In this document: positions 1 to 40,959 of the stretch, one piece after another
How positions within the stretch are numbered: the stretch's first letter is position 1
How the letters are laid out: the number at the start of each line of letters is the position of its first letter
Made by a program: the position numbers and the translations under genes
The notes under the pieces: generated by a model
What the model saw: only the letters and a program-made list of their open reading frames with translations
What the model was told of the DNA's origin: nothing
Database searches by the model: none
DNA from: Glutamicibacter nicotianae
GTDB taxonomy: Bacteria > Actinomycetota > Actinomycetes > Actinomycetales > Micrococcaceae
Direction of reading: 5' to 3'
DNA length: 40,959 bases
Assembly: GCF_006539525.1 (NCBI RefSeq)
Contig: NZ_BJNE01000020.1
Location: forward strand, 1 to 40,959

Positions 1-253
1 CGCAGAGGCTGACGCGACTGCTGATTCGACCGCTGACGCGACCGCTAACGCTGAAGCTGACGCAGCATCCGCGGGCGATTCTGCATCGAATGGATCTGAC
101 GAAGACTCCAGCTCCAACGGTCAGAACGATGGCAAGAACGATGACAAGCTGGCTGATACCGGCGCATCGGGTGTTCTCCTGGCAGGCGGTGCAGCAGTAC
201 TGCTGGCGCTGGCTGGTGCGGGCATCATGATTGCTCGTCGCAAGCGTGCCTAG
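1..253 (+). CDS. C-terminal end of a sortase-anchored surface protein (LAXTG type), 5' truncated by the window
   Basis: The frame is open from base 2 and ends at TAG 251-253. The visible 83 residues start with an Ala/Asp/Glu/Thr-rich low-complexity stretch, then a Ser/Asn/Gly/Asp linker, then KLADTGASG, a hydrophobic helix of about 20 residues (Val/Leu/Ala/Gly-rich) and the positively charged tail ARRKRA. This is the classic layout of a cell-wall sorting signal, with LADTG in place of LPXTG. Class E sortases of high-GC Gram-positives are known to prefer LAXTG, so covalent attachment to peptidoglycan by a sortase E is inferred. The functional part of the protein lies outside the window, so its role cannot be named. 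A strong terminator hairpin follows. Confidence 0.85.
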   Translation, partial: AEADATADSTADATANAEADAASAGDSASNGSDEDSSSNGQNDGKNDDKLADTGASGVLLAGGAAVLLALAGAGIMIARRKRA

Positions 254-279
254 TAGCTTGATCTTGTAATAAACTCGGC

Positions 280-312
280 AAGCCGGGCTGACCGCATGGG
301 TCAGCCCGGCTT
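280..312 (+). terminator. Terminator hairpin after the surface-protein gene
   Basis: Perfect 14-bp inverted repeat (280-293 with 299-312, arm AAGCCGGGCTGACC) around a 5-base loop, 27 bases after the stop codon. The T-run after it is short (TTATCGTCT). Confidence 0.8.
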
Positions 313-380
313 ATCGTCTATTCTGTGCTTAATATGTTGGGTGCAAAACCCTAAATAAGAAATAAAATTGACGATTGGCT

Positions 381-410
381 GCTCGTAGAATGACGATCCA
401 TTCTACGAGC
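381..410 (+). promoter_or_regulatory. Inverted repeat upstream of the DUF5819-HTTM pair
   Basis: GCTCGTAGAAT (381-391) and ATTCTACGAGC (400-410) form a perfect 11-bp inverted repeat with an 8-base spacer. It ends 34 bases before the start codon at 445. No T-run follows, so it looks more like an operator or an mRNA leader structure than a terminator. A TTGACG at 369-374 just upstream could be part of a promoter. The function is inferred. Confidence 0.45.
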
Positions 411-444
411 GAAAATCGGATTCCCGAACGGACAGGAATGGGAA

Positions 445-1248
445 ATGACGGTATCTTCTGGCACCGCCAAGAGTAGGAAATATCCGTTATGGCTTCGGCT
501 AGTTGGATTCGTCTGTGTCTTGCTCACTGCTTGGCATATTTTTGCGACGTTCCTCTGGGTGGCTCCCGCAAATGAGATTCGCAAAATAGTTCCAGATAAT
601 GCGTTGCGCAACTACATGATGCCCATGTTTGGACAAAGCTGGTCGGTATTTGCGCCCAAACCGGTCGATGGCGACTATTCCTTCGAAGTTCGTGTCAGCA
701 TCGTGGATGATGCAGGCGAAGAACGCACCACGGCATGGGTTGATCCTGTGAAGCGCGAAATGGACATGATCCATCACAATCTCTTCCCGCCGAGGGCCGC
801 GCTAGCGGGAGACCGGCTCTCAAGCGTTTACCAGAATTCATGGCGAAAACTAAACGACAATCAGCAAGAATCAGTCGAGCTCAGTTACTTCAAAGGTGAT
901 GACTGGACTCAACGCATGACTAACCGCCTCAATAGCCAAATTACGAAGAACTCGAGCAATTCGAAAAATAGAACGGCTGATTTCCTGGTCGCAGAAAAGC
1001 AGGCAAGTGCCTACGCCACTCAAGTTGCAAAGGCGGTCTGGGGCGATGAAGAGATTACTAGAATCCAGTTCAGGGCGGGTCGCCAAGGAGTCATTCCTTT
1101 TTCGCAGAGGAATGATGAAAATGCGAAACGGCCAAAGCCTGTCACCATCGAATCAGGTTGGCGTGGAATGACGGTAATGGATGGTCAAAGCCAAGAAAAC
1201 TTCGCCAAGGTTTTCAACTCGTTGGAAGCGGTGAATGCAAGTAAATGA
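445..1248 (+). CDS. DUF5819 family protein, SdpA-like
   Basis: This 267-residue protein has a short basic N-terminus, one hydrophobic segment at about residues 16-40, and then a large soluble region that is probably outside the membrane. The motif FGQSWSVFAPKP at residues 62-73 is the hallmark by which I recognise DUF5819. The same W-x-x-F motif is shared with SdpA of the Bacillus SDP toxin system. The ATG at 445 is preceded by AGGAATGGGAA; the ATG at 438 is out of frame. The stop overlaps the start of the HTTM gene (ATGA), so the two are translationally coupled and probably form one membrane complex. GC is about 48-50% in the parts counted, clearly below the roughly 60% of most of the window, which suggests transfer or relaxed codon use. 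The biochemical function is unknown. Confidence 0.75.
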   Translation: MTVSSGTAKSRKYPLWLRLVGFVCVLLTAWHIFATFLWVAPANEIRKIVPDNALRNYMMPMFGQSWSVFAPKPVDGDYSFEVRVSIVDDAGEERTTAWVDPVKREMDMIHHNLFPPRAALAGDRLSSVYQNSWRKLNDNQQESVELSYFKGDDWTQRMTNRLNSQITKNSSNSKNRTADFLVAEKQASAYATQVAKAVWGDEEITRIQFRAGRQGVIPFSQRNDENAKRPKPVTIESGWRGMTVMDGQSQENFAKVFNSLEAVNASK

Positions 1249-2387
1249 ATATAGCTTCGAAAGTATTGACCGCGATTGCTCGTATATGGTCCGCATTTTG
1301 GCGTGAGGGTCCACCGTACTTCCTCAATGTTTGCAAGAACGTAGTTGCTGCCGTTGAGGGCTGGCTGTATGACCAGAAACGCGCTCTCTATGGCATCGCT
1401 GTGGCTCGTATCCTGTTCGGGTCGGCTGCATTAGGCCTGCTGCTGACTAATTTCAACACCCGTTTCTACACCTATGGAAGCGGTGCAGCATGGTCCGGGC
1501 AACTTGAGGCACCAATCAGCTCATTTGGCGAAAGCGGCTTTTTCGATTTCTTCTTCTCGATTGCGAAGAATGATACGTCGGTGACCATCTTCTTCCTAAT
1601 GATGATGATTCTGGCTGTAACCCTCATAGTTGGCTACCGCGCACGTATCTTGCTTCCAATATTCCTGTGGCTATGGATTGGGTTCATTGAAACCCCGTTC
1701 TTCGGCAGCGATCAAGGTGACAACGCGATGCGCATTGCCATGTTCCTAATGATGTTCACTGACCACTCGGCCCGATGGTCGCTTGATGCGCGCCGTCGTG
1801 GACGCAATGCCGACTTCAGCGGCAACGTGTTCCAAAAGCTGTGGAATGGTGCCCATGTATTGCCTGCCCCGTTGACCGCTCTTTGGCATAACTTGGCCAT
1901 TATCGCCTTGGCCTGCCAAGTATTCATGATTTATGTTTCGGGTGCCTTGTTCAAGTCCACCGGTGAACCGTGGCAGGAAGGAACGGCTGTCTATGGTCCG
2001 CTGCACACGATGCGCTTTGGACCATGGCCCGAAATCAGCGAACTGATAACCACTATGGGCTGGTCTGTGGCCATCGCGAGTATTGGATCCATCATTCTGC
2101 AAGTCAGCTTCCCAGGGGCACTGCTATTCCGGTGGACACGAATACCTGTGCTGTTCGCGATGGTTTCGTTCCATATTGGTATTGCCATTTTGATGGGCCT
2201 TCCGTGGTTCTCCTTGGCAATGGTTGGCGTAGATGCCATCTTCATCCGTGACGTCACCTGGAGCCGCTTAGCGAATTGGTTCAAGAAGGCAGCCAAGGAT
2301 GCGCCTGCCGATGTGGCCGCTCCAGAAATGAAGACGGTTGTGGGCGATAAACGGAATGAAGAGCTGCACGAAAAAGTCAGCGTCTAG
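1245..2387 (+). CDS. HTTM domain (vitamin K-dependent carboxylase-like) membrane protein, SdpB-like
   Basis: This 380-residue integral membrane protein has several hydrophobic segments (around residues 50-67, 113-130, 134-150, 218-237, 269-290 and 303-335) and matches the HTTM/SdpB family in layout. The pattern RALYGIAVARILFGS near residue 45 and the later GDNAMRIAMFLMMFTDHSARWSLD are typical. HTTM proteins are related to the membrane part of vitamin K-dependent gamma-carboxylases. In Bacillus, SdpB works with SdpA to mature the SDP peptide toxin. Here the gene overlaps the DUF5819 gene by 4 bases, as expected for such a pair. No SdpC-like toxin precursor is visible next to it. The C-terminal 40 residues are charged and probably cytoplasmic. 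Substrate and activity are unknown. Confidence 0.75.
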   Translation: MNIASKVLTAIARIWSAFWREGPPYFLNVCKNVVAAVEGWLYDQKRALYGIAVARILFGSAALGLLLTNFNTRFYTYGSGAAWSGQLEAPISSFGESGFFDFFFSIAKNDTSVTIFFLMMMILAVTLIVGYRARILLPIFLWLWIGFIETPFFGSDQGDNAMRIAMFLMMFTDHSARWSLDARRRGRNADFSGNVFQKLWNGAHVLPAPLTALWHNLAIIALACQVFMIYVSGALFKSTGEPWQEGTAVYGPLHTMRFGPWPEISELITTMGWSVAIASIGSIILQVSFPGALLFRWTRIPVLFAMVSFHIGIAILMGLPWFSLAMVGVDAIFIRDVTWSRLANWFKKAAKDAPADVAAPEMKTVVGDKRNEELHEKVSV

Positions 2388-2400
2388 TACCCGATAAAAC

Positions 2401-2440
2401 CGAGGGGCTGTCTCCTGAATAATCAGGAAACAGCCCCTCG
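2401..2440. terminator. Bidirectional terminator between the HTTM gene and gabD
   Basis: CGAGGGGCTGT at 2401-2411 pairs with ACAGCCCCTCG at 2430-2440, with TCCTGA/TCAGGA extending the stem inwards. It lies between two converging genes and can serve both. Confidence 0.8.
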
Positions 2441-2454
2441 CTGCGCTTGGCGGA

Positions 2455-3837
2455 CTATTCGCCTACGTAGAACAGGCGCTTGTTCACGAACTCGTCCATG
2501 CCCAGCGGGCCAAGTTCGCGGCCGAAGCCTGAACGCTTCACGCCGCCGAATGGCATTTCTGCACCTTCCGCGCTGGCTGCGTTCACGTTGGTCATGCCGG
2601 ACTGCAGCTTCTGCGCCACCTTGGAAGCGCGCTCGACGTCGGTGGAGTGCACCGAACCTCCCAAGCCGTAGATGGTGTCGTTAGCCAGCTCGGTGGCTTC
2701 CTCGTCGCTGGATACCTTGTAGACCACGGCTACCGGGCCGAACAGCTCCTCGTAGTAGGCACGCATGTCCTTGGTGACGCCGCTCAGCACCGCAGGGGAG
2801 TAGTACGCGGAAGGGCCGTCGTGCAGCACGCCGCCGGCATGCAGGGTCGCGCCCTTGGAGACCGCATCCTGCACCTGTGCGTGCAGATCCTCGGCGGCCT
2901 TGCGCGAGGACATCGGGGCGAACGTGCCTTCCTCTTCCTTCATCGGGTCGCCGGCCTTCAAGCCCGACGCACGCTGGGTCAGCTCGGCAACGAAATCATC
3001 GAAGATGTCCTCCATGACGATCATGCGCTTGTTCGAGTTGCAAGCCTGTCCGGTGTTGTCGATGCGGAAGCCCCACGCAGTCTCGGCAATGCCGGCGACG
3101 TCGTCGGAGTCGAGAACGACGAATGGATCCGATCCGCCCAGCTCCAGCACTGCCTTCTTCAGGTTCCGGCCTGCCTGCTCGCCGATGATAGCGCCCGCGC
3201 GTTCCGAACCGGTCAGCGAAACGCCCTGGATGCGGGGATCAGCGATGATGGTCGAGATCTGATCGTGGGTGGCGAACAGGTTGTTGTAGACGCCTGCAGG
3301 CACGCCGGCCTCATCCATGATTTCCTGGATGGCCAGAGCCGAGCGCGGGCAGGACTCTGCATGCTTCAAGATGATGGTGTTGCCCAGCATCAGGTTTGGC
3401 GCCGCGAAGCGGGCCACCTGGTACAGCGGGAAGTTCCACGGCATGATGCCCAGCAATGGGCCCACCGGGCGCTTCTGTACGATGGCCTTGCCGCCGGAGA
3501 AGGACTTGATCTCCTGGTCCGCAGCCAATGCAGGGCCCTCGGTGGCGAAGTACTCGAAGATCTCCTGGCAGAATTCTGCCTCGCCCACGGCCTCGGACAG
3601 CGGCTTGCCCATCTCGGTGGTCATGATCTTGCCGAGCTCGGCAGCGCGCTCGGCGAAGAGCGCTCCGACCTTGGAGGCTATCTTGGCGCGTTCGTTGATG
3701 TCGACGTCCTGCCATGATTCGTAGGCGGTCTGCGCTGCAGCCAATGCCTGCTCGACTTGCTCGTCGGTTGCTGCGTCGAACTCCTCGACAACTTCACCGG
3801 TAGCCGGGTTCAAGACCTTGTAGGTTGGGGCGCTCAT
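2455..3837 (-). CDS. gabD: NAD(P)-dependent succinate-semialdehyde dehydrogenase family protein
   Basis: This 460-residue aldehyde dehydrogenase oxidises an aldehyde, most likely succinate semialdehyde, to the acid using NAD(P). Visible signatures include MPWNFPLYQVAR (cofactor/substrate region), LTGSERAG, the general-base motif LELGGSDPF, and NTGQACNSNKR with catalytic Cys266. The sequence resembles the short GabD1 group of actinobacteria in length and in the IQGVSLTGSERAG region. The frame is open for 23 further codons upstream, but the ATG at 3837 (MSAPTYKVLNPATGE) has GGAG a few bases before it and fits the family start. It stands alone, with terminators on both sides. Substrate specificity is inferred from family resemblance only; other semialdehydes are possible. 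Confidence 0.85.
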   Translation of the reverse strand: MSAPTYKVLNPATGEVVEEFDAATDEQVEQALAAAQTAYESWQDVDINERAKIASKVGALFAERAAELGKIMTTEMGKPLSEAVGEAEFCQEIFEYFATEGPALAADQEIKSFSGGKAIVQKRPVGPLLGIMPWNFPLYQVARFAAPNLMLGNTIILKHAESCPRSALAIQEIMDEAGVPAGVYNNLFATHDQISTIIADPRIQGVSLTGSERAGAIIGEQAGRNLKKAVLELGGSDPFVVLDSDDVAGIAETAWGFRIDNTGQACNSNKRMIVMEDIFDDFVAELTQRASGLKAGDPMKEEEGTFAPMSSRKAAEDLHAQVQDAVSKGATLHAGGVLHDGPSAYYSPAVLSGVTKDMRAYYEELFGPVAVVYKVSSDEEATELANDTIYGLGGSVHSTDVERASKVAQKLQSGMTNVNAASAEGAEMPFGGVKRSGFGRELGPLGMDEFVNKRLFYVGE

Positions 3838-4033
3838 CAATGCTCCTGTCGTTTGCACAAAAGTGGCCAGCGTAAGCCGCGTGGCTCTAACGTTAGCGGA
3901 CTCCACGCAATAAATGAATGTAATTCACTTCATATTGCGTCTACTCCGAGCTTATCTGCAGAAACAGCTTTCAGCCACCGAGGAACAGCAGGAATTTGGC
4001 TAGGGATGAAGATGCAGGCAGAAGCGAGCGAAA

Positions 4034-4073
4034 GAGCCGTGCTTTCCAAGTCATGACTTGGAAAGCACGGCTC
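4034..4073. terminator. 40-bp perfect palindrome, terminator of the aldo/keto reductase gene
   Basis: Bases 4034-4073 are a perfect palindrome (arm GAGCCGTGCTTTCCAAGTCA, centre CATG). It lies 37 bases past the stop of the minus-strand gene ending at 4110. Its shape fits a strong intrinsic terminator, although no long T-run follows. Confidence 0.65.
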
Positions 4074-4109
4074 GAGAGCACGGATATTTACTCTGTGACC
4101 AGTGGATCG

Positions 4110-5171
4110 CTAGCTGATGGCGGAGGTCCGCCACCAATCGATTCCTGCGTCGCCTTGGGCGATCTTGGCAATCTGGGCCAATTCAGCCTCGGAGAAGTCG
4201 AGGTTCTCCAGCGCACCAAGGTTCTCGTCCAGCTGCTTGGTGGACGAAGCGCCAATCAGCACCGAGGTTGCCGCACCTTCGCGCAGCAGCCAAGCCAAGG
4301 CCATCTGTGCCAGCGACTGCCCGCGCTTCCTGGCGACTTCGTTCAGGTTGCGGATCTTGGCGAGGTTCTCATCGGTCAGCTGGGCTTCGAGCGAACGGCG
4401 TCCGCCCTGGCGCACCACATCGGTGGTTTCCAGGTACTTGTCGGTGAGCAGGCCTTGGGCCAGCGGGGTGAAGGCGATGGTGCCCATGCGTTCCTTTTCC
4501 AAGGTCTGCAGCAGGCCGTGCTCTACCCATGGGTTCAGGATGTTGTACGACGGCTGGTGGATGACCAGAGGGGTCCCCAGGTCCTTGGCGATGGCGGCGG
4601 CTTCAGCAGTGCGTTCTGCCGAGTACGAGGAGATGCCCACATAGGTGGCCTTGCCTTGGCGGACCAGGGCATCCAGGGCGCCGATGGTTTCGTGCAGGGG
4701 AGTCTTCGGATCGAAACGGTGCGAATAGAAGATGTCCACGTAGTCCAGATTCATCTTCTTCAGCGAAGCCTCGCAGGAGGCCAGCAGGTATTTGCGGGAG
4801 CCAAAGGTGCCGTACGGGCCTGGCCACATGTCGTAGCCGGCCTTGGACGAAATGACCAGCTCGTTGCGGTAGGGCTTGAAGTCCTTGAGCATCATGCGGC
4901 CGAAGTTCTCTTCGGCTGAGCCTGCCGGAGGACCGTAGTTGTTAGCCAGGTCGAAGTGGTTGATGCCGTGGTCGAAGGCATGGCGCAGGATCTCGCGCTG
5001 GGTGTCGAAGGGGCGATTGTCGCCGAAGTTCCACCACAGTCCCAATGACAGCGGCGGCAAGCGCAGGCCGGATTCGCCCACGCGGCGGTAGCCGAAATGC
5101 TCGTAGCGGTCTGCGGCAGCAGTGTAGGGACGGTGCAATTCAGGGATGGACGGGAGGCGTTCGTATTCCAC
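4110..5171 (-). CDS. mgrA: Aldo/keto reductase, L-glyceraldehyde-3-phosphate reductase type (MgrA/YghZ)
   Basis: This 353-residue NADPH-dependent aldo/keto reductase is close in layout to the YghZ/MgrA group, which reduces L-glyceraldehyde 3-phosphate, methylglyoxal and related aldehydes. The catalytic tetrad is visible: Asp74 (HFDLANNYG), Tyr79, Lys110 (ISSKAGY) and His151 (FYSHRFD). SSYSAERT, QPSYNILNPWVE and the late IGASSTKQLDENL (cofactor phosphate binding) also fit. The start is GTG at 5171 with AAAGGTG just upstream. The protein is cytoplasmic. The gene is monocistronic and flanked by a 40-bp palindrome downstream. A role in aldehyde detoxification is known for the family; the true substrate here is inferred. 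Confidence 0.85.
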   Translation of the reverse strand: MEYERLPSIPELHRPYTAAADRYEHFGYRRVGESGLRLPPLSLGLWWNFGDNRPFDTQREILRHAFDHGINHFDLANNYGPPAGSAEENFGRMMLKDFKPYRNELVISSKAGYDMWPGPYGTFGSRKYLLASCEASLKKMNLDYVDIFYSHRFDPKTPLHETIGALDALVRQGKATYVGISSYSAERTAEAAAIAKDLGTPLVIHQPSYNILNPWVEHGLLQTLEKERMGTIAFTPLAQGLLTDKYLETTDVVRQGGRRSLEAQLTDENLAKIRNLNEVARKRGQSLAQMALAWLLREGAATSVLIGASSTKQLDENLGALENLDFSEAELAQIAKIAQGDAGIDWWRTSAIS

Positions 5172-5314
5172 GAGGCACCTTTCTGCCAGGCCAAGCGCTG
5201 GCGAGCGGAAATCGATGAGAAGTCAATTTCCACAATAGGCCAGAGTCTGAACTAAACAAATAGAGCCCAGGTGAATCCGCTGTGTGCGTAAAGGATTAGC
5301 GGATCGCGTTAAAT

Positions 5315-5367
5315 GATGAACCGACCCGCCAGGCCAAGGAGGTAACGCCTGTGCGGATCGGTTCATC
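5315..5367 (-). terminator. Long hairpin downstream of the small acidic protein gene
   Basis: GATGAACCGACCCGCCAGGC (5315-5334) pairs with GCCTGTGCGGATCGGTTCATC (5347-5367), giving about 19 of 20 paired bases around a 12-base loop. On the minus strand it follows the stop at 5466 by about 100 bases and is followed by ATTTAA. A terminator is the likeliest role. The rest of the 294-base gap holds nothing I recognise apart from the promoter region expected for the aldo/keto reductase. Confidence 0.5.
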
Positions 5368-5465
5368 TAGATCACTCGCACCTTGAGAAGGTATTAACCA
5401 CACTAGGAGCTGATTCTTGTAAAAAGCTGAACACTACGTGTGCGGTCTCTCAGGAAAAGTTGTTG

Positions 5466-5627
5466 CTAGTAATTCGAGGGCGGATCCGAAGCGGGGAATG
5501 ATTCGTCTTCCCACTCTTCGACGAGCGCTTCATCGTGCTCGTCATGGTGCTTCTTTTCCTCTTCGGCAAGCCGCAGCTTTTCCTCTTCAACGCCATCGGG
5601 CTGCCCAGCAGCTGATTGTTCAGGCAT
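5466..5627 (-). CDS. Small acidic protein with C-terminal FPASDPP motif (53 aa)
   Basis: This short gene reads MPEQSAAGQ near the start and ends in WEDESFPASDPPSNY. It has a good ribosome site (GGGAGGA) about six bases before the ATG. The middle is very rich in Glu, Lys and His (EEEKLRLAEEEKKHHDEHDE) and should form a charged helix. The ending FPASDPPS is a recurring signature of small uncharacterised bacterial proteins, which supports a real gene. It runs opposite to the following alpha/beta hydrolase, so the 150-base gap between them must hold both promoters. A hairpin (GGCCACCC/GGGTGGCC, 5650-5670) lies just upstream. Function unknown. Confidence 0.75.
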   Translation of the reverse strand: MPEQSAAGQPDGVEEEKLRLAEEEKKHHDEHDEALVEEWEDESFPASDPPSNY

Positions 5628-5777
5628 GCTCTTCCTCCCAACTTCCGTGGGCCACCCCCAGCGGGTGGCCTGACCCTGTGTCTTCAGTGTTCACCTATTC
5701 GACGCGGTTGTCGAGGGCGGGACGGAACTCTGATTTCGACTTCACCGCCGCTACAGGATTTAATCGGAGGCATGCCG

Positions 5778-6563
5778 ATGATCAATAATCCCGCAGACGG
5801 TTCCGAAATCTTCTTTGACGATGACGGGGCCGCCGGGGAACCGATTCTGTTCCTCCACGGCTCCGCCCTGTCACGCTCCATCTGGAGAGGGCTCGGCTAC
5901 ACCAAGGCGCTCGGCGAGAACCACCGCACCATCCGCATGGACCTGCGCGGACATGGGAAATCAGCCAAATCCCACGACGTAGCCGACTACACCATGGACA
6001 AGGTGGTCAGCGACATCCACGCCGTCATGGATCATCTGGGCATCAAACGCATCCATATCGTCGGCTACTCCTTCGGCGCACGCACCGGCCTGCACATGGC
6101 CATGCACCATCCCGAGCAGGTGATTTCGCTGATCATGCTCGGCGGCACCTATGAAATCACCCCCGGCGAAATCGGGAAGCTCTTCTTTCCTGGTTACCTT
6201 GATGTCCTCCGCAACGGCGATATCGAAGGTTTCGTCACCGGGCAGGAAAAGAATGGGCGTCTGGATCCAGCCACCCGACTGGCCTTCAAGTCCAACGACC
6301 CGCTGGCGCTGGCCGCCTACTACGAAGCTGCCGAGACCCTGCAGAACATCGAGGTGTCCGAGCTGGCGAAGATCAGGATCCCGACCCTGCTGCTGATCGG
6401 CACCAGGGACCAGCCGCGCTTCGACCAGAACAAGATCATGGTCCGCACCTTGCCCAATGCGCGCATGGTGGCCTTGCCAGGCCGGACCCACGGCAGCACC
6501 CTGTACCCGATTGAACCGGTAGTGAGCGCCATCAAGTCCTTCTGGTCAGGTCGCCAGGCATGA
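5778..6563 (+). CDS. Alpha/beta hydrolase
   Basis: This 261-residue cytoplasmic hydrolase has the usual landmarks: the oxyanion-hole region LFLHGSALS at about residues 25-32, nucleophile Ser98 in GYSFG, an acid Asp in LIGTRDQ and His in GRTHGS near the C-terminus. Two in-frame ATGs lie at 5772 and 5778. GGAGG at 5766-5770 sits only 1 base before the first but 7 before the second, so 5778 (MINNPADGSE) is chosen. The stop overlaps the start of hrpB (ATGA), so the two are co-translated. The substrate cannot be predicted; esters, lactones or haloalkanes are all possible for the fold. Confidence 0.85.
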   Translation: MINNPADGSEIFFDDDGAAGEPILFLHGSALSRSIWRGLGYTKALGENHRTIRMDLRGHGKSAKSHDVADYTMDKVVSDIHAVMDHLGIKRIHIVGYSFGARTGLHMAMHHPEQVISLIMLGGTYEITPGEIGKLFFPGYLDVLRNGDIEGFVTGQEKNGRLDPATRLAFKSNDPLALAAYYEAAETLQNIEVSELAKIRIPTLLLIGTRDQPRFDQNKIMVRTLPNARMVALPGRTHGSTLYPIEPVVSAIKSFWSGRQA

Positions 6564-9118
6564 GTTTTGCCCCCTTCGACCTGAACCGGATCTCTTCCGG
6601 CCTGGCCTTCGGGCCCAGCAGGGAAGAGCTCTTCGTATCCGTGGCGGCCAATCCCGCGCAGCCGCTGGTGATCCAGGCTCCGCCGGGATCCGGCAAGACG
6701 ACCATCGTTCCGCCCACGGTAGCCAACGCGCTGCATCAGGCCGGGTTGGGCGGCAAGGTCATCGTGACCCAGCCGCGCCGTGTCGCCGCCCGCGCGGCAG
6801 CCCGCCGCCTCGCCCAGCTGGATGGATCGGCGGTAGGGCAGCGCGTCGGCTTCGCCGTGCGAGGGGAACGCAAAGCGTCGGCGCAGACCCGCGTGGAATT
6901 CGTGACAGCCGGCCTCATGCTGCGCCGGCTGCTGGCGGATCCGGATCTTGACGGTATCAGTGCGGTGATCATTGATGAGGTCCATGAGCGGTCGATTGAT
7001 ACCGATTTGCTGCTGGCCATGGTCAACCAGGTGAGCGAATTGCGCGATGACTTCTCGCTGATCGTGATGAGTGCTACCTTACATGCCAGCGAGCTTTCGG
7101 AGCTGATGGTGCGCGATACGGCAGCACCGGTGCTCAGCGCGCAGACCGCCCAGTTCGAGGTGGAAGAAGCCTTCGACAGTTTCGCGGGGATCAGGAATAC
7201 CGAACGCGGGCTGAACGACGACTACTTGCGCCATGTAGCGTCCGTCGCGGTACGCCATGCGGCGGAAGCCAATGCGGCCAGCGACACCCCGGTGGACACG
7301 CTGGTCTTCGTGCCCGGCGTTCGGGAAGTCGAACGCGTCTGCTCGCAGATCGCAGCCGCAGGCGTGCCGGTCTTTGCCTTGCACTCGCAGATTTCTTCCA
7401 AGGAACAGGACCGGATCCTGGGCGAACCGGAACCCGGCAGCGACCCGCGGATCATCGTCTCCACCTCCATTGCCGAATCATCGGTCACGGTGCCGCGGGT
7501 GCACCTGGTCATCGATGCCGGCTACGCCCGCGAGCCGCGCCGAGACAGCTCGCGCGGCTTCTCCGGGTTGATGACCGTGGTGGCCAGCCGTTCCGCAGCC
7601 ACCCAGCGGGCGGGCCGTGCAGGACGCCTTGGGCCGGGCAAGGTGGTGCGCACCCTGGATCCGAAATCCTTCGCCGCCGCACCAGCGCACTCCACGCCGG
7701 AAATCCGAACCGGAGATCTGGTGGCCGCGGGCTTGTCGCTGGCGGCGTGGGGGACCCCGCGTGGCGAGGGGCTTGCCATGTGGGAGGCTCCGCCGACTGG
7801 CGCCATGGCCAGCGACGAACAGGTCCTGCGCAGCCTGGACGCGGTGGATGAGGCAGGCCAGATCACCTCGCTGGGCGAGCAGATGATGAAGATTCCAGCG
7901 GACCCGCGTGCCGCCCGCGCGCTGCTGGAGGGAAGCCGGATCTTCGGTGCCCGGGCTGCTGCGGATGCTGTTGCCTTGCTGGCCAGCTCCGAGCGCATCG
8001 CCAGCGCGGACCTGAACGAGCTGCTGGCCGCGGTGGCCCGGATTTCGCATCCGGCGCACCGCGCCTGGAAGCATGAAGCGCAGCGCCTGGAAAAGCTCGT
8101 GGGAGCTGCGGGGCCGAGCACCGGAAGGCAGGCTGGATCGGCAGCCACGGCATTGGCAGGGGTGTGCGCGTTGGCGTACCCGCAATGGATTGCCCGCAAG
8201 ACCGGGCCGGACGAGTACCTCCTGGCCTCGGGAACCCGGGCCACGCTGCCTCGGGGCAGCGCGCTGATGCATGAAGAATTTCTCGCGGTCGCCGAGGTGT
8301 CCCGCACCGGATCCAAGGCCATGATCCGGCGGGCTATCGGCATTGACTTGGAGACGGCCATAGACCTGCTGCCGCAGATGCACCAGATGCGTGAGGTGGC
8401 AGAAATGTCCGACGGCAGGATCACCGCCCGCCGGATCGAAAGCTTCGGCGAGATCGAGCTTGCAGCCCATCCGATCAAGGCCACCGAGGAACTGGGGGTG
8501 CAGGCTGTGGCCAGTGCCCTTGCCACGCAGGGCATGCGCTTCTTCGGTACCCACGAGAAATTCGATGCCTTGCGCCGGCGCATGGCGGTGGCCCGCCGTT
8601 TGCTCGGGGAACCTTTTGTCCGGGTTGACGACCAGAGCCTGGTTGACGCTGCAGATCATTGGCTGCAGCCGGTACTGCGGAAGATTGCTTCCGGCACGAA
8701 TGCGGCCAAGGTCGACCTGTATTCGGCATTGCGGACATTGCTGCCCTGGGAGCATGCCCATGATTTCGATTCCCTGGTGCCCGAGCGGCTCCAGGTTCCT
8801 TCGGGATCGAGAATTTCCGTGGCCTACCCCGAGGTCGGTGAATCTGGTCCTGCGGTTGTCGCGGTGAAACTGCAGGAATGCTTCGGGCTGGAGGACTCGC
8901 CCCGCCTGGTCAATGGCAAGCTGCCGGTGCAATTCCATCTGCTGTCGCCAGGTGGCAGGCCGCTGGCGGTGACCGATGACTTGGTGAGTTTCTTCAATGG
9001 ACCCTATGCCCAGGTGCGTGCTGAAATGCGCGGGCGCTACCCGAAGCATCCCTGGCCGGAGAATCCGTGGGATCACGTGGCCACCGCAAAGACGAAGAAG
9101 CGCTTGGGCGAGCAATAG
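6560..9118 (+). CDS. hrpB: ATP-dependent DExH helicase HrpB
   Basis: This 852-residue helicase, full length for HrpB, carries Walker A PPGSGKTT (residues 41-48), QPRRVAARAAA (motif Ia), DEVHER (139-144), SATLHA (motif III), VSTSIAESSVT (motif V) and QRAGRAGRLGPG (motif VI, about 349). The C-terminal part contains the family-specific end SPGGRPLAVTDDL and RYPKHPWPENPW. HrpB proteins are RNA-helicase-like; their role in most bacteria is poorly defined and linked to mRNA or rRNA handling. The gene starts inside the stop of the alpha/beta hydrolase gene and is followed by a strong hairpin shared with the converging acyl-CoA dehydrogenase gene. Confidence 0.93.
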   Translation: MSFAPFDLNRISSGLAFGPSREELFVSVAANPAQPLVIQAPPGSGKTTIVPPTVANALHQAGLGGKVIVTQPRRVAARAAARRLAQLDGSAVGQRVGFAVRGERKASAQTRVEFVTAGLMLRRLLADPDLDGISAVIIDEVHERSIDTDLLLAMVNQVSELRDDFSLIVMSATLHASELSELMVRDTAAPVLSAQTAQFEVEEAFDSFAGIRNTERGLNDDYLRHVASVAVRHAAEANAASDTPVDTLVFVPGVREVERVCSQIAAAGVPVFALHSQISSKEQDRILGEPEPGSDPRIIVSTSIAESSVTVPRVHLVIDAGYAREPRRDSSRGFSGLMTVVASRSAATQRAGRAGRLGPGKVVRTLDPKSFAAAPAHSTPEIRTGDLVAAGLSLAAWGTPRGEGLAMWEAPPTGAMASDEQVLRSLDAVDEAGQITSLGEQMMKIPADPRAARALLEGSRIFGARAAADAVALLASSERIASADLNELLAAVARISHPAHRAWKHEAQRLEKLVGAAGPSTGRQAGSAATALAGVCALAYPQWIARKTGPDEYLLASGTRATLPRGSALMHEEFLAVAEVSRTGSKAMIRRAIGIDLETAIDLLPQMHQMREVAEMSDGRITARRIESFGEIELAAHPIKATEELGVQAVASALATQGMRFFGTHEKFDALRRRMAVARRLLGEPFVRVDDQSLVDAADHWLQPVLRKIASGTNAAKVDLYSALRTLLPWEHAHDFDSLVPERLQVPSGSRISVAYPEVGESGPAVVAVKLQECFGLEDSPRLVNGKLPVQFHLLSPGGRPLAVTDDLVSFFNGPYAQVRAEMRGRYPKHPWPENPWDHVATAKTKKRLGEQ

Positions 9119-9120
9119 AA

Positions 9121-9170
9121 AAAGCACGCCCGGACCGCGGCTCAGATTGAGCCAGGTCCCGGCGTGCTTT
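9121..9170. terminator. Bidirectional terminator between hrpB and the acyl-CoA dehydrogenase gene
   Basis: AAAGCACGCCCGGACC (9121-9136) pairs with GGTCCCGGCGTGCTTT (9155-9170) with one mismatch. A-rich sequence before and Ts at the end make it usable from both sides. Confidence 0.85.
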
Positions 9171-9184
9171 CCTGCGTCCTGGTA

Positions 9185-10417
9185 CTAAGCGAAGGCGGAG
9201 AAGCCGGTGATGTCGCGGCCCATGATCAAAGCCTGCACGGTTTCGGTGCCTTCATAGGTGTGGATCGCTTCCACATCGGCGAAGTGGCGGGCCACGCGGT
9301 TGCTGGTTAGGATGCCGTTGCCGCCGAGCAGGTCGCGGGCATTCGCCGCGATGGAGCGTGCGGTGCGGGTGGCGGTGTACTTGGCCAGCGAAGCCTGCGG
9401 CCCGGTCAGCTCACCGGAGGTTTCGCGCTTGGCCGCCTGCATCACCAGAACCTGGATGGTGGCCAGCTCGGACTGCATGCGCGCCAGCCGTTCCTGGACG
9501 ATCTGGCTGGCAGCCAGCGGGCGGCCGAACTGCACGCGCTGCTTGGCATAGTTCACTGCCGACTCGTAGCATGCGGTCGCGTGGCCTACGGCAGACCAGG
9601 CGACGCCCAGGCGAGTGGCGAACAGGACGCGGGAGGTGTCCTTGAAGCTCTTGGCTTCCGGCATCACATCCTCATCCGGAACGAAGACGTTGTCCATGCG
9701 GATATGCGCCTGCCAGATGGCGCGAAGGGACAGCTTGTTCTCGATGGTGGTGGCCTTGTAGCCCTCGGCGTCCTGGTGGACGATGAAGCCGCGGACCTTC
9801 CCCTCGTCATCACGAGCCCAGACGATGCTCACGCCGCCGATGGAGCCGTTGCCGATCCATTTCTTCTCGCCGCTCAGGCGATAGCCGCCCTCGACCTTGG
9901 TTGCTCGGGTTTCCAGCGATACCGAGTCGGAACCGTGGGTCGGCTCGGTCAGCGCGAAGGAGCCTGGGAGCTCGCCGCGCAGCATGGGGATGGCGTACTT
10001 CTGGATCTGCTCTTCGTTGCCGCAGTACAGCACCGAGCGAAGGGCCAGGCCGCCCTGGACGCCGACAATGGTGGAGACGGAGCCATCGCCACGGGCCATT
10101 TCCATGTTGACCAGGCCGGCAGCAAGCGGACTCATTTCCACGTAGCCCTCGGGATTCAGGCCATCGCGCAGGAGATCTGCGTCGCCAAGCTTCTTGATCA
10201 GGTGCAGCGGGTAGTCGGCCTTGTCCCAGTACTCGTGGATGTCGTGCTTAACCTCATCGAGGATGAACTCGCGGGCCTTGGCGCGCCAAGCATTGTCCGC
10301 TTCGCCGACTTCGGCAAAGACTCCGGTCGGGTCGGTGTTGACGTCCTCCGACCACAGGTCGTATTCGGGTTCAACAACGCCTGCGGGAAATTCGAATTCG
10401 GTCTCCAGCTGGGACAT
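9185..10417 (-). CDS. Acyl-CoA dehydrogenase, glutaryl-CoA dehydrogenase/ACX4-like
   Basis: This 410-residue FAD enzyme oxidises an acyl-CoA at the alpha-beta position. Landmarks are FALTEPTHGSDS and KKWIGNGSIG (FAD contacts), RVQFGRPLAASQ, ARDLLGGNGI and the catalytic base Glu389 in HTYEGTETVQ, followed by GRDITGFSAF. The ending and the KKWIGNG region put it with the glutaryl-CoA dehydrogenase / plant short-chain acyl-CoA oxidase 4 group, so a role in lysine/glutarate or short-chain acid breakdown is possible but not proven. AGGAGC precedes the ATG. A TetR gene lies directly upstream on the same strand, and the gap between them has two palindromes. Confidence 0.85.
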   Translation of the reverse strand: MSQLETEFEFPAGVVEPEYDLWSEDVNTDPTGVFAEVGEADNAWRAKAREFILDEVKHDIHEYWDKADYPLHLIKKLGDADLLRDGLNPEGYVEMSPLAAGLVNMEMARGDGSVSTIVGVQGGLALRSVLYCGNEEQIQKYAIPMLRGELPGSFALTEPTHGSDSVSLETRATKVEGGYRLSGEKKWIGNGSIGGVSIVWARDDEGKVRGFIVHQDAEGYKATTIENKLSLRAIWQAHIRMDNVFVPDEDVMPEAKSFKDTSRVLFATRLGVAWSAVGHATACYESAVNYAKQRVQFGRPLAASQIVQERLARMQSELATIQVLVMQAAKRETSGELTGPQASLAKYTATRTARSIAANARDLLGGNGILTSNRVARHFADVEAIHTYEGTETVQALIMGRDITGFSAFA

Positions 10418-10440
10418 TTCAGGTGCTCCTAATAGCTAGG

Positions 10441-10469
10441 GTGAAAAAGTTTCACTCACTAGACTAGTG
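10441..10469 (-). promoter_or_regulatory. Two operator-like palindromes upstream of the acyl-CoA dehydrogenase gene
   Basis: GTGAAA-AAG-TTTCAC (10441-10455) and the perfect odd palindrome CACTAG-A-CTAGTG (10457-10469) stand side by side 24-52 bases before the ATG at 10417. Their position between the TetR gene and the dehydrogenase suggests binding sites for that TetR protein. This is an inference from symmetry and position. Confidence 0.5.
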
Positions 10470-10517
10470 GAACGCAGTGCCATGTCAAGAAACTAGGTTT
10501 CAAGGTGTGGGGGCAGA

Positions 10518-11207
10518 TTACTTTCCGTGCTCTTTAAGTGCGCGGGAGACCGCTTGGAGAATATCCTTCTCCTCGGCGGCGGCGTCCAGCACCGAGACCA
10601 CCACGCTGGGGGCCGCGGGCTTGGCAGGGGTTGCCTTCTGGTCCGGGTCGAGCAGATCTGCGAAGCGGTTGAGGAACTGGCGTACGTCGTTGGCCAGCTT
10701 GGTGCGGTCAGTGCTGTGCGCATCCTTCAGCCAGCTGCGCAGATGGTCATTATGGATGGCCACCAGACCGGCGCTGACGCCTAGGCACAGCGACTTCTCC
10801 GATGCGGTCTTCGCCAAGTCACGGCGCTTCAAGAATCCATAGAATGCGCGTTCGTATCGGTGGGTGGAAACCAGCTCGCGCTCGCGCAACGATGGCACCG
10901 AGGAGAGCAGCTTGTGGCGCAGCGCTGCTCCTTCGGGATTGACCGTGTACTGGTCGAAAACTACATGCGCTGCATCGATGAGCGTAGTGATCGCATCAAC
11001 CGACGAGGCTGCCAGCGTGGTCTCGACGTGCGCAATGATCATTTCCTGGTCGGCAAAGACCATGTTCTCTTTCGAACCGAAACGGCGGAAGAAGGTGGAA
11101 CGGGAAATACCGGCGGCAGCTGCCAGCTCATCGACGCTGGTGGCATCGAAGCCCTGCGTAATGAGCAGATCTAAGGCTGCTGGGGGAACTGCGGAAGAAG
11201 CGATCAT
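10518..11207 (-). CDS. TetR/AcrR family transcriptional regulator
   Basis: This 229-residue regulator has a clear N-terminal helix-turn-helix: ATSVDELAAAAGISRSTFFRRFGSKENM at about residues 22-49 carries the TetR recognition-helix pattern. The C-terminal ligand domain is not specific enough to predict the inducer. The gene lies upstream of and parallel to the acyl-CoA dehydrogenase gene, separated by about 100 bases that hold two palindromes, so it probably represses that gene, perhaps sensing an acyl-CoA. No good ribosome site precedes the ATG at 11207, so a leaderless message is possible. The direct repeat CATGATTCA (11205-11213 and 11223-11231) covers the start. Confidence 0.85.
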   Translation of the reverse strand: MIASSAVPPAALDLLITQGFDATSVDELAAAAGISRSTFFRRFGSKENMVFADQEMIIAHVETTLAASSVDAITTLIDAAHVVFDQYTVNPEGAALRHKLLSSVPSLRERELVSTHRYERAFYGFLKRRDLAKTASEKSLCLGVSAGLVAIHNDHLRSWLKDAHSTDRTKLANDVRQFLNRFADLLDPDQKATPAKPAAPSVVVSVLDAAAEEKDILQAVSRALKEHGK

Positions 11208-11368
11208 GATTCACGAATTTAGCATGATTCAAGCTGGGAGATTCTTGGGTTCAGCTTTGCGCGCCGCCCAAATGATTGTGAACTACTGCGCCCATGACTA
11301 CGCTGAACATCAGGGCGTTCTATAGAAGATCGCCATTTCTGGACTAAAAGAAAGAGAAGTGAGGGCCC

Positions 11369-11800
11369 ATGGGAATCTCGATTGCAAACGCCGCGCTACG
11401 TTTGGTCAGTGGCGCGTTCATTCTCAACAGCGGCATCAACAAGTTGCGCATCGATGAAGCGAGCGCGGCAGGCCTGCAGCAGATGGCAGCCAACGGCGTG
11501 CCGCAGCTGGCCGAGCTGGAACCAGCAGTTTTCGGCAAAGCTGTCTCCATCAGCGAGATCTCGCTGGGCAGCGCCCTGCTGCTTCCGCTGATTCCATCGC
11601 GTCTTGCGGGCTTGGGCCTGGGTGCCTTCTCCGGCGTGCTGCTGGCTTCCTACCTGCGCACCCCGGGCATGACGGAATCCGATGGCATCCGTCCGACCGC
11701 GGACGGCACCGCCCTGGCCAAGGATGTCTGGCTGGCAGGTATTGCGGTGGCCCTGATCTTTGGCCGCAAGGCAGCCAAGAAGATCAAGAAAGCGAAATAA
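11369..11800 (+). CDS. DoxX-like integral membrane protein
   Basis: This small 143-residue membrane protein has about four hydrophobic segments. The beginning (ALRLVSGAFILNSGINKL) resembles the DoxX/DoxD family start. The middle contains EISLGSALLLPLIPSRLAGLGLG and FSGVLLASYL, and the end is strongly basic (GRKAAKKIKKAK), pointing to a cytoplasmic C-terminus. The ATG at 11369 follows AAGTGAGG. It is transcribed away from the TetR gene, with 161 bases between the two starts. Function is not established for this group; association with redox or thiol stress is known for some DoxX proteins. Confidence 0.7.
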   Translation: MGISIANAALRLVSGAFILNSGINKLRIDEASAAGLQQMAANGVPQLAELEPAVFGKAVSISEISLGSALLLPLIPSRLAGLGLGAFSGVLLASYLRTPGMTESDGIRPTADGTALAKDVWLAGIAVALIFGRKAAKKIKKAK

Positions 11801-11894
11801 ACGCTTGAGCAAAGCGCTCAGCTGGCCTTAAGTTGATCTTGAAGACTGCGGTTTTCAGCGGCCATATTTGAACCACAAGCTAAGAGGAGAACCA

Positions 11895-12077
11895 ATGGGT
11901 TTCTTAGATGATGCAAAGAAGAAGCTGGGCGAGGCAGTCGAAAACGCGAAGGAATTCGCCGGAGACGCCAGCGAGAACATCAAGAGCTTCGCAGCTGATG
12001 CCCAGGAGAAAATCGGCGAGAAGGTCGACGAGTTCAAGCACGGCGACAACGAAGAAGATCCTGAAGACAAGGTCTAA
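11895..12077 (+). CDS. Small amphipathic helical protein (60 aa), LEA/YtxH-like
   Basis: The product starts MGFLDDAKKKLGEAVE and consists almost entirely of Ala, Lys, Glu and Asp in an 11-residue-like periodicity (AKEFAGDASENIKSFAADA), ending in a very acidic tail (GDNEEDPEDKV). It should fold as one long amphipathic or intrinsically disordered helix, as in LEA, CsbD or YtxH-type stress proteins. AGAGGAGA precedes the ATG at 11895. Nine more in-frame codons upstream are rejected because the ribosome site lies within them. A strong terminator follows. A role in stress protection is a guess from composition only. Confidence 0.75.
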   Translation: MGFLDDAKKKLGEAVENAKEFAGDASENIKSFAADAQEKIGEKVDEFKHGDNEEDPEDKV

Positions 12078-12084
12078 GGGCCAT

Positions 12085-12137
12085 AAGGCAAACGCCTGAT
12101 CCACCGACGTTCACGTCATGGATCAGGCGTTTGCCTT
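12085..12137. terminator. Terminator hairpin, bidirectional
   Basis: Perfect 19-bp stem: AAGGCAAACGCCTGATCCA (12085-12103) with its complement at 12119-12137, followed by T. It separates the small protein gene from the converging MFS gene. Confidence 0.9.
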
Positions 12138-12148
12138 TGACGCGTTGC

Positions 12149-13600
12149 CTAGCGCCGGGCCTTCTGGCCGTCGCTGAGGAACGCAACAACCAGCACGGCG
12201 GCCACGGCGATGAAGCCTGGCAGCATCAACGCCTGCCCCAAGCCGACAGACATGGCTTCCATGATCACCGCAGGATCCTTGGAGTCCGCCTGCGCGATCT
12301 GCGCCGAAACACGGGCATCCATCATCACCGCGATCAGCGCCGACCCAAGGACCGAACCGATTTGCCGGGTGGTGTTGTAGATTCCCGAACCGGCACCGGC
12401 ATCACGCGCGGTCAAGTCCTTGGTGGCCGCCAGCGACAGGGACGGCCAGATCATGGCTGAACCGACGCCTTGGACCGCCGAAGGGATCAGCAGGGCCCAC
12501 AGCGGGATATCGGCGTGCATCATGAAGGCATAGGCCACCGTGGCACCGCCAAACAGGAAGAACCCGGGCACAGCCAGGATCCGCGGACTGAGCTGATTGA
12601 CCTTCTTGCCCAGCTGCGGAGCGATGAAGATCGCCACCAGGGCCATCGGGGAAATCATCAATGCGGACTCGGTCGGACTCAGACCACGCACGTTCTGCAG
12701 GAAGAACACCATAGGCAAGGCGATGGTCGCGATCGTCAGGCCCATGAACGTGATCGCCACATTGGCCAGCGAGAAATTGCGCACCGTGAACAAGCGCAGT
12801 GGCACCAGCGGCTCGGATTTGGTCTTCGACTGCCACCAGACGAAGGCACCCATCAGCACAATGCCGATGATGATCAGATGCCACGAATTCAGCGGGCCAA
12901 TAAATGGTTCCCAATTGGTGGCGTCGCCTTCCTGGATGCCGAAGACCAAGCAGAACATGGCCAGCGCCGAGAGGAAGACTCCGAACCAGTCGAAGGAATG
13001 CGCATGGGCTTCAAGCGCGGGAACGAACTTGAAGACCATGGCCAGGCTGAGAACCGAGATGGGCAGGTTGATGAAGAAAATCCACTCCCAACCAACGGAG
13101 TCCACCAGCAAGCCGCCGGCAATCGGTCCGATCAGCGAGGCGATGCCCGCCACCGCACCCCACAATCCCATGGCCGCGCCGCGGTGCTGGTACGGGAAGA
13201 GCCGGGTAATCAGCGTCATGGCCTGCGGGGAAATCATCGACGCGCCCAGGCCCTGGACGGCGCGTGCTGCCACCAGGGAACCGAGGGAATCGGACAGGCC
13301 GCACCACAGCGAGGCCAGCGAGAAGACCACCATGCCGATGAGGTAGATGTTGCGCGGGCCAAAGCGGTCGCCGAGCCTTCCGGTGACCAGCAGCGGCACG
13401 GCGAAGGTGAGCAGGTAGGCGCTGTTGACCCACAGGATGCTGGAGATGTCGGCATCCAGCGACTTCATGATGGCAGGCATCGCGGTGGACACGATGGTGG
13501 TGTCCAGCAGGATCATGAAGAAGCCGATGACCAATGCCCAGAGGGCTCGCCACGCGGCTTTTCTGTCGAAGTGTGATTCGGGATTCGCAGTTTCAGGCAC
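12149..13600 (-). CDS. MFS drug exporter, DHA2 family (EmrB/QacA type, 14 TM)
   Basis: This 483-residue proton-driven exporter of the 14-helix DHA2 type carries the motif WALVIGFFMILLDTTIVSTAMPAI in helix 1 (motif D1, LDTTIVxxAMP), the loop motif GRLGDRFGPRNIY (motif A) and GPIAGGLLVDSVGWEWIFFINLPI (motif C region and the typical W-x-W-I-F-x-I-N). Substrates of the family are usually lipophilic cations and antibiotics; the one here is unknown. The start is GTG at 13600; no close ribosome site is seen. No dedicated regulator is adjacent. The PhzF-like gene lies upstream on the same strand, 60 bases away. Confidence 0.88.
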   Translation of the reverse strand: MPETANPESHFDRKAAWRALWALVIGFFMILLDTTIVSTAMPAIMKSLDADISSILWVNSAYLLTFAVPLLVTGRLGDRFGPRNIYLIGMVVFSLASLWCGLSDSLGSLVAARAVQGLGASMISPQAMTLITRLFPYQHRGAAMGLWGAVAGIASLIGPIAGGLLVDSVGWEWIFFINLPISVLSLAMVFKFVPALEAHAHSFDWFGVFLSALAMFCLVFGIQEGDATNWEPFIGPLNSWHLIIIGIVLMGAFVWWQSKTKSEPLVPLRLFTVRNFSLANVAITFMGLTIATIALPMVFFLQNVRGLSPTESALMISPMALVAIFIAPQLGKKVNQLSPRILAVPGFFLFGGATVAYAFMMHADIPLWALLIPSAVQGVGSAMIWPSLSLAATKDLTARDAGAGSGIYNTTRQIGSVLGSALIAVMMDARVSAQIAQADSKDPAVIMEAMSVGLGQALMLPGFIAVAAVLVVAFLSDGQKARR

Positions 13601-13660
13601 CGCTCAAGGCTATTCCCTATTCGCCGGTTGCGGAACCGATAGCGAACCTATGAAGGTTAA

Positions 13661-14668
13661 TCAGTCGAAGCTCACATCACCGGAGATGCGGGTGGCGACA
13701 TCGCCGCTGACCCAAACACCGCGTTCGGTCGCTTCGATATGCAGGATCGCTTCACGACCCAGGCGGGTGCCCTGGCGTACCGTATAGCGTTGCGGCGCAT
13801 ACCCGGATTGCGTCAGCCAGGTGCCGAACGCGGCGTTCAGCGAACCAGTGGCAGGGTCTTCAGGAACGGCCTCGCCGGGGATGAAGGCACGCACCTCATA
13901 GTCGGCGGGAGGCTGGAGCACCACATTGCGGAAACGCTCCTCGGAACGCTCGAAATCAGAAAAGTCCAAGGGACGCAGTTCTTCACGGGTCCCGGAAACC
14001 CGCGGGATGACCGATCCGCGCGGTTGCCACACGCTCTGCGAGACGCTGGAGGCCGTGTAGGGGCCGATGACGCCGACTTCCAACCCCTGGAGCGCCACGT
14101 AGTCCGGTTCGATACCCAGCACGATATCGGCGTCACGCAGCACCAGGCCGGCAGGATGCGGGCCGTTGACCAGCCACTGGTGGTCCACCACGTCTTCCTC
14201 GCGAATGCCCAGACCGGCAATCGCCCATTGCAGGACATCCGGCTCCAAAGGACCGGAGCGGGTGAGCGGGGGAGCGAGGAAAGCCAATCGCCGCGAGTGC
14301 CGGTCGCTGCTCTCGCGCTCCACGCGCACCGGGATCAAGCCGGCGCCGCACTGCTGGATCAGATGGCCGGACGGGCCGGCTTCCCCACCGGATTCCAACC
14401 AGGCATGGGCAGCGCCAAGGGTCGGATGGCCGGCAAAGGGAAGCTCGGTGCTCGGGGTGAAAATGCGGATGGCATAGTCGGCTTCCTCGTCGCTCGGTTC
14501 GACGAAGAATACGGTTTCAGCAAGATTCATCCACTGCGCAAAGTGCTGCATCTGGTCATCGCTCAGGCTGTCAGCATTGAACACGACTCCCAGGCCATTG
14601 CCGTTGAAAGCAGTGGGTGCAAAGACGTCAACCTGCTGATAAGAGAATGTGCGCGACATACTTAGCAT
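13661..14668 (-). CDS. PhzF family isomerase/epimerase
   Basis: This 335-residue protein has the diaminopimelate-epimerase-like fold of PhzF. Landmarks are QVDVFAPTAFNGNGLGVVF, LAETVFF with the conserved acidic residue (Glu51), AIRIFTPSTELPFAGHPTLG and, in the second half, RAFIPGEAVPEDPATGSLNAAFGTWL. The family includes phenazine-pathway isomerases and many enzymes of unknown substrate; no phenazine genes are nearby, so only the fold and a probable isomerase activity can be claimed. Two starts are possible, ATG at 14668 and ATG at 14659; neither has a strong ribosome site. Confidence 0.85.
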   Translation of the reverse strand: MLSMSRTFSYQQVDVFAPTAFNGNGLGVVFNADSLSDDQMQHFAQWMNLAETVFFVEPSDEEADYAIRIFTPSTELPFAGHPTLGAAHAWLESGGEAGPSGHLIQQCGAGLIPVRVERESSDRHSRRLAFLAPPLTRSGPLEPDVLQWAIAGLGIREEDVVDHQWLVNGPHPAGLVLRDADIVLGIEPDYVALQGLEVGVIGPYTASSVSQSVWQPRGSVIPRVSGTREELRPLDFSDFERSEERFRNVVLQPPADYEVRAFIPGEAVPEDPATGSLNAAFGTWLTQSGYAPQRYTVRQGTRLGREAILHIEATERGVWVSGDVATRISGDVSFD

Positions 14669-14754
14669 GGTGGCACATTAACCAGCAGGTTGACCCGGTG
14701 TTACGTGTTAGGTCACGCAAAAAGTTGCGAACGCATCATGCAAGCGGACCTTCC

Positions 14755-15300
14755 TTACCAATGGTGCGCAACATCGATGACCAAGCGTGAACCGCCGCCA
14801 GGTCCAGCCAGGGTGAACACGCGCATCGGAAGCCGGGCCCTGGTGGAGATCCCCACCTTGGTCTGGCCTTCAAAGCTGCCCAGCCAGACCAACTGGCGGA
14901 ACGTCGTATAGCCCAGATTCTTCACCTTCGCTCCGGGATTGAACCCCGGAGCTGTTGGTGCCTGCACCAGGATTTCCAAGTTGGCCCCACCCGTGGTGGC
15001 CACCGGCAGTCCGGAACCGATTCCAGTCAGTTCGCTGACATACCTTGCCGAGTAGCTGGCAGCCGGTCCTGCCAGATCAATGACCAGCCGGTCAAAGCAC
15101 AAATGGCGTCCGGTACGCAGATCCTGAACCGTGGAATGCGTAGACAAGGAACCGGTTTTGGCCAAAGAACCCCAATAGACCGTTGGACAGGAAGTGGATG
15201 CCTGCGCGGCCGGCGCCGGAGCCGCCGCGGAAGCCGGCGTCACCACGAGCAAGGCCGCCGCCACCGCGCCCAGCGCGATTCCGATTTTTCCGTGGCGCAT
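14755..15300 (-). CDS. Secreted AMIN-like domain protein
   Basis: This 181-residue exported protein has a basic start (MRHGKIG), a hydrophobic stretch (IALGAVAAALLVVT) and a signal peptidase site near PASA/AAP. The mature part has two Cys (STSCP, GRHLCFDRLVIDL) that could pair, then VVIDL-like strands and the ending GGSRLVIDVAHHW, which fits the AMIN-like domain family of actinobacteria. The ATG at 15300 with GGTGAT upstream is preferred over the longer open frame, because the signal peptide begins there. A cell-wall-associated role is inferred from the export signal and domain type. The gene is divergent from the mscS-like gene. Confidence 0.75.
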   Translation of the reverse strand: MRHGKIGIALGAVAAALLVVTPASAAAPAPAAQASTSCPTVYWGSLAKTGSLSTHSTVQDLRTGRHLCFDRLVIDLAGPAASYSARYVSELTGIGSGLPVATTGGANLEILVQAPTAPGFNPGAKVKNLGYTTFRQLVWLGSFEGQTKVGISTRARLPMRVFTLAGPGGGSRLVIDVAHHW

Positions 15301-15511
15301 AGGGATCACCGTCTTTCTTGGTTTGCGCCTGCTGGCAGAGCATACTGCCAGTGAATCTACTAAAGTCCTGGAGCACGTGAAGCACAAGGGCAAAAAGGAA
15401 TTGGAACCACACTGAGACGGTTCTGCAATGGTGCTGGAAACCTCCCGAACCATATGGTGGGACGAAGGTTCCGCACAGCATTTATTTAGCGCCATATGAC
15501 ATGCTTAAAGC

Positions 15512-16606
15512 ATGTCTCCTACCCCCGTTGAACCTCTAGACGAAACCGTCGAGGAAGTCATTACAGCATCAAGCTTCCTCCCCGAATCGTTGCAATTCTG
15601 GGTTGTCCTGCTGATTGGCGCGCTCGTAGCCGCAATCTTGGCATTCGTTTTCAGCGGCGTGGCACGCCGCGTGCTGCGCCGGATCGGCGTGGATGAAGCC
15701 GATGTGAAAGCCACCAGATTCCCGTTCTTCGGCATGGTCACATCGATCATCGCGAAGTCGGCCTTCGCGGTCTTCTATAGCGATCGTCCCTGGTACAACC
15801 CCTGGCAGTTCGCCATCCTGATCGTCTTGGTCTTCTTCCTCACCTGGTTCATCATCAAGCTGGTGCGCGTGATTGAAGCCGGCATGATGGCACGCTTCGA
15901 GTCGAGATTCGGCCCAGGACGCAGGCTTGCCAAGGTCCAGACGCAGGTCGGCCTGATGCGCCGCGTGCTGATCGCGGTGCTGTGCATCCTTGCCGTCGCC
16001 GCGGTGCTGCTGACAATCGAACAGGTCAGGGCGCTGGGCGCCGGCCTGTTGGCTTCGGCCGGTCTGGCATCGGTGGTCGTCGGCTTGGCCGTGCAATCAA
16101 CCTTGGCCAACGTCTTCGCCGGCTTGCAGGTCGCCTTCACCGACTCCATTCGCGTGGATGACACGGTGGTGGTCGAAGGGGAGCGCGGCACCGTCGAGGA
16201 AATCACCCTCTCCTATGTCGTCGTGCATCTGATCGATGGGCGCCGGATGATCCTGCCATCGACCTACTTCACCACCACGCCGTTCGAGAACTGGTCGCGG
16301 CGCAGCACCGAGATTTCCGGAAATGTTGCGCTGCAGCTGAAGCTCAACGCGCCGATTGCCTACTTGCGCCAGCGCAGCACCGAACTGCTTGAGTCCTCCG
16401 ACTGGTGGGACGGCCGGGATAATGAGCTACTCGTGACGGATGCCCAAAATGGCTTGCAGACAGTGACCATTTATTTATCTGCGCGCAACGCCGGGGACCT
16501 GTGGAACCTGCGCAACATGCTGCGCGAGAAGCTGCTGGCCGAGCTGGTGGAAAACTACCCTGACTGCCTGCCAGATCCCCGGATGATCCCGAGCAACCCA
16601 GTCTGA
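15512..16606 (+). CDS. MscS family mechanosensitive ion channel
   Basis: This 364-residue channel has four or five transmembrane segments (about residues 28-50, 67-85, 94-117, 150-172 and the pore helix 176-200). The pore region GAGLLASAGLASVVVGLAVQSTLANVFAG is the MscS signature, and DSIRVDDTVVVEGERGTVEEITLSYVVV followed by DGRRMILPSTYF is the conserved beta domain. It would open under membrane tension to release solutes on osmotic downshift. The start ATG at 15512 follows a short divergent promoter region. The C-terminal region is longer than in E. coli MscS. A strong terminator follows. Confidence 0.9.
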   Translation: MSPTPVEPLDETVEEVITASSFLPESLQFWVVLLIGALVAAILAFVFSGVARRVLRRIGVDEADVKATRFPFFGMVTSIIAKSAFAVFYSDRPWYNPWQFAILIVLVFFLTWFIIKLVRVIEAGMMARFESRFGPGRRLAKVQTQVGLMRRVLIAVLCILAVAAVLLTIEQVRALGAGLLASAGLASVVVGLAVQSTLANVFAGLQVAFTDSIRVDDTVVVEGERGTVEEITLSYVVVHLIDGRRMILPSTYFTTTPFENWSRRSTEISGNVALQLKLNAPIAYLRQRSTELLESSDWWDGRDNELLVTDAQNGLQTVTIYLSARNAGDLWNLRNMLREKLLAELVENYPDCLPDPRMIPSNPV

Positions 16607-16616
16607 TGGCATAGAG

Positions 16617-16659
16617 ATAGCCACTGATTCCAGTCCTTCGAACTGGTTTCAGTGGCTAT
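16617..16659. terminator. Terminator between the mscS-like and YqaJ genes
   Basis: ATAGCCACTGATTCCAGT (16617-16634) pairs with ACTGGTTTCAGTGGCTAT (16642-16659) with a T-T mismatch, followed by TTCCG. It lies between converging genes. Confidence 0.8.
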
Positions 16660-16677
16660 TTCCGTTTCCCGGTGAAA

Positions 16678-17322
16678 TCAAAGCCGCAACGCCGCAGGCC
16701 CGTAGTCGTTGTAGCGCTCCTGGCGGGCCGTCGCCTCGCGCAATGCGTCGATCAGCGACTCGGCCTTGCCAATCAGATCGCTGATCAAATCATCGTCCCG
16801 TTCCACCCAGAGGTATTCGGGAACCGCGCGCACCGGCACGAAATTGTCGTGTTCTTCCCAGACGAACAGCGTGCGTTCGGCACCGATCACGTGCTGCTGC
16901 CACAGGATCTGGCGCAGATAGTTCTTCGGGATTTTCTTGAACGGCTTATTGGTGGTCTTGATTTCAGCCAATACCGGAACCCCCGAAGCGTCAAAGCCAA
17001 GGCCATCGGGAGTTGCCAGATGCAGCTTCGATTGCTGCGAGTGGAAGAGCTGGGTGGAAGGAAAAATATTGAAATTCTCTTGGACCCAGGCGGCAATGAC
17101 CGGTTCGCGCTTGCGCCCATGGTCGGTGTAGGGATTGCCGGAGAAGCCATTGCCGTACAGCTTGTCCCACGCGGCATTCTTGATGGACTTCTCGGTGGAC
17201 AGCTTGGCCACGTCCGTTGCCGTGATGCCCTGCGCTCGTGCCCGCAGCCACTCGATGCGGTTGGAAGAGTCAGCTAAAACACGTTCGAAGCATTCATGGT
17301 GGACGCCGGGCACAGTAATCAC
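16678..17322 (-). CDS. YqaJ-like phage-type recombinase/exonuclease
   Basis: This 214-residue protein matches the YqaJ (lambda-exonuclease-like) fold. WLRARAQGITATDVAKLS at the start is the typical R-x-x-x-I-T/G-A-S/T-D box. HGRKREPVIAAW gives the conserved Glu73, and PDG (Asp106) with EIK (Glu120, Lys122) forms the PD-(D/E)xK nuclease centre. Such enzymes process DNA ends for single-strand annealing in phages. Here it stands alone with no phage genes around, so it is probably a domesticated or host-acquired copy. The start is GTG at 17322. No RecT/Bet-type annealing partner is visible in the window. Confidence 0.75.
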   Translation of the reverse strand: MITVPGVHHECFERVLADSSNRIEWLRARAQGITATDVAKLSTEKSIKNAAWDKLYGNGFSGNPYTDHGRKREPVIAAWVQENFNIFPSTQLFHSQQSKLHLATPDGLGFDASGVPVLAEIKTTNKPFKKIPKNYLRQILWQQHVIGAERTLFVWEEHDNFVPVRAVPEYLWVERDDDLISDLIGKAESLIDALREATARQERYNDYGPAALRL

Positions 17323-17386
17323 TTGATCTATTCTTCCCCATGAAGGGGCAAAAATCGTGCACCTTGGCCTCGCAGCCGGCGTGAGA

Positions 17387-17647
17387 CTAGTCGCTGGATC
17401 CGGCGATAGCGGTCAACAGCTGATTGATAGTCGGCGTCTCACTGGCACGGAATTTCTCTGTGCCGTCCTGCAATAGCCGGATGACCGGGGTGCTGGTGAT
17501 TCCCAATTCCTCGCCACGGGCCACCTGCTCCACGACGTTGATCTCTTCGACCTCCAACGCGGGCAGCAATTCCTGCACTCGGGCCACGGTTTGCCGGGTG
17601 CGGACGCATGGCGCGCAAAATGGCTGCGTATACAATTCCAGCTTCAT
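17387..17647 (-). CDS. Small thioredoxin/glutaredoxin-like protein
   Basis: The 86-residue product starts MKLELYTQPFCAPCVRTRQ, with the redox pair Cys11/Cys14 (CAPC), and has the cis-proline motif TSTPVIRL at about residue 54. This is the compact glutaredoxin-like fold, so a role in thiol-disulfide exchange is likely. Its electron donor (mycothiol, thioredoxin reductase) is unknown. The ATG at 17647 is preceded by AGGAG; the longer open frame upstream lacks signs of coding. It is divergent from the ABC transporter gene, with 132 bases between the starts. Confidence 0.85.
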   Translation of the reverse strand: MKLELYTQPFCAPCVRTRQTVARVQELLPALEVEEINVVEQVARGEELGITSTPVIRLLQDGTEKFRASETPTINQLLTAIAGSSD

Positions 17648-17779
17648 TTGCCGCTGACTGCTCCTGCTGTAGTTGTGAACACGGCGCCGGCAACTCCTAC
17701 CGGGGGATGAGCCCGGCCGGAAGCGACTTGGCCCCCTGCGCCGATGCGCGTAAGGGCACACGATTGAAAACATTGGGTC

Positions 17780-18523
17780 ATGCTTGAAAATTCCCTTGGC
17801 CATCCACCCGTCCTCGACGCTCGCGGACTCTACCGCAGCTTCGGCTCCACCACCGCATTGAACGGCATCGACCTGCAGATTGCACTGGGCCAATCGCTGG
17901 CCATCATGGGTCCCTCGGGGTCCGGCAAATCCACGCTGCTGCACGCACTGGCCGGTATCGAACTTCCAGACGCCGGCAGCATCATGCTGAACCTCCCGGG
18001 CCGGGCACCGGTGGATATCCAAGGGCTCAAGGACAAGGCGCGCACCAAGCTGCGCCGCGAATACTTCGGCTTCGTCTTCCAATCCGGACTGCTGATTCCC
18101 GAGCTTACCGCCGAGGAGAACGTGGCCATGGCCCTGATGATCAACGGGGTGCCACGCAATGCCGCCATTGCCAGCGCCGGATCAGCGTTGGCCGAACTGG
18201 GCCTGACGGGGATGGAGCAACGCCGCATCGGCCAGCTCTCCGGCGGGCAGCAGCAACGCGTTGCCATAGCCCGCGCACAGGTCACCGGGGCCATGGTGGT
18301 CTTCGCCGATGAACCCACCGGCGCCCTGGACTCGACCACGGGATTCGAGGTGCTCGATACCTTGCTGCGCTGCACCGTCGGCGCCGGCAAATCACTGGTG
18401 ATGGTGACCCACGATCCCAACGTAGCCGCACGCTGCGACCGCATTGTGCAGCTGCAGGACGGCCAGTTGACCAGCGACAGCCTGCACCCGTCGAATGCAG
18501 CGAAGGACGGTGCCCAGCAGTGA
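17780..18523 (+). CDS. ABC transporter ATP-binding protein (LolD/MacB type)
   Basis: This 247-residue ATPase has Walker A GPSGSGKST (residues 44-52), the Q-loop FVFQSGLLIPELTAEENV, signature LSGGQQQRVAIARA and Walker B VVFADEPTGALDS. The Q-loop and the EPTGALDS pattern are those of ATPases that pair with FtsX-like permeases. It overlaps the permease gene by 4 bases (GTGA), so the two form one complex. These systems usually export lipids or peptides or sense antibiotics at the membrane rather than importing nutrients. No two-component system is adjacent to suggest a bacitracin-type module. The ATG at 17780 lacks a strong ribosome site. Confidence 0.88.
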   Translation: MLENSLGHPPVLDARGLYRSFGSTTALNGIDLQIALGQSLAIMGPSGSGKSTLLHALAGIELPDAGSIMLNLPGRAPVDIQGLKDKARTKLRREYFGFVFQSGLLIPELTAEENVAMALMINGVPRNAAIASAGSALAELGLTGMEQRRIGQLSGGQQQRVAIARAQVTGAMVVFADEPTGALDSTTGFEVLDTLLRCTVGAGKSLVMVTHDPNVAARCDRIVQLQDGQLTSDSLHPSNAAKDGAQQ

Positions 18524-19845
18524 ATATCCTGCACCTTTCATGGATGTTCGGCCGGCCGGCGAAATCCCGGATGGCACCGCAGATCCTGACCGCCAGCGCC
18601 TACGCCATGGTCAGCGCGATCCTGCTGATCGTGCTCGGCGGCGCCTACTCCTTCACCAGTTTCGAGCTCGAAGCCCAGGGAACCTATCTGCCCTTGGCCA
18701 TCTTCGCCGTGGTGCTGCTGGTGGTCCCGCTGCTGGTGCTCGGCTCGGCCGCGGCCCGGCTTTCCGCACGCTCCAATGACCGGGCCCTGTCATCCTTGCG
18801 CTTGCTCGGCGCCACCGGTGCGCAGATCAGCCTCGTGGCAGTGCTCCAGGCAGCAGGCACGGCACTGGCCGGTGCGCTCGCCGGTATCGCGCTGTACTTC
18901 CTGGCAGCCCCGTTGGCTTCCTTGATTCCGTTCCAAGGTGCGCCGATCGGCTCAGCCATCTACTTGCCGCTGTGGGTGCTGGCGGTAGCGGTAGCCGCTA
19001 TCGTGCTCCTCTCGGCGGGCAGTGCAGCTGCCGGCCTGCGCAAGCTGGTTATCACCCCGCTGGCAGTGGCAACCCGCAGCACGGTGCCCACCCCCAGCTG
19101 GCTGCGCGCGGTGATCTGTATCGGCGGCATCCTGCTGCTGTACGCGCTGTTCTCGAACATGGGCCAGTTCATGCAGTCCATCGCCGCGATCATCGCAGTG
19201 ATAGCGGGCGGATTCGGCCTGGGCTTGCTGGTGATGAATCTTCTCGGCCCGTACCTGGTGGCCAAGGTGGGCAAGGGCAAGCTGCGCAAGGCCAGCACTC
19301 CGCAGCAGCTGCTGGCGGCCCGCATGATCCTGGAAAGCCCTGTCGAGTCCTGGCGCCAGGTCTCCGGGGTGGCCATGGCTTCCTTCGTCGCGGTGGTGGG
19401 CGGAAGCGGTGCCGCCCTGATGGCATCGCCCGGCAATGAATTCGGCCAGGGCACCTGGATGGAGCATGTGCCGGCAGATATCGTCACCGGCGTGCTGGTG
19501 ACCCTTGCCATCAGCTTCATCTGCGTGGCCGCCTCGGCAGCGATTTCGCAAAGCGCCAGCACCTTGGACCGTGCCCCGCTGTATCGCGGGCTGAACCGCT
19601 TGGGCATGCCCTACACGACGATGAACGCCGCGCGCACCAAGTCGATCATGATCCCGGCGCTGACTGCCTCGATCGGTTTCGCCATCGCCTCCACAATCCT
19701 CGTGCTGCCCCTGGCCGGGGCCGCCGTCCTGCTCCAGCCGCTGACAGTCATTACGGTCATTGCCTGCGTCGTGCTTGGATTGCTGCTGGTGCGAACGGCA
19801 ATTTCGGTTGCCGATCCGCAGAAGCTGCTAGCAAGTAGAGAATAA
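18520..19845 (+). CDS. FtsX-like ABC transporter permease
   Basis: This 441-residue membrane protein has about ten hydrophobic segments, including one near the N-terminus (residues 28-48) and pairs at 56-75, 105-130 and 146-170. The stretch SNDRALSSLRLLGATGAQI (around residue 89) is the typical cytoplasmic coupling loop of FtsX permeases (R-x-x-x-L-R-L-L-G-A-T). The start is GTG at 18520, inside the stop of the ATPase gene. No large extracellular domain is obvious, so it differs from MacB. Substrate unknown. Confidence 0.8.
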   Translation: MNILHLSWMFGRPAKSRMAPQILTASAYAMVSAILLIVLGGAYSFTSFELEAQGTYLPLAIFAVVLLVVPLLVLGSAAARLSARSNDRALSSLRLLGATGAQISLVAVLQAAGTALAGALAGIALYFLAAPLASLIPFQGAPIGSAIYLPLWVLAVAVAAIVLLSAGSAAAGLRKLVITPLAVATRSTVPTPSWLRAVICIGGILLLYALFSNMGQFMQSIAAIIAVIAGGFGLGLLVMNLLGPYLVAKVGKGKLRKASTPQQLLAARMILESPVESWRQVSGVAMASFVAVVGGSGAALMASPGNEFGQGTWMEHVPADIVTGVLVTLAISFICVAASAAISQSASTLDRAPLYRGLNRLGMPYTTMNAARTKSIMIPALTASIGFAIASTILVLPLAGAAVLLQPLTVITVIACVVLGLLLVRTAISVADPQKLLASRE

Positions 19846-19968
19846 ATTCTCTGGTCAGCACACCGAAATAATGGCCGGATTTGGTTAGGGTCACTTCCGG
19901 GCCGGTGATTAGAGACGTTTCGTGTTGCGTAATGCTGACAAAAACGCGTATTGTGGCATACGGCCCGG

Positions 19969-19987
19969 ATAGGCTTGCCTAACCTTG
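19969..19987 (+). promoter_or_regulatory. DtxR/IdeR-type iron box
   Basis: ATAGGCTTGCCTAACCTTG matches the DtxR/IdeR consensus TTAGGTTAGGCTAACCTAA at 14 of 19 positions, with the core AGG-x-T-x-G-x-CTAACCT intact. It lies 49 bases before the start of the siderophore-binding lipoprotein gene. Repression by iron-loaded DtxR/IdeR is inferred. Confidence 0.7.
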
Positions 19988-20035
19988 CTGACCGATACGC
20001 TTACAGTACCTCGCATAGTCTGGAATTACCGACCC

Positions 20036-21094
20036 ATGAACATTTCACGTCGCGCCGGAATTTTCGCCGCATCATCCGTCATCCTCGCCCTCAGCCTGAC
20101 CGCCTGCGGCGCGTCGAGCAACTCGGCGGATCCATCGGCTGACACCTCTGCCAAGGCTGCAGAAGACTTCACCCCGGTCACCATCGAGAACATCTATGGC
20201 GAGACCACCATCGAAGAAGTCCCAGAACGCATTGCGACCATCTCGTGGGTCAACGCCGACACCCTGCTGGCACTGGATACCGTGCCGGTAGGCATGGACA
20301 CCGACACCTACGGCATGAACGAGAACAACTCCACCGCGTGGAAGGACGCCGCGCTTCAAGAGCAGGGCGCCGCCATCGGCTCCGAGAACGCTCCCGTGCA
20401 GTACAAGGTGGGCGACGACATCGACTACACCGGCATCGCCGCCAGCAAGCCGGATGTCATCTTCGCCCCATACTCGGGCCTGAAGCAGGAACAGTACGAA
20501 AAACTGCAGGAAATCGCCCCGGTCGTTGGCCCGATTGAGCCGAACTACCTGACCAGCTGGGAGCAGGCTACCGAAGCTGCCGGCCAGATGCTGGGCAAGG
20601 AAGAAGAAGCCGACGCCCTGATCGAAGAGATCGAAGGCAAGCTGGCCAAGGTCGGCGAAGACAACCCAGTGCTGAAGGACACCACCTTCATCGCCGCCGA
20701 CCTGTCCGCTCCGGACACCGCCTACGTCTACTCCGAGGGCGACACCCGCCCGCGCTTCCTGAGCGCGCTGGGCATGACCCAGGCCGAGTTCGTGCAGGAG
20801 AACGCCGCCAAGGACACCTTCTTCTTCACCGTTTCCCCTGAAAAGGTCAACGAGTGGGATTCGGACATCGTCTTCGCCTCGGCAGTTGCGGGCAACACCA
20901 TGGACGACATCATCAAGGGCCAGCCGCTGTACGGCCAGATCCCTGCCGCGAAGAACGATGCAGTGGCACTGCCAGGCACCGACGAGGCAACCCTGGCCAT
21001 CTCCGCGGCATCGCCGCTATCCATCGAATGGGCACTGGAGAACGTGGTTCCAGGCATCGTGAAGGCTGCCGAAAACGCGGCTGCCGCGAAGTAG
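20036..21094 (+). CDS. Ferric-siderophore ABC transporter substrate-binding lipoprotein
   Basis: This 352-residue exported receptor begins MNISRRAGIFAASSVILALS with lipobox LTAC (lipidated Cys24), then a Ser/Ala/Asp-rich tether. The body fits the FepB/FhuD-type class III binding fold: VPERIATISWVNADTLLALD near the start, KPDVIFAPYSGLKQEQYEKLQEIAPVV and a long central helix. It would capture an iron-siderophore at the cell surface and hand it to the FecCD permeases encoded further on. The frame runs 17 codons further upstream, but the signal peptide begins at the ATG at 20036. An iron box lies directly upstream. Its stop is only 7 bases from the end of the converging MBL gene. Confidence 0.9.
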   Translation: MNISRRAGIFAASSVILALSLTACGASSNSADPSADTSAKAAEDFTPVTIENIYGETTIEEVPERIATISWVNADTLLALDTVPVGMDTDTYGMNENNSTAWKDAALQEQGAAIGSENAPVQYKVGDDIDYTGIAASKPDVIFAPYSGLKQEQYEKLQEIAPVVGPIEPNYLTSWEQATEAAGQMLGKEEEADALIEEIEGKLAKVGEDNPVLKDTTFIAADLSAPDTAYVYSEGDTRPRFLSALGMTQAEFVQENAAKDTFFFTVSPEKVNEWDSDIVFASAVAGNTMDDIIKGQPLYGQIPAAKNDAVALPGTDEATLAISAASPLSIEWALENVVPGIVKAAENAAAAK

Positions 21095-21101
21095 CTTCGG
21101 G

Positions 21102-21902
21102 CTAGGGATTCACTGACAGATAGTGCAATTGCGCTTCCAGGGAATGGGTAGCCGCGCCCACCAGGCGCGCATCGAGGTCGGGGTAGACGTGCTCCAGCAA
21201 TTCTGCTGGCTGCGTGTCGGCCCCGGCCTTGCCGAGTTTCCGCAGCGCCGCACGCACCTGGTCCAGCCGGGACTGGCGGTGCTCGATGTACATCTGCAGC
21301 AGCGGATGCGAGGACTCGTGCTGTTCGCCGTGCGCCGGATGCAATGCCATGTCGGGCAGCGCCAGCAGCCGCTGCAGGGAGTCCAGGTAATCGGCCAGCG
21401 TGCCATCGGGATGCTCCAGGATGGTGGTGCCACGGCCCAGCACGGTATCCCCGGTGAACAGGTGGGCGCGTTCGCCCTGGCGGATGAAGCACACCGAGTC
21501 CGAGGTGTGTCCCGGGGTGGAGAGCACCTGGATGCTGGCCCCGGCCGCATGGATCACCTCGCCATCGGCGAGGACTGGCGCATCCCGGCAGTACTCGGGG
21601 AGCTTGGCCCGCACCGGCGCCACGGCCATCCGGCGCAGCGCATCGATGCCTCCGGTGTGATCGGCATGCCGATGGGTAATGAGCACCAGCTGGATGTCGA
21701 ACACCGCCAAGGCCTGCAGATGCACTTCGAGCTCGGGGCCCGGATCGATCAGCACCACCGGTGTTCCCGGCGCAAGTTCGTCCGCAGCCGGGTCGAACAG
21801 CAGATACGAATTAGTCCCGTCCAAAGTCATTTCAGAAGGATTCGGCGCGCACAGCACGCCAATACCGGGGGCGATAATAGTGGGCAAGGGAAGAAGAGCC
21901 AT
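21102..21902 (-). CDS. MBL-fold metallo-hydrolase, LACTB2-like
   Basis: This 266-residue metallo-beta-lactamase-fold enzyme has the metal motif THRHADH (His77, His79, Asp81, His82), the early APNPSEMTLDGTNSYLL (typical of the LACTB2-like group), a second His in STPGHTSDS, Asp in FTGDTVLGRG and HPAHGEQ. The C-terminal helix region RQSRLDQVRAALRKLGKAG fits the winged helix of LACTB2-like proteins, some of which are RNases. The ATG at 21902 fits the family start; a longer frame is open upstream but would overlap the permease gene. It lies on the opposite strand inside the siderophore locus, its start only 20 bases from the permease start. Substrate unknown. Confidence 0.83.
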   Translation of the reverse strand: MALLPLPTIIAPGIGVLCAPNPSEMTLDGTNSYLLFDPAADELAPGTPVVLIDPGPELEVHLQALAVFDIQLVLITHRHADHTGGIDALRRMAVAPVRAKLPEYCRDAPVLADGEVIHAAGASIQVLSTPGHTSDSVCFIRQGERAHLFTGDTVLGRGTTILEHPDGTLADYLDSLQRLLALPDMALHPAHGEQHESSHPLLQMYIEHRQSRLDQVRAALRKLGKAGADTQPAELLEHVYPDLDARLVGAATHSLEAQLHYLSVNP

Positions 21903-21922
21903 AGCAATGAGTGTAGGAACCA

Positions 21923-22972
21923 ATGACCGCGACTGAAAGCGTGACGCGCCAGTCACCGGGGGCCGGGCCGGCGAAAACCACCCGGAAGCTCGGCACCGTG
22001 CTGCTGCTGATCGCGCTGCTCGCACTGGCACTGTTCGCCTCGCTGCTGCTCGGTGCGCGCAGCGTCTCGATCGGCACCGTCATCGATGCCATCTGGAATT
22101 TCGACCCGTCCAACGGCGACCAGGGCGTGGTCGCCTCGCGCTTCGCCCGCACCGTCGGGGCCATCGTGGTGGGCGCCGCCCTGGGGTTGGCCGGCGCAGG
22201 CCTGCAGGGGCTGACCCGCAACCCGCTGGCCGATACCGGCATCCTCGGACTGAACGCCGGATCCTCCATGGCAGTGGTGCTGGCGATCGCCTTCCTCGGC
22301 GTCAGCTCGCTGGGCGGAATCATGGTCGCCGCCTTCGTCGGCGCCGCCGGGGTGATGGCGCTGGTCTACCTCGTGGCGAACGTGGGCCGCGACGGCGCCA
22401 CCCCGATCAAGCTGGCCCTCGGCGGTGCCGCCATGGCGGTGGGCGTCGGGGCGATCACCAATGCGATCTTGATGATTTCCGATGCCACCATGGACCGCTT
22501 CCGCATGTGGCAAGTGGGCACCCTGTCCAGCAGCGGCATCGACACCTTCCTCGGCGCGATTCCCGGGGTGGCGGCCGGCGCGCTGATCGTGCTGTCAACC
22601 GCCAGGGCCTCCAATGCCGTGTCCATGGGCGATGACACCGCGATCGCCCTGGGCTTCAACCTGAACCGCGCCCGGCTCATCGGCTCCATCGGCGTGGTCA
22701 TTCTCGCCGGGACAGCTACCGCTGTGGCCGGGCCCATCGCCTTCGTCGGCCTGATGATCCCGCATGCGGTGCGCCTGCTTGTCGGTTCCGACTACCGCTG
22801 GCTGATGCCGGCGTGCCTGATCGCCGGTCCGATCCTGCTGCTGGTCGCTGATACGGTGGGACGGATCATCGCCCCGCCCAGCGAGATCCAGGTAGGCGTC
22901 ATGTGCGCCATGCTCGGCGGACCGATCTTCATCATCATGATGCGCAGCGGCATGAAGTCGGTGAGCCTGTGA
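21923..22972 (+). CDS. Siderophore ABC transporter permease 1 (FecCD family)
   Basis: This 349-residue permease has about nine or ten transmembrane helices after a hydrophilic N-terminus of about 20 residues. The hallmark GLAGAGLQGLTRNPLADTGILGLNAGSS (around residue 90) is the FecCD/BtuC signature, and the later GPIAFVGLMIPHAVRLLVGSDYR is the coupling-helix region that contacts the ATPase. With the second permease it forms the channel for ferric-siderophore import. TAGGAACC precedes the ATG at 21923. Its promoter must lie within or across the divergent MBL gene, because only 20 bases separate the starts; a GATAAT at 21873-21878 is a weak candidate. Confidence 0.9.
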   Translation: MTATESVTRQSPGAGPAKTTRKLGTVLLLIALLALALFASLLLGARSVSIGTVIDAIWNFDPSNGDQGVVASRFARTVGAIVVGAALGLAGAGLQGLTRNPLADTGILGLNAGSSMAVVLAIAFLGVSSLGGIMVAAFVGAAGVMALVYLVANVGRDGATPIKLALGGAAMAVGVGAITNAILMISDATMDRFRMWQVGTLSSSGIDTFLGAIPGVAAGALIVLSTARASNAVSMGDDTAIALGFNLNRARLIGSIGVVILAGTATAVAGPIAFVGLMIPHAVRLLVGSDYRWLMPACLIAGPILLLVADTVGRIIAPPSEIQVGVMCAMLGGPIFIIMMRSGMKSVSL

Positions 22973-24078
22973 GCACGAGCGAAATGGAAGCAACCACCAT
23001 GGCCCAGCCGACCAGTACCGGGGACGCGGACGTGCCGGCGAAGCCGCCGGCTGCCGCCCAGTCCGGCACGACGCTGGCGGCCCGGCGCCGCTCCCGCGTG
23101 CGCCGCACCGCCCTGTGGATGGTCGTGGCGCTGGTGCTGGCCATCGCCGCCTACCTGTTCTGGGGACGGGACCGACTTCCGGCGGCCGAGGTGTTCCAGG
23201 TGCTTGGCGGCGAGAAGGTGCCGGGCACCAGCTTCATCATCATGTCCGACCGCCTGCCGCGCATCGCCGTGGGCATGCTCGCCGGTGCTGGCCTGGGCAT
23301 TTCCGGTGCGCTGTTCCAGCGCTGGCTGGGCAACCCGCTGGCCAGCCCCGACGTGATCGGCGTGGGCTACGGCGCCTCGGCGGCCGCCGTCTTCGCCATG
23401 ATCATCCGCGGCTACACCGACTGGAAGCTCAACGCCTTCTCGCTGGCCGGCGGGCTGCTGGTCGCCGCGCTGATCTATTGGCTCTCGGCCGCGGGCAAGC
23501 GCACCGGGTCCCGGCTGATCCTGGCCGGCTTGGCCATCGGCGCAATGCTGCAGGCGCTGATCCAGTACCTGCTCACCCAGGCGCAGGTGAACACCGCCAG
23601 CGATGTCATGCACTGGTTGACCGGTTCACTGGCCAGCAGCAACTGGGAGAACGCGCTGCTGCTGCTGGTCTCCCTCGGCGCCATCGGCATCTTGCTGCTG
23701 CCGCTGGTGCTGCGCCAGCTGAAGATGCTGGAGCTGGGCGAGGACGCCGCGGCGGCCCTGGGCCTGCATGTCGGCTGGGCCCGTGCCCTGCTGGTCTTCG
23801 TGGCCGTGGCCATGGGCGCCCTGCCGATCGCCGTCACCGGGCCGATGGCGTTCGTCGCCTTCCTGGCCGGCCCGATTACCGCCGCGCTGACCCGCGGACC
23901 GATCAACATCCTGCTGGCCGGCCTGACCGGAGCCACGCTGGTGACCATCGCCAATTTCTTTGCCGCGAACTTGTTCGCGGACCTGTCGCTGCCGGTGGGC
24001 GTTATCACCGGCGCATTCGGTGCACCCTTCCTGATTTGGATTCTGGTGCGCGCCAACTCAACTGGAAGCGGGGCATAA
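22969..24078 (+). CDS. Siderophore ABC transporter permease 2 (FecCD family)
   Basis: This 369-residue permease has a long hydrophilic N-terminus (about 45 residues, Ala/Arg/Pro-rich) and then about ten transmembrane helices. GAGLGISGALFQRWLGNPLASPDVIGVGYGAS is the FecCD signature, and TGPMAFVAFLAGPITAALTRG replaces the usual coupling-helix motif. The chosen start is the GTG at 22969, which overlaps the stop of permease 1 (GTGA). ATGs at 22984 and 22999 are alternatives that would shorten the tail. It forms a heterodimer with permease 1. Confidence 0.88.
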   Translation: MSTSEMEATTMAQPTSTGDADVPAKPPAAAQSGTTLAARRRSRVRRTALWMVVALVLAIAAYLFWGRDRLPAAEVFQVLGGEKVPGTSFIIMSDRLPRIAVGMLAGAGLGISGALFQRWLGNPLASPDVIGVGYGASAAAVFAMIIRGYTDWKLNAFSLAGGLLVAALIYWLSAAGKRTGSRLILAGLAIGAMLQALIQYLLTQAQVNTASDVMHWLTGSLASSNWENALLLLVSLGAIGILLLPLVLRQLKMLELGEDAAAALGLHVGWARALLVFVAVAMGALPIAVTGPMAFVAFLAGPITAALTRGPINILLAGLTGATLVTIANFFAANLFADLSLPVGVITGAFGAPFLIWILVRANSTGSGA

Positions 24079-24081
24079 CCC

Positions 24082-25989
24082 ATGGCCACTTTGCAGGCTA
24101 GCGATCTGACCTTGGCCTATGACAAGGTCACCATCGTCGACGAGCTGTCGCTGGATATCCCCACCGGGCAGGTGAGCATCGTCGTCGGAGCCAACGGCTG
24201 CGGCAAGTCCACCCTGCTGCGCGCCCTCTCCAGGCTGCTGAAGCCGGCCGGGGGGCAGGTGCTCCTGGACGGCGCGGATATCCACTCGAAGCCGGCCAAG
24301 GAGGTCGCCAAGACCCTGGGCCTGCTGCCGCAGTCGCCGACAGCGCCGGACGGCATTACCGCCCGCGAGCTGATCAGCCGCGGCCGCTACCCGCACCAGG
24401 GCCTGTTCAAGCGCTTCTCCGCCGAGGACGAGGCGGCGGTGAACCGCGCCATGGAACTGACCGGCACCACCGAGCTGGCCGACCGCTCGGTGGACGAGCT
24501 CTCCGGCGGGCAGCGCCAGCGCGTCTGGATCGCCATGGCCCTGGCCCAGGAGACCGACCTGCTGCTGCTCGATGAGCCGACCACCTTCCTGGACGTGGCG
24601 CACCAGCTCGAAGTCCTGGATGTGGTCAGCGAGCTGAACCGCAGCCGCGGGATCACCGTGGTGATCGTGCTGCACGATCTGAACCTGGCTGCCCGCTACG
24701 CCGACTACCTGGTGGCCCTGCGCCACGGCAAGATCTACGCCGCCGGCCACCCCAACGACGTGGTCACCGAAAAGACTGTCAAGGATGTCTTCGGCATGCC
24801 AAGCCGCGTGATCCCGGACCCGGTGGGCGGCACCCCGCTGGTGCTGCCCATTGGCCGGCACCGCGTGCTGCGCACCGAACAGGTCCTGGCCACCAAGGGC
24901 ATCTACCGCAGCGAAGCGTCGGCGCGGGACACCGCGGCGAAGCAGGCCGCCAGCGTGAAGGAAGCCGCCGAAGCCGCGGCCCAGCTCGATCCGCAGGCCA
25001 TGCGCCCGGCCCATGAGCATGTGCCGACCCTGGCCTTCGACACCACCGTGGTCAAGAGCGAGCAGCTGGCCCCGTCCTTCCGCCGGCTCACCGTCAGCGG
25101 CGAGGACCTGGAATACTTCGGCACCAACAGCCACCCACTGGATATGCGCATCAAGCTGCTGCTGCCGCCGGCCGGCGGAACCGCGCTGACGGACGAGATC
25201 GCCTCTATGCGCCCGGAGGCGCTGACCAGCCCGGCCGAGCAGCAGGGCTGGTACAAGCGCTGGCTGTCCATTGATCCGGACACCCGAGGCTACATGCGCA
25301 CCTATACGGTGCGGGCCTTCCGCGAAGCAGGGCACCGGGACAACATCGGGGCCACCGCAGAGCTGGACATCGACTTCGTGATGCACGGCGACATCGTTGA
25401 CGGCCAACTGCAGGGCGGACCTGCGACGGAATTCGGCGACCGGGCCAAGGTCGGCGACCAGCTCTTGCTGCTGGGCCCGAACAAGACCCTGAACGACTCC
25501 ACCTACGGCGGTATCGAATTCCGCCGCGGCGAAGCAACCCGCGTGGTGCTGGCCGGCGACGAAACCGCCGCCCCGGCGATCTGCGCGATCCTCGAAGAGC
25601 TGCCGTCGAACGTCACCGGCCATGCGCTGATCGAGGTTCCGGAGACCACCGACATCCTCGGTGCCTCCACCCGCTCGGGCGTCTCGGTGCAGTGGCTGAC
25701 CCGCGGCAGCCACGAGCATGGAGAATTGCTGCAGGCCGCCTTGCGCCAGGTGGTCGCGATTCCGGCCGCCGGAGTGGTGCATACCAATGCCGAGCCGGAA
25801 GATATCGATGTGGATGCCGACATCCTGTGGGAGACCGGCCAAGCGAACACCGCGCCGTTCTACGCATGGATTGCAGGCGAGGCCGGCACGGTCAAGGAAA
25901 TGCGCCGTTATCTGGTGCGCGATGCCGGTGTGGACCGCAAGCAGGTGGCCTTCATGGGCTACTGGCGCCGCGGAAAGACCGAGAACTAG
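24082..25989 (+). CDS. Fusion of siderophore ABC ATPase (FepC-like) and siderophore-interacting flavin reductase (SIP)
   Basis: One uninterrupted 635-residue frame joins two proteins. Residues 1 to about 265 are an ABC ATPase: Walker [10 protein letters not shown] (36-44), [26 protein letters not shown] (typical of FepC/FecE), signature [14 protein letters not shown] and Walker [12 protein letters not shown]. An Ala/Lys/Glu-rich linker (about 280-310) follows. Residues from about 315 are a siderophore-interacting protein of the ViuB type: the FAD motif RTYTVR (about 405), [19 protein letters not shown] and the ending [19 protein letters not shown] and [14 protein letters not shown]. The fusion would bring ferric-siderophore reduction to the inner face of the importer. 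It starts 3 bases after the permease stop. Confidence 0.92.
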
Positions 25990-26007
25990 GCGGCAGCGTC
26001 AACCAGT

Positions 26008-26042
26008 ACCAGGGCCCCGGCACACTGTGCCGGGGCCCTGGT
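26008..26042. terminator. Terminator of the siderophore permease/ATPase operon
   Basis: Perfect 17-bp stem ACCAGGGCCCCGGCACA (26008-26024) with its complement at 26026-26042, separated by only one base, so the real loop must open the innermost pairs. It lies between the converging fusion gene and marR gene. Confidence 0.85.
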
Positions 26043-26061
26043 TCGCTCTGGCAGCGGTCCG

Positions 26062-26538
26062 CTATTTTTCTTTGGCCGGGTTCTGGCACGCGCCGCGTGC
26101 AGGCCGCGGGTTTTCGCGGTCGAGGATTGCCAGAAGCCGGGTGAGCTCGGCGCGATCCTCGTCGTCGAGCTTGTCGAAGTAGCCATCCATGCTGGAACGG
26201 CGCAGCTCGGCAAGCTCCCCGAGCTGGGCGCGGCCCGTGTCGCTGAGCGCGATCAGCGTGGCCCGGCGGTCCGCTGGATCAGGGGCGCGCACGACCAATT
26301 TCTTGGCCTCCAGCTGGTCGACCACCTCAGTGGTCGAGCGGGCGGCAATATGCAATCGTTCTGCAAGCTGCGAGTTGCGCAGCCCTGCGTCTTCGGCGCG
26401 GGCCAACAGGGCCAGTACCCGTGATTGGTGCGGAGTGATTCCCAGGGGAATCAAGCTGTCCCTCCACCTGCCGCGAAGCATGCGCGAAGCGTGGAGGAAA
26501 AGATCTGCCAAGTCAGGCTTGGACTCGTCGTTCTGCAT
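26062..26538 (-). CDS. MarR family regulator, divergent from an ABC exporter
   Basis: This 158-residue winged-helix regulator has LRNSQLAERLHIAARSTTEVVDQLEAKKLVVRAPDPADRRATLIALSDTG at about residues 53-102, which is the MarR DNA-binding helix plus wing (DPADRRA is the wing tip). The gene faces away from the ABC exporter gene, with 107 bases between the starts, so it probably controls both. A promoter with TTGAAA and TATTCT places the transcription start at or next to the ATG at 26538, so the message may be leaderless. Ligand unknown. Confidence 0.85.
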   Translation of the reverse strand: MQNDESKPDLADLFLHASRMLRGRWRDSLIPLGITPHQSRVLALLARAEDAGLRNSQLAERLHIAARSTTEVVDQLEAKKLVVRAPDPADRRATLIALSDTGRAQLGELAELRRSSMDGYFDKLDDEDRAELTRLLAILDRENPRPARGACQNPAKEK

Positions 26539-26545
26539 GTCTTCA

Positions 26546-26575
26546 AGAATAGTGTGTTTCCGCGGACATTTTCAA
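26546..26575 (-). promoter_or_regulatory. Promoter of the marR gene with a palindrome in the spacer
   Basis: Read on the minus strand: TTGAAA (26575-26570), an 18-base spacer, and TATTCT (26551-26546). The expected start is about 7 bases on, at the ATG. The spacer contains the 8-base palindrome TCCGCGGA (26559-26566), a possible operator for autoregulation. Confidence 0.6.
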
Positions 26576-26645
26576 GATGCAACCACATAGTGAGGTTCCC
26601 TCTGTTATTCTGGACCTGGGAAATCCAGGACGAGGAGGGGGGCTT

Positions 26646-28490
26646 ATGAGCGCCATGGGAATGCCAGATCCGCATCCAGGCGGTGGCGGACGGGGCCGGT
26701 CCGCGAATGCCGCAAAGGACAAGCAGTGGCTCTCCGAGCATCCGGTGTCGCTCGCACGCATCGCCGGGCTCTTCCGTCCTCATCTGGGATCGGTGATCGC
26801 CGTCATGCTGCTGATCGTGGCATCCTCGATCATCGGCTTGGCCCAGCCGTTCATCATCCGGGAACTCATTGACGACGCCATTCCCCACAGCAACGTCCGA
26901 TTGCTGCTCTGGGGCGCCGGGGGACTGGTGCTGATCGCCTTGGCCACCGCAATCCTGGAAGTCCTCCAGACCTGGCGGGCAACCCTGATGGGCCAACGCG
27001 TGATGCATGGCCTGCGAACCGGGCTGTTCACGCACCTGCAAAAGCAATCCCTGGGATTCTTCACCAACTCCCGCTCCGGGGACGTGCAGTCCCGCCTGGT
27101 CAACGACGTGGGGCAGATGCAATCGGTGATCACCAATTCGGCCACGAGCATTGCCTCGAACCTGACCACGGTCGTTGCCACCGCCTGCGCGATGGTGGCG
27201 ATTTCGTGGAAGCTGAGCCTGATCTCCCTGGTCGTCCTGCCTCCAGCAGTGCTCCTGGCCAAGCAAACCGCGGAGCTGCGCCGCGCCGTGACAGGAAAGC
27301 GCCAGCGCGAGATGTCCAACTTGACCTCGCTGATCGAAGAACGCCTGAGCATCTCCGGGGTCCGGCTCTCCAAGATCATGGGCACCGGCACCGCCGATGC
27401 CCAAGCTTTCGGAGACTCCAGCCGCAAGCTCATCGACCTGGAAATGAAAAGCGCCTTGGCCGGGCGATGGCGCATGGCCACGATGAGCATCATCTTCGCT
27501 GCCATCCCCGCGGTGCTCTACATCGTGGCAGGCCTGCCCGTAATCGGGCAGGGCATGAGCATCGGCACCCTGGTGGCCTTCACCGGGTTGCAGGCCGGGA
27601 TCTTCCGTCCAGTCATGGGGCTGATGCAGATTTCGGTCCAGTGGATCTCGGCCATGGCCCTGTTCAGCCGCGTCTTCGAATACCTCGATACCGACCAGGC
27701 GCTGCCGGTAGCCGAGCACCCGCGGGTGATTGAGCCCGAGAAGCTGCGCGGCGAAGTGCAGTTGCGCAATGTCAGCTTCCGCTACCCCGAAGCCGATCGC
27801 GCCACCCTGGATCAGCTGAATCTGGAGCTGGAAGCCGGGACCATCACCGCGGTGGTTGGCGCTACCGGCTCGGGCAAATCCACCCTGGGATCCTTGCTGC
27901 CCCGGTTGCTTGATCCCACCGAGGGCCAGCTGCTGCTCGACGGCATTGACCTGAAGGAATTCGAACCCGAGGGGATCGCGCAGGCGGTCTCCGTGGTGGC
28001 TCAGGAAAGCTACCTGCTGCATGCCTCGATTCGCGAGAACCTCTTGTGGGCGGCGCCGGAGTCAACGGAAGAAGAGCTCTGGGATGCATTGGAAGCCGCG
28101 CAGATTGCGCCACTGATCCGCAGCCTGCCACGCGGCCTGGAAACACAGGTGGGGCAGCGCGGGCACCGCTTCTCCGGTGGCGAGCAGCAGCGACTGGCCA
28201 TTGCCCGCACCATGCTGCGCAAGCCGAAGGTGCTGGTGCTCGATGAAGCCACCAGTGCGCTGGATACCGTCACCGAGGCACTGGTGCAGCGGGCGCTGGA
28301 TGAGCTGGCGGCGGGGCGCACCACCTTGCTCATCGCGCACCGGTTGAGCACGGTGATGCGGGCAGACCGCATCGTGGTGCTGGAGGATGGACGGATTGCC
28401 GAATCCGGTACCTTTGATGAACTGGTCCAGCGCGGGGGCCAGTTCGCCCAGCTAATAGCCAAGAGCGAACTAGCCCAGAGGACCAGCTAG
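26646..28490 (+). CDS. ABC exporter, fused membrane and ATPase domains
   Basis: This 614-residue half-transporter of the type IV (MsbA/LmrA-like) exporter class has a Gly-rich N-terminus (PHPGGGGRGRS), six transmembrane helices (about residues 50-320) and an ATPase domain with Walker A GATGSGKST, VAQESYLLHASIRENLLW, signature FSGGEQQRLAIART, Walker B VLVLDEATSALD and the switch LIAHRLSTV. It works as a dimer to expel lipids, drugs or peptides. The ATG at 26646 follows a very strong ribosome site (GAGGAGGGGGG); an upstream frame with another ATG is rejected. The adjacent divergent MarR gene suggests induction by a toxic substrate. Its stop shares the CTAG tetranucleotide with the stop of the converging marR gene. 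Confidence 0.9.
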   Translation: MSAMGMPDPHPGGGGRGRSANAAKDKQWLSEHPVSLARIAGLFRPHLGSVIAVMLLIVASSIIGLAQPFIIRELIDDAIPHSNVRLLLWGAGGLVLIALATAILEVLQTWRATLMGQRVMHGLRTGLFTHLQKQSLGFFTNSRSGDVQSRLVNDVGQMQSVITNSATSIASNLTTVVATACAMVAISWKLSLISLVVLPPAVLLAKQTAELRRAVTGKRQREMSNLTSLIEERLSISGVRLSKIMGTGTADAQAFGDSSRKLIDLEMKSALAGRWRMATMSIIFAAIPAVLYIVAGLPVIGQGMSIGTLVAFTGLQAGIFRPVMGLMQISVQWISAMALFSRVFEYLDTDQALPVAEHPRVIEPEKLRGEVQLRNVSFRYPEADRATLDQLNLELEAGTITAVVGATGSGKSTLGSLLPRLLDPTEGQLLLDGIDLKEFEPEGIAQAVSVVAQESYLLHASIRENLLWAAPESTEEELWDALEAAQIAPLIRSLPRGLETQVGQRGHRFSGGEQQRLAIARTMLRKPKVLVLDEATSALDTVTEALVQRALDELAAGRTTLLIAHRLSTVMRADRIVVLEDGRIAESGTFDELVQRGGQFAQLIAKSELAQRTS

Positions 28491-28972
28491 CACCCGTCCG
28501 GTTTCAGGCCCTGCTGCTCCAGGGAAGCCAGGATCTTGGGCAGCGCCGATTCGAAGGCGGTGCGCTCGGACGGCTCCAGCGAGTCGAAGATGGTTTCACG
28601 CACGAAGTTCACGTGGCTTGGCGCGGCCTCTTCGATGGTCTGGCGCCCTTGGGCAGTCAGCGTGATCTGGTGCCCGCGGCGGTCGGTTTCATCCGAGCAG
28701 CGGCTGATCAGGCCCTTGGCTTCCATGCGGCGCAGCAGGTGGGAGAGGCGGGAGCGATCCCAGCGCAATGCGGTGGCCACGTCGGCCGGGCGCAGGCTCG
28801 GCTCGGCCGTTTCCGAGAGCACGGCTAGCACCGAGTATTCGCCGGACTGCATCTTCGAATCGCGGAGCATCTGGCGGTCCATGGCGCTGGGGAACTGCCA
28901 GAGGAATTCGCGCAGGGTACGCCAGAGGTCCTGCTCGCTATCGGTGAGCCAGCGGGTCTCTTCGCTCTTCAT
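28487..28972 (-). CDS. MarR family regulator, divergent from the FMN reductase gene
   Basis: The 161-residue product has YSVLAVLSETAEPSLRPADVATALRWDRSRLSHLLRRMEAKGLISR (helix-turn-helix) and DETDRRGHQITLTAQG (wing), a typical MarR protein. The ATG at 28972 has AGGAAAGAG just before it and is preferred over the upstream ATG and TTG. Two related 12-base palindrome-like sites lie between it and the divergent FMN reductase gene, one within the reductase promoter, so it probably represses that gene and itself. Redox-active quinones or similar compounds are plausible inducers, given the target. Confidence 0.85.
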   Translation of the reverse strand: MKSEETRWLTDSEQDLWRTLREFLWQFPSAMDRQMLRDSKMQSGEYSVLAVLSETAEPSLRPADVATALRWDRSRLSHLLRRMEAKGLISRCSDETDRRGHQITLTAQGRQTIEEAAPSHVNFVRETIFDSLEPSERTAFESALPKILASLEQQGLKPDGC

Positions 28973-29017
28973 TCTCTTTCCTAACCATGTTCTGCCCAAC
29001 GGGATGCCGAAATATTG

Positions 29018-29075
29018 TTGACGCATCAATTATCTCCTGTATAGTGGGATTTGGCAAGAGATGATGACGTGTCAA
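29018..29075 (+). promoter_or_regulatory. FMN reductase promoter with two MarR-operator-like sites
   Basis: TTGACG (29018-29023), 16 bases, TATAGT (29040-29045) form the promoter. TTGACGCATCAA (29018-29029) covers the -35 box. ATGACGTGTCAA (29064-29075) matches the reverse complement of the first site at 9 of 12 positions. Two such sites around a promoter fit repression by the adjacent MarR protein; this is inferred. Confidence 0.6.
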
Positions 29076-29112
29076 CTAAAGTGGTTGGCCGCAGAGCTCC
29101 AAGGAGATTGAA

Positions 29113-29688
29113 TTGTCGAAGATCGCTATCGTTACCGGTTCCACCCGTCCAGGCCGCGTCAACCAGTCTGTCGCGCATTGGGTTCTGGCCAAGGCCGAGG
29201 AATTCGGCGGTGCCGACTATGAGCTGGTGGACATCGTGGATTTCAACCTGCCGATTCTCGATGAGCCCTTCCCGGCCGCCTACCAGAACTACCAGAACGA
29301 CCACACCAAGGCCTTCGCCGCCAAGATGAGTGAATTCGACGGCTACATTTTCATTGTTGGCGAGTACAACCACTCTGTCCAGCCTGCCTTGGCCAACGCG
29401 CTGAGCTACTTGAATGCCGAGCTGAACAACAAGGCCGCAGGCATGGTCGGCTACGGTTCCGCCATGGGTTCGCGCGCGGTGGAGCACTTGCGTGGAATCC
29501 TCTCCGAACTGCAGATCGCCCATGTGCAGAAGACCGGCATGTTCTCGCTGTTCACCGACTTCGAGAACTTCTCCACCTTCGCACCGACCGAGCAGTCCGC
29601 TGGCAGCGTGCAGCCGATGTTAGAGCAGCTTCTGGCCTGGAGCAAGGCCATGGCGACCGTGCGCGACAGCGCCTCGGTCAACGCCTAA
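29113..29688 (+). CDS. NAD(P)H-dependent FMN reductase (flavodoxin-like)
   Basis: This 191-residue enzyme has the flavin phosphate loop GSTRPGRVNQSV near the N-terminus, LPILDEPFP, and the family motif VGEYNHSVQPALANALSYL, followed by GYGSAMGSRAVEHLR. Such proteins reduce FMN, quinones or azo compounds with NAD(P)H. The start is TTG at 29113, six bases after AAGGAG; no ATG or GTG fits. The adjacent MarR gene and operator-like sites suggest induction by electrophiles, and the next gene is a quinone-conjugate reductase homologue, so the two may act in the same detoxification, although a terminator separates them. Confidence 0.88.
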   Translation: MSKIAIVTGSTRPGRVNQSVAHWVLAKAEEFGGADYELVDIVDFNLPILDEPFPAAYQNYQNDHTKAFAAKMSEFDGYIFIVGEYNHSVQPALANALSYLNAELNNKAAGMVGYGSAMGSRAVEHLRGILSELQIAHVQKTGMFSLFTDFENFSTFAPTEQSAGSVQPMLEQLLAWSKAMATVRDSASVNA

Positions 29689-29700
29689 GGAAGATCGAAT

Positions 29701-29733
29701 ATGGCGGGGTGCTGGCAATCGGCACCCTGCCAT
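29701..29733 (+). terminator. Terminator after the FMN reductase gene
   Basis: ATGGCGGGGTGC (29701-29712) pairs with GCACCCTGCCAT (29722-29733) with one mismatch and is followed by TTTCC. Confidence 0.75.
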
Positions 29734-29812
29734 TTCCAAACTTGTCCAACTGCCATAGTCTCGACATGAATGGTTTATGCACGGGACCGCAAAATTCTTT
29801 GGAAGGAATGCG

Positions 29813-30922
29813 ATGAGCGACGAATACTCGACCAAGGGCTCCTACGTCACCGGCGGAGAATTCACCCGGGACACCAACTACATCCAGGACCGCATCGTCG
29901 CTGATGCCAGCGCCGAGCACTATGGGCATAAGGACAGCCACAGCAAGATCGGGCATCCCGACGCAGGGCTGTCCGAAGGCGCCCAGCTCTGGCCGGTGGA
30001 GGCCGGCCGCTACCATCTGGTGGCTGCCCGCGCGTGCCCATGGGCCAACCGGACCCTGATAGTCCGCCGCCTGCTGGGCCTGGAAGACGCGCTGTCCATC
30101 GGACTGCCCGGTCCCACCCACGATGCGCGCAGCTGGACCTTCGATCTGGACCCGGAGGGCAAGGATCCCGTGCTGGGCACCGAGCGGATCCAGGAAAACT
30201 ACTTCAAGCGCTTTGCCGATTATCCACGCGGGATCACCGTTCCGGCCATTGTCGATATCCCCACCGGCGCGGTTGTCACCAACGATTACCCGCAAATCAC
30301 CTGGGACATGTCCACGCAGTGGAAGGAATTCCATCGTGAAGGCGCACCGGATCTCGTTGCCCATGACCAGCTCGATGAGATGCTGCCGCTGATCAAGCGG
30401 ATTTTCACCGAGGTGAATAACGGGGTCTACCGTGCCGGGTTCGCGGGGGACCAGAAGTCCTACGACGACGCCTACGACAGGCTATTCACCACGTTGGACC
30501 ACCTCGAAGAACGGCTATCCACCCGCCGCTTCCTCATGGGCGATTACATCACCGAGGCCGACGTGCGGTTGTTCACCACTCTGGTGCGATTCGACCCGGT
30601 CTACCATGGCCACTTCAAGGCCAATCGCAACAAGCTCATCGACATGCCCAACCTCTGGGGCTACTCCCGGGATCTGTTCCAAACCCCAGGCTTTGGCGAC
30701 ACCATCGACTTCGAGCAGATCAAGGCCCACTACTATGTGGTCCACGAAGACATCAACCCGACCGGGATCATTCCGAAGGGACCGGATTTGGCGAACTGGC
30801 TCGAAGCCCCGGACCGGGAAGAACTGGCAGAGCACGGCCCGTTCCTGAACGGCACGGCACCGGACGAAGTCCGTGCCGGGGAGCGTGTCCAGGCGGGACA
30901 CAACCCGCTGTACCCTGCCTAG
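29813..30922 (+). CDS. Glutathionyl-hydroquinone reductase-like protein (Xi-class GST, YqjG/ECM4 family)
   Basis: The 369-residue product has the Xi-class layout: WPVEAGRYHLVAARACPWANRTLIVRRLLGL with catalytic Cys75 in CPWA, the thioredoxin-like half with VPAIVDIPTGAVVTND, and an all-helical half with RRFLMGDYITEADVRLFTTLVRFDPVYHGHFK. Family members reductively remove glutathione from hydroquinones. Micrococcaceae generally use mycothiol instead of glutathione, so the physiological thiol here may differ (inference). The ATG at 29813 follows GGAAGGA; the longer frame from 29777 lacks a good ribosome site. It is a single gene ended by a bidirectional hairpin. Confidence 0.88.
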   Translation: MSDEYSTKGSYVTGGEFTRDTNYIQDRIVADASAEHYGHKDSHSKIGHPDAGLSEGAQLWPVEAGRYHLVAARACPWANRTLIVRRLLGLEDALSIGLPGPTHDARSWTFDLDPEGKDPVLGTERIQENYFKRFADYPRGITVPAIVDIPTGAVVTNDYPQITWDMSTQWKEFHREGAPDLVAHDQLDEMLPLIKRIFTEVNNGVYRAGFAGDQKSYDDAYDRLFTTLDHLEERLSTRRFLMGDYITEADVRLFTTLVRFDPVYHGHFKANRNKLIDMPNLWGYSRDLFQTPGFGDTIDFEQIKAHYYVVHEDINPTGIIPKGPDLANWLEAPDREELAEHGPFLNGTAPDEVRAGERVQAGHNPLYPA

Positions 30923-30942
30923 GCTCCGGAAGAACCAGCCTG

Positions 30943-30987
30943 GCGGCCCGGGATTCGCTCCATCCTATGGAGCGGATCCCGGGCCGC
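30943..30987. terminator. Bidirectional terminator
   Basis: A 21-base arm starting GCGGCCCGGGAT (30943-30963) pairs with 30967-30987 with one mismatch around a 3-base loop. It lies between the converging GST-like and lipoprotein genes. Confidence 0.85.
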
Positions 30988-30993
30988 TGTGCT

Positions 30994-31302
30994 TTATTCG
31001 AAGTCGAAGCCCTGCGCTTCGCATGCCTTCTGGAATGCTTCCAAGTCGGTGATCTTCGGCGTGCCGGAGCTATCGGTGGCCACGGCAGCGCTGATTTCTC
31101 TGGTCGTGGCCTTCGCCCCGTGCTCAGCGGCTTTCGCCATGTTCGTTGCGCCCATGCCCTCGGGGTCAACCATGCCCCCGCCAAAGTGCACGCACGCGGT
31201 ATGGCCCTGCGGATCCTGCTCGCGCAGCTCATCGATCGACGGGCCGCCGCAAGCGGTGAGCGCCAAGGCTAGGGTGGCCAGTACAGGCATAATTTTCTTC
31301 AC
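30994..31302 (-). CDS. Small lipoprotein of unknown function
   Basis: The 102-residue product has the signal MKKIMPVLATLALALTAC with lipidated Cys18, followed by GGPSIDELREQDPQG. Two further Cys (TACVHF, KACEAQ) could pair. No domain is recognised. It starts with GTG at 31302, preceded by AGGA. It would be anchored on the outer face of the membrane. It is divergent from the RNase HI gene, with 117 bases between the starts. Confidence 0.8.
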   Translation of the reverse strand: MKKIMPVLATLALALTACGGPSIDELREQDPQGHTACVHFGGGMVDPEGMGATNMAKAAEHGAKATTREISAAVATDSSGTPKITDLEAFQKACEAQGFDFE

Positions 31303-31419
31303 AACCCAATCCTAGGCATGGATCCGCTGGGATGCTGTGTTCCGCTCTGCAGGAATTCGCTGGCGACATGGCCCTATGCCTGGAACCCTGCGGTGCGGTG
31401 AACGTGGCAGGATTAAACC

Positions 31420-32328
31420 ATGACAATCATTGCAGCGGCGGATGGATCAGCCCTAGGGAATCCCGGACCAGCAGGTTGGGCCTGGTACGTGGACCAGGAC
31501 AACTGGGCCGCTGGCGGTTGGGACCACGGAACCAACAACATGGGCGAGCTCCAGGCGGTGCTCGAGCTCTTCCGGGCTACCGAGCACCTGCCAGACGAAG
31601 AACTGAAGATCCTGTGCGACTCGCAGTACGCGATCAACTGCATCAGCAAATGGATGCCAGGGTGGAAGAAAAAGGGCTGGAAGAAGGCCGACGGCAAACC
31701 GGTACTGAACCAGGACATCCTCAAGGAACTGGATCAGGCCATTTCCGGGCGCAAATACACTTTTGAATGGGTCAAGGGCCATGCCGGCCATGAGTTGAAC
31801 GAGGCAGCAGACGGACACGCCCGTGCAGCTGCCACCGCGCACCAGCAGGGCACGGCAGTAGAGGCTGGACCCGGCTACACTGCCGGTGGATCAGCCTCGT
31901 CCGGCTCTCCGGCTGAGACGGAGGCGGCACCAGCACCGGCGGAAGAAACCGCTGCCACGCCAGAACCCGGCATGGACATCGCGGCCGCCGCCTATGAGCT
32001 GGAGCAGGGATTTCTCGACCCGCAGATCCGCGCCAGCTTCGCCGAGCTGAACGACTTCCTGCACCCCGGCTATCAGGAAGTGACCCGGCATGGGGGCCTG
32101 CTGGACGTGGCCACGGTCCGATCCATGCTGGAATCCGGGGCGGCACTGCCAAGCACCGGTGCGGTGCAGGTGCTTGCGGCGCGCGAAGTGGATGCGCAGA
32201 TGGTGCTGCTCGCCTACCGCATGAAGCCCGCGGATTCCCCGGTGCTCGTGGTCTCGTCGTGGTGGCAACGCACCGAACGCGGCCTGAAGCTTCGTTTCCG
32301 CCAGGAAACCGTCGAGCAGGCGGCGTAG
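31420..32328 (+). CDS. rnhA: Ribonuclease HI with an extra C-terminal SnoaL/DUF4440-like domain
   Basis: Residues 1 to about 140 are RNase HI, which cuts RNA in RNA-DNA hybrids. The catalytic set is visible: Asp8 (AAADGSALGNPGPAGW), Glu43 (NNMGELQAV), Asp67 (LCDSQYAI), His121/His124 (KGHAGHELNE) and Asp131. A Gly/Ala/Glu/Pro linker (about 145-180) leads to a second domain (about 183-300) with ELEQGFLDPQIRASFAELNDFLHPGYQEV and LLAYRMKPADSPVLVVSSWWQRTERGLKLRF. This layout resembles the SnoaL/DUF4440 (NTF2-like) fold. The second domain is not part of ordinary RNase HI and its role is unknown. The ATG at 31420 follows AGGATTA. Confidence 0.85.
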   Translation: MTIIAAADGSALGNPGPAGWAWYVDQDNWAAGGWDHGTNNMGELQAVLELFRATEHLPDEELKILCDSQYAINCISKWMPGWKKKGWKKADGKPVLNQDILKELDQAISGRKYTFEWVKGHAGHELNEAADGHARAAATAHQQGTAVEAGPGYTAGGSASSGSPAETEAAPAPAEETAATPEPGMDIAAAAYELEQGFLDPQIRASFAELNDFLHPGYQEVTRHGGLLDVATVRSMLESGAALPSTGAVQVLAAREVDAQMVLLAYRMKPADSPVLVVSSWWQRTERGLKLRFRQETVEQAA

Positions 32329-32342
32329 AAAACGCGCTTAAC

Positions 32343-32381
32343 GCAGCAATGCCCGCCGAATCAATCGGCGGGCATCGCTGC
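32343..32381. terminator. Bidirectional terminator
   Basis: GCAGCAATGCCCGCCGA (32343-32359) pairs with TCGGCGGGCATCGCTGC (32365-32381) with one mismatch. It lies between the converging RNase HI and permease genes. Confidence 0.85.
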
Positions 32382-32396
32382 ATTAAGAACTAGGGA

Positions 32397-33845
32397 TCAG
32401 TACTGGCCCGGGCGGGTTCCAATGACACCCTTCTTGTAATTGATCCGGTTGATCAGCCAGGTGACTGCCCACAGCACGATGCCGATCACCAGCAGCAGGC
32501 CGGCAATCTCGTACTGTACCCAGTCCTCGCGGGAGCGAGCCCAAGGGCCGGCAAGGAACAGGCAGAAGACCACGCCGAGGATCGGGATGATCGTTGGCGC
32601 GCGGAACGCGCCGGGCTCCGGCTTGTCGCGGCGCAGCACCAGCAGGGCGACGTTCACGACGGCGAATACGCACAGCAGCAGCAGTGCGGTGGTGCCGCCC
32701 AGCGAGCCGACGATGCTGCTGCCGGTATCCAGGTTCACGTAGGCAACCAGTGCGATGGCCAGCGCGGTGCTGAACAGGATCGCAACCCATGGGGAGCGCC
32801 GGGTCGAGTGCACCTTGCCCAGGAACTGCGGAAGCACGCCCTGGCGGGCCATGCCGTAGAGCAGGCGGCTGGCCATCAGCATGTTCATCAGCGCCGTGTT
32901 GACCACCGCGAAGACGGTCAGGAACGGGAAGATCGCGTCCACCGGCAGATTCGGCAGGCCAATGCGCACCACATCCAGCAGGATGCCGGCATCCGGGTTC
33001 TTCGGATTCAGCAGGTCACCGGTGGGGATCACCATGATGACGGTGACGGCCACCAGCATGTAGATCACGGCGCAGATGCCCAGGCCGATGAGCATGATCT
33101 TCGGGAAGTCCTTCTTCGGGTTCTTGGTTTCCTCCACCAGGTTCACCGAGTCCTCGAAGCCCACCATGGCGAAGAATGCAATGGCGGTGCCCATGGTCAC
33201 GGCGGCGAAGACGCTGCGGTCGGTCGGGGTCTCGAAGACCACCAGGCGGGAGATGTCTCCGTGGCCCGAAGCGATCACGGCGAAGCCGATGCCGATGATC
33301 GCGGCCATGATGGCCAGCGACACGACGGTCAGGAAGAGGTTGAACTTCACGCTCTCGCCGACGCCGCGGAAGTTGATGATCGCGAGGATGACGATCACCG
33401 CAATAGCCGCCCACATGCCCGCTTCAGGCGTGTTGGGCACGCCCTCGACGAACTGGCCGATGCCAATCAGCAGGTTCCGCCCGACCAGGGTGGCCGAGGT
33501 GGCGGCGCTGGTAATGCCGGAGCAGGCAACGGTGAAGGCCACCAGGAAGGTCACGAAGTGGATGCCGAACGCCTTGTGGATGTACAGGGCGGCACCTGCT
33601 GCGTGCGGGTACTTGGTGACCAGTTCGAGGTAGCTGAAGGCGGTGAGGGTCGCGATCGCGAAGGCGATCAGGAACGGCAGCCACGCGGCTCCACCCACCT
33701 GGCCGGCAACCTTGCCGGTAATGGCGAAAATGCCGGCGCCGATGATATCGCCCATGATGAGGAATAGCAGCAGCTTCGGGCCAATCACCCGGTGGAGTTC
33801 TGTTTCTTTGCCGTCGGTAACGGCCGTGTCACTGTTCACAGTCAT
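32397..33845 (-). CDS. APC family amino-acid permease
   Basis: This 482-residue transporter has about 12 transmembrane helices. The opening MGDIIGAGIFAITGKVAGQVGGAAWLPFL is the substrate-binding helix 1 (G-x-G) of the APC superfamily; FFAMVGFEDSVNLVEETKNPKKDFPK is the family loop typical of cationic amino-acid transporters and YfnA-like proteins. Later, ASRLLYGMARQGVLPQFLGKVHSTRRSPW fits the same group. It probably takes up amino acids by proton symport; which ones is not clear. The ATG at 33845 has GGAGATGATC upstream, though 13 bases away. The 263-base gap beyond it holds no recognised gene. Confidence 0.85.
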   Translation of the reverse strand: MTVNSDTAVTDGKETELHRVIGPKLLLFLIMGDIIGAGIFAITGKVAGQVGGAAWLPFLIAFAIATLTAFSYLELVTKYPHAAGAALYIHKAFGIHFVTFLVAFTVACSGITSAATSATLVGRNLLIGIGQFVEGVPNTPEAGMWAAIAVIVILAIINFRGVGESVKFNLFLTVVSLAIMAAIIGIGFAVIASGHGDISRLVVFETPTDRSVFAAVTMGTAIAFFAMVGFEDSVNLVEETKNPKKDFPKIMLIGLGICAVIYMLVAVTVIMVIPTGDLLNPKNPDAGILLDVVRIGLPNLPVDAIFPFLTVFAVVNTALMNMLMASRLLYGMARQGVLPQFLGKVHSTRRSPWVAILFSTALAIALVAYVNLDTGSSIVGSLGGTTALLLLCVFAVVNVALLVLRRDKPEPGAFRAPTIIPILGVVFCLFLAGPWARSREDWVQYEIAGLLLVIGIVLWAVTWLINRINYKKGVIGTRPGQY

Positions 33846-34108
33846 GCGATCGAGATCATCTCCTTCAAATTTGTAGGCAAACGTTACAACTTTAGGGTCA
33901 GCGCATGAAGTGGGCAAACCGGGCTCTGAGCTGGCTCGCAGAATCGCGGGACGAACGGCATCATTACGTCGGCGAGTGGCTTAATCGCTTCAAAGGTGTG
34001 AGCTGACCTACCTATATGCTGGGTGGTGGACAGCATGTGGAACCTTCGGGAAATGGGAGCACTGCGGTTAGGGTTGGTTGTTGAGGAACAAGCACTTTAA
34101 GGATTTAG

Positions 34109-35281
34109 ATGCAATCGGTGATCACTGAGGATTTCGCGCCCCTGGCCCAGGCTTTGGAAGCGCGCGCCGCTGAGGAAGAAGGCTACTCGGCGCAGCTGGC
34201 CGTATACCACCGCGGAGAACTGGTGCTCAGCCACACCGTCGGAGAGCACCTCTCGGGCGACGCGTTGACCTGTGTTTTCTCCTGTACCAAGGGCCTGGGC
34301 GCGCTGGTCGTGGCACTGCTCGTGCAAGATGGCCTGATTGATCCGAATGCGCCCATGGCCACCTACTGGCCTGAATTCGGCGAGAACGGGAAATCCAGGC
34401 TCACCGTCGGCGAGGTGCTCAGCCACCAGGCCGGCGTACTGGGCGTTCCCGGGGGCGTGCCCAGCAAGATCCTCCTGGACTCCGCCGAGTACGCCAAGGT
34501 GCTCGCTTCCATGCCCAGTGTCTGGCCGCTAGGGCAGAATATCGTCGGCTACCACGCGATCACCATGGGCGTGCTAATGGAAGAACTGGTCCGCCGGGTC
34601 ACCGGCAAGGAGCTCAAGGAGGTCTTCGAGGAGCGCATCCGCAAGCCGCTGGGCGCCGAGGCCTACATCGGCCAGGACCCAGCGCTGGAATCGCGCTACC
34701 GCGATGTGCTGCCAGCTGCCGAAGCTGCCACCGAATTCTTCGACCCGTTTTCCCCGGCCGGACTGGCGGTGAATTCGGCCTCCGGGTTCGCGCTGGAAAC
34801 TGGCCCGGTCTACAACTGGCACGAACTGGCCAATGCGCCGCAGGTGCGCGAACTGGGCCCGGCATCCATGGGAGCGGTGGCCAACGCGCAGGGCCTGGCC
34901 GCCATCTATGCCGCCTCCTTCGGTGCAGTTCCGGCACTGGGAACCACGCGCGGATTCCTTTCCGCCGACACCTGGTCCCAGGTATCCACCGAACTGGTCT
35001 ACGGCCATGACCGGACCAATGGACTGCTGCAGGCCTTCGCCCTGGGATTCATGAAGGCCACCGCGCGCAACAATTACGGCTCGATTTTCGCCTACGGCCA
35101 TGACGGTGCGAACTCCTCGCTGGCCTTCGCCGATCCGGCCCACCAGCTGGGCTTCGGATTCATCCCCTCGCGCAATGAAGGTCTCAAGGAGACCTCCACC
35201 GGGGTGAAGCTCAGCCAGCTGGCGCGCCAGCTGATCATGCAGAAGAACATGGCGGCCCAGGCTGCCGGCAACAACGCATAG
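34109..35281 (+). CDS. Serine beta-lactamase-like hydrolase (class C/EstB type)
   Basis: This 390-residue protein has the penicillin-binding-protein-like fold. The active-site motif is SCTK (Ser58-Lys61), with Tyr148 in VGYHA standing for the Y-x-N box. DGLIDPNAPMATYWPEFGENGK and TVGEVLSHQAGV are the usual early landmarks. No signal peptide is present, so it is cytoplasmic and more likely an esterase (EstB-like) than an antibiotic resistance enzyme. AAGGA precedes the ATG. The SGNH hydrolase gene follows 35 bases downstream on the same strand, suggesting co-transcription. Substrate unknown. Confidence 0.85.
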   Translation: MQSVITEDFAPLAQALEARAAEEEGYSAQLAVYHRGELVLSHTVGEHLSGDALTCVFSCTKGLGALVVALLVQDGLIDPNAPMATYWPEFGENGKSRLTVGEVLSHQAGVLGVPGGVPSKILLDSAEYAKVLASMPSVWPLGQNIVGYHAITMGVLMEELVRRVTGKELKEVFEERIRKPLGAEAYIGQDPALESRYRDVLPAAEAATEFFDPFSPAGLAVNSASGFALETGPVYNWHELANAPQVRELGPASMGAVANAQGLAAIYAASFGAVPALGTTRGFLSADTWSQVSTELVYGHDRTNGLLQAFALGFMKATARNNYGSIFAYGHDGANSSLAFADPAHQLGFGFIPSRNEGLKETSTGVKLSQLARQLIMQKNMAAQAAGNNA

Positions 35282-35316
35282 CCGCCCCACCGGGCAAGGA
35301 ACGAAGCAGGAGCGAA

Positions 35317-36105
35317 GTGAAGAAGTTTGTGGCACTGGGTGACTCGTTCACCGAAGGCGTTGGCGACGCGGATCCGGTCCGCCCTAACCAGGTGCGCGGC
35401 TGGGCGGACCGGGTGGCCGAGGTGCTCTGCGCCGAAGGAGAATGGGAATACGCCAATCTGGCCGTGCGCGGCAAGAAGATCGGCCAGGTGATCAACCAGC
35501 AGCTGGACCAGGCCCTTGCGTTGGCCCCGGATCTGGTCTCCATCTACGCCGGCGGCAACGACATCCTGCGGCCCAAGGCCGACCTGGATGCGCTGATGCG
35601 CGGCTATGCCGGCATGGTGCGCCGCTTTTCCGAAGCCGGAAGCACGGTGCTGCTGTTCACCGGTTTCGACACCGTGGACTCGCCGCTGTTCTCCAAGACC
35701 CGTCCGCGCACTGCCATCTACAACGAGAAGGTCCGCGAAATCGCGGACGAATACGGTGCGCTGATCGCCGACTACTGGCGATGGCGCGAATTCTCTGACC
35801 TGCGCTACTGGGCGCCGGACCGGCTGCACATGAACGAGCTGGGCCACACGCTGATGGCCTCCAAGGTCCTGGACGTGCTCGGCGCCGGGCAGATCACCAA
35901 GGAGAACTGGTCTGCGAAGATCCAGCAGCCGTCGCTGCCGGAGCTGGCGGTGAACTCGCGCGGCGAGAAACTGAAGCAGGAATTGGGCTGGGCCAGGGAG
36001 CATTTGGCTCCGTGGATCAAGCGACGGCTCACCGGCACCTCGTCGGGAGATTCCTTATCAGCGAAGTATCCCGATTACATCCGTTTAACCGCAGGCGCAA
36101 ACTGA
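35317..36105 (+). CDS. SGNH/GDSL hydrolase
   Basis: This 262-residue hydrolase has block I GDSFTEG (catalytic Ser10), block III GGND (Asn81) and block V DRLHMNELGH (Asp168, His171), so the catalytic set is complete. No signal peptide is seen, so it should act in the cytoplasm on an ester or acetylated sugar. The start is GTG at 35317 after AGGAGCGA. It probably shares a message with the preceding serine hydrolase gene. Substrate unknown. The C-terminal tail (about residues 200-262) is basic and not part of the core fold. Confidence 0.88.
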   Translation: MKKFVALGDSFTEGVGDADPVRPNQVRGWADRVAEVLCAEGEWEYANLAVRGKKIGQVINQQLDQALALAPDLVSIYAGGNDILRPKADLDALMRGYAGMVRRFSEAGSTVLLFTGFDTVDSPLFSKTRPRTAIYNEKVREIADEYGALIADYWRWREFSDLRYWAPDRLHMNELGHTLMASKVLDVLGAGQITKENWSAKIQQPSLPELAVNSRGEKLKQELGWAREHLAPWIKRRLTGTSSGDSLSAKYPDYIRLTAGAN

Positions 36106-36207
36106 ACGCGTTTATGACTTTTCCTGTCCCCGCTCCTGTTTGACCTTGGGAGCGGGGCAGGTAACATGGTGGTGTGCTGCAGGCCTCCGGCCGGCGGCAC
36201 ACGCCAT

Positions 36208-36409
36208 AGACGGATGGCGGGAGAGTCCCGTTCACACCATGGACGGGCGCCGTAGGAGCAATTCCTCCCCAGGAAACTCTCAGGCACCCGTACCGCCATC
36301 ATGAGGCAACTCTGGAAAGAAACCGGCCCGTTCCGGTTCACCGAAGGTGCAAGTACCCGGCTTGGTTTGCTGGATGCGTAAAACTCTCAGGTTATGCAAC
36401 AGGGATGGG
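36208..36409 (+). ncRNA. Tandem glycine riboswitch
   Basis: Two glycine aptamers stand in series. The first (about 36211-36298) contains GGATGGCGGGAGAGT, GCGCCGTAGGAGCAA and CTCTCAGGCACCCGTACCG. The second (about 36308-36408) contains TCTGGAAAGAAACCG, CCGAAGGTGCAAG and AAACTCTCAGG, then CAGGGATGGG. These are the conserved glycine-aptamer core elements. The RNA activates the downstream glycine cleavage genes when glycine is high, as known for this class. A small hairpin after it (GGGGAGGT 36407-36414 with ACCTTCC 36421-36427, followed by TTT) may be the switching element. Confidence 0.92.
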
Positions 36410-37415
36410 GAGGTAAAAAGACCTTCCTTTGGCATGCGCCAAGACAGATCCCATGGAGATACCCGCACCATGACCATCACGCAGACTTCGGCACCAGCGA
36501 ATACTGAATTCGTCTCCCGCCATATCGGCCCGCGTCCTTCCGACGTCGCCACCATGCTTCAGAGCCTGGGCTACGACAGCCTGGAAGCACTGATCGACAC
36601 CGCCGTTCCGGCAGACATCCGCCAGGACTCCGCACTGGATATCCCTGATGCGCTGAGCGAAACCGAAGCCTTGGCCCACCTGCGTGCGCTTGCCTTGAAG
36701 AACGTCATGAAGACCCAGATGATCGGCCAGGGCTTCTACGACACCATCACCCCAGCCGTAATCCGCCGCAACATCGTGGAAAACCCTGCCTGGTACACCG
36801 CCTACACCCCGTACCAGCCAGAAATCTCCCAGGGCCGCCTCGAAGCCCTGCTGAACTTCCAGACCATGGTCATGGACCTGACCGGCCTGCCGATCGCCAA
36901 CGCTTCGCTGCTGGACGAATCCTCGGCCGCCGCCGAAGCCGTGCTGATGATGCGCCGCGCCAACAAGAAGAAGGCCAAGGGCAAGACCGTCCTGGACTCC
37001 AACATCTTCCCGCAGACCTTGAAGGTCGTGCAGGGCCGCGCCGACGCGCTGGGCTTCGAGATCGAGGTCGCCGACCTCTCCGCAGGCCTGCCCGAGGGCG
37101 ACATTTCCGGCATCGTGCTGCAGCAGCCGGGCAATGACGGCTCGATCGCCGACCACGCCTCGATCATCGCCGCCGCCAAGGAAGCCGGCGCCATGGTGAC
37201 CGTGATCGCCGACCTGCTGTCGCTGACCATGATCACCCCTCCGGGCGAGCAGGGCGCCGACATCGCCGTGGGCAACACCCAGCGCTTCGGCGTGCCGCTG
37301 TTCTTCGGCGGACCGCACGCAGCCTACATGGCTGTTGCCGACGGCCTGACCCGCTCGATGCCAGGCCGCCTGGTGGGCGTCTCGGCCGATGACGCCGGCG
37401 TTCCCGCCTACCGCT

Positions 37416-37452
<37 letters not shown>

Positions 37453-37471
37453 GAAGGCCACTTCCAACATC

Positions 37472-37474
37472 TGA
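37472..37474 (+). other. In-frame TGA at the conserved Cys codon of gcvP
   Basis: The codons around it read ATC-TGA-ACC-GCG-CAG, which gives SNI-stop-TAQ. GcvP proteins are strongly conserved as SNICTAQ/SNICTSQ. A single C-to-A change from TGC explains it. The next ATG in frame is at 37508, with no good ribosome site. Confidence 0.9.
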
Positions 37475-37477
37475 ACC

Positions 37478-37503
37478 GCGCAGGCCCTGCTGGCCATCTG
37501 CGC
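37478..37503 (+). other. Hairpin starting four bases after the gcvP TGA
   Basis: GCGCAG (37478-37483) pairs with CTGCGC (37498-37503). GCC/GGC inside (37484-37486 with 37492-37494) leaves a 5-base loop CTGCT and a 3-base bulge. Position and size resemble a bacterial SECIS element, but the loop lacks the usual GU motif and the bulge is on the 3' side. It may be chance in GC-rich coding sequence. Confidence 0.35.
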
Positions 37504-38476
37504 ATCGATGTACGCCGTCTACCACGGTCCTGCCGGCCTGAAGCAGATCGCAACCCGTGCCAACAACCACGCCCGCGTGATCGCCAGCTCGCTGGTCGCA
37601 GGCGGCTTCACCCTGGCATCGGATACCTTTTTCGACACCGTTGTGGTGAACGTCGAGAACGCCGATGCCATCATTTCCAAGGCCGTCGAGGCAGGCATCA
37701 ACCTGCGCAAGGTGGGCGAAACCCAGGTGGGCATCTCCACCGACGAAACCACCACCTCCGCCGTGGTCAAGACCCTGCTTGAGGTCTTCGGCGTGCAGCT
37801 GTCGGCTCCGGAAGGCTTCGAGCTGCCCGAGGCCATGGTGCGCACCAGCGACTTCATGACCCACCCGATCTTCAACTCGATCTCCTCCGAGACCCAGATG
37901 ATGCGCTACCTGCGCCGCCTCTCGGATCGCGACCTGGCGCTGGACCGCACCATGATCCCGCTGGGCTCGTGCACCATGAAGCTGAACTCGGCCGCCGAGA
38001 TGGAATCCATCACCTGGCCTGAATTCGCATCCATCCACCCGTACGCACCTGCCGCGCAGACCGCCGGCTGGCGCGAGCTGATCACCGACCTGGAAGGCCG
38101 CCTGACCGCCATCACCGGCTACGCAGGCGTCTCCATCCAGCCGAACGCCGGCTCGCAGGGCGAGTACGCCGGCCTGCTGGCCATCTCGGACTACCACCGT
38201 TCGCGCGGCGAAAGCCAGCGCGACCTGTGCCTGATCCCTGCATCCGCGCACGGCACCAATGCCGCTTCGGCGGTGCTGGCAGGCATGCGCGTGGTCGTCG
38301 TGAAGACCGCGGCCGATGGCACCATCGACGCCAATGACCTGGATGCCAAGATCGAGGCCAACAAGGACGTCCTTGCCGCCATCATGATCACTTACCCATC
38401 CACCCACGGTGTCTACGACGCCGACGTGCGCGAGGTCTGCGACAAGGTCCACGCCGCCGGCGGCCAGGTGTACATC

Positions 38477-38508
<32 letters not shown>

Positions 38509-38548
38509 GGCCCAGCCGGGCAAGTTCGGCGGCGACGTGTCGCACCTG

Positions 38549-38589
<41 letters not shown>

Positions 38590-39329
38590 TCCGGGCGTTG
38601 GCCCGATCGGCGTGGGCGAGCACCTGCTGCCGTTCCTGCCGGGCGACGCCTCGGGCACCTACTCGGAGCGCGACGGCGTGCCGGTCGTGGCAACCGCCTT
38701 CGGCTCGGCCGGCGTGCTGCCGATCTCCTGGGCCTACATCGCGATGATGGGCGGCGACGGACTGACCGAAGCCACCAAGCACGCGATCCTGAACGCGAAC
38801 TACATCGCCAAGCGCCTGGGCGAGCACTTCCCGATCCTGTTCACCGGCAACCAGGACCTGGTCGCCCACGAATGCATCCTGGACCTGCGCGAACTGACCG
38901 CCAAGACCGGGGTCACCGCCGAGGACGTGGCCAAGCGCCTGATCGACTTCGGCTTCCACGCGCCAACCCTGTCCTTCCCGGTCGCCGGCACCCTGATGGT
39001 GGAGCCGACCGAGTCCGAGGACCTGGCCGAGATCGAGCGCTTCATCGAAGCCATGATCACCATCCGCCAGGAAATGGACGAGGTGCTCTCCGGTGCGTAC
39101 AGCATCGAGGAATCCCCGCTGCGCAACGCTCCGCACACGGTCTCGGCAGTGGTCAACAGCAACTGGGACCGCAAGTACTCGGTGGAGCAGGCAGCCTTCC
39201 CGGTAGCCAGCCTGAAGTTCGACAAGTACTTCCCAACCGTGGGCCGCATCGACGGCGCCGGCGGCGACCGCAACCTGATCTGCTCCTGCCCGGCTCCTGA
39301 AGCCTTCGAAGACTAAGGAAGAGTTAGAG

Positions 39330-40457
39330 ATGACTGAGACTACCCAAGCACTCAAGCGCACCGCACTGCACGCCCAGCATGAAGCTTTGGGCGCGAACTT
39401 CACCGACTTCGGCGGCTGGGACATGCCGCTGAAGTACGGCTCGGAACTGGCAGAGCACAAGGCCGTGCGCTCCACCGCCGGCCTGTTCGACCTGTCCCAC
39501 ATGGGCGAGGTCTACCTCACCGGACCGGAGGCCGGCGTCGCGCTGAACACCGCGCTGGCAGGCAACCTGAGCATCATGAAGGTCGGCAAGGCGAAGTACT
39601 CGCTGATCCTGAACGCCGAGGGCAAGATCATCGACGACCTGATCGTCTACCGCCTGGAAGAGGAGAAGTTCCTCGTCGTGCCGAACGCCGGCAATGCCCC
39701 GGTGGTCGCCGCCGAGCTGGCAGCCCGCGCCGCTGATTTCGATGTAGTCGTGGACGACGCATCGGGCCGCCAGTCGCTGATCGCGGTCCAGGGCCCGAAC
39801 GCCGAGGCGATCGTGAGCAAGCTGGCCGCCGACGAGGCAACCGCCCAGGCCGTCGCAGTGCTGAAGTATTACGCGGCTGTGAAGCTGGTGCTCGGCGGTA
39901 TCGACGTGCTGCTGGCCCGCACCGGCTACACCGGCGAGGACGGCTTCGAGCTGATCATCGAGAACGAGGATGCGGCAGCCCTCTGGGAGAAGACCGTTGA
40001 GGCAGGCAAGGACCACGAGCTGGTTCCTTGCGGCCTGGCCGCCCGCGACTCCCTGCGCCTGGAAGCCGGCATGCCGCTGTACGGCAACGAGCTGTCCCTG
40101 GAACGCACCCCGTTCGATGCGGGCTTCGGCCCGGTGGTTTCCTTCAAAAAGGAAGAGAACTTCGTGGGCCGCGAGGCACTTGAAGCGCTGCGTGGCACCA
40201 CTCCGCCACGCAAGCTCGTGGGCCTCAAGGGCCTGGGCAAGCGCGCCGGCCGCGGCGGCTACTCCATCGTCAAGGACGGCACCGTCATTGGCGAAATCAC
40301 CTCCGGCCAGCCATCGCCAACGCTGGGCTACCCGGTGGCGCTGGGCTACGTGGATGCCGAATTCAGCGCAACCGGAACCGAGCTGGAGGTCGATCTGCGC
40401 GGTAAGACTTTGCCATTTGTCGTAGTCGAACTGCCGTTCTACACCCGAGCCAAGTAA
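39330..40457 (+). CDS. gcvT: Glycine cleavage system T-protein (aminomethyltransferase)
   Basis: The 375-residue enzyme transfers the methylene group from aminomethyl-lipoyl GcvH to tetrahydrofolate and releases ammonia. Landmarks are LHAQHEALGANFTDFGGWDMPLKYG, the conserved DLSHMGEVYLTGPEA, the folate-site region ARTGYTGEDGFEL, CGLAARDSLRLEAGMPLYGNEL and GEITSGQPSPTLGYPVALGYV. Length and motifs are normal for the family. AAGGAAGAG precedes the ATG, 13 bases after the gcvP stop. It depends on the glycine riboswitch upstream, and the TGA in gcvP could reduce its expression by polarity. Confidence 0.95.
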   Translation: MTETTQALKRTALHAQHEALGANFTDFGGWDMPLKYGSELAEHKAVRSTAGLFDLSHMGEVYLTGPEAGVALNTALAGNLSIMKVGKAKYSLILNAEGKIIDDLIVYRLEEEKFLVVPNAGNAPVVAAELAARAADFDVVVDDASGRQSLIAVQGPNAEAIVSKLAADEATAQAVAVLKYYAAVKLVLGGIDVLLARTGYTGEDGFELIIENEDAAALWEKTVEAGKDHELVPCGLAARDSLRLEAGMPLYGNELSLERTPFDAGFGPVVSFKKEENFVGREALEALRGTTPPRKLVGLKGLGKRAGRGGYSIVKDGTVIGEITSGQPSPTLGYPVALGYVDAEFSATGTELEVDLRGKTLPFVVVELPFYTRAK

Positions 40458-40517
40458 CGTTAAACATCAGTAGGGCTAAGCTAAGCGCCCGCTAATTCCC
40501 TTGGGAGAGGAAATACC

Positions 40518-40898
40518 GTGAGTAAAGTTCTTTCGTCATTGCGCTACTCGGCTGAGCACGAGTGGATCGATGCATCGTCCCCAGCAAAGATCGGCATCAC
40601 CCAGGTTGCCGCTGACGCCCTGGGCGACGTGGTCTACGTCGACCTGCCAGAGGTTGGCGACACCGTGACCGCAGGCGAGACCTGCGGCGAGGTCGAGTCC
40701 ACCAAGTCGGTCTCCGACCTGTACTCGCCAGTGACCGGCACCATCGTTGAGGTCAACCAGGAAGCCGTGGACAACCCGGCCATCCTGAACGAGGATCCAT
40801 ACGGTGCCGGCTGGCTGTTCACCGTTGAGGTCACCGAAGAAGGACCGCTGCTCTCGGCAGCAGATTACGCAAGCGCGAACGGTGGAAACGTCGAGTAA
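40518..40898 (+). CDS. gcvH: Glycine cleavage system H-protein
   Basis: The 126-residue lipoyl carrier has the lipoylated Lys63 in [18 protein letters not shown], after the conserved AEHEWI near residue 12 and the [22 protein letters not shown] stretch. It shuttles the aminomethyl group between P-, T- and L-proteins. The start is GTG at 40518, with GGGAGAGG upstream. It is the third gene of the operon, 60 bases after gcvT. Its stop overlaps the next start by one base (TAATG). Confidence 0.96.
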
Positions 40899-40959
40899 TG
40901 AGCAACCAGACTTTTGAAACCGTTGCCTCGAGCTCGCTGACCCAGTCGCTGGCATCGCT
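40898..40959 (+). CDS. glyA: Start of the next operon gene, probably glyA (serine hydroxymethyltransferase), cut by the window end
   Basis: The ATG at 40898 overlaps the gcvH stop (TAATG). The 20 visible residues read [12 protein letters not shown] and then SLTQSLAS. The end of this stretch resembles the leader before the SLAxLDPE region of serine hydroxymethyltransferases, which often follow gcvH in Micrococcaceae and use the methylene-tetrahydrofolate made by GcvT. Twenty residues are too few for a firm call. L-serine dehydratase is the main alternative. Confidence 0.45.
   Translation, partial: MSNQTFETVASSSLTQSLAS

Follow-up and report, generated by a model that had tools for sequence, protein, structure and literature searches.

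The gcvP gene of a Glutamicibacter nicotianae draft genome is interrupted by a single in-frame TGA, most likely the result of a recent inactivating mutation or of a base error, an ordinary event of an already known kind, and no new code. Our preferred explanation, which we consider probable, is that a nonsense substitution, recent and, in the sets examined, peculiar to this genome, converted the codon of Cys335 to UGA and inactivated GcvP. The stop is unique in the sets examined, the remainder of the gene is intact, and neither selenocysteine (Sec) nor suppressor genes were found in the genome.

The draft comprises 43 contigs and 3,554,887 bases with an estimated completeness of 99.99%, and the window analyzed here is one whole contig of 40,959 bases. 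On its forward strand the gcvP frame runs from an ATG at 36470 to a TAA at 39314-39316, i.e. 948 codons, with the TGA at 37472-37474 as the sole internal stop; this is codon 335 and reads SNI*TAQ. The 334 codons before the TGA (36470-37471) correspond to most of a GcvPA-type half (the NF001696 model matches residues 22-439), and codons 336-948 with the terminal TAA (37475-39316) are open and conserved, with equal length and no second internal stop relative to 17 congeners. When read through, the 948-residue product matches the NCBIfam model TIGR00461 (gcvP) over residues 17-940 with 1325.7 bits (cut-off 859.2) and shares 97% identity with its counterpart in the sister genome G011 and 83-95% with the proteins of the remaining 16 congeners. 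An earlier note on this DNA had described one TGA at the Cys codon of a SNICTAQ motif in an otherwise undamaged gcvP; frame and congener comparison agree on the single lesion, and the same codon is TGC or TGT in the 17 other genus genomes. No second gcvP copy was detected in the genome at E<=0.001, DNA similarity elsewhere being limited to two stretches of 29-45 bases. We thus have a single-copy gene bearing a premature stop that is not present in relatives, the combination expected of a nonsense allele.

The surrounding locus holds a glycine cleavage cluster in which, as for gcvP, gene names follow NCBIfam matches. Downstream lie intact gcvT (39330-40457, forward strand; TIGR00528, 349.1 bits, cut-off 235.85) and intact gcvH (40518-40898, forward strand; TIGR00527, 139.5 bits, cut-off 115.85). 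Upstream of gcvP there is a glycine riboswitch aptamer (RF00504; 36208-36305, forward strand) scoring 69.1 bits against a gathering threshold of 32; Rfam listed no second glycine aptamer in this upstream region up to E=1, and the segment 3' of the first (36306-36469), in which aaactctcagg is repeated, resembles a second aptamer by eye. In the congener G001 the gcv gene order continues with two more genes, which we take from their translations to be glyA and sdaA; in the window, only about 20 codons of the first of these (glyA-like, 40899-40959) precede the contig end. In four other drafts of the genus, too, the contig ends no more than about 2 kb from gcvP (G011:C3, G009:C5, G010:C3 and G017:C24), and a second, similar glyA copy is perhaps the cause of the break inside the glyA-like gene. 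Antisense to the whole of gcvP runs an open frame of 1036 codons (36392-39502, reverse strand) that resembles the shadow frames of GC-rich genes.

Codon 335 falls at a site of reported regulatory interest. As counted from the alignment with the Synechocystis P-protein (4lgl), it aligns with residue 353, and position 938 with residue 972. According to the passage of PMC8727733 that reports the work of Hasse et al., Cys972 and Cys353 form a disulfide by which the C terminus is locked and the active site shielded; the suggestion that the interrupted codon is the one linked to redox control in cyanobacteria is borne out by this alignment and that passage. Every one of the 18 genus genomes keeps Cys938, and 17 of them keep Cys335. 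If the TGA is read through, the protein aligns with the full-length Synechocystis GcvP over residues 6-947, sites 335 and 938 included, the difference being that codon 335 is a stop in the Glutamicibacter gene.

The stop does not recur among relatives. In the 17 other genus genomes codon 335 is TGC (10) or TGT (7), and in none is gcvP interrupted. Among 98 loci, 80 of them named actinobacterial ones and the other 18 from the genomes of the genus (at least seven of the 80 derive from the same assemblies), TGA occupies the position once, in the source genome, and TGC or TGT in the remaining 97. A class-wide search of 394 genomes with a motif pattern of 23 effective bases returned the TGA form from the source genome only, the TGC/TGT form from 350 and neither from 43. 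A family-wide search found a gcvP match at E<=1e-100 in 293 of 295 genomes and, among the matches listed, no internal stop other than that of the source genome. The same TGA was looked for and is absent from the 17 congeners and from the class genomes with the motif; nor was a UGA that is kept, or that alternates with Cys, seen in homologues, TGA being found in the source alone among the 394 genomes.

Comparison with G011 indicates that the stop is young or not real. Before the stop, differences at the first, second and third codon positions number 8, 4 and 51, and after it 20, 9 and 115, a pattern of constraint on both sides. When changes were polarized with the outgroup G001 (52 codons were not polarized), the source branch carried 14 amino-acid changes, the stop aside, to 62 synonymous ones and the sister G011 6 to 55 (Fisher p 0.22); if selection is relaxed, the sole hint of it is this 14 versus 6, which is not significant. 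An old pseudogene was ruled out by the lack of any gap or second internal stop in gcvP.

The principal rival to a real mutation is a consensus base error in the draft, with the strain carrying an ordinary Cys codon, which we regard as a substantial minority possibility. One substitution in an otherwise clean gene is equally well explained by error, the assembly is a 43-contig draft whose gcvP stop lies 3.5 kb from a contig end, and all 17 congeners have a Cys codon here. Against it, substitutions are a rarer type of assembly error than homopolymer indels, and damage elsewhere is scant, which suggests that errors are not frequent in this assembly. No other interrupted long gene was seen between 2456 and 40959 of the window relative to G011, or in approximately the same stretch relative to G001; many short or opposite-strand frames with stops were taken by eye as shadow frames. 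Where the gaps in a frame were not a multiple of three, as in gcvP, the frame was flagged and its stops were left uncounted; gcvP was settled by the equal-length comparison, and the other flagged long genes were judged by eye from ORF length. One frame (29064-29687) has an unbalanced 1-base gap near its start in this comparison. The window and a 400-kb sample of the genome were also scanned for in-frame stops flanked on each side by at least 70 stop-free codons, a requirement that misses stops near gene ends. Thirteen of the best 25 candidates were TGA, with that of gcvP second by score. Ten of the 12 other TGA candidates, viewed in full, look like antisense shadow frames, and the four of these ten that were scanned with Pfam gave no match; the assessment of the other six, of the remaining two and of the 12 TAA or TAG candidates was by eye alone. 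No convincing second interrupted gene emerged from the 400-kb sample.

The coincidence of a stop with a conserved cysteine, which the earlier note had considered rare for random nonsense mutations, depends on the reference set. Counting all one-step nonsense paths in gcvP, 9 of 209 start from Cys codons (4.3%, or 3.6% with transitions doubled), so for stops of any kind the claim stands at about 1 in 23. It fails for TGA: 9 of the 16 paths that give this stop start from Cys codons, which makes a Cys codon the commonest origin of a single substitution to TGA. The cysteine is also not singular in its conservation, as eight of the nine Cys positions are Cys in every genus genome, the stop aside, and the ninth (position 657) has one Thr, so that 'highly conserved' describes nearly every Cys in GcvP. 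A chance of about 1 in 23 is weak for a finding chosen from the whole window.

Insertion of Sec or Cys at the UGA by recoding, which would yield a redox-tuned P-protein, is in our estimation barely conceivable, even though the site is a reported redox Cys and UGA is the Sec codon. A search of the genome, 99.99% complete by estimate, for the Sec genes returned none over the family cut-offs. The best match to the SelA model scored 13.7 bits (cut-off 267.9) and is SufS, that to SelB scored 184.9 bits (cut-off 242.25) and is EF-Tu, and that to SelD scored 47.1 bits (cut-off 125) and is ThiL; in 14 control genomes these models exceeded their cut-offs in 1, 2 and 2, respectively. For tRNA-Sec (selC), with 150 of 721 first-look candidates scored, the best match reached 41.6 bits, below the cut-off of 47, and is a tRNA-Gly; it was again not found in the source genome in the family-wide search. 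The tRNA-Sec search was positive in 5 of 14 control genomes, and in 3 of 14 when run family-wide. In the literature searched, the sole paper that mentions both Glutamicibacter and selenocysteine appears to concern selenium nanoparticles and contains each word once.

Other routes to UGA decoding fared no better. All 54 tRNA matches over the cut-off were covered by ARAGORN loci and none has a UCA anticodon, so that no opal tRNA to act as a UGA-to-Cys suppressor was found. An altered position 24 of tRNA-Trp characterizes the classical opal suppressor. The tRNA-Trp of this genome has a CCA anticodon and, by eye, G24 and a 5-bp anticodon stem, and is thus neither that suppressor nor the form with a 4-bp anticodon stem described in PMC13092985. 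RF2 is intact (484.4 bits, cut-off 370). Of the 128 long ORFs that the window and the 400-kb sample yielded, some of which may be false, 40 end in TGA. Global reassignment of UGA was ruled out on the strength of the intact RF2, the normal tRNA-Trp and the common use of TGA as an ORF stop. In the same 128 ORFs, false ones possibly included, TAG is the commonest stop (59, with 40 TGA and 29 TAA), which seems unusual for a GC-rich actinobacterium.

The Sec trait does occur in the family, a point in favor of recoding: of the 120 family genomes examined, 31 carry tRNA-Sec (L198, L199, L200 and G003 among them), scattered across 13 of 32 sampled genera and including one genome of Glutamicibacter, so that it seems likely to have been gained or lost repeatedly. 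Codon 335 is nevertheless TGC in the tRNA-Sec-positive congener G003, and the 13 of the 31 positive genomes that are among the gcvP matches listed are each free of internal stops, which indicates that a sense codon is retained at this site by those Sec users that were seen. One positive genome, G029, yielded neither the TGA nor the TGC/TGT form of the motif. A hairpin (GCGCAG...CUGCGC) is predicted 3' of the UGA and could be taken to favor recoding when folded from 12 nt before the UGA (z -1.88 versus shuffles). It is no stronger than shuffles when folded from the UGA itself (z -0.70), and G007 and G015, both of which have TGC, are predicted to form the same inner hairpin. It provides no evidence for recoding; as a SECIS candidate it is not peculiar to this allele.

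The gcvP stop resembles known recoding systems only in its position. As in bacterial selenoproteins with Sec at a Cys site, a UGA is aligned with a conserved redox Cys; unlike them, it comes with no selA, selB, selC or selD over cut-off, no allele-specific hairpin and no recurrence. It shares a UGA at a Cys site with the opal-decoding systems based on selC-like tRNA-Cys, described in PMC7609411, whereas no UCA-anticodon tRNA was found here. Sec recoding was rejected for want of machinery over cut-off and of recurrence, and of the three explanations originally put forward, fresh pseudogene and sequencing error both stand and the third, recoding, is left unsupported.

A split P-protein was also considered, in which the fragment of residues 1-334 and a product restarted at Met347 would assemble in the manner of GcvPA and GcvPB. 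Both pieces are open, and an ATG (37508-37510, forward strand), at which a 602-residue frame and a possible restart begin, follows the TGA after 11 codons. We think this very unlikely: the natural GcvPA/GcvPB junction lies near 439-472, some 100 codons later, and the first domain itself is what the stop divides; by eye, the Met347 ATG has no clear ribosome-binding site ahead of it; and the state is seen in one genome.

We return to a recent private nonsense substitution, the explanation we prefer. Here a single substitution would have turned the Cys335 codon into UGA, at which RF2 would terminate to release a 334-residue fragment with no second domain and with a first domain that lacks its C-terminal part. 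Such a fragment would leave the glycine cleavage system with no working P-protein, although GcvT and GcvH are still encoded; codons 336-948 would probably be untranslated, or translated only in traces. If, as we infer, the base is real and termination dominant, GcvP activity would be lost. Serine hydroxymethyltransferase can supply one-carbon units from serine, so the loss may be tolerable in many media. The base after the UGA is A, a context in which, according to work cited in PMC5289835, tRNA-Trp tends to misread UGA in E. coli. Traces of full-length GcvP, with Trp the probable residue at 335, are therefore plausible. That the UGA is usefully decoded with neither selABCD nor a UCA tRNA, e.g. 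by context-enhanced misreading of UGA-A that gives small amounts of a GcvP lacking the redox-locking Cys, strikes us as highly improbable. The case matches nonsense alleles and young pseudogenes of bacterial metabolic genes in its one private stop, clean remainder and intact neighbors, and no difference from them was found.

The main lesson of the case is that a TGA at a conserved Cys does not in itself signal recoding. Decoding of the UGA would mean that a redox enzyme is tuned at the Cys that acts as its switch, in an organism with no Sec genes; the present evidence speaks against this. If the TGA is real, this would be a natural strain predicted to do without glycine cleavage, a small fact for the physiology and metabolic models of the genus.
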